NCBI GenBank assembly: GCA_031269935.1
Contig: JAISYL010000224.1
Location: forward strand, 1-39,307
DNA from: Planctomycetota bacterium
GTDB taxonomy: Bacteria; Planctomycetota; SZUA-567
Length of the DNA: 39,307 nucleotides
Reading direction: 5' to 3'
The notes under the pieces were generated by a model that was not told where the DNA came from, searched no databases, and worked only from the letters and a program-made list of their open reading frames with translations. Below, in pieces: positions 1-39,307 of this stretch (the stretch's first letter is position 1; each line of letters opens with the position of its first letter). The position numbers and the translations under genes are program-made.

Positions 1-193
1 CAGAGGTTCCCAGACCAGCCTACATTCCGACTATATCTCCGCCATGGATTTGCTCGCGCACGGAAAGGTCAGACTGGCGCCGCTGATAACGCGGCATTTC
101 CCTTTCGAGAAATACGGACAAGCCTACCGCTTCATTGAGGAGAACGGCGACAAGGTCATGAAGATCCTGATTGACATGTCGCCGGGGGAATGA
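1..193 (+). CDS. Zinc-binding (MDR) alcohol dehydrogenase family, C-terminal fragment, 5' truncated by the window
   Basis: Frame ending ...LLAHGKVRLAPLITRHFPFEKYGQAYRFIEENGDKVMKILIDMSPGE* resembles the C-terminus of sorbitol/threonine dehydrogenase-like MDR enzymes. Confidence 0.7.
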   Translation, partial: RGSQTSLHSDYISAMDLLAHGKVRLAPLITRHFPFEKYGQAYRFIEENGDKVMKILIDMSPGE

Positions 194-384
194 CAACTCC
201 ATCGGGGGAGTGACAGTTCCATTTTCCGGGAGATGGTCGGAACTGGTGCTTTATCAAGGATCTACGGGTGATTGGTTCGTTTGTGGACGGCAGCAACGAT
301 CAGAAGCCGATTATTGTTCGCCAACGCCGTGTTCGGAAGGGAACCAAGCAGGGTTGAGAATGTCCGTTGTTTTTCCCCTTTACT

Positions 385-590
385 TTAGGGCTCGTCCAAC
401 CATCTTTTTCCGAATTTTAGATCGGCTTCGGTCAAGTCATGGCCTTTCGTCAGCAGATCGTCCCTGTCATACACCCTTTTTATGCTCATAGCCGAATCGG
501 GATCCATCGGCAGCAAACGCCTCAGGCGCTCAAGTTCGTCTCAATCCTTGTTGTCGTGGGCGGCAATAAGATCGATGGAGACTTTCAACA
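385..590 (-). pseudogene. Degenerate ORF remnant of unknown family
   Basis: Minus strand reads IPVDVLKVSIDLIAAHDNKD*DELERLRRLLPMDPDSAMSIKRVYDRDDLLTKGHDLTEADLKFGKRWLDEP*, with an in-frame TGA and no intact start. Confidence 0.3.
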
Positions 591-738
591 CATCGACCGG
601 AATCCCGCGTCATCCCGTGCCGCAACACCTCGTCGGCGGCGACTGTGGGAGTGGTCATCGACAATCCCCCCCGGTACTTGGCTATACGGAGCGACCGCTT
701 TGTCCGGGGCTGCGATCATGCATCTACTTCTTCCGCCA

Positions 739-2145
739 TCAGCAGAAAACGTCCCGTTCGCCCGCCCGCACCCTGGCCAGCATGGCCTCGTTTTTGTCCT
801 TTTCCATTGGTTCCATTTCCTCCAGCGCGTCCCGGAGGAGTTGTTCCCCGACTCGCCGGGTTTCGGGGGAGGCGTAGTCCAGCAGGTATTCCTGGAAGGT
901 CGACAGGGCGTTGGGATCGCAATGCCGGCGGATTTCCCCGGGTTTGGCCAAATCCATGAAATCCTTGCCGGTGCGGCCCAGGCGGTAGCAGCCGGTGCAG
1001 AAGGAGGGGATGAGCCCCAATTTCGCCACATCCCGGATAACCTCGTCCAGCGTCCGCTGATCCCCCAGGGAAAATTGCGCCTCGCCGTCGTCCTGAAGCC
1101 CGTCCTCGGAATAGCCGCCGGGGTTGGTGCGGCTGCCCCCGGAAATCTGGCTTACCCCCAGGGCGAAAAGCTCCCTCCGGAGGTTGGCCGTTTCCCTGGT
1201 CGACATGATGATGCCGGTGTAGGGCACGGCCAGGCGGAGGATGGCCACTATTTTCCGGAAATCAAGATCGGACACGGCGGCGGGCGGTTGTTGCGACATG
1301 TCCGATCCCACCGCCGGCTCTATTCGCGGGACGCTGACGGTGTGGGGTCCGACCCCGAACCGTTCCTCCAGGTGGCGGATGTGCTGGAGCATGGCTAAAA
1401 TTTCGTGCCGCCAATCGAACAGGCCGAACAGGATTCCGATGCCGCAATCGCTTATTCCGGCCCGCATGGCCCGATCGAAGGCGGTGACCCGCCATTGATA
1501 ATCCCTTTTCCGGCCGGCCGGATGTACCCGGGCGTAGACGCCGCGATGGTAGGTTTCCTGGAAAAGCTGGTAGGTGCCGATTCCGCTGTCCCGGAGGCGC
1601 CGGAATTCCTCCAGGCTCAAGGGGGCGATGTTGACGTTTACCCGGCGGATTTCCCCGGGCCCGGATTTCACTTCGTAAACGGTTCTTATGGCGTCCAGGA
1701 TGTATTGGAAACCCCGCTGGGCCGGATAGGATTCGCCCGCCACCAGCAACAGGCGCTTGTGCCCGCCCTCGATCAGGATTTTCGTTTCCCGGGCTATTTC
1801 CTCCAGGCCGAGCGCCCGGCGCCCGACCTCGAGGTTCCGGGCCCGGAAGGCGCAATACAGGCATTCGTTGGAACATAGGTTGGATATGTAAAGGGGGGCG
1901 AAAAGAACGATGCGGCGGCCGTAAATTGAATTCTTCACCCGGTTGGCGGCGGTGAAAAGTTCGTCCAGCAACTCCGGATCCGACAAGGGGGTCAGGGCGG
2001 CGACCTGGGGCGAGCTCAATCCCTTGAGTTCCAGCGCCCGGGCCAGGATTTCCCGAACCAGGCCGGGATCGGGCCGGCGGTTTTCCGCCAACAGCCTCTC
2101 CGTTTCGGCCTCGTTTATAAAGGCGTCGGAATCCTCGTCCGGCAT
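739..2145 (-). CDS. hydG: [FeFe]-hydrogenase maturation radical SAM protein HydG
   Basis: 468 aa; CSNECLYC radical-SAM CxxxCxxC motif; C-terminal CTGCYRLGRTG Fe-S motif; full-length ThiH/HydG-like architecture. Confidence 0.88.
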   Translation of the reverse strand: MPDEDSDAFINEAETERLLAENRRPDPGLVREILARALELKGLSSPQVAALTPLSDPELLDELFTAANRVKNSIYGRRIVLFAPLYISNLCSNECLYCAFRARNLEVGRRALGLEEIARETKILIEGGHKRLLLVAGESYPAQRGFQYILDAIRTVYEVKSGPGEIRRVNVNIAPLSLEEFRRLRDSGIGTYQLFQETYHRGVYARVHPAGRKRDYQWRVTAFDRAMRAGISDCGIGILFGLFDWRHEILAMLQHIRHLEERFGVGPHTVSVPRIEPAVGSDMSQQPPAAVSDLDFRKIVAILRLAVPYTGIIMSTRETANLRRELFALGVSQISGGSRTNPGGYSEDGLQDDGEAQFSLGDQRTLDEVIRDVAKLGLIPSFCTGCYRLGRTGKDFMDLAKPGEIRRHCDPNALSTFQEYLLDYASPETRRVGEQLLRDALEEMEPMEKDKNEAMLARVRAGERDVFC

Positions 2146-2229
2146 CGATTCCCTTTCCTTTCCGCCCGCGGCCGGCGCGGAAAAGCCGCCCCGGCCCGGT
2201 TGGAGGATATTTTTCCGCCCCCGGCCGGA

Positions 2230-2586
2230 TCATTCCCGGGGCGACTTCCTTTTTTTCTTTTTTTGCCGGAGGGGGAATTCGGAAGGATCCAGTTCCCTGA
2301 TCAAATCGGTCGGGGCGGGATAGGCGTCCGTGGGCTGGTTGTTGATCGCTTGGCTGGGCGAATCAAGGATGTGTCGCAGCATCCGCCGGGCCTCTTCCAT
2401 GTTCCCGGCCTCCCGGCAACCGGTTTGCAGGCGGCGGCAGGTTTTGTAGGAGCCTTCCCAAATCGGGGTCGGCTCTTCCCGGACGGTGAACCAGATGAGC
2501 TGCCAACCCGGGGAATCATGGTTGCATTGGCCCCGGACCGCCATGCCGTCGGGATTGAACTGGGTGGGTTTGCTGACGGTCAGCAT
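2230..2586 (-). CDS. Small hypothetical protein
   Basis: 118 aa ORF between two minus-strand genes; no recognised family. Confidence 0.4.
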   Translation of the reverse strand: MLTVSKPTQFNPDGMAVRGQCNHDSPGWQLIWFTVREEPTPIWEGSYKTCRRLQTGCREAGNMEEARRMLRHILDSPSQAINNQPTDAYPAPTDLIRELDPSEFPLRQKKKKRKSPRE

Positions 2587-2610
2587 GACCGGCCGCCCTT
2601 TCCGGGAAAA

Positions 2611-4329
2611 TCAGAGCCGGCTTCCCCCCCAGGAATTCCAGTAGGCTTCACATTCCCGCAGGCTTCTCTGGGCGGTGGCGTTGTTCTTGTCGATTTCATC
2701 CAGGATGGATTGTTGCACATCGTGGGCGCTTTTCAATTCAATCAGGGCCAGGTCCATTTTCCCCAGTTGCTGGTAAAGAATGGCTTTCCTGAGATACAGC
2801 CCCCCCAACAGGGCCCGGGGGCCGGAATCGCCGGGGCTGAGCCGGGCCCGCTCCCGGGATCGGGCTATTCCCCGGTTGATGACGTCCAGGCAATTTTCCG
2901 CGAATACCTCGGCCCGTTCGCGGTTTTCCCGTTCCGGGCCCAGTTTCAGGAAGCTGATGGCGTTCGAATACAGTTTTCGGCTGGCCCCCTCGGCGGCCAT
3001 GGCTTCGCCGTAAATGGCCTCGCCGTCGTTGGGGGCCCGCCTCAGGCAGAGGCCAAGCTGATCCAGGGCTTTTTTATAATTTTCATGGGCTTGGGAGAAA
3101 ATGCGGGCGCCTTCCTCCTTGTTTCCCCGCGCCACCTCTTCCTGCATCTTACGCCAATATTCGTGCCCATGGTGGAGCAGGGCGAATCCCTGGCCGCGCA
3201 GGGCGTAATAGTCATTCGGATCCAATTCCAGGGCCCGGGCGTAACTGGCTATGGCGGGTTCGAGCTCCAGGAGGTTGTATTGGCAGTCGCCCAGCCAGCG
3301 CCAAACGGCGGCGGAGGGCTGGCGGGAAGCCTCCTCCAGGAGGATGGCCCTGGCTTCGCCGAACCGATTGTCCTTCACCAGGCCGACCGCGTTTTCAAAC
3401 CGGGGGGAGGGGGGCGGGTTTCCGCCGGCCGGAATGGACGGGCGGGTCGCCGTTCCGCCCTGGGGCGGGGGCGGAAGGAAACGATCCTCGGAGGTTGCGG
3501 CCGGGTAGGGGGAATAATCCGGCTGCGGGGCATAACCGCTTGGCTGGTTCGCTTCATAGGAATACCCGGTTCCCGGGTAGGCATACCCGGGAGGGTAGGG
3601 ATTCGTGGGGGGAGGGGAATTGGGGAGGGTATAGGGATCCCCCACCATTCCTCCGGAAAACCCCGCCGTTCCCTGGGCATAGGGATCGCTCCCGGATCGG
3701 TCCGGGGAAGGGTAATAGCCGCCGGCTTCGGAACCGGGCTGGTTGTATCCGTCGTAATCCTCGTCGTTCCAGAAATCGTCGGCGGCCGGGGGCGGGGGAG
3801 CCGTGGCCGCCCGGCCGGGGGCGGGGGCGGAATTGCCGCCTCCCCGGTTGCCGCGGCGGTTGCGCCAAAGGCCCCCCTTCCACCAGGGAACGCGTTCGCC
3901 CTCGGGAATTAACCTTTCGCCGGCCAAGCGGACGGTTTGCTGGGGGGAGACTTCGGAAAGGGCGCCGTTCCGGCGGTCGCGACCGCCGGCCCTGACCATC
4001 GCCTCGGTCAACCCGGGATGATTGGGATTGGGAACAAAACGGTTTTCCACCGACAGGGGCGGGGCGGCGTAAAGAACCGTTTCCCCGGCCGGTCGGGGAT
4101 TGGGGATTTCGTCGGGATGGACCGTCCCCCGGTAGGCGCGGATTTCATTGGTTTGCGCGTCCAGTCCGAAATGGGTGTCGAGATAAATCGAATTGTCGGC
4201 GCCGGGAGCCGGACAGTATTTGGCGCCGGGCGGGCAATAAGCGGCGGCCGGAGCCGGATCCGCCGCCGCCAGAATCGGGAAGAAAACCGGCGGCCACATC
4301 GCAAGAGCGAAACCGATATTCCTTTTCAC
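2611..4329 (-). CDS. Secreted TPR-repeat protein
   Basis: Likely GTG start (VKRNIGFALAMWPPVFFPILAAADP, signal peptide); TPR-like repeats (IASYARALELDPNDYYALRGQGFALLHHG); low-complexity Pro/Tyr/Gly linker. Confidence 0.7.
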   Translation of the reverse strand: MKRNIGFALAMWPPVFFPILAAADPAPAAAYCPPGAKYCPAPGADNSIYLDTHFGLDAQTNEIRAYRGTVHPDEIPNPRPAGETVLYAAPPLSVENRFVPNPNHPGLTEAMVRAGGRDRRNGALSEVSPQQTVRLAGERLIPEGERVPWWKGGLWRNRRGNRGGGNSAPAPGRAATAPPPPAADDFWNDEDYDGYNQPGSEAGGYYPSPDRSGSDPYAQGTAGFSGGMVGDPYTLPNSPPPTNPYPPGYAYPGTGYSYEANQPSGYAPQPDYSPYPAATSEDRFLPPPPQGGTATRPSIPAGGNPPPSPRFENAVGLVKDNRFGEARAILLEEASRQPSAAVWRWLGDCQYNLLELEPAIASYARALELDPNDYYALRGQGFALLHHGHEYWRKMQEEVARGNKEEGARIFSQAHENYKKALDQLGLCLRRAPNDGEAIYGEAMAAEGASRKLYSNAISFLKLGPERENRERAEVFAENCLDVINRGIARSRERARLSPGDSGPRALLGGLYLRKAILYQQLGKMDLALIELKSAHDVQQSILDEIDKNNATAQRSLRECEAYWNSWGGSRL

Positions 4330-4675
4330 GGCAGTTTCCTCGCTTCTGGTTCCGTTTTCCCCAATCCGGCGGCTTGGCCAACCAGCCCGCAAGTCGTATC
4401 ATATCCGATACGGCCGCCCGGATCAAGAATATCCTCCCCGGCCGCCGGCGGTTTCCACCGCCGCCGCGAGGACGGCTGGCCTTCCGGCTTGACAAACCGC
4501 CGCCGGCGCCTAAGATTCAATTTCGGCGGGGCGAGGGGTGGGGCGGCCGAAGGCGCCCGCGATAAATTCACCGGGAATCCCCCTGGGATGAGGTATATAT
4601 GCATGTCGCCGCCGGAACAATTTCCTTCCCGGCGGATTCGCTTTTAATATTTCCGGATCGGCGGGGAGAAACGAA

Positions 4676-5314
4676 ATGATTGGATTGGCTGCGTCCCGGC
4701 GGCCGGGGAGGAAGCTTTCGGCCGTTTTGGCCGCCTGTTCGCTGTTTTGCCTGCCGGGCTGCGTGGAGCGGGCTCTGGTGGTTACCAGCGAGCCGTCCGG
4801 GGCCAACGTGACCATAAATCAGCAATGGAAGGGGAAAACCCCTTATGTCCTTCCTTTCAAGCATTATGGGGTTTACGACATCTGGCTGGAGCATCCCGGC
4901 TTCGAGGAAAACGGCCGCCTGATCCAGTTTTATCCCCTGCACGTGGGGGAACCCATCCCGGCCCCGGCCTACCAATACGCGGGCGCGGATTTCGTCACCG
5001 AAGTCCTGTTGCCGGCCACTTGGCGGGATCAGCATAATCTCCACTATGTTCTGGAACGGGTGGACAGGGCGGACGAGGTTGCCGATGTTCTGGCCCGGGC
5101 GGACCAACTCCGGGAGGCTAGCGCCGCCCGCAATTTGGTTCGCCGCAACCAGGATTCGCGGCGCGGGGGTATTTCGGCGGAGACCGCTTCGCCTTCAAGC
5201 GGGGACGGATATGATTCGGACGCCGGCATCGACGCCACCCCGCCGTTGCCGAGGGAGGTGCCGATTTACGGGGGGGACGCGACGGATTGGGAAGAACCTC
5301 CGGCGATCCCCTAG
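4676..5314 (+). CDS. PEGA-domain lipoprotein
   Basis: Lipobox-like LFCLPGC; TSEPSGANVTINQQWKGKTPYVLPFKHYGVYDI PEGA motif. Confidence 0.75.
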   Translation: MIGLAASRRPGRKLSAVLAACSLFCLPGCVERALVVTSEPSGANVTINQQWKGKTPYVLPFKHYGVYDIWLEHPGFEENGRLIQFYPLHVGEPIPAPAYQYAGADFVTEVLLPATWRDQHNLHYVLERVDRADEVADVLARADQLREASAARNLVRRNQDSRRGGISAETASPSSGDGYDSDAGIDATPPLPREVPIYGGDATDWEEPPAIP

Positions 5315-5351
5315 TTGGTTTCCCGGGGGATCGGCCGTTCCAAGCCGGGAA

Positions 5352-6635
5352 TCACATCAGCCCAAGCAGCCGGGGAACGAAAAAAGCGATTTCCGGGACC
5401 ATGGCCACCAGGAGCAGGATCACCAGGAGCGAGGCGATATAGGGGAGGACCCCCCACAGGGATCTTTCTATGGACAAATCGGCGATGGAACTGGCAATCA
5501 GCAGGCACAGGCCATAGGGGGGGGTGACCAGGCCGATGGCCAGGGTGATGACGGTGACCAGGCCGAGATGGATGGAACCGATGCCGAGGTTCAGGGCCGG
5601 CGGCAGCATTACCGGAGTGAAAAGAATCATGGCCGGAATGGCGTCCATGAAAGTGCCGATGAAAAGCAGGAAGGCGATGACCATGAGCATGAAGACATGC
5701 TTGTTGGCGACGTATTCGGAAAAGAAAACCATCACCTGGTCCGAGATCTTGTAATAGCCCAGAAGTTCGCCCAGGGCGCTGGCGGTGGAGAGGGCGAAAA
5801 GCGAGAGGGAACTCAGCTTCAGGGTTTCCCTGAGGATTCCCGGCAAATCCCGCGGGCGAAGCGTCCGGTAGACGAAGGCGCAAATGAACATGGAATAAAG
5901 CGAGGCGAAGGCGGCGGCCTCGGTCGGGGTGTACCAGCCGGTGCTGATGCCGCCGACGATAATCACCGGGGCCAGCAGGGCGGCGAAGGATTTTTTGAAC
6001 AGCCGCCACATCTCGCTCCGGTTGGTCCGGGCGTAAACCGGGAAGTTCAAGCGCCGGCCCCGTAATACGACTATCCCCATCATGGTCAGGCCGATGAGGA
6101 TGCCGGGGACCAAGCCGCTGATGAACAGCGCCGCCACCGAGGCGCTGGTCAAGCCGGCGTAAACCACCATGGGAATGCTGGGGGGGATGATTACCCCGAT
6201 GGTGGAGGAGGCCGCCGTCACTCCCACCGAGGTCTCCTTGTCGTAGCCGGTGCCGATCATGGCCGGGATAAGCATCTTGCCGACCCCGGCGGTGTCGGCC
6301 TGGGCCGCCCCCGACACCCCGGCGAAAATCATGGAAACCAGGATGTTGGCGTGGGCCAGGCCTCCCCGGATGTTCCCGACCACGGCGATGCAGAAGTCCA
6401 CCAGCATCTTGGTGATCAAGCCGGCGTTCATCAGGTTGGCGGCCAGGATGAAGAGGGGGATGGCCAGAAGCACGAAGGAATTGAGGCCGTTGAACATCTT
6501 CATGAAAACCGTCATGTTGGGAGTGCCGGGCATGGTGTTGATGCCCACCAGGGAAACGATGCCGATGACGAAGGCTATCGGGGTCCCCAGGAAAATCAGG
6601 AGGGCGAACAGGCAGACGATCAACAAGGCGGTCAT
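5352..6635 (-). CDS. TRAP transporter large permease (DctM family)
   Basis: MTALLIVCLFALLIFLGTPIAFVIG...; IIPPSIPMVVYAG; VTPPYGLCLLI DctM signatures; start overlaps the dctQ stop. Confidence 0.88.
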   Translation of the reverse strand: MTALLIVCLFALLIFLGTPIAFVIGIVSLVGINTMPGTPNMTVFMKMFNGLNSFVLLAIPLFILAANLMNAGLITKMLVDFCIAVVGNIRGGLAHANILVSMIFAGVSGAAQADTAGVGKMLIPAMIGTGYDKETSVGVTAASSTIGVIIPPSIPMVVYAGLTSASVAALFISGLVPGILIGLTMMGIVVLRGRRLNFPVYARTNRSEMWRLFKKSFAALLAPVIIVGGISTGWYTPTEAAAFASLYSMFICAFVYRTLRPRDLPGILRETLKLSSLSLFALSTASALGELLGYYKISDQVMVFFSEYVANKHVFMLMVIAFLLFIGTFMDAIPAMILFTPVMLPPALNLGIGSIHLGLVTVITLAIGLVTPPYGLCLLIASSIADLSIERSLWGVLPYIASLLVILLLVAMVPEIAFFVPRLLGLM

Positions 6636-7123
6636 GCGGAAGCCTCCTTCCCGTCGCCCAGGGCTCGGCCGGCCTCGGTCGCGATATGGAACAGGTTGTA
6701 AATCGACATGGTCGTTCCGGCTATGGGGAGGCAGAGCCAGGTGTAGCCCATTTTCATCCAGGGCAGGGTTATCCAGTTGTAGTTCCAGAAGGTCCAGGCC
6801 ACCCGCGAACCGTACCAGGTCAGGGCGAGGGTGAAAAACAGGAGAACGGCCGAAATCAGGGCGGAATAAACCGCCCCGCCCCGACCCTTGAACCTGTCCC
6901 GGAAAAAGGTGAAGCTGAAATGGGCCCGGTGGTAGACCATGACGGAGGCGCCCATGAACACCGCCCAGATGAATGAATAATTGGCCACCTCCTCGGTCCA
7001 GAGCAGAGGCACCCCGAGGTAGCGGGCGGCTATCTGCATCACTATGGCGACGAAAAAAATCGCCAGCAGAATGGTGCCGACAATTTCCTGAACCAGGACC
7101 AATCCGGCGATAACCTTTTTCAT
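6632..7123 (-). CDS. TRAP transporter small permease (DctQ family)
   Basis: MKKVIAGLVLVQEIVGTILLAIFFVAIVMQIAARYLGVPLLWTEEVANYSFIWAVFMGAS. Confidence 0.85.
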   Translation of the reverse strand: MKKVIAGLVLVQEIVGTILLAIFFVAIVMQIAARYLGVPLLWTEEVANYSFIWAVFMGASVMVYHRAHFSFTFFRDRFKGRGGAVYSALISAVLLFFTLALTWYGSRVAWTFWNYNWITLPWMKMGYTWLCLPIAGTTMSIYNLFHIATEAGRALGDGKEASA

Positions 7124-7296
7124 GGCGAGCGTACTTTCTCCCCCCCCCATTTTCAAATTGGCGCGAAATTCCCCGCGGGAAAACCTTTCCTCCCGTCAAC
7201 AGTCTCTAAATGAGGGAATTCCGCCGATTTTGTGAAAATGCCGCCGGAAGGGGCGGCCCGGGGGACGGGGCCGCCCCTTCCGTTTTCAATACGCGG

Positions 7297-8295
7297 CTAC
7301 TTGCCGGCGTCGCGAATGATTTTAAGCATGTCCGTGGTGTTCAACCGCGCCGCCAGTTCGTCCTGAATGGGAATGGCGATGGCGATGAAGGGCGCCTTGT
7401 CGATGGAGTTGACCGTTCCCCCGTCGGCGATGACCCGGGCCTTGGATTTGGAGAGGTCGGCGTAGGTGACCCGGCGCTCCTCGGCCGTGGCTTCGTTAAG
7501 CGCCTGGGTGATCCAGGACTTGTGCTGCTCGCTCAGGGAATCCCATTTGTTGCCGCTGGCCAATACGATGCGGGTGGTGTAGTCGTGCTCGGTTTCGGTT
7601 ATGAATTTGCCGTTGGCGGTCTTGTGGTGATCCAGCAGGCTGAAATTGGTGTAGTCGTTTTCCGCCGCGTCGACGATGCCCTGTTGCAGGGCCTGGTATA
7701 ATTCGCCCCAGGCCACCTGGGTGGGAATGGCCCCGGTCTTTTTCCAGAAATCCGCCACCACCCCGGACATCTGGGTGCGGATTTTCATCCCCCTGAGATC
7801 ATCGATTTTGTTGATCGGCTTCTTGCCGTAATAATTCCTGACCCCGGCCGACCAGTAGGCGGCGATGCGGAAGGCGTTTCCGGACTTCTGGTTGATGATC
7901 TTGGCCAGGTTCCGCCCCGCCACCCCGTCGACCGCCTTTTCCCAGTGGGTGAAATCGTTGAACAGGTACAGGAGGGAGAACATGTCCACCTCGGGAATGC
8001 CGGCCTTGGTCATGAAGCCGGGGGAGGCCACCACCAGGTCGGCGGCGCCCAATTGCACCTTTTCCACCAGTTCGTCCTCGTTGGTGCCGATGGTCCCGGC
8101 GTGGACGTCGACCGTGATCTCGCCCCCGGAAATCCTTTCCACCGTCTCCTTGAACTTGAGCATTCCGTATTGGTAGGGATTTTCCTGGGAAGTCTGGTTG
8201 TGGGCGGCCACCAGCTTGATCGAGGCGGCCCGGGCCGACGGAACCAGGGCCGGGACGGCCAGGATCGCCAAGCAGAAAATCAGGATTTTTTTCAT
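7297..8295 (-). CDS. TRAP transporter substrate-binding protein (DctP family)
   Basis: Signal peptide; GMKIRTQMSGVVADFWKKTGAIPTQVAWGELYQALQQGIVDAAEN DctP signature. Confidence 0.88.
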   Translation of the reverse strand: MKKILIFCLAILAVPALVPSARAASIKLVAAHNQTSQENPYQYGMLKFKETVERISGGEITVDVHAGTIGTNEDELVEKVQLGAADLVVASPGFMTKAGIPEVDMFSLLYLFNDFTHWEKAVDGVAGRNLAKIINQKSGNAFRIAAYWSAGVRNYYGKKPINKIDDLRGMKIRTQMSGVVADFWKKTGAIPTQVAWGELYQALQQGIVDAAENDYTNFSLLDHHKTANGKFITETEHDYTTRIVLASGNKWDSLSEQHKSWITQALNEATAEERRVTYADLSKSKARVIADGGTVNSIDKAPFIAIAIPIQDELAARLNTTDMLKIIRDAGK

Positions 8296-8375
8296 GGATA
8301 GGCCTTTCTTGCCAAGATGCCGGTCCGAATCCGGGACCGGACGCCAATTTCCCGGGCTTCCCTTCCGCCCGGCGC

Positions 8376-9959
8376 TTATTGCTTACCCTCCGCGTTCTGC
8401 CCGCCCCCTCCTCCGATTCCTTCCAGTATTTCCGAGGTCATGGTGACCCGGCGCGGCCGGTAGAACAGGATGATGCGCTTGACGCCGGCGTAAATGATGA
8501 GAAGCAGGCAGAGGATGAGGATGATGCCGATGGGCCGCTCCAGCAGGGGAAGGATGGCGCCCCGGCTCTGCATCAAGGCCCGGCGGAAGCTGATGTCGGC
8601 GATGGGCCCGAGGATAATCCCCAGAACCAGCGGGGCCATCGGGTAATCCATCCGCCGGAGGATGTAGCCCAGCACCCCGAAGAAAAACATCACGTAGATG
8701 TTGAACAGGCGGGCCTCGGCCGCGTAGGCGCCGATCAGGGTCAGCGGCACCACCAGCGGAAGGAGGATTTCCCGCTTGATTTTAAGGATCGCGATCATCG
8801 GCTTGGCCAGGGTGAAGCCCCAGAAAACCATGGCGAGCGAGGCGGCGAACAGGGCGATGCCGACATAGGGCAGGAGCCAGGGAGTCTCGTCGTTCAGGGT
8901 GGGGCCGGGGCGGATGCCGTGCAACTGCATGGCGGCCATCATCAGGGCGTTGGGCGCGCTCCCCGGGATGGCCAGGGTGAGCATGGGGATCATGGCGCCG
9001 CCGATGACCGCGTTGTTGGCTACTTCCGGGCAGATGACGCCCTCGATTGCCCCCTTCCCGAAAAGCTCCGGGTGCTTGGAACGCCGGCGGCCGATGTCGT
9101 AGGCCATCCAGGCCCCGATATCCTCGCCGGCGCCGGGAATGGCTCCGACGATGGATCCGATCACGGTGGATCGCAGCGCCGCCGGAATGAAGGGCCGGAA
9201 AACCTTCAAGTTCGGAATCACCCGGCCGATATTCCCTTCGATTTTGTAGGGAGTGCTTTCCTGGAGTACGGTCAGGACCTCGGAAATGCCGAACACCCCA
9301 ATCAGGGCCGGGATGAGGGGGATGCCGCCGTTAAGCTGCAATAGGTCGAAGGTGAAGCGGGGATAGGCGTAAATCGGTTCCATCCCGACCATGGCGGCCA
9401 GGAAGCCGATGAAGCCGACCAGCCAGCCCTTGAGAGGATCCTGGTCGGTGGAAAGCGAGCCGCAGATCATGATGCCGAACAGGGCCAGCAGAAACATTTC
9501 CCAATGCCCGAACTTCAGGGCGATAAGGTAAATGAGCGGGGTGAGGAAGAGCATTATCAGGGTGCTCAGGATGGTGCCCAGGAAGGAGGCCAGGTAGCCG
9601 AAGCCGATGGCCATGCCTCCCTTGCCCTGCTTGGCCAGCGGAAAGCCGTCCAGGGCGGTGGCGGCGGCGGCCGGGGTGCCGGGGATGTTCATCATGATGG
9701 CCGAACCCAGGCCGCCGGTGGTGGAGCCGACGTAGACCGCCAGCAGGAAGGCGATGGCGACGTGGATTTCCATGCCGTAGGAGATGTTTATCAACAGCGC
9801 CAGGGCCATGGTGGCGGTCAGGCCGGGAATCACCCCCACCATCAGCCCCATGACGCTGCCGCCGAAAATCGTCAAAAGAATCCTGACATCCATGATCATG
9901 CCGCCGGATTCTACTATAAGGCCAAGATAATCCAGCGTTCCCGCGATAAAACTTCCCAT
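8376..9959 (-). CDS. Tripartite tricarboxylate transporter large permease (TctA family)
   Basis: GVIPGLTATMALALL; NIPGTPAAAATALDGFPLAKQGKGG; VGSIVGAIPGAGEDIGAWMAYDIGRR. Confidence 0.9.
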   Translation of the reverse strand: MGSFIAGTLDYLGLIVESGGMIMDVRILLTIFGGSVMGLMVGVIPGLTATMALALLINISYGMEIHVAIAFLLAVYVGSTTGGLGSAIMMNIPGTPAAAATALDGFPLAKQGKGGMAIGFGYLASFLGTILSTLIMLFLTPLIYLIALKFGHWEMFLLALFGIMICGSLSTDQDPLKGWLVGFIGFLAAMVGMEPIYAYPRFTFDLLQLNGGIPLIPALIGVFGISEVLTVLQESTPYKIEGNIGRVIPNLKVFRPFIPAALRSTVIGSIVGAIPGAGEDIGAWMAYDIGRRRSKHPELFGKGAIEGVICPEVANNAVIGGAMIPMLTLAIPGSAPNALMMAAMQLHGIRPGPTLNDETPWLLPYVGIALFAASLAMVFWGFTLAKPMIAILKIKREILLPLVVPLTLIGAYAAEARLFNIYVMFFFGVLGYILRRMDYPMAPLVLGIILGPIADISFRRALMQSRGAILPLLERPIGIILILCLLLIIYAGVKRIILFYRPRRVTMTSEILEGIGGGGGQNAEGKQ

Positions 9960-10025
9960 GGTCGGGACCCTTTGCTCAATGGCGTTCGCCAAGTTCGGGG
10001 CTTGCCGCAACCGCGTTCGCGCGAG

Positions 10026-10571
10026 TCAGGGGATGGGGATGCCGAACCCCTTGCTGAAGGCGTAGAAGACAAAGAGGGTGGTCAACAGGGAAACGGCGAT
10101 CGCCGCCGGCTTGGACATGGCCTTGAGATAGAGGAAGGTGAAGAGGAGATAGCCGCCGGTGGTGATCAGGAACCCGAAGTTGACCGGAACCAGGCCGCCG
10201 CCGAAATCGAAGCTGAAATTAAATTTGGCCAGGTAGGGATGGCCGAACAGCAGCACGTAAACCAGGATGGAAAGCAGAACGACCATTCCCCGCCGGAAAC
10301 GGGGCGCCCGCCAAACCGCCCGCAAGTTTTCCGGGGAAAGAATGTTCATGGCCCGGGCGGCGCCGCCCCGGCGCAGGGCAATGATGAAAATGACGGCGCC
10401 GAAAAGAATGAACACCCCCCCGATGATGGCGGGAAAAAGCCCGGGCGAGACGATGATGGTGCGGAATATCCGCATTTTAAGCGAAGCATAGATGACAAGG
10501 CCGCCCGCCAGCATGAAGACCAGCGAACTGAGAAAATCGGAACCGGCCATGCGATTGTGGTCTTGCTCCAT
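10026..10571 (-). CDS. Tripartite tricarboxylate transporter small permease (TctB family)
   Basis: Position between TctC and TctA genes; hydrophobic; starts MEQDHNRMAGSDFLSSLVFMLAGGLVIYASLKM. Confidence 0.78.
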   Translation of the reverse strand: MEQDHNRMAGSDFLSSLVFMLAGGLVIYASLKMRIFRTIIVSPGLFPAIIGGVFILFGAVIFIIALRRGGAARAMNILSPENLRAVWRAPRFRRGMVVLLSILVYVLLFGHPYLAKFNFSFDFGGGLVPVNFGFLITTGGYLLFTFLYLKAMSKPAAIAVSLLTTLFVFYAFSKGFGIPIP

Positions 10572-10708
10572 GTCGCGTTCCTTCCGGGTATCGTGTTCCC
10601 TCGGGGGCGGCTTCCGGCCGCCTGAACCGGGATCGGCCCCCAAGGCGGCTCCAAGGGGAAGGGGAAAACGCCCGGGAAAGCCGGAGCGGCTTTCCCGGGA
10701 GGGGAGAA

Positions 10709-11761
10709 TCAATAACCGTATTTCTTCTTTTCCACTTCCCAGTTCCAGTCGCCCGGCTTCACCAGCCCGGCGGCGGCGGGGTCGTTCTGATCCGGCCGGC
10801 CCTGGTATTGGGTCCAGGCATAGGCGGAGAATTGGTAATCCAGCATCTTGTCGGCGTCCTCCCCGGAAATTCCCACCACGTTCAGGGCCCGGGAATTGGC
10901 GAAATCAATCAATTTCTGCTGCTTGATCGCCCAGCGGAATGCCTCTTCCAACTTGGCTATTGTGGCTTTCGGGGCGTCCCGGGGGATCATTATTCCCCAG
11001 GCTTCCGAAAGCAGGGGCATGGCCTTGCCGGCCGGGAAAACCTCGGTGATGGGGGGGGCGGTGATGGTGTCGGTCAGTTTTAGCGGCTTGTCCTGGTTCA
11101 GGAACAGCACCTTGACGTTACCCTTCCGGGCGTGGTCGATCCCGGCCGAGAAGGTGATGATGCCCAATTCCACTTCGCCGGCGTAGACCCCGACCGCCAC
11201 CTGGCCGTCCGCGTCGAAGGTGACGTAATTGACTTCCTTGATGCCGGCCAGCGAAGCGAAGGTTTCCATAAGAACATGGGGGCCGTTGCCGAAGCCGGCC
11301 ATGCCCACGCTGGCCTCGCCGCTTTTGAGCTTGGCGATGGCGTCCTCAACCGTATTGATTCCCGATTTTTCCGGGTTGACCAGCAGGGCGGCCGGACCCT
11401 GCAGGGGGAACCAGCTGGTCCATTTCCAGGGATAGGAATTGGGGCCGGTGCGCTGGACCAGGAAGCCCCCGAGCGTTCCCGTGCCGGTGGAAAACAGGTT
11501 GTAGCCGTCGTGGGGCTTGCTCATCACCAGTTCGGCCGCCACCGCGCTGGAAGCGCCGGGGGTGTTGACTACGTTGATGGTCTCCCCGATGTATTCCTGC
11601 ATCAGGGCGATCAGGGGACGCACGGCGGTGTCGGTGCCGCCGCCGGGACCGAAGCCCACGGTGATGGTGGGAATCTCCCTAGGCCAGACCTTTTCCCCGG
11701 CAACGGCCGCGAGAGCCAGGGTCAGCGACAAAAACGCCGCCAGGACAGTAATTTTCCTCAT
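10709..11761 (-). CDS. Tripartite tricarboxylate transporter substrate-binding protein (TctC/Bug family)
   Basis: Signal peptide; ITVGFGPGGGTDTAVRPLIALMQEYIGETINVVNTPGASSAVA. Confidence 0.87.
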   Translation of the reverse strand: MRKITVLAAFLSLTLALAAVAGEKVWPREIPTITVGFGPGGGTDTAVRPLIALMQEYIGETINVVNTPGASSAVAAELVMSKPHDGYNLFSTGTGTLGGFLVQRTGPNSYPWKWTSWFPLQGPAALLVNPEKSGINTVEDAIAKLKSGEASVGMAGFGNGPHVLMETFASLAGIKEVNYVTFDADGQVAVGVYAGEVELGIITFSAGIDHARKGNVKVLFLNQDKPLKLTDTITAPPITEVFPAGKAMPLLSEAWGIMIPRDAPKATIAKLEEAFRWAIKQQKLIDFANSRALNVVGISGEDADKMLDYQFSAYAWTQYQGRPDQNDPAAAGLVKPGDWNWEVEKKKYGY

Positions 11762-11846
11762 CCTCGTCTCCTTATGGAAGCTGTGTATCCCGCTCCCCTT
11801 GTCCACGCCCGTGCGCGTCCGCGGGAGACCGGGATTGACCGTTCGC

Positions 11847-12770
11847 CTATTTCGCCAGCGCCTCTTCGGCTATCCTTTCCGCCGTCAGGCCGTGCTTCGC
11901 CAAAATCCGCTCGTATTTCTCGGCCGATTCGCCGTAGGTGTCCCGGATGCCGTGCCGGCGGAGGGGAAGGGGATGGTCGGCCAGGGCTTCCAGGACGGCG
12001 GCGCCGAGGCCGCCGATGACGCTGTGCTCCTCCACGGTCAGGATGCGGGGGCAGGGGCCCAGGGCGGCCCGTACCGCCGCCGGATCCAGGGGTTTTATGG
12101 TGGCGAAATTCAGCACCCGGGCCCGGACGCCCTGGCCGGCCAGGATGTCCCGGGCCGCCAGCGACAGGGCGACCATGTGGCCGCTGGCGCAGATGGCCAC
12201 GTCCCCGCCGTCGGCCATGAGGGAGGGTTTGCCGATTTCCAGCGGGGTGTCCGGGGCGGTGACGTCGGGAAGTTCGTTGCGGTTGATCCGGATGTAACAG
12301 GGGCCGCGGCGCCCGACGGCGGTCCGGATCGCCTTGCGCGCCTCCCGGGCGTCGGCGGGGGAGAAGATGGTCATGTGGGGGAGGACCCGCATGATCGCCA
12401 CGTCCTCGAAAGCCTGGTGGGTGGCCCCGTCGGCGAAGTCGGACAGGCCGCAACTGGCGCCGACCACCTTGACGTTGAGTTCGGGAAGGCATACGCTCTG
12501 GCGGATCTGCTCGAAGGAACGGCCGCCCACGAACACCGCGAAGGAGTTGGCCACCGGGATTTTCCCGGCCAGGGCCAGTCCGGCCGCCACCGAAATCATG
12601 TTCTGCTCGCCGATGCCCATTTCGTAAAACGATTCAGGCTTCCCCTTTTCAACCTGAATCGCCTGGGTCCCCCCGCAGAGGTCGGCGTCCAGCACCACCA
12701 CGTCGTTATTTTCCCGGCAGATGGCCAGCAGTTCCTCGCCGTAGGCGTTTCTTTGGCTGCTCTTGCTCAT
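11847..12770 (-). CDS. Transketolase, C-terminal subunit
   Basis: VVLDADLCGGTQAIQ; FYEMGIGEQNMISVAAGLALAGKIPVANSFAVF; split-transketolase C-terminal half. Confidence 0.88.
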   Translation of the reverse strand: MSKSSQRNAYGEELLAICRENNDVVVLDADLCGGTQAIQVEKGKPESFYEMGIGEQNMISVAAGLALAGKIPVANSFAVFVGGRSFEQIRQSVCLPELNVKVVGASCGLSDFADGATHQAFEDVAIMRVLPHMTIFSPADAREARKAIRTAVGRRGPCYIRINRNELPDVTAPDTPLEIGKPSLMADGGDVAICASGHMVALSLAARDILAGQGVRARVLNFATIKPLDPAAVRAALGPCPRILTVEEHSVIGGLGAAVLEALADHPLPLRRHGIRDTYGESAEKYERILAKHGLTAERIAEEALAK

Positions 12771-12829
12771 TTTCCCTTGTTCTCCCAAAAAGAGGTTCCG
12801 AAAAACGGCGTTCCCGCGACCGCCGGGAT

Positions 12830-13657
12830 TCAGCCGTTGATTTCCGCCAGGGCCTTGGCCCGGGTTTCCTCGCTCATGTCCTTGTTATGGTAGGCGTGGG
12901 TGTTTTCGGCGAAGGAGACGCCCTTCCCCTTGACGGTCCGGCCGACTATGGCGCTGGGTTTCCCCTTGACCCGATCCGCCGCGTCCAGGGCGTCGCCAAT
13001 CTCCTCGACGTCGTGGCCGTCGACCACCTTGGCGTTCCAGCCGAAGGCGGCGAACTTGGCGGCGATGCCGTCGGCGTCCCCGACATTGTAGCGATCCGCC
13101 ACCCGGCCCATGGCGCTGATCCCGTTGGCGTCGACCAGGACCCGGAGATTGTCCAGCTTGTAATTGGCGGCGGCGGTGGCGGCCTCCCAAATCTGGCCCT
13201 CCCCCAATTCGGCGTCGCCGGTGACGACGAACACCCGCCAGGCCGCCCCGTCCCGCCTGGCCGCGAGGCACATGCCCACTCCCAGGGACAGCCCCTGGCC
13301 CAGGGAGCCGGTGTTGGCCTCGATGCCGGGGGTGCTGATTTCCGGATGCCCTTGCAGAAGCCCCCCCAGGGTCTTGGTGCGGGAAAGCTCCTCCCAGGGG
13401 TAATAGCCGAGATCGGCCAGGGCCGCGTATTGCCCAAGCACCGAATGGCCCTTGGACATGATGAAGCGGTCGCGATCCGGCTTCTTCGGGTTCTTCGGAT
13501 CGACATTCATCTTGTAATAATACAGCACCGCCACCATGTCCGCGGCCGACATGGATCCCCCCAGGTGGCCGGGCTTGCCCAAGCCCAGGGCCTCGATAAT
13601 GCCGGTACGGATGCGCTTGGCCTTTTGCCGCAATTTTTCCGCTGTCGCCTTGTCCAT
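12830..13657 (-). CDS. Transketolase, N-terminal (ThDP-binding) subunit
   Basis: GHLGGSMSAADMVAVLYY; RFIMSKGHSVLGQYAALADLGY; GDAELGEGQIWEAATAAANYKLDNLRVLVDANG ThDP motif. Confidence 0.9.
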   Translation of the reverse strand: MDKATAEKLRQKAKRIRTGIIEALGLGKPGHLGGSMSAADMVAVLYYYKMNVDPKNPKKPDRDRFIMSKGHSVLGQYAALADLGYYPWEELSRTKTLGGLLQGHPEISTPGIEANTGSLGQGLSLGVGMCLAARRDGAAWRVFVVTGDAELGEGQIWEAATAAANYKLDNLRVLVDANGISAMGRVADRYNVGDADGIAAKFAAFGWNAKVVDGHDVEEIGDALDAADRVKGKPSAIVGRTVKGKGVSFAENTHAYHNKDMSEETRAKALAEING

Positions 13658-13685
13658 TTTTTATGCTCCTCGAAGTGAAGTGAAC

Positions 13686-13780
13686 CTTTAAGGAAAATCG
13701 GGCCAACCGCCGCCCGATTTTCCTTAAAGCGTCTAACGCCCTACATCGCAAGATGGTTGTTTTCGCTAACCCGGGGAAAG
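13686..13780. repeat. Composite repeat family B, copy 1: 18-bp-arm hairpin plus tail
   Basis: CTTTAAGGAAAATCGGGC (13686-13703), loop CAACCGCC, GCCCGATTTTCCTTAAAG (13712-13729); the tail resembles those at about 26429, 26599 and 39001. Confidence 0.7.
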
Positions 13781-13879
13781 CAAGCGACCCCGCCAAAATT
13801 CATTCGCGGGAACGCAAGCCCCGAAATGTAAAGTCCACTGACGGCTGGCATGACCTTGCGGCGGCATCCCCAATCGGCA

Positions 13880-14020
13880 TCGGTCGAAGCTTCTTGAAGT
13901 TCCGGGGAATGCCCGCGGTTCATCCGGCTTCCGCCTTCGGGGAAGTTAATTCCCCTTCGGCAACCAAGGTTGATTACTGGGCGAACAAACTTCGGCATTG
14001 GCAAGATTAGCCTTTTCGGA
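13880..14020 (+). repeat. Direct repeat family C, copy 1, downstream of the MFS gene
   Basis: GGTTCATCCGGCTTCCGCCTTCGGGGAAGTTAATTCCCCTTCGG...ACTTCGGCATTGGCAAGATTAGCC; similar text at about 15290-15400. Confidence 0.6.
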
Positions 14021-14023
14021 TCG

Positions 14024-15226
14024 CTAGTCAAGAACAAACCCGGCGGCGTTTTTGCGCCGTTCCCGAAAAATCCTTCCGGCGGCGATCAGGGCCGCGGCCA
14101 GGCTGCAGCCGGCCGCGGACAGGAACAGGAGGCCGGTGGAAAAGCCGGTTCGGACAAGCATCCCGGCGGCGATGACTCCGAGGGCGGAAACGAGGCCGGC
14201 GCCCCCCATCACCAGGGCGGTCCGGGTCGCCTGGGTCAGCCCCGAGGCGTTCCTGGCCAGGGCGATGGTCAGGGGGTAAACCGAGGTCGGGGCCAGGAGG
14301 CTGAGGGGAAGGGCGGCGGCCAATCCCAGCCACGGAGATACGGGATAGGCCATGGCGATGAACAGGGGGAAGGCCAGGAGTTGGGTCGCCAGGGTGATCC
14401 GGAAAAATCCGTATTTGTTCGTCAGGGAACTCCAGACCAGGGAGGCCAGAGCGCCGTTAAGGCTGGTCAGCAGCAGTATCCAACCGGCCATGGTTCTGGC
14501 CCCGGGGCCGAAGCGAATCTCGAAATGGCTGGTCATCAAGTTGATGTAGATTCCGTTGCCGAGGCAAAACAGCGAACTCATCGCGAAGATCAGCCAAAAG
14601 GGGAGATTCTTGCCGTTGACCGGGGTTATCCGCTTGGAGCGGGGGCGGATGACTATCGACGGATGCGCGCGCTTCCGCCGGCGGTATTGATCGATTAGGA
14701 GCGCGGTCGAGACGAGGCCGGGGATTATCCATATCCAGAGGGCGGGAAAGCCTAAGGATTCGCTGATCCAGATGCTGGCGAGGGTTCCGATCGCGTAACC
14801 GCCGGCGCCGCCGGCCATGAAGAAGGGAACCCCTAGATAGGCCTCCTCCCCGCTGGCGTCGTTGGCCGCCAGGGCGCCCTCGGGATGGAAAAGGCCGGTG
14901 CCGAAGCCGCCGGCGACAATCATGAAGGCCAGCGGCCAGTAGCCGGGGGCGAAGCCCATCCCCGCCGGCAGGGCCGACAGCGGGATGGCGAACCAGAGTA
15001 TCCAGGCGAGGTTGTGCCTGAGCATGATCCAGCCGGAAATGGGCGAGGCCAGGTTGCAGGCCACCGCCCCCAGGCCAATCAGGATCACCAGATCGCCCAG
15101 GGGGATGTCCAGGAACAGGGAAAGGCCGGGAGCCACCGCCGCCAGGATGCAAATGTAGAGGTCGGCCATGGCGTGCCCGAAGGTCAACACCCAGAGGGTG
15201 GAATTGATCCGCAATTTACCCAGCAT
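14024..15226 (-). CDS. MFS transporter, fosmidomycin-resistance (Fsr)-like
   Basis: MLGKLRINSTLWVLTFGHAMADLYICILAAVAPGLSLFLDIPLGDLVILIGLGAVACNLASPISGW; 12-TM pattern. Confidence 0.72.
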   Translation of the reverse strand: MLGKLRINSTLWVLTFGHAMADLYICILAAVAPGLSLFLDIPLGDLVILIGLGAVACNLASPISGWIMLRHNLAWILWFAIPLSALPAGMGFAPGYWPLAFMIVAGGFGTGLFHPEGALAANDASGEEAYLGVPFFMAGGAGGYAIGTLASIWISESLGFPALWIWIIPGLVSTALLIDQYRRRKRAHPSIVIRPRSKRITPVNGKNLPFWLIFAMSSLFCLGNGIYINLMTSHFEIRFGPGARTMAGWILLLTSLNGALASLVWSSLTNKYGFFRITLATQLLAFPLFIAMAYPVSPWLGLAAALPLSLLAPTSVYPLTIALARNASGLTQATRTALVMGGAGLVSALGVIAAGMLVRTGFSTGLLFLSAAGCSLAAALIAAGRIFRERRKNAAGFVLD

Positions 15227-15248
15227 GGGAAGGGCGCTTTCTAATGCT

Positions 15249-15400
15249 CCGCCAAGTCCAAATCGAAGATTTGGACTTGGCGGGGAGTATCCCCGGTTCA
15301 TTCGGCTTCCTCCTCCGGGAAAGTGAATTACCCGGAGGAGTTGAAGATCGATTCGGGATCAAACGGACTTCGGCGTTCACAAAATCAGCCTTTGTCGGAA
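15249..15400 (+). repeat. Direct repeat family C, copy 2, upstream of the MFS gene, with a perfect 16-bp hairpin
   Basis: Hairpin CCGCCAAGTCCAAATC-GAA-GATTTGGACTTGGCGG (15249-15283), then GGTTCATTCGGCTTCCTCCTCCGGGAAAGTGAATTACCCGGAGGAG...ACTTCGGCGTTCACAAAATCAGCC. Confidence 0.6.
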
Positions 15401-15475
15401 CATTTTTGGGGGGAGGATTGGGGGGGTGGGGCGCCAGTATTGATTTGCCCGCCGGAACGGTTTTGCGCAACTCGG

Positions 15476-16981
15476 TTAATTCCCCTTCCCGGCCCGCCTC
15501 CGCCGCCACCAGGAAAAGAGGCCGATTTGGCTTAAAATCATGAAAAGGCAAACCGCCAGGAAGGCGACGCAGATGGGACGGCCGAACATGGGCAGGAACG
15601 AGCCGTCCGAAAGCCGCAGGGCCCGGCGCAGATTGGCGTCGGTCATGGGCCCCAGGACCACCCCGAGGATGAAGGGCGCGGCCGGCACCTTCAGGTAGGA
15701 CATCCCGAGCCCCACCAGCCCGAACACGAACATCACCTTGACGTCGAACAGGTTGTAGTTGATGAGATAGGCGCCGATGACGCAGAGCAGGAAAATGATC
15801 GGCATGAGAATTTTTTTGTCGACGGTGAGCACCCGCACCGTCAGCCTGGCCATCCCGAGGGCAAGCAACCACATCGCCACCGAGGCGAAGACCAGGTAAA
15901 TGGCGACGTTGTAGACGAATTCGGGCGATTCCGACATCAACAGGGGGCCGGGACGGTAATTGTGCATGAAGAAGGCGGCCAGGAGCACCGCCGCCGGGGC
16001 CGATCCCGGGACCGCCAAGCTGAGGACCGGGATGATCGCCCCCCCGATGCAGGAATTGTTTCCGGTTTCGGCCGCCACGATTCCCTGGGGATTGCCGGAG
16101 CCGAAGCTGGCCGCCTCCCGGCTGGACGCCTTCATGGCCCAATAGGAGAGCCAGCCGCCGACATCCTCGCCCACTCCGGGGATGATGCCGACCCCTACCC
16201 CGATCAGGGCGGAACGGGCGATGCCGATCAGGTTGGCCCGGATTATGCGAAAGCCTTCCCGGATGTTGAACCGGGTAAGTTCCAGCACCCGGCCGCCGGA
16301 CTCCCGCTTGAAGGCCAGGACGATCTCCGGAAAGCCGAACAGGCCAATCATCACCGGGATGAGCTGGATGCCGGACATCACGTTCACGTTGCCGTAGCTG
16401 AACCGCTCGAAGGTGTCCACCGTGTCCAGGCCGATTTGCGCCACCAGGATGCCGGCCGCGCCGCTGATCCAGCCCTTCAGGGCGTTGCCGCGCGCCGTCA
16501 GGGCTCCGCAGATGAGGATGCCGAAAATGGAAAGGAGGAAAAACTCCCAACTGGCGAAACTGAGGGCGAAACGGGTGAGGAGCGGGGTCAGGGTGAGGAC
16601 GAAGACCACGCTGAGCAGGGTCCCCAGGCAACTCACGGTGGTGGCGATGAATATGGCCAGCCCCCCCTTTCCCGCTTTCGCCAGGGGAAAGCCGTCCATG
16701 GCGGTCGCCGCCGAAGCCGGGGTGCCGGGGATGTTGAGGAGAATGGCCGACTGGCAGCCCCCGGAAATGGCGCCGACGTAAACCCCCAGCAGGGCGATGA
16801 TGGCGGTCTGGTGATCCCCCACGTTGTAGGTGAGCCCGGTCAGCAGGGCGATGGCCATGGTGGCGCTCAGGCCCGGAAGAACCCCCATCACCAGGCCGGC
16901 GGCGGTGGCCATGATCAGCATCAGCAGATTGTAGGGCGCCAGGACGTTGCCGCAGGCGTCCAGCATGTATTGGAAGGCCAT
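15476..16981 (-). CDS. Tripartite tricarboxylate transporter large permease (TctA family), second copy
   Basis: GVLPGLSATMAIALL; NIPGTPASAATAMDGFPLAKAGKGG; GVGVGIIPGVGEDVGGWLSY. Confidence 0.9.
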   Translation of the reverse strand: MAFQYMLDACGNVLAPYNLLMLIMATAAGLVMGVLPGLSATMAIALLTGLTYNVGDHQTAIIALLGVYVGAISGGCQSAILLNIPGTPASAATAMDGFPLAKAGKGGLAIFIATTVSCLGTLLSVVFVLTLTPLLTRFALSFASWEFFLLSIFGILICGALTARGNALKGWISGAAGILVAQIGLDTVDTFERFSYGNVNVMSGIQLIPVMIGLFGFPEIVLAFKRESGGRVLELTRFNIREGFRIIRANLIGIARSALIGVGVGIIPGVGEDVGGWLSYWAMKASSREAASFGSGNPQGIVAAETGNNSCIGGAIIPVLSLAVPGSAPAAVLLAAFFMHNYRPGPLLMSESPEFVYNVAIYLVFASVAMWLLALGMARLTVRVLTVDKKILMPIIFLLCVIGAYLINYNLFDVKVMFVFGLVGLGMSYLKVPAAPFILGVVLGPMTDANLRRALRLSDGSFLPMFGRPICVAFLAVCLFMILSQIGLFSWWRRRRAGKGN

Positions 16982-16999
16982 CGGGGGATTTTTATCCTT

Positions 17000-17539
17000 T
17001 TACGGCAGGGTGGTCTTGAATACGCCTTGAAACAGCGCCATGATCAATATTACCGAACCGGCGGTCACCAGCGCCAGCGTTCCGATCTCCCGTACGGCGG
17101 GGAAGCCCATTCCCCGGCCGGTGAAGCGGAGAAAGACAAAAAGGATCAGGAGAAAACCCGAAGCGCCCAGCCAAAAGGGAATCTCCCCCAGGATGAAAAA
17201 GATATAAACGAACATCCAGGCCACCCCGGCCAGCATGATCCGGAAATCCGGGTCGCCGAAGGCGGCCAGGATGCCCCGCCAGGCGGTTTTCAAGTTTTCC
17301 GCCAGGGCTTTACCGGGGCTTCCAGCCCCCTTTACGGTTTCAATCAGGAGCAGGAGGGAAAAGAACGCCAGGAACAACCCCAGGATGCAGGGGAGGAGCC
17401 CCGGGGTGACGATCAAATCGGTTATTTGAAACGGGGGTAGGGTGGCCACGTGGATCATCCGCAGGCTTTCCGCGGTCACGAAGACGCCGATCCCGAATAA
17501 AACCACCCCGAAGGCGGAATCCCGGCTTTTGGTGTCCAC
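17000..17539 (-). CDS. Tripartite tricarboxylate transporter small permease (TctB family), second copy
   Basis: Between TctC and TctA; hydrophobic; GTG start (VDTKSRDSAFG) with upstream GGAG preferred over the TTG at 17551. Confidence 0.78.
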   Translation of the reverse strand: MDTKSRDSAFGVVLFGIGVFVTAESLRMIHVATLPPFQITDLIVTPGLLPCILGLFLAFFSLLLLIETVKGAGSPGKALAENLKTAWRGILAAFGDPDFRIMLAGVAWMFVYIFFILGEIPFWLGASGFLLILFVFLRFTGRGMGFPAVREIGTLALVTAGSVILIMALFQGVFKTTLP

Positions 17540-17649
17540 CAGCAACTCCAATCAAAACCGCCTTTCATTTGGCCGAAGCCAAATGAAAGGCGGGACCATT
17601 CATTCAAAAAAGCGCTTTTTTTCCGGTTGAACACCCGGCGGTCGCCCTT

Positions 17650-18645
17650 TTACCGCTTGAATCCATATTTGGCCGGATCAATCGTGACCGCCCCCGCGTC
17701 GTAAAGGATATAGGCGGCCCGGCTGGCGAAGCTTTCCAGGAAAGCCTGCGATTCGGCCCGGCCCTTGGGGATGACGACGAAACTCCGGACGGCGGCGAAA
17801 TCCAGGAAATCCTTCTCCTTGGCGGCGCTGGCGAAGGCTGCGTCAAGTTTGGCCAGCACCTCGTTCGGCAGGCCCTTGGGAACCAGGATGCCGGTAACCT
17901 CCCCCATGGGGATGTATTTTTTGGCTTCGGGATAGGCTTTTAGAATCGAGGGAATCACCTTTCCCGGCGCCACTTCGATGTCGTCCTCGGCCAGGCAGGC
18001 CAGGGCCTTGACTTCCCCGGCGATTACCAAGTCCTTGTATTCGGCCAGGAGCTGGGGGCAGAAATCCACTTCCCCGGCCAGGGTGGCCTGGACGGCCGGG
18101 CCGCCGCCGGCATAGGTGATGTGCTTGTAGTCGGCTCCGGCCACGCCCTTGATCACCTCGGCGCCGAAGTGGCCGCCCGAACCCTTGCCGGCGGTGCCGG
18201 CGGTTATTTGGCCCGGTTTGGCCCGGATTGCTTCCACCAGATCGGTAATGGTGTTGTAGGGGGAATTTTTGGGGACGATAATCCCGTTCGGGGCATAGGT
18301 GGCGATCCAGATGTCCCATTCCCGGAAGGTCTTTTCGGTATAGCCGTTCAGGGGCATGGTGGTGAAGGCCAACATTCCGTTGGCCAGCAGGGTGTAGCCG
18401 TCCACCCTGGCGTTCTGGACGTTCAGGCTGCCGGCCGAACCGCCGGCTCCCGGGGTGTTGATCACGTTGATGGTGATTCCCAGCACCTTCGACATGCCGT
18501 TGGCGATGCTTCTGGCGGTCAGGTCGGTGGTGCCGCCGGCCCCATAGGGCACGGTCATGTTGATGTTCTTGTTGGGCCAGTCGCCGGCCGGCGAGAGGGA
18601 ACAGATCAACAGGGCGGCCAGCGCCGCCGACAAAATGCGCTTCAT
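17650..18645 (-). CDS. Tripartite tricarboxylate transporter substrate-binding protein (TctC family), second copy
   Basis: Signal peptide; MTVPYGAGGTTDLTARSIANGMSKVLGITINVINTPGAGGSAGSLNVQNA. Confidence 0.87.
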   Translation of the reverse strand: MKRILSAALAALLICSLSPAGDWPNKNINMTVPYGAGGTTDLTARSIANGMSKVLGITINVINTPGAGGSAGSLNVQNARVDGYTLLANGMLAFTTMPLNGYTEKTFREWDIWIATYAPNGIIVPKNSPYNTITDLVEAIRAKPGQITAGTAGKGSGGHFGAEVIKGVAGADYKHITYAGGGPAVQATLAGEVDFCPQLLAEYKDLVIAGEVKALACLAEDDIEVAPGKVIPSILKAYPEAKKYIPMGEVTGILVPKGLPNEVLAKLDAAFASAAKEKDFLDFAAVRSFVVIPKGRAESQAFLESFASRAAYILYDAGAVTIDPAKYGFKR

Positions 18646-18733
18646 GTTTCGTCTCCTTTTAAACCGGGAATTATATAGGCGATCCCCTTGGATTCGCTTG
18701 GGAATAAAGAATTTGCGGATAAATTTCCGATTG

Positions 18734-18746
18734 TCCGGACCGGACG
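18734..18746. promoter_or_regulatory. 13-bp palindrome in a divergent intergenic region, possible operator
   Basis: GTCCGG-A-CCGGAC. Confidence 0.3.
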
Positions 18747-18814
18747 GGAAAAGGGGTTGACAGCGAGGTGTTTGGTCCGGTTGACCTTAAAAATCCACTA
18801 TAGGCGCATCTTTT

Positions 18815-18839
18815 TTTTCGTCAAGGGAATTGACGAAAA
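18815..18839. promoter_or_regulatory. Perfect 10-bp inverted repeat, possible operator for the nitrogenase-like cluster and/or divergent tctCBA
   Basis: TTTTCGTCAA-GGGAA-TTGACGAAAA in the 18646-19024 divergent intergenic region. Confidence 0.45.
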
Positions 18840-18985
18840 TTTATTCTCGGAAGAGACATGCCGAATCCATCCGAACCCCCGGGCTGTTCCCATGTAAAAG
18901 CCAACCAAGATGTTGGGTCACGATTCCCGAACTTTCCAGGCGCTTGGCCGGAATTTCCATAATTTTCCAAAAAAATAAAAAAATC

Positions 18986-19013
18986 TTGACAGTGATCGGG
19001 ATTTTTATATCAT
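18986..19013 (+). promoter_or_regulatory. Putative sigma70-type promoter of the nitrogenase-like operon
   Basis: TTGACA (18986-18991), 16-nt spacer, TATCAT (19008-19013). Confidence 0.55.
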
Positions 19014-19024
19014 ACATAATCCAT

Positions 19025-19891
19025 ATGAATAACATGAAAAGGTTTGAATCGCATCCCTGCTTCGCCGGGAATTGCCGGCCGGCCGCCGGGCGGATTCATT
19101 TGCCCGTCAGCCCGGTCTGCAATATCCGTTGTCGTTTTTGCGCCCGGGGGATTACCACCGGGGTTTCGCGGCCGGGAAACGCGGCCCGGGTGGTGACTCC
19201 GGCGGAGGCGATGACGATTCTGGAGCGGGCGCTGATTGTCTGCCCCGAACTCGCGGTGGTGGGAGTTGCCGGTCCCGGGGATCCCCTGGCCAGCGGCCAC
19301 GCCCTGGAAACGCTGACCTTGGCCCGCCAAAGGCATCCGGAGTTGCTTACCTGCCTTAGCACCAACGGGCTGGGACTGCCCGCCAGCCTGCCGGGTTTGA
19401 TCGGGGCCGGGATCGAGACCTTGACCGTGACGGTGAACGCGGTCGATCCGGACATCCTGGAACGGCTGTGCGCGGGGGTGTGGTGGCGGGGGAGCTTTCT
19501 GCCCGGCCGGGCAGGGGCCGGCCGGCTGATCGAGGCCCAGGGCGAGGGCATCCGCCAGGCCCGGGATCTGGGGATGCTTGTCAAGGTCAACTTGGTCCTG
19601 GCCCCCGGGATCAACGACCGGCATGTCGGGGAGGTGGCGCGGACGGCGGCGGAGTGGGGGGCGAGGTATATGAACGTCATTCCCTTGCTTCCCGCCGCCG
19701 AGTTCGCGGCGGCGGCTCCGCCTTCCGCCGAGGCGCTGGCCGCCGCCCGCGCGGCGGTGGCCGGGCATCTGGAGGTGTTCAGGCATTGTCGGCGCTGCCG
19801 GGCCGACGCCTGCGGCGTCCCCGGCGGGGTCGATTACGCCCGGGAACTGTATCGCGAATTCCGCCAGGTGGAGACTTTTTCCCATGGTTGA
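19025..19891 (+). CDS. NifB-like radical SAM protein (no fused NifX domain)
   Basis: HPCF N-terminal motif; VSPVCNIRCRFCARG CxxxCxxC; VGVAGPGDPLASG; TVTVNAVDPDIL; CRRCRADACG C-terminal NifB motif. Confidence 0.88.
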   Translation: MNNMKRFESHPCFAGNCRPAAGRIHLPVSPVCNIRCRFCARGITTGVSRPGNAARVVTPAEAMTILERALIVCPELAVVGVAGPGDPLASGHALETLTLARQRHPELLTCLSTNGLGLPASLPGLIGAGIETLTVTVNAVDPDILERLCAGVWWRGSFLPGRAGAGRLIEAQGEGIRQARDLGMLVKVNLVLAPGINDRHVGEVARTAAEWGARYMNVIPLLPAAEFAAAAPPSAEALAAARAAVAGHLEVFRHCRRCRADACGVPGGVDYARELYREFRQVETFSHG

Positions 19892-20285
19892 GGCGTTGGG
19901 CAAACCGCCCGGCCGGGTGGCGGTCGCCAGCCGGAGCGGAGTGCTGGTGGATGAATGTTTCGGCCGCGCGGCCGGTTACCGGATTTACGAGGCCGCTCCG
20001 GACGGTTACCGGCTGGCGGAAATCCGGCCCGGGCCCGCGCCTTGCCGGGGACAGGCCCACGATCTCCCGAGCCTGGCGGCCGCCGTCGAGTCGGTGAGCG
20101 ACTGTGAAATGGTTTTGGCGGGCCGGATTGGGCCGGAAGCGGTGCGGTTGCTGGCGGGGCGGGGGGTGACGGGCCTGGCGGTCCGGATCGGCATAGACGA
20201 CGCTTTGGAACGTTTGTCCCGGCGGCGGGAACCTCCGTACGGCTGTCGGGCGGACGGCCCGGCAATTGAAAAAAAGGACCATTAA
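19884..20285 (+). CDS. NifX/NifY-type dinitrogenase iron-molybdenum cofactor-binding family protein
   Basis: [38 protein letters not shown]...; overlaps nifB-like by 8 nt; stop overlaps the nifH-like start (TAATG). Confidence 0.75.
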
Positions 20286-21160
20286 TGGCACGGGAAATAA
20301 AGCAAATCGCCATCTACGGCAAGGGAGGCATCGGCAAGTCGACCACCTCCTCCAACATTAGCGCCGCCCTTTCCAAGCTGGGATACAAGGTGATGCAGGT
20401 GGGCTGCGATCCCAAAAGCGATTCCACCAACACCCTCCGGGAAGGCAAATACATCCCCACCGTTCTGGACACCCTGCGGGCCAAGGGGAAAACCATTCCC
20501 GAGGAGATTGTCTTCAAGGGGTTCAACGGGGTCTACTGCGTGGAGGCCGGCGGTCCGGCCCCGGGGGTCGGCTGCGCCGGCCGCGGCATCATCACGGCGG
20601 TGGAGCAACTCAAGCAACTCAAGGTTTTCGAGAACCTGGGGATAGACGTGGTCATCTACGACGTCCTGGGGGACGTGGTCTGCGGCGGCTTCGCGGTCCC
20701 CATCCGGGAGGGCATCGCCAAGCACGTCTTCACCGTCACCTCCTCCGATTTCATGGCCATCTACGCCGCCAACAATCTTTTCGCCGGGATCCAGAAATAC
20801 AGCGCCAGCGGCGGCGCCCTGCTGGGGGGGATGATTGCCAATTCGATAAACGCCCCCTATTCGCGATCCATAGTCGACGATTTCGCCAGCCGCACCCGGA
20901 CGCGGGTGGTGGAATATATCCCCCGCTCGGTCACCGTCACCCAGGCCGAACTGCGGGGCAAGACCGTCATTGAAACCCAACCGGACTCGGCCCAGGGGAA
21001 AATCTATCTTCGCCTCGCCCAGCGCCTCGCCGATCACGCCGAGTCGAGGACGCCGGCGCCGATGTCGGTCCCGAACCTGCACGAATGGGCCACCGGCTGG
21101 GCGACGGAATTGTTGAAGGTGGAGACGGGGGAGGTGGGCCAGGAGGCCCAGGGCATTTAA
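20285..21160 (+). CDS. NifH-like nitrogenase iron protein homolog
   Basis: [15 protein letters not shown]-loop; [13 protein letters not shown] and [14 protein letters not shown] (the two [4Fe-4S] ligand cysteines). Confidence 0.92.
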
Positions 21161-21200
21161 TCCGGGGACGGACCGGAGCCGGGCGGAAGGGAGGATCGAC

Positions 21201-22133
<933 letters not shown>

Positions 22134-22135
22134 GG

Positions 22136-22295
22136 GCCGGTCTAAAAATAAGTACTGCCTGTTTAGACAAGGAACCGAGCCGCGGCGGTAAATTTTTGCC
22201 CGTGGTTGGGCAAAAATTTACGAGAGCGGCGAAGTGACGCGGTATAAACCCGCGGGACTTATTTTTGGACGAGCCCCAAGGGTCGGTCTAAAAAA
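22136..22295. repeat. Nested palindromic element inside the nitrogenase-like operon
   Basis: Outer arms GTCTAAAAATAAGT/ACTTATTTTTGGAC (22140-22270); middle arms GTTTA..GCCGC/GCGGC..TAAAC; inner perfect arms GTAAATTTTTGCCC/GGGCAAAAATTTAC; flanked by imperfect direct repeats GGYCGGTCTAAAAA. Confidence 0.7.
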
Positions 22296-22311
22296 AAAGA
22301 AGGGTTTCGCC

Positions 22312-23658
22312 ATGACTTACATCGAAAGACCGCGGTTTTCCTGCATGCTGGGGGGAGTGCTGGCCACGGTGAATTCGCTCCCCCGGACCGTCCCCGTGGT
22401 GCACGGGGCCCAGGGTTGCGGGCGCAACCTTTCCAGCGCCTATGCCCAGGGCGGCTATTACGGCGGCGGCTACTGCAACGAACACAGCGTTCCCAGTTCC
22501 AACGTCGACGAATCGGACGTCATCTTCGGGGGGGGGGAAACCCTGGCCAAGGAATTGGCCAATTCCTTCGAAATAATCGACGCCGATCTGTTCGTGATCA
22601 CCACCGCCTGCATGACCGACATCATCGGCGACGACGTCAAGTCGGTTCTGAGCCGCTTTCCGGATCGGCCGCCGTCCATTTTCATCGAAACCGGCGGCTT
22701 CAAGGGCGATTGCTATTTCGGCTACCGCCGGTTCATGGAGGAGCTTTTCCTTCAATACATCCCCCGGGCGGAGAGGGGCGCCGGGGAAGGGAAGCCGCCC
22801 CGGGTCAATCTTCTCGGGCTGCTTCCCGGCTACGATCCTTTTTTCCGGGGCGACCTGGAGGAGATCGATCGGCTGCTGGGCCGGCTGGGAGTGGCCGCGA
22901 CCACCTTCCTCACCCCTGGCCAAACCCTGGCCGGGATCCGGGAGGCCGGGACCGCCGGGTTGAACGTCATCTTCAACCGGGCCCACGGGGAGGAACTGGG
23001 CCGGAATCTGCGGGAGAGCCACGGCATCGACTACTGGCTGGCGGATTTGCCGGTGGGGGCCAAGGCGAGCGGGGAATTCCTGCGGGAGATCGCCCGGCGG
23101 CTGAAGCTCGACCCGGCGGCGGCGGAGCGGGTGGCGCGGAGCGAAACCGGGCGGTACTACGATTACGTCGAACGCCTCTCCCCCCTGGTGGTGGATTTCG
23201 ATTTCCAGAATTACGCGGTGGTGGTGGCCAATTCCACCAACGCCCTTCCCTACGCCAGCTACCTGGACAACGAACTGGGGTGGCTGCCCACCCACGTCTA
23301 CATTACCGATCAGTTGTCGGAGGAGCAACGGGAGGCCCTGCGGACGCGTTTCGGGGAATTGGCCTTTTCGGAAAGGCCGGAACTGGTTTTCGAAACCGAC
23401 ACCCAGAACATCCAGCGCCACCTGGAAACCAGCCGCCCGCAATTCCTTTCCCGGACCTATTACGACCGGATCGAACCGCTTTTCATCCTGGGGTCAACCC
23501 TGGAATACGGATTCGCCGAAAGCCTGAGCGGATTCCACCTGTCGGTGAGCCATCCCGTCATCAACCGCACGGCGGTCGCCAGGGGTTACGCCGGGTACAA
23601 CGGCGGACTCAATCTTCTTTGCGACCTGTCCGATGCCCAGGTAGCCAGAAGGGTCTGA
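22312..23658 (+). CDS. NifK-like nitrogenase-family component (beta-type)
   Basis: Cys11 (RPRFSCMLGG), Cys36 (HGAQGCG), Cys100 (TTACMTDIIGDD) match NifK P-cluster ligand context; ESDVIFGGGETL. Confidence 0.88.
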   Translation: MTYIERPRFSCMLGGVLATVNSLPRTVPVVHGAQGCGRNLSSAYAQGGYYGGGYCNEHSVPSSNVDESDVIFGGGETLAKELANSFEIIDADLFVITTACMTDIIGDDVKSVLSRFPDRPPSIFIETGGFKGDCYFGYRRFMEELFLQYIPRAERGAGEGKPPRVNLLGLLPGYDPFFRGDLEEIDRLLGRLGVAATTFLTPGQTLAGIREAGTAGLNVIFNRAHGEELGRNLRESHGIDYWLADLPVGAKASGEFLREIARRLKLDPAAAERVARSETGRYYDYVERLSPLVVDFDFQNYAVVVANSTNALPYASYLDNELGWLPTHVYITDQLSEEQREALRTRFGELAFSERPELVFETDTQNIQRHLETSRPQFLSRTYYDRIEPLFILGSTLEYGFAESLSGFHLSVSHPVINRTAVARGYAGYNGGLNLLCDLSDAQVARRV

Positions 23659-23660
23659 AC

Positions 23661-25232
23661 ATGAAACGCGAATTCGAGGCCGATTTCACCCTGAAAGTGC
23701 CGCCCAGCCGGGAGGCGAGTTGCCGCAACACCGGATACGCCTTCGGCGGCGCCACCCGCGGCTTGGTGGAGTGCGCCGGGAAGGGCTGCCTCAACCAGTG
23801 CGACCGGGAATTCCGGCAGTCCACCAATTGCCAGATGTACGTTTCGTCCCTGATCTCCTTTTCGGTCAAGGATTCGGTGGTGATTTTTCACGGCCCGGTG
23901 GGCTGCGGGGCCCAGGCGCACCTGATCGACTACAGCGTCAAGACCTTCGGCGCCCGGCGGGGGGTGAGGATGTCCGGCGCCCGCTGGTTCAGCACCAACC
24001 TGGACGAGGGCGACGTCATCGGAGGGGGCGAGGCCAAATTGCGCCAGACGATAATCGAGGCCGACCGCCGTTTCCGGCCGACCGCCATCTTCGTCATCAA
24101 TTCCTGCGCCCCGGCGATTATCGGGGACGACCTCGACGAAGTGATAAACAATGTCCAGTCCGAGGTTTCGGCGCCCGTGGTCCCCATCCACAGTCCCGGC
24201 TTCAAGGCCAGGGTGTTTTCCTCCGCCTATGACGTGGTCTATCACGGCATTTTGCAGAAATTCGCCTTCAAGCCCGAGCCCTATCTCGACTACCAGCCGT
24301 TTTTCCGCTCCGATCCCGATTACGAACGGAAAGTCCGGGACTACGAATACCAAAAAAGCCGGACCGTCAACCTGTACAACGCCTGGTCCATCGGCCCCGA
24401 CGACGAGGCCGAGATCCGCCGGCTTCTGGAGGCGCTGGGCTTGAACGTGAGGATTTTCGTCGAGTTCAAGGAACCGGACGAATGGCGCTGGCTCGGCGAA
24501 GCGGCGCTGAACGTCTGCTTTTGCCATGTGCACGATTTGTACTTCGTGGAATTTCTCAAGAAAACCCTGGGAATGCCTTATATCCTGCCCAACATCCCGA
24601 TCGGCCTGTCGGCCACCCGGAATTTCGTCAAGGAAATCGCCGACTTCTTCGGCCTGGGGGAGGAGGCGGAAAGGCTGATCGCCAAGGAGGAGGGGGAGTT
24701 GAAGGCCGCCCTGGAGCCGCTGGCCGCGAAAATCCGGGGGAAAAGGGTGCTGATAAGCGGCGGCTATCTCCGGATCGGGGCCACCGGCCTGTTCGCCAAC
24801 GAATTGGGCCTGAAGGTGGTGGGCTTCCGCAATTTCAACTACGACATGTTCGGCAACAAGCTGTTCGGCGAATTGGAGGAGAAGATAGGAAATGTATCCA
24901 ACGTTATTTCCACCCAGTCCTCGGAACTGTTGAACGAGTTGAAGACCCTGAAGCCGGATTTCGCCATTTCCCATCCCGGGATTGGAATCTGGCTCACCAA
25001 GGCCGGAGTTCCGTCCATCACCCTGTTCGCCCAGCGGTTTCCCTTTTTCGGCTACCGCGGGGCCTACGCCCTGACCCGGCGGATAGTCCGGACCCTGGCC
25101 AACCCCAATTACGCCCGGAACCTGGCCGCCAATGTCCCCCTGCCTTACAAGGAGAAATGGTACGACATGAATCCCTACCATTTTCTGGTCGCCAAGGACG
25201 CCGCCGTCGGGGCGGCGAACGCCGGGGGGTAG
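23661..25232 (+). CDS. NifD-like nitrogenase-family component (alpha-type)
   Basis: Cys57 (TNCQMY), Cys82 (HGPVGCG), Cys149 (NSCAPAIIGDD) match NifD P-cluster ligand context; LNVCFC resembles NifD LNLVHC (FeMo-co Cys). Confidence 0.88.
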   Translation: MKREFEADFTLKVPPSREASCRNTGYAFGGATRGLVECAGKGCLNQCDREFRQSTNCQMYVSSLISFSVKDSVVIFHGPVGCGAQAHLIDYSVKTFGARRGVRMSGARWFSTNLDEGDVIGGGEAKLRQTIIEADRRFRPTAIFVINSCAPAIIGDDLDEVINNVQSEVSAPVVPIHSPGFKARVFSSAYDVVYHGILQKFAFKPEPYLDYQPFFRSDPDYERKVRDYEYQKSRTVNLYNAWSIGPDDEAEIRRLLEALGLNVRIFVEFKEPDEWRWLGEAALNVCFCHVHDLYFVEFLKKTLGMPYILPNIPIGLSATRNFVKEIADFFGLGEEAERLIAKEEGELKAALEPLAAKIRGKRVLISGGYLRIGATGLFANELGLKVVGFRNFNYDMFGNKLFGELEEKIGNVSNVISTQSSELLNELKTLKPDFAISHPGIGIWLTKAGVPSITLFAQRFPFFGYRGAYALTRRIVRTLANPNYARNLAANVPLPYKEKWYDMNPYHFLVAKDAAVGAANAGG

Positions 25233-25310
25233 CCCGCGGCCGGGACGGGCGGTTCAAGGAACGCAACCAACGGCAATTTCATTTTCGTTTTCATCCAAAA
25301 AGGAGTCGCC

Positions 25311-26342
25311 ATGTCAAACCGCATTCGAAGGAGTTGGATTTTCGGCCTGGGCCTGTTTCTTCTGGCGGCGGGCCGATTCGCCGCCCCGGCCGGGGAATTG
25401 GTGGTCGGCCGCGGCCAGGGGGCGTCCACCATACCGATGGTGGCCAAGGATTCCGGCTACTTGGCCGACGAGGGCATCAATCCCGACATCATACCCTTCC
25501 TTTCCTCCGCCGACGGCCTTAACGCCCTCAACGTCGGCAAAATCGACGTGGGCCTCGACTATGGAACCTGCGCCCCCCTGATTTACGTGACCGAGGGGGC
25601 GGATTTCGTCATCATCGCCGGCACCCTCAGCGGCGGCCACCCGATTATCGCCAAGAAGGAGAACGCCGCCGTTTACAAGGACATCAAGGGGTTCCGGGGC
25701 AAGACGGCGGGGACTCCCCGGCTTTATACGGCCGACGTGGTTTGGCGCGGCGCCTTGAAGAGGGAGGGCCTGGAAATCGGCCGGGACGTAAAGTTGATCG
25801 AATTCAAGCGCCCCCCCGACGTGGTCGAGGCGGTCAATACCGGTAAAATCGATGTCGGAATCGTTTCCAGCGGGCAGGTCGCCCTCATTGAAAAAAGTCC
25901 CGGTCTGGCCATAGTGCTTTGGAGCAACGATCTGTTCCCCGATCATCCCTGCTGCCGCATCGTCACCACCCGGGAAGTGCTCAAGAACCGCCGTCCGGAA
26001 CTGGTGAAATTCATCAAGGCGCTGTTGCGGGCGGAGAAAAAATTCACCGCCGATCCGGAAACGGGGGTGACGGCGGTGAAAAACCAGTTGGGCATGGACG
26101 ACGATCTGGTCCGCAGCCTGGTCCTGGAGCCGCATTCGAAACTGGCGGTGGATCCCAACACCAAGGCGGTGGTGGAAATGTGGAACTACATGAACGACAT
26201 CGGATTCATCAAATCCGACCTAGATCCCCGGACCCTGATCGACACCTCGCTGTACCGGCAGGCCCTGGACGAGGTTAAAAAGGAATACCCCGATCCCTTC
26301 TGGGATGTCCTGGAAGCCCGTTTCCAGGCCCAGAACGGGTAG
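25311..26342 (+). CDS. ABC transporter substrate-binding protein, NMT1/SsuA-like
   Basis: Signal peptide; GELVVGRGQGASTIPMVAKDSGYLADEGINPDIIPFLSSADGLNALNVGKIDVGL. Confidence 0.78.
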   Translation: MSNRIRRSWIFGLGLFLLAAGRFAAPAGELVVGRGQGASTIPMVAKDSGYLADEGINPDIIPFLSSADGLNALNVGKIDVGLDYGTCAPLIYVTEGADFVIIAGTLSGGHPIIAKKENAAVYKDIKGFRGKTAGTPRLYTADVVWRGALKREGLEIGRDVKLIEFKRPPDVVEAVNTGKIDVGIVSSGQVALIEKSPGLAIVLWSNDLFPDHPCCRIVTTREVLKNRRPELVKFIKALLRAEKKFTADPETGVTAVKNQLGMDDDLVRSLVLEPHSKLAVDPNTKAVVEMWNYMNDIGFIKSDLDPRTLIDTSLYRQALDEVKKEYPDPFWDVLEARFQAQNG

Positions 26343-26355
26343 GGGCGCCCGGTTT

Positions 26356-26387
26356 CCCGGGGCCGGCGGCGGTTTGCCGACCCCGGG
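26356..26387 (+). terminator. Hairpin directly downstream of the SBP gene
   Basis: CCCGGGG-C-CGGC-loop-GCCG-A-CCCCGGG followed by GAGGTTTTC. Confidence 0.45.
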
Positions 26388-26399
26388 GAGGTTTTCATT

Positions 26400-26475
26400 C
26401 GTCGGCTTTTAAAGTCGATTTTTAAAGGTTAAACCGCTTGCGTTTCAATGGGGTGTTTTTAGTCAACTCGACTAA
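26400..26475 (+). repeat. Composite repeat family B, tail-type copy
   Basis: TTAAACCGCTTGCGTTTCAATGGGGTGTTTTTAGTCAACTC, near-identical to 39001-39043. Confidence 0.6.
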
Positions 26476-26552
26476 AAGTCCGCCATTTCTCTTTCCCGTT
26501 CAAACCCGGGGCTTCCCTTGCCCCGGGTTTGCCATATAATTCCTCTCGGAGG

Positions 26553-26645
26553 ACTTTTAAGGATAATCGAGCCAACCGCCCCTCGGTTTTTCTTAAAGTT
26601 TCAAGCGCTTTTGTTTCAATGGGTTGATTTTCGTCAAGCCGGGTT
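26553..26645 (+). repeat. Composite repeat family B, hairpin plus tail
   Basis: ACTTTTAAGGATAATCGAGCCAACCGCCCCTCGGTTTTTCTTAAAGT then TTTCAAGCGCTTTTGTTTCAATGGGTTGATTTTCGTCAA. Confidence 0.65.
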
Positions 26646-26724
26646 GAAACCATGGGTTTGTCATGGTTCATGGCGGCAATCAAAAGCCCTCTCAAAGGTC
26701 CGGGACGCGAAAGGATTCCTATAT

Positions 26725-27873
26725 ATGCGACGGGAAACGTTAGTGGTCCGGGCCGGGTTGCATAGCGACCCCGTCACCGGCGCCGTGTCGGCGCCCATCC
26801 ACCAATCCGCCACCTTTGTACACACCCGCTTGCCGCCCCCGGGCGACAACAGCGGCTATGCCTATTCCCGCACCTCCAACCCCACCCGGACCGCCCTGGA
26901 AAAGTCCTTGGCGGCCCTGGACGGGGGCGCCCGCGCCTGCGCCTTCTCCTCGGGCCTGGCGGCCCTGGACGCGGTTCTCCGCCTGCTCGGTCCCTTGGCC
27001 GGGAAACGTTTGATCGTCACCGAGGACCCTTATGGGGGAACCGTCCGGCTGCTGGACAAATTCTTCCGGCCGATCGGCCTGGACACGGTTTACATCGACA
27101 CCTCCGACACCGGGGCGGTGGAGCGGGAGTTGGAGCGCGGGGCGCTCGCCCTGCTTCTTGAAATTCCGTCCAATCCCCTCCTGCGGGTGGCGGACGTGGA
27201 CGCGCTGGCGGCGGCGGCGAAGCGGGCGGGGGCGTTATTGATCGTCGACAACACCTTTCTCACCCCCCACCTGTTCAGACCTCTGGAACATGGGGCCGAC
27301 CTGGTGGTGTACAGCGCCACCAAATACCTGGGCGGCCACAACGACTTGGTGGCCGGGGCGGCGGTCTGCCGTACCGAGGAGATGGGAACGCGCCTGGCCC
27401 TGGTCCAGAACGCGGTGGGCGCCGTCCTCGGCCCCATGGATTCCTGGCTGCTCCTGCGCGGCTTGAAAACCCTGGCCGTGCGCCTGGATCGCCAGCAGGA
27501 AAACGCCCGGGGGGTTGCCGAGTTCCTCCGCCGATGTCCCCGGGTGTCCAGAGTGCGCTACCCCGGCTTGCCCGGGGACCCCGGGCACGAGCGGCTCCGG
27601 CGGCAGGCCTCGGGCTTCGGCGCCATGGTTTCCTTCGAGGTCGAGGATCCGGAGCGGGTGGAGGCCATCCTCACCGGAACGAAGATCTTTTCCTTCGCCG
27701 AGAGCCTGGGGGGGGTGGAATCGTTGATTACCTTCCCCGTTCGCCAGACCCATGCCGATATCGAACCCGCCGAGCGCGAACGCCTCGGCATCACCGACCG
27801 CCTGCTTCGGCTGTCGGTGGGAATAGAAAACCTTGAGGACTTGCTGGAGGATTTGGAACAGGCGCTGGCCTGA
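26725..27873 (+). CDS. Cys/Met metabolism PLP-dependent enzyme (cystathionine gamma-synthase/lyase or homoserine sulfhydrylase-like), paralog 1
   Basis: YSRTSNPTRTALEKSLAALDGG; LLIVDNTFLTPHLFRPLEHGADLVVYSATKYLGGHNDLVAG; GGVESLITFP. Confidence 0.87.
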   Translation: MRRETLVVRAGLHSDPVTGAVSAPIHQSATFVHTRLPPPGDNSGYAYSRTSNPTRTALEKSLAALDGGARACAFSSGLAALDAVLRLLGPLAGKRLIVTEDPYGGTVRLLDKFFRPIGLDTVYIDTSDTGAVERELERGALALLLEIPSNPLLRVADVDALAAAAKRAGALLIVDNTFLTPHLFRPLEHGADLVVYSATKYLGGHNDLVAGAAVCRTEEMGTRLALVQNAVGAVLGPMDSWLLLRGLKTLAVRLDRQQENARGVAEFLRRCPRVSRVRYPGLPGDPGHERLRRQASGFGAMVSFEVEDPERVEAILTGTKIFSFAESLGGVESLITFPVRQTHADIEPAERERLGITDRLLRLSVGIENLEDLLEDLEQALA

Positions 27874-28029
27874 GAGACTGTTGACAAATTGCCGTCTCGT
27901 CGGGTTATACGGCGTCAAAAGCCGCTTCCCGGATGATTTTTTCCCCTGATCGCCGGTCAAAAAACATCCCGCCAGCGGCTTTTCCCTTGTCCAACCCGAA
28001 CGATTCGGCATTTAACAACACGCTCTGAG
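27874..28029 (+). repeat. Long imperfect palindromic element family A, copy 1
   Basis: GAGACTGTTGACAAATTGCCGTCTCGTCGGGTTATACGGCGTCAAAAGCCGCTT...AGCGGCTTTTCCC...CGGCATTTAACAACACGCTC. Confidence 0.75.
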
Positions 28030-28041
28030 GGAGTCGACCCC

Positions 28042-29187
28042 ATGGATTATCATACCTTGCTTGTGCACGCCGGCTGGGATCGCGACCCGGTCACCGGCGC
28101 CTCCAGCATCCCGGTTTACCACGCCAGCACCTTTGATCAGGACGATCCCGATCAACCGGGCGAATACGATTATTCCCGGAGCGGCAACCCCACCCGGGCG
28201 GCCCTGGAAAAGGCCCTGGCGGAATTGGAGGGCGGGGCGGCCGCCTTCGCCTTCGCCTCCGGCATGGCGGCGGTGTCGGCGGCGCTGATGCTTTTCCAGC
28301 CCGGGGATCACCTGATTGTCGGCCTGGACGTTTACGGGGGGACCTTCCGGGCCTTGACCCGGGTTTTCCGGCGCTGGGGCCTGACCGCGTCCTTTGTCGA
28401 CACCGGCGATCCCGCCAATATCCGGGCCGCCCTGACCCCGGCCACCCGGGGAATCTGGATTGAGACTCCTTCCAATCCGCTTCTCCGCATAACCGATCTG
28501 GCGGCGGTGGCGGAACTGGCCCGGGAACACGGGCTTTTGGCCATAGCCGACGGCACCTTCGCCACCCCTTTTCTGCAAAGGCCCCTGGACTTCGGCTTCG
28601 ACCTGGTCGTCCACAGCGCCACCAAGTTCCTGAACGGCCACTCGGATGTCCTGGCGGGGATCGCGGCGGCCCGGACGGAGGAACTGGGGCGACGGGTCAA
28701 ATTCGTGCAAAACGCCCTGGGCGCGGTCCTGGGCGTCCAGGATTGCTGGCTGCTTCTCCGGGGGCTGAAGACCCTGGGGGTGCGGCTGGCCCGGGAACAG
28801 GCCACGGCCGGATGGCTGGCGGAACGGCTGGAGGAACTCCCGGAGGTGACCCGGGTTTATTATCCCCTTCTGGCCGGGCATCCCGGGCGGGAAATCCATC
28901 TCCGGCAGGCGGCGGGGGGCGGGGCGGTGCTGTCGTTCGAATTGGCCGGCGGGGAGGCCGCCCGGGCCTTCCTCAAGCGCCTACGGCTGCCGCTCCTGGC
29001 GGTGAGCCTGGGCGGGGTGGAAAGCATCATGACCTATCCCGTGACCATGTCCCACGCCTCCATGCCCAGGGAGGAGAGGGAGCGGCGCGGCATCAGCGAT
29101 CGCCTGGTCCGGCTGTCGGTGGGCCTGGAGGCGGGGGAGGATCTGCTTGCCGACATCAAGCGGGCGCTGAGGCCGGAAGGAAGGTGA
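28042..29187 (+). CDS. Cys/Met metabolism PLP-dependent enzyme, paralog 2
   Basis: YSRSGNPTRAALEKALAELEGG; LLAIADGTFATPFLQRPLDFGFDLVVHSATKFLNGHSDVLAG; GGVESIMTYP. Confidence 0.87.
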   Translation: MDYHTLLVHAGWDRDPVTGASSIPVYHASTFDQDDPDQPGEYDYSRSGNPTRAALEKALAELEGGAAAFAFASGMAAVSAALMLFQPGDHLIVGLDVYGGTFRALTRVFRRWGLTASFVDTGDPANIRAALTPATRGIWIETPSNPLLRITDLAAVAELAREHGLLAIADGTFATPFLQRPLDFGFDLVVHSATKFLNGHSDVLAGIAAARTEELGRRVKFVQNALGAVLGVQDCWLLLRGLKTLGVRLAREQATAGWLAERLEELPEVTRVYYPLLAGHPGREIHLRQAAGGGAVLSFELAGGEAARAFLKRLRLPLLAVSLGGVESIMTYPVTMSHASMPREERERRGISDRLVRLSVGLEAGEDLLADIKRALRPEGR

Positions 29188-29196
29188 GGGGGGATT

Positions 29197-29353
29197 TAAG
29201 AGCGTGTTGACAAATTATCGTCTCGTCGGGTTATGCCGCGTCAAAAGTCGCTTCTCGGATGATTTTGCCCATGACCGCCGGCAAAAATCATTCCGCCAGC
29301 GCCTTTTCCCTTGCCTAACCCGGACGATCCGTCAATTTGTCAACTAGCTCTAA
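29197..29353 (+). repeat. Long imperfect palindromic element family A, copy 2
   Basis: TAAGAGCGTGTTGACAAATTATCGTCTCGTCGGGTTATGCCGCGTCAAAAGTCGCTTCTCGGATGATTTT...AAAAATCATTCCGCC...AATTTGTCAACTAGCTC. Confidence 0.75.
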
Positions 29354-29354
29354 G

Positions 29355-29402
29355 CTATTTGATCCGGAAAGGCGAGTCGCGGGCGGGAAATTCCCGGGTC
29401 AA
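29355..29402 (-). pseudogene. C-terminal remnant of a second LysR-family gene
   Basis: Encodes LTREFPARDSPFRIK*, matching the intact LysR C-terminus LAREFFARNSPFRIK* at 30214. Confidence 0.65.
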
Positions 29403-29403
29403 G

Positions 29404-29619
29404 TTATACGCCGCCTTTGTCACGTTCCTTGCGTTCCCGAATCCGCGCGGCGATGTCGTCGATGGTCAAGCCGTCCAATAACGTTCGGCGCTCTTCGGTG
29501 TAATCGCCGCCGCCGCTTTCAAACTACCGCAGGAAATTAACCGTCCCGGCCGCGCCCAAGCCGTCCACCAGGAGGCGTAATCCTTTCTCCCGGATTGCAT
29601 TGAGACTAGCATTGGTCAT
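29404..29619 (-). pseudogene. Antitoxin-like small ORF with a premature stop
   Basis: MTNASLNAIREKGLRLLVDGLGAAGTVNFLR*FESGGGDYTEERRTLLDGLTIDDIAARIRERKERDKGGV*; in-frame TAG at codon 32. Confidence 0.6.
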
Positions 29620-30052
29620 AAAGCACCTCCGTCAACCAGGGCAAGGGATTTTCCACCTTGGTGGAAACATCCGAATTCTTCGCGGCGGCCAGCAGCCTGC
29701 GATCAGTCGTGAGGAAAATGTCGACGCATCCTGCTTCGGAACTCGCAAGGTGAAGCGCGTCATACGGTTTGATGCCACGCCGTTCAATCTCCTTTGCCCT
29801 TGCGACGATTTTGGGCGTCAAATCAATGTGAAACACGGCTATTTGGTACAACGAACAGCACTTTTTTCTTTTTGAATGGGTTCGGGTTGTTCTTGATTTC
29901 GTCAGTCAGAATGTCGCTGGAACAAAGCTCCCATTCGGCTTTTTCACACCTGTCGATAATCGCGACGACGGCCTCGGCCTCCATCCGCACCGCATCTCTC
30001 CCGGATCGTCGTATGGGCGGTTGAGGCAACAACAATCCAGGTAAAGTCGCAT
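29606..30052 (-). pseudogene. PIN-domain toxin, frameshifted
   Basis: Three frames: MRLYLDCCCLNRPYDDPG / RDAVRMEAEAVVAIIDRCEKAEWELCSSDILTDEIKNNPNPFKKKKVLFVVP / QIAVFHIDLTPKIVARAKEIERRGIKPYDALHLASSEAGCVDIFLTTDRRLLAAAK... Confidence 0.65.
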
Positions 30053-30161
30053 GGAACGTTCATCCTTTCCACGTTCCTGTCTCAAGCATTATACCCAAAC
30101 GTCCGTAAAAACAAGGCCAAACAACCCGCCATGATTGAATCCCGCCGCCAACTCCCCAAAA

Positions 30162-30179
30162 GCGGCGGATATCCGCCGC
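30162..30179 (-). terminator. Palindromic terminator-like hairpin downstream of lysR
   Basis: Perfect palindrome GCGGCGGATATCCGCCGC followed by TTTT on the minus strand. Confidence 0.4.
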
Positions 30180-30213
30180 ACCCTTCTTCTTGCGAGAGAA
30201 GCATGACTTTGAA

Positions 30214-31134
30214 CTATTTGATTCGGAAAGGCGAGTTGCGGGCGAAAAACTCCCGGGCCAGTTCAATGAAATATTCCTCCACCCGGGTGATTTTGGTTCC
30301 CCGGCGCAGAATTACTCCTTGGTTCCAAAATTCCCTTGGGCGCAGCGAAAAACAATGCACCTTATCCTTGGCGTCGACATAATGCTCCAATAGAATGGAA
30401 ACTCCCACTCCTCGCCTGACCATGCTGTAAGCCAATGAGAATAAACTGCATTCCATCAAAATATGGGGGAGGATGCCGGCTTTGGCGAAATGTTTGTCAC
30501 ACAAATCCCTTATGTTGGTGTCCCGGGATATTAAAATGAATTTGTCCTGGGCCAGCAGTTTCAAGTCCAGAATTCGGAAAGGGGTACCCGGCGGGGAGGC
30601 CAGATGCCCCAACCGATGTCCCGGCGGCAGGGCAATTATCACCTCGCATTTGATGAAGGGGATGTGCTGGAGGTCTTTTCTTGCCAAATTGCCGCCAGTC
30701 ACCGCCAGATCAATCCGACCGCCCTCTACCGCCAATTCCAGTTCCCTGGCGCTGCCCTCCAGAAGATCCAGGTGAAAATTGGGATATTTGGCGTTGAAGA
30801 TGGGAAAGACGTCCTTCAGAAGTTCAATACCGATCTCGCGGGTGACTCCAAGGCTGAGACTGCCTTCGGCTCCGTCCGAAGCGTCGGCAATCTGCCGGTA
30901 GGCCTTTTTTTTGATTTCCAGCATTTTCTTTGCCGCGTCAATATAGACAGTGCCGGCGTGGGTAGGCACCATTTTTTTCCCGATACGTTTGAACAACGGT
31001 ACTCCCAGTTCCGCTTCCAAGTCGATTAGGTAGTGATTAAGAGCGGGCCGGGAAATGAAAAGCCTTTCGGCCGCCCGGGAAATGCTTTGTGCCTCGGCAA
31101 TCCCGATTATATAAGATAACTGTCTGATATTCAT
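30214..31134 (-). CDS. LysR-family transcriptional regulator
   Basis: MNIRQLSYIIGIAEAQSISRAAERLFISRPALNHYLIDLEAELGVPLFKRIGKKMVPTHAG HTH. Confidence 0.9.
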   Translation of the reverse strand: MNIRQLSYIIGIAEAQSISRAAERLFISRPALNHYLIDLEAELGVPLFKRIGKKMVPTHAGTVYIDAAKKMLEIKKKAYRQIADASDGAEGSLSLGVTREIGIELLKDVFPIFNAKYPNFHLDLLEGSARELELAVEGGRIDLAVTGGNLARKDLQHIPFIKCEVIIALPPGHRLGHLASPPGTPFRILDLKLLAQDKFILISRDTNIRDLCDKHFAKAGILPHILMECSLFSLAYSMVRRGVGVSILLEHYVDAKDKVHCFSLRPREFWNQGVILRRGTKITRVEEYFIELAREFFARNSPFRIK

Positions 31135-31321
31135 GGAATTAGCCTTTAATTGATTTGTAATGTTATTTGCACTATCTTAATAAAAAAACGATCCTTTACA
31201 AACAATGACCTTTGCATTATATTTGTAGCCACTCATAAGGATAGATTTTAATCTCAATCCAGATTCCGGTTCATTTCATAATTATAATCTTCGCGGTTAA
31301 TCGGTGTCTTGAATAGTCGAT

Positions 31322-31849
31322 ATGGGTGGTGCGATGGAAGGGTTTATTATGGCCGGGGTAAAATCATTTTGGAAATGGTTGGACGAACATTTTGAAGAGT
31401 CCATTCTGATATTTTTTCTGATTGTTATTACCGTTTTGACTGGATTGCAGGTTCTGATGCGACGAGTGTTCAGCAGCCCTTTGTCGTGGAGCGAAGAGCT
31501 TTGCCGATACTGTTTCATGTGGTCGGGCTTCATTGGCGTTGCCTACTGCATCCGGAAACGCTGCGAAATTCATATAAACACTTTTCTCAATCTTTTTCAT
31601 GGGGTTAAGCATCTGATTCTAGTGGTGGTCGGGGAAATCATTTGCACTTTTATGTATGCCGCTTTTTTTTATACCACCGCGATCATAATTCGAAAGGCGG
31701 TAGCCAGTCAACAGGTCAGCCCAGCCATTGGCATACCTAATTACATCATTTACATCGGAGCGCTCCTGGCGTTTGGGTTGGCCTTAATCCGCCAGATTCA
31801 GAATCTTGTCAGGGATGCCAGGGGCTTTTCCCCCAAAAAACGGCAATGA
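31322..31849 (+). CDS. TRAP transporter small permease (DctQ family)
   Basis: ILIFFLIVITVLTGLQVLMRRVFSSPLSWSEELCRYCFMWSGFIGVAYCIRKRCEIHI. Confidence 0.87.
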   Translation: MGGAMEGFIMAGVKSFWKWLDEHFEESILIFFLIVITVLTGLQVLMRRVFSSPLSWSEELCRYCFMWSGFIGVAYCIRKRCEIHINTFLNLFHGVKHLILVVVGEIICTFMYAAFFYTTAIIIRKAVASQQVSPAIGIPNYIIYIGALLAFGLALIRQIQNLVRDARGFSPKKRQ

Positions 31850-31906
31850 TAATTCATACTGCCATAATATTAAAGAAGTTATATCGCCGGTCCGGAGGTG
31901 ACAGCA

Positions 31907-33196
31907 ATGCCTTATGGAACCATAGCCTTGATTTTTGCCGGGGTTCTGTTTATCGGGATGCCCATGGGCATGTCATTGGTGGGAGCCGCTATTTTGCCCT
32001 CGCTTTTCAATCCCCGTTTTGTATATAACTTGGAGGCGGTGATACGTACCCTTTCGGTATCATTGGACAGTTTTCTTCTTCTTGCCATTCCGCTTTTCAT
32101 GTTTTCCGGGGTGATCATGGCAAGAGGCGGAATTTCCGAAAAACTCTTCAATATTTTCGCGTTTTTTTTCGGCACCATTACCGGGGGTTTCCCTTTCGCG
32201 GTCATTTTGACCTGCCTGTTTTATGGCGCCATTTCCGGTTCCGGCCCCGCCACCACCGCCGCGGTTGGCTCCATGACCATTCCCTATCTCATCAAGCGGG
32301 GGTATGACCCGGTATTTTCCGCTTCCATTGTCGCGGTGGCCGGTGGTCTCGGGATTATCATTCCGCCCAGTATTCCCATGATTGCCTATTCCTCCATTGC
32401 CAGCGTGTCGGTGGCGGACATGTTTATCGGCGGCGTTCTGCCGGGGATTTTAATCGCGGTTTGCTTGACCGCCTATTCCTGGTACTACTGCCGCACCCAC
32501 GGCGAGGACAAGGCGGAACTTCGCCGCCATTGCCGGGAAATCCGCAATCTGGGGTTATTCCGTCTTCTTAAAGACGGCATTTGGGCCATCCTGGCGCCGG
32601 TAATAATTCTCGGCAGCATTTACGGCGGCGTAGCCACCCCTACCGAAGCCGCTTCGCTCTCGGTTTATTACGCGATATTTGTCAGCATGTTTGTCTATAA
32701 AACGCTCAAATGGGGTGAATTTATGTCGGTGCTCCGAGAAACCGTGAAAACTTACGCCCCCATTCTTTTCGTCATAGCCTGTGCCATGTGCCTTAGTAGA
32801 GTGATGACCCGCCTCCAGGTGGCTCGGGCGATTGAGGAGATGGTGCTTGCCCATCTGTCATCCAAGATGGTTATCTTGCTTCTAGTCAATCTGTTGCTGC
32901 TTCTGGCCGGAATGATTATGGATCCCATCCCGGCCATGATGATTTTCACTCCCATAATAATGCCCTGCGTGGATCGTTTCGGCATGTCTCATGTTCACCT
33001 GGGCATTATCATGGTGTGCAACTTGGCAGTAGGTTTCGTCACTCCCCCCCTGGGAGTCAACTTGTTTGTCACCAGCAATATGACCGGGATACCTGTCCTG
33101 AAACTGGCCAGGTTTTCCATTCCGTTCATTTTTTCATTCATTGCAGCCCTTTTGCTGATCACCTTCGTTCCCGGCGTGTCTTTGATCCTGACCTGA
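31907..33196 (+). CDS. TRAP transporter large permease (DctM family)
   Basis: SGSGPATTAAVGSMTIPYLIKRGYDPVFSASIVAVAGGLGIIIPPSIPMIAYS; ATG at 31907 preceded by GGAGG (GTG at 31898 also possible). Confidence 0.9.
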   Translation: MPYGTIALIFAGVLFIGMPMGMSLVGAAILPSLFNPRFVYNLEAVIRTLSVSLDSFLLLAIPLFMFSGVIMARGGISEKLFNIFAFFFGTITGGFPFAVILTCLFYGAISGSGPATTAAVGSMTIPYLIKRGYDPVFSASIVAVAGGLGIIIPPSIPMIAYSSIASVSVADMFIGGVLPGILIAVCLTAYSWYYCRTHGEDKAELRRHCREIRNLGLFRLLKDGIWAILAPVIILGSIYGGVATPTEAASLSVYYAIFVSMFVYKTLKWGEFMSVLRETVKTYAPILFVIACAMCLSRVMTRLQVARAIEEMVLAHLSSKMVILLLVNLLLLLAGMIMDPIPAMMIFTPIIMPCVDRFGMSHVHLGIIMVCNLAVGFVTPPLGVNLFVTSNMTGIPVLKLARFSIPFIFSFIAALLLITFVPGVSLILT

Positions 33197-33275
33197 CCGA
33201 CAACCAAGAAATTGACAGGACCGGGATATGTTCCCGGTTTCGAACGGCTTGACGTTTTCATAGGAGATGCAAGAA

Positions 33276-34346
33276 ATGGGAAAGACTTTTTCAATTCTGG
33301 TTCTGGAAGCCTGTTTTCTCCTCGCGGTCATCTTTTCCCAATCTCTCCCGGCTGGGGAATTGATCGATCCGGCTACGATTAAGAGCGGGTATTCCGAAGC
33401 TGACGCCGAAATAGTCATGGATATCGCCACTCCGACCGGGCTTGATTCGGTCAATCATTACATGGCTTGGAATACCAAGCATATTATCGAGGAAGGCAGC
33501 AAGGGGCGAATTTATGTGAATGTTCACGAAGCGAGTTCGCTGGGTACCGACCGGGAGATGATAGAAGGCATGCAGAACGGCTCGGTCGATGTTTTCATAG
33601 GAGTCAGCGCCTCCTATGTGCCATATGCCAAACGCCTTGGCGTGTTCGATTTACCAAATGCCTTTTCTAATTTGGCGGTGGCCCGAAAGGTCATGGATAG
33701 CGGGATCGTCGGTATTCTCAGGCCGGACTTCGAGGCCGCCGGATTCAAGATGTTCGGATTCTCGGATGCCGGTTTTCGCCAAGCCACTTCCAACCGGTTG
33801 CTGCAAAAGATAGAAGACTTCAGGGGATTCAAGATACGCACCATGGAAACGCCCAACCATTTGGCGTATTGGACCGCTCTTGGCGCCAATCCAACTCCCA
33901 TGGATTTCTCCGAAGTGTATATTAGTCTGCAGCAGGGCACCATCGACGGCCAGGAAAATCCTTATGATCTGATCGTTGCCAACAAGATATTCGAGACGCA
34001 GAAATATATCACCGAAACCAATCATGTCCTCCATAACCTGACCATGATAATGAGCAAGGTACGCTTCGACTCCTTCCCGGCCGATCTTCAACCCGTCGTT
34101 CAAAACGCCATCGAAGAGTCTCTCAAGTACGGGCGGGTGGTGGCCGACGCCCGCATTGAAAGCCGGAAAAAAATCGTGACCGATTATGGTTGTCAAATTT
34201 ACACCATGCCGCCCCAATTGCGCCAGGATATTCTCGCCCGCATCGGTAAAGTCGAGGACAATATTCGCCAGAATGTCGGAAACGACTTGGTTGACAGGTA
34301 CAAGGAGATTATCGCCAAGGCGGAAGCCGAAGTGGGCGAAAAGTAG
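33276..34346 (+). CDS. TRAP transporter substrate-binding protein (DctP family)
   Basis: FRGFKIRTMETPNHLAYWTALGANPTPMDFSEVYISLQQGTIDGQENPYDLI. Confidence 0.9.
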   Translation: MGKTFSILVLEACFLLAVIFSQSLPAGELIDPATIKSGYSEADAEIVMDIATPTGLDSVNHYMAWNTKHIIEEGSKGRIYVNVHEASSLGTDREMIEGMQNGSVDVFIGVSASYVPYAKRLGVFDLPNAFSNLAVARKVMDSGIVGILRPDFEAAGFKMFGFSDAGFRQATSNRLLQKIEDFRGFKIRTMETPNHLAYWTALGANPTPMDFSEVYISLQQGTIDGQENPYDLIVANKIFETQKYITETNHVLHNLTMIMSKVRFDSFPADLQPVVQNAIEESLKYGRVVADARIESRKKIVTDYGCQIYTMPPQLRQDILARIGKVEDNIRQNVGNDLVDRYKEIIAKAEAEVGEK

Positions 34347-34460
34347 CATTCCCATGGCGGGGTGGTTTTCCGGGAAGAATTTCGATTCAACGTCAAGTAC
34401 GCCAAGCGATGATTTGGAACGCGGGGAGTGAAATGTACGCAATCCGCGTTTTTGTGCTTG

Positions 34461-34506
34461 GTGCTCCGTAAAGTCCATATCGAAAGATTCGGACTTTACG
34501 GAGCAC
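34461..34506 (+). repeat. Perfect 16-bp-arm hairpin with inner GAAA-capped stem, downstream of dctP
   Basis: GTGCTCCGTAAAGTCC-ATATCGAAAGATTC-GGACTTTACGGAGCAC; related to the hairpin at 15249-15283. Confidence 0.7.
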
Positions 34507-34576
34507 TATCAATCGGAATGCATTTTTCATTCCGGATTGGGATGGACATAAATCCTCACCATGGGGGATTGGTGAA

Positions 34577-35719
34577 ATGAAGTTGGATATTTTGATTAGA
34601 AACGGCCGGGTTTTCGATCCGTCTCGGAATCTTGATGGAATTGAGGACATTGGAATTGTTGATGATCGGGTGGTAGGCATACCGGAAGGATCGGTGGAGG
34701 CGAGGCAGGAGATCGATGCTTCCGGTTGCCTGGTTTTCCCGGGTCTTATTGATTTTCATGCGCATTTTTTCCATAGCGGGGGCACCACCCCGATTCGGCC
34801 GGATCTCATGCTCGCCACCGGGGTGACCGGGACGGTTGATGCCGGGACCAGCGGATGCGCCAATTACGATGCATTTTACAAAGCCGACATAATTCCCAGC
34901 CGGCTACGAATCAAAAGCTTCATCAATGTCCATTCCGCCGGTCTGCCGGATGAATGGATGCCCGAGAACATAGATCCGAGGTATTACAATGAAAAGGATA
35001 TTCGTAAGGTCAAAGACTGCCATGGCGATGACATTCTAGGCCTTAAGATTCGCCTGGCCAGCGATCTTTGCTCCGACATACAACCACTCAAGGCCGCTTT
35101 GGCTTTGGCCGAGAGGATAGGCGATCTGCGGGTTTGCGTTCATGTCACCAATTCGCCTTGCCGAATGGAGGAGATAGCCGATCTTTTACGGCCGGGAGAC
35201 ATTTTTTGCCACATGTATCATGGCCGCCGCGATACCATTTTGGATCCGACGGACGAAATTTGGCCGAAAATACGGCGGGCGCGAGAACGGGGAGTCATTT
35301 TCGATTCTTCTCACGGGATGGGAAATTTTTGCCATGCCGTGGCGTTAAAGGCGATTCAGAGGGGATTTTGGCCGGATGTCATAAGCACGGACATCGGCAA
35401 CTTTAAAATTTACATTTCACATTGGGCGCGCAGTTTGCCGTTTCTAATGTCGAAGCACCTGGATATGGGGATGGATTTGACTTCGGTAATTCGCGCCGTT
35501 ACCGAAACCCCGGCTCGGTTGATGGGTTTGGCCGGACGAATCGGTACTCTCGCGCCTAAAGCGTATGCCGATGTCGCCATTTTCCGTCTGGAAGATCGGC
35601 GAGTAAGGCATCAGGATTTTTTTAACGACTTTTTTTACGGTCGGCGGCTTTTCATGCCGCGTTTCGTCATTTGCGGCGGCGAATATGTCTGGGGAGCCGC
35701 TGATTTCAATATAGAGTAA
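34577..35719 (+). CDS. Amidohydrolase/deacetylase family metallohydrolase
   Basis: KLDILIRNGRVFDPSRNLDG; FPGLIDFHAHFFHSG HxH metal motif; GTLAPKAYADVAIFRLEDR. Confidence 0.83.
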   Translation: MKLDILIRNGRVFDPSRNLDGIEDIGIVDDRVVGIPEGSVEARQEIDASGCLVFPGLIDFHAHFFHSGGTTPIRPDLMLATGVTGTVDAGTSGCANYDAFYKADIIPSRLRIKSFINVHSAGLPDEWMPENIDPRYYNEKDIRKVKDCHGDDILGLKIRLASDLCSDIQPLKAALALAERIGDLRVCVHVTNSPCRMEEIADLLRPGDIFCHMYHGRRDTILDPTDEIWPKIRRARERGVIFDSSHGMGNFCHAVALKAIQRGFWPDVISTDIGNFKIYISHWARSLPFLMSKHLDMGMDLTSVIRAVTETPARLMGLAGRIGTLAPKAYADVAIFRLEDRRVRHQDFFNDFFYGRRLFMPRFVICGGEYVWGAADFNIE

Positions 35720-35946
35720 ACGGGTCGACAGGTTCCTGGCGCGAACAAAATGGAGGTTCAAGGTTTACACGGCGGCAAAACGCCCTTCAGCGCCATATGC
35801 GTTATGCATGTTCAAGAACCGAACGGCAGCGTTTTTCGCCTACTGTGAGTCGGAGAGAAAAGCGCAAAAGCGGCTCCCGGCGCAGCCCAAGCTTGCCCAA
35901 CTTGTTTTTGTCCGGACAACAAGTGCTGTTTTCGATATACAAGGCT

Positions 35947-37020
35947 CTACGACAGCAACCCGGCCTCGGCGAAGCTGTAATAATCGTTTTCCCCCGCCAC
36001 CAGGTAGTCCAGGAGGGTCAGATCCAGAATGCCGCAGGCGGCTCCCAGGCGGCGGGCGAAATCCCGGTCGGCCTCCGAAGGGCTTGCCGCCCCGGCCGGC
36101 TGCCGGCGGACAATGGCCAGACGGGCGGCCCCTTCCCGCAAGGCCGGCCGGAGGATGTCCGGCATGGCGATCCCGGCCAAGCCGGCCGCCGCCCGATCCC
36201 GCAGGCGGATGTCCCGGATGATGTGGCCGCCGGCGTCCAACAAGGCCAGAATAACCGTCTCGCCGCCGGTTCCGCGGAGTTCCAGGCCGTAGCGGGCGTA
36301 AAGATCGCCGGCGGAGGCGATCCGCGCCACCTCCGATCGGCTTGCCGCCAGCAACCGGCGGTGCAGGACGGCGGCCGCCGCCAACCGCAGGGCCGGCGCC
36401 CGCTCCAAATCCCGGAGGCCGAAATATTCCCTTGTTTCGGCCTGAAAAACCCCGGCCAGGCCGCCATGGCGGGCCAGGAGGGAATTCGCCGGCCCCTCCC
36501 GGCCGCCGGGCCGCTCCCCCCACAGGAGGAGGGCCAAAAGCTCGGGGTCGGAAAGCGCTTCCGGGTTTCCCGCCCGAAGGCGTTCGGCCGGGGGCGACAA
36601 GGGGAAATCCGGTTTCCGGGGGGCGTTGAAATAGTCGCATTCCCGGGTCAGCCGGCAGGCCGGACAATTCGGGCTGGCCCCGCAAACCGGATCCAATCCG
36701 GCCCCGGCCTCCCCCTCGGCGAACAATTTGAACAGCGCCCGAACCTGGCGGGCCGGACGGGACGCCGCCTCTCCCGCCCGAACCGAGAAAACGGAAAGAA
36801 AATCCCCTTCCCCGGCGATTTCGAACCCGAGCCGGCGAAATGCCCTTTCGCAGGCGGGGCCGGCCGCCCCTTCCGGCTCGTTCCGGCGGGCGGCGGCCAG
36901 GCGTTCGGCCACCGCCCCCCCGCCGAGAGCGTTTTCCAGGGTTTCGGTCAACCGGGAGAAAAATGTCACCAAATCCCGATCTTCCCGGCCCGCCGGACCG
37001 TTGCTTTTCCCCGGGTTCAC
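35947..37020 (-). CDS. RadC-like (JAB-fold) protein with N-terminal EndoIII-type Cys cluster
   Basis: GTG start overlaps the icd stop; N-part [20 protein letters not shown]-part [17 protein letters not shown]...[42 protein letters not shown]. Confidence 0.75.
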
Positions 37021-38246
37021 AGGTTTTCCGCCAGGGCCCGCCCGAAGGCCGAGCAGGACAGCAGGCTCGCCCCCTCCATCAGCCGGTGGAAGTCGTAGGT
37101 GACGCGTTTTTGGGCGATGGTTTTCCGCATGGCGCCCAGAATCAAGTCGGCCGCCTCGCTCCAACCCAGGTGGCGGAACATCATTTCCCCCGACAGGACG
37201 AGGGAGGAGGGGTTGACCGTGTCCAGGCCGGCGTAGCGGGGGGCGGTCCCGTGGGTGGCCTCGAAAACGCCGTGCCCGGTGGCGAAATTGAGGTTGGCGC
37301 CCGGGGCGATGCCGATGCCGCCCACCTGGGCCGCCAGGGCGTCGGAAATGTAGTCGCCGTTGAGGTTCGGGGTGGCGATGACGTCATAGTCGCCCGGCCG
37401 GGTCAATATCTGCTGGAGGAAGGCGTCGGCGATGACGTCCTTCACCGTCAGGCGGCGGTTTCCCAGGTCGATTTCCCGCCAGGGGCCGCCGCCGGCGGCC
37501 TTGGCGCCGAATTCCCTTTCCGCCGTTTCATAGCCCCAGTCCCGGAAGCCGCCCTCGGTGAATTTCATGATGTTGCCCTTGTGGACCAGGGTGACGGACT
37601 TCCGGCGGTTTTCGATGGCGTAGCGGATGGCGGCGGCGACCAGGCGGGAGGAGCCTTCCCGCGAAACCGGCTTCACCCCGAAGGCGCTCGTGGCCGGAAA
37701 ACGGATTTTTTCCGCCGCCTCCGGGAAATTCTCCCGCAAAAGCGCCAGGAATTTAGCGCTTTCCGGGGTTCCGGCCGCGAACTCGATGCCGGAATAGATG
37801 TCCTCGGTGTTTTCCCGGAAGACCACCATGTCGATTTGTTCCGGCGACTTGACCGGGCTGGGAACCCCGGGGAAATATCTCACCGGCCGCAGGCACGCGT
37901 AGAGGTCGAGCCGCTGGCGCAGGGCGACGTTCAGCGATCTGATGCCGCCGCCGACCGGGGTGGCGAGGGGGCCCTTGATGCCGACAAGATGCCCGCGAAA
38001 GGCGTCCAGGGTTTCTTCCGGCAACCAGGATCCGGCGGCCCGGAACGCCTTTTCCCCGGCCAACACTTCCCGCCAGGCGATTTTCCGCCTTCCGCCGTAG
38101 GCCTTGGCCACGGCGGCGTCGAAAACCGGCGAAGCCGCGCGCCAGATGTCGGGACCGGTGCCGTCGCCCACGATGTAGGGGATTATCGGGTGATCGGGGA
38201 CGCGGAGGGTCCCCCCGACGAAGGAGACGCTTTCGCCCTCAGGCAT
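37017..38246 (-). CDS. icd: NADP-dependent isocitrate dehydrogenase
   Basis: [92 protein letters not shown]. Confidence 0.93.
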
Positions 38247-38781
38247 GGATTTCCCCCTTTTCCCGGCGATCCGGAGGCCGGCGGCGCCGCGGAACATTGA
38301 TTACGCTCCAGATCAGGTAGACCACGACTCCTATCACAATGGCCGCGTCGGCGAGATTGAATACCGGCCAGAGGCTGTAACCGGTGGCGGGATTGACGAT
38401 TTCCAGGAAATCCCTGACCCCGGGGTGGAACAGGCGATCATAGAGGTTGCCGAGGGCGCCCCCGATAATCAGGCCCAGGCTCCAAAGGGGGGAATCGGGT
38501 TCCAGGCAATGGTAGGCGGTCAAAACCAGGATGGGTATCAGGAGGGCGGCGGCGGCGAGAAAAAGCGGAACATTGCCGGCCGCCCAGCCGAAGGCGCCGC
38601 CGGTATTGTAATGGTGGATCAGCCGGAAGGCGCCGGGCAGCAGCCAAATGCCGCTTGGGGAACCGTAAACTCCCTCGATCGGCGATTCCACCCCCAGGAG
38701 ACGGAAGATCAGCGCCTTGGACGCCAGATCGACAATCAGGCTGAAGAGGGCGGCCGTCCAAAACCAGCGAAGCGGGGTCAG
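38239..38781 (-). CDS. lspA: Lipoprotein signal peptidase (signal peptidase II)
   Basis: [42 protein letters not shown] catalytic motifs; the frame continues upstream of the annotated ATG ([28 protein letters not shown]), so the 5' end and start codon are uncertain. Confidence 0.88.
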
Positions 38782-38956
38782 GCTGAACCCTCCTGTTTGA
38801 ACATGTTACGACGCATGAAGTTCCCGATCTCCCCCGCCGGCCTTGTCCGGCGCCCTTGTCCCGGAGCGGCCATCCGGGAGAATCTTATCCGGCGGGAGGG
38901 GACGATACAAAGGAAAAATCGGGATCGGGCCGGCGTTTCGCCTTCCCTTCGTGGAC

Positions 38957-39043
38957 GTTTAAAGGGAATCGGGCCAACCGCCGCCCGATTTCCTTTAAAG
39001 ACTAAACCGCCTGCGTTTCAATGAGGTTTTTTTAGTCAACTCT
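38957..39043 (+). repeat. Composite repeat family B, hairpin plus tail
   Basis: GTTTAAAGGGAATCGGGCCAACCGCCGCCCGATTTCCTTTAAAG then ACTAAACCGCCTGCGTTTCAATGAGGTTTTTTTAGTCAACTC. Confidence 0.7.
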
Positions 39044-39142
39044 ACCCAAACCGGCGGCCTTGCAAAAAAACGGCGCTGAAGGCAACACCCTGAAACTTTG
39101 AAGGAAATCGAACGGCGGTTTGTTTGATTTCCTCAAAAGTCG

Positions 39143-39307
39143 ACTTTAAGAGCGTGTTGTTAAATACCGGATCGCCCGGGTTAGACAAGGAAAAAGTCGC
39201 TGGCGGGATGATTTTTGGCCGGCGGTCAGGGGTAAAAATCATCCGAGAAGCGGCTTTTGACGCAGTATAACCCGACGAGACGGCATTTAACAACACGCTC
39301 TTAAAGT
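39143..39307 (-). repeat. Long palindromic element family A, copy 3, inverted, with perfect 23-bp terminal inverted repeats
   Basis: ACTTTAAGAGCGTGTTGTTAAAT (39143-39165) and ATTTAACAACACGCTCTTAAAGT (39285-39307). Confidence 0.8.

Follow-up and report, generated by a model that had tools for sequence, protein, structure and literature searches.

Gene content of the locus

The NifD-like gene under study lies, in a window of 39,307 nucleotides (the whole stretch of DNA analyzed), within an operon ordered as NifB-like, NifH-like, CysK, NifK-like, NifD-like and SsuA-type binding protein genes. The features are reported in Table 1, where the column "Evidence" indicates the matches or alignments supporting each assignment.

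Table 1. Genes and putative ligand codons of the nitrogenase-like locus
Feature	Position	Strand	Evidence
NifB-like radical SAM protein	19025..19891	+	PDB 6y1x 220 bits, 7jmb 217 bits (NifB)
NflH, NifH-like ATP-dependent reductase; Cys97, Cys133	20285..21160	+	TIGR01287, PF00142
CysK, cysteine synthase A	21201..22133	+	TIGR01139 439.7 bits, over cut-off 350.95
NflK, NifK-like subunit	22312..23658	+	best PDB match MarK 9d9u_C, E 5.9e-65
NflD, NifD-like catalytic alpha subunit, 523 aa	23661..25232	+	Pfam, PDB sequence and fold matches
Cys57 codon, P-cluster ligand position (MarD Cys66, NifD Cys62)	23829..23831	+	alignments
Cys82 codon, P-cluster ligand position (MarD Cys91, NifD Cys88)	23904..23906	+	alignments
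Cys149 codon, P-cluster ligand position (MarD Cys158, NifD Cys154)	24105..24107	+	alignments
Cys288 codon, Fe1 ligand position of active-site cluster (MarD Cys270, NifD Cys275)	24522..24524	+	alignments
His438 codon, proposed Fe8 ligand on Loop I (MarD His429)	24972..24974	+	three alignments
Phe456 codon, NifD His442 column	25026..25028	+	MAFFT and profile-profile alignment
SsuA/TauA/NrtA-type (NMT1) periplasmic substrate-binding protein	25311..26342	+	TIGR01728, PF09084, PF13379
Cys/Met-metabolism PLP enzyme, cystathionine gamma-synthase/lyase-like; operon membership uncertain	26725..27873	+	PF01053 451 bits
Cys/Met-metabolism PLP enzyme, cystathionine beta-lyase-like; operon membership uncertain	28042..29187	+	PF01053 466 bits

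Two of the frames extend upstream of the start given: the NifB-like one is open from a TTG at 18830, with homology beginning at about residue 68 and a likely start at about 19025, while NflK is open from a GTG at 22234, its likely start being an ATG. The radical SAM protein contains the motifs HPCF, CxxxCxxC and CRRCRADA and scores 228.7 bits with TIGR01290, under the cut-off; judged by its sequence, it is a genuine NifB homologue. NflH is narrowly under the cut-off of its profile (384.7 against 394.35 bits), and the SsuA-type protein is also under that of TIGR01728 (113.5 bits). In CysK, both the lysine of NPLGSVKDR and the TSGNTG motif are kept. Of the two PLP enzymes, the first, adjacent in the window, is seldom found beside the orthologues; the second scores 522 bits with PRK08064, under the cut-off.

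The NflD frame has no internal stops, and the protein belongs to the nitrogenase component 1 proteins (PF00148 Oxidored_nitro, 250.8 bits). It is far under the curated cut-offs of the NifD, NifE, VnfD and AnfD profiles: with the NifD profile, TIGR01282, the score is 121.6 bits against a cut-off of 653.55. Residues 205–228 include about 20 extra residues, which the closest orthologues share and which the aligned clade B and MAR-like sequences lack (clades are described below). No relatives of NflD were found in the viral contigs scanned; among the plasmid records listed, those matching the Ruminococcus albus protein encode NifD, NifE, VnfD or a Chlorohelix protein.

Putative cluster ligands of NflD

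Three cysteines at P-cluster spacing and a fourth in the context of NifD Cys275 had been pointed out in the earlier note. All four (Cys57, Cys82, Cys149 and Cys288) do align with the corresponding ligands of MarD, the catalytic subunit of methylthio-alkane reductase (MAR), and of NifD; in an alignment of 23 rows, they are invariant in every row of clade A, the group of the window protein, that covers the column. In the AlphaFold model of NflD (mean pLDDT 83.9), Cys288 is found between strand 283–286 and helix 289–303. The surroundings of the clusters are poorly modelled, since pLDDT falls below 50 at residues 53–55 and 150–152.

The note had also reported that no His is present at or near the NifD His442 position, which is correct as worded. 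The column is occupied by Phe456, a Phe in all 23 clade A orthologues, and, when profiles are aligned by HMM-HMM comparison, the His of NifD 'QLHSYDY' falls on the F of NflD 'TLFAQRF'. In NifD, His442 belongs to 'MHSWDY', and 'PYHGF' contains a later residue, His451. The column of the latter is occupied by Phe463 in NflD; Phe463 was also considered for the His442 column, and rejected, since the alignments indicate Phe456.

The further conclusion, that a FeMo-co-type His ligand is missing or not recognizable, is not supported by the comparison with MarD. MarD binds an [Fe8S9C] (NifB-co/L-type) cluster by Cys270 and by a replacement His ligand reported in 2025, His429, located on Loop I and not at the NifD His442 position, which is why earlier sequence analysis had overlooked it (PMC12552129). 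In NflD, His438 ('KPDFAISHPGIG'), 18 residues upstream of Phe456, is placed on MarD His429 ('KPDFIIIRHNGLA') by phmmer, MAFFT and HMM-HMM alignment alike. It is invariant in 23 out of 23 clade A rows, and the same holds for those rows of clade B and of the MAR clade that were compared. Invariant His columns in clade A are 7 out of 523, and the chance of finding one on that exact column is about 1 in 75. In the AlphaFold model, His438 lies between strand 434–437 and helix 439–447. As far as alignments can tell, the cluster-binding His of the window protein is most likely present, on another loop, and its supposed absence is probably an error. The note had also suggested a NifB-co-like cofactor with a different ligation, and the core of this suggestion is probably correct, given the likeness to MarD and the NifB homologue in the operon; the claim of a missing His is not supported.

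With the NifD of Mo-nitrogenase, to which it is about 25% identical, NflD shares the fold and the equivalents of the three P-cluster cysteines and of Cys275; the two differ at the His442 column and at that of the Loop I His, where NifD rows feature Gly.

In a further NifD-like group, found in a Planctomycetota genome (L019:540-2249, minus strand) and in Candidatus Chlorohelix (L072:9947-11506, plus strand), the Loop I stretch ('MTCPFQG', 'TGCPFMG') contains a Cys but lacks a His; by its alignment, the Cys might take the ligand role in place of the Loop I His.

Relationship to methylthio-alkane reductase

MAR is the closest known system. The top PDB sequence match of NflD is Rhodospirillum rubrum MarD (9FMG/9D9U; E 2e-57, 198 bits, versus about 80–100 bits for NifE and NifD), and the top fold match, by Foldseek, is the same protein (9fmg_A; E 7e-31, TM 0.79/0.88). 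Similarly to MarBHDK of R. rubrum, NflD has NifB-like, H, D and K partners in a sulfur-metabolism setting. NflD is about 30% identical to MarD, and the window operon differs in containing CysK and in having K ahead of D. The six P-cluster cysteines of MAR (MarD 66/91/158, MarK 32/56/121) correspond to Cys57/82/149 of NflD and to Cys11, Cys36 and Cys100 of NflK, and the columns of Cys270 and His429 hold Cys288 and His438, both invariant and, by this alignment, putative ligands.

Since MarD and MarK are the top sequence and fold matches and the ligand set is identical, NflD might be a MAR modified by sequence drift only, converting methylthio compounds to methanethiol and a hydrocarbon. This is unlikely, for several reasons. 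In a tree of 52 rows, built by IQ-TREE without NfaD of Endomicrobium proavitum, the window protein belongs to a clade of 17 rows (clade A, support 100/100), separate from the MAR clade, which includes R. rubrum MarD and the R. albus and [Clostridium] polysaccharolyticum sequences and is equally supported (100/100); clade B and Geobacter-type sequences are the neighbours of clade A. A clade A protein coexists with a MarD-like one, which shares 56–58% identity with R. rubrum MarD, in R. albus AR67, R. albus 8 and [Clostridium] polysaccharolyticum. Arg428, which in MAR hydrogen-bonds the cluster and, located beside His429, is a proposed hallmark of the enzyme (PMC12552129), is absent from NflD, where His438 is preceded by Ser/Thr437 and Loop I has one residue fewer. 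None of the six published pocket residues is kept: Trp195 is replaced by Phe186, His194 by Val185, Phe199 by Tyr190, His375 by Asn393, Cys73 by Leu64 and Gln74 by Ile65. Finally, the partner enzyme in the window operon is one that consumes sulfide (CysK) and not one that consumes methanethiol (an O-acetylhomoserine sulfhydrylase). On the sequence comparison, therefore, NflD would not be MAR itself, being placed in a separate, fully supported clade.

A role as scaffold or maturase, of the NifEN type, rather than as enzyme, may also be considered: NifE is among the better profile matches of NflD, and NifEN carries the L-cluster. It is very improbable, as the tree groups NflD with MAR-like proteins, apart from NifE; moreover, in Ruminococcus flavefaciens UBA2946 the clade A pair represents the only detected Oxidored_nitro genes, so that no other catalytic partner is available to be served.

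Gene order and genomic distribution of clade A

The CysK-K-D unit is kept in rumen and termite-gut bacteria. Counting the window, 17 clade A loci have CysK immediately upstream of K, in some cases as a partial gene at a contig end; the adjacency spans Planctomycetota, Candidatus Adiutrix and Bacillota. In the main subclade, CysK adjoins K in every locus with enough flanking sequence, while no adjacent CysK is found in four loci of a Lachnospiraceae subclade (L040, L041, L042, L044). CysK is a common gene, with several copies per genome, which counts against the link.

Downstream of D, an SsuA-type binding protein is found in most clade A loci; in a Family XIII/Peptococcaceae-type subgroup its place is taken by NflH. 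In R. albus AR67, [Clostridium] polysaccharolyticum and locus L038, the SsuA-type protein is followed by an ABC ATPase and a permease.

Outside the genus of the window, the clade A protein closest to NflD, 86% identical, comes from Candidatus Adiutrix (L025:5122-6675). In the tree, the two proteins nest among Bacillota: this, together with their identity, suggests from sequence that the gene moved between termite-gut bacteria.

Three NflDK types coexist in the genome of R. albus AR67 (L029, L106, L107): a clade A pair with CysK and transporter, a MarDK pair adjoining a transporter of the same family as that of clade A, and a pair accompanied by MetB-like, CysK-like, NifX-like, NifB and NifH genes. 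In the stretches read, no NifH was seen beside either the clade A or the MarDK pair. In [Clostridium] polysaccharolyticum (L044:4400-14358) a MarDK pair, a LysR-type regulator and a clade A K-D-transporter unit lie side by side.

The genome of the window carries, on a different contig (C105), separate NifH, NifD, NifK, NifE and NifB homologues, so that nitrogen fixation can do without the NflDK locus. This is relevant to the possibility that the locus encodes a nitrogen-fixing Group IV enzyme of the NfaHDK type. NfaHDK (Group IV-A) of the termite-gut bacterium E. proavitum shares with the locus the group, the habitat and the B-H-D-K set (PMC11423573, PMC9147875), the organism is reported to fix N2 with its Group IV NfaDK (PMC9147875, PMC11257099), and NflD does contain the P-cluster cysteines and the Cys275 equivalent. 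NfaHDK, set apart here by its description, is predicted to hold all ligands for N2 reduction (PMC9147875); NflD, in contrast, has no His442, and Phe186 and Tyr190 occupy the columns of MarD Trp195 and Phe199, where NifD features Gln191 and His195 (PMC12552129). The gene context, finally, consists of CysK and organosulfur-type uptake. Nitrogen fixation by NflDK is thus highly unlikely.

A known parallel for the transporter is the isethionate reductase IsrBHDK of Rhodobacter capsulatus, a sulfur assimilation system in which a radical SAM protein, H, D and K are partnered by SsuCAB (PMC11423573). As an SsuA-type protein follows D, with ATPase and permease in several Bacillota, clade A could be thought to release sulfite from a sulfonate, as Isr does. 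IsrD, though, retains only one of the three P-cluster cysteines and has neither Cys275 nor His442, and IsrB is closer to BciD than to NifB (PMC11423573). Lacking two P-cluster cysteines and Cys275, all present as equivalents in NflD, IsrD is not the counterpart of NflD. In addition, 9 of the 11 clade A genomes, that of the window included, gave no match to PF01077 (NIR_SIR) sulfite reductase, which leaves no obvious path from released sulfite to CysK; among control genomes, 11 out of 14 have a PF01077 match. The missing sulfite reductase is supportive, not conclusive, because some of the genomes are incomplete MAGs (the one of the window is 84.6% complete). Overall, sulfite release seems improbable.

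Elsewhere in the same genome, on contig C135 (L105:943-5219), a CysN-like frame adjoins a sulfotransferase-like one, with a PAPS_reduct match nearby, as judged by eye: a setting perhaps denoting sulfation rather than sulfate assimilation. The PAPS_reduct match was accordingly set aside as a sign of the latter.

Proposed function

The described features are, slightly more probably than otherwise, those of a MAR-like [Fe8S9C] reductase, representative of the uncharacterized clade A, which would use ATP to cleave C-S bonds of organosulfur compounds, delivering sulfide to CysK. The compound would be imported by the SsuA-type transporter, by analogy with IsrBHDK (PMC11423573). The NifB-like protein would produce the [Fe8S9C] (NifB-co/L-type) cluster for the active site of NflD, where Cys288 and the Loop I His438 are predicted to anchor it, with no Mo-homocitrate. 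NflH would hand ATP-driven electrons to the P-cluster common to NflD and NflK. The C-S bond would then be cut reductively, as MAR does with its Cys270/His429 ligand set (PMC12552129), and the sulfide so generated may be fixed into cysteine by CysK. Sulfide release by C-S cleavage is favoured because the sulfide-using CysK is found together with a MAR-like reductase as well as a transporter of the organosulfur type. The failure to detect PF01077 in 9 of 11 clade A genomes and the MarDK pair of R. albus, located by a transporter of the same family, also speak for this reading. The absence of Arg428 and the replacement of Trp195, His194, Phe199 and His375 are to be counted against this function. 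The SsuA-type transporter family handles many substrates, which weakens the organosulfur reading. No biochemistry of any clade A member was found in the open-licence literature.

A bolder and rather improbable proposal is that clade A fully reduces the sulfur center of a sulfonate, or of sulfite, to sulfide at the NifB-co-type cluster, again feeding CysK; if so, it would replace siroheme sulfite reductase.

Significance

Some elements of this picture have precedents. Nitrogenase-like proteins that possess Cys275 but not His442 were described by Dos Santos et al. 2012 (PMC3464626), who also noted genes for cysteine synthase or for O-acetylhomoserine sulfhydrylase as their neighbours: these proteins are of the same broad class, and in the text consulted no replacement His, product or clade of this kind is assigned to them. 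A 2026 paper on a termite-gut spirochete reports group IV nifK and nifD in an operon with cysteine synthase (PMC13067680). For clade A, its CysK-K-D unit, or a Loop I His outside MAR, no description was found in the open-licence literature.

According to its structural description, no nitrogenase-like enzyme other than MAR is known to contain both a P-cluster and an [Fe8S9C] cluster (PMC12552129). If clade A also holds both, the Loop I His would be a ligand common to several branches on the sulfur side, rather than a peculiarity of MAR, and, if truly shared, it would have implications for the way in which the cofactor of nitrogenase was originally bound and employed. The locus also points to an anaerobic route by which bacteria of the rumen and of termite guts obtain sulfur from organic molecules, an idea that can be tested, as some of the hosts, R. 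albus and [Clostridium] polysaccharolyticum, are cultured.
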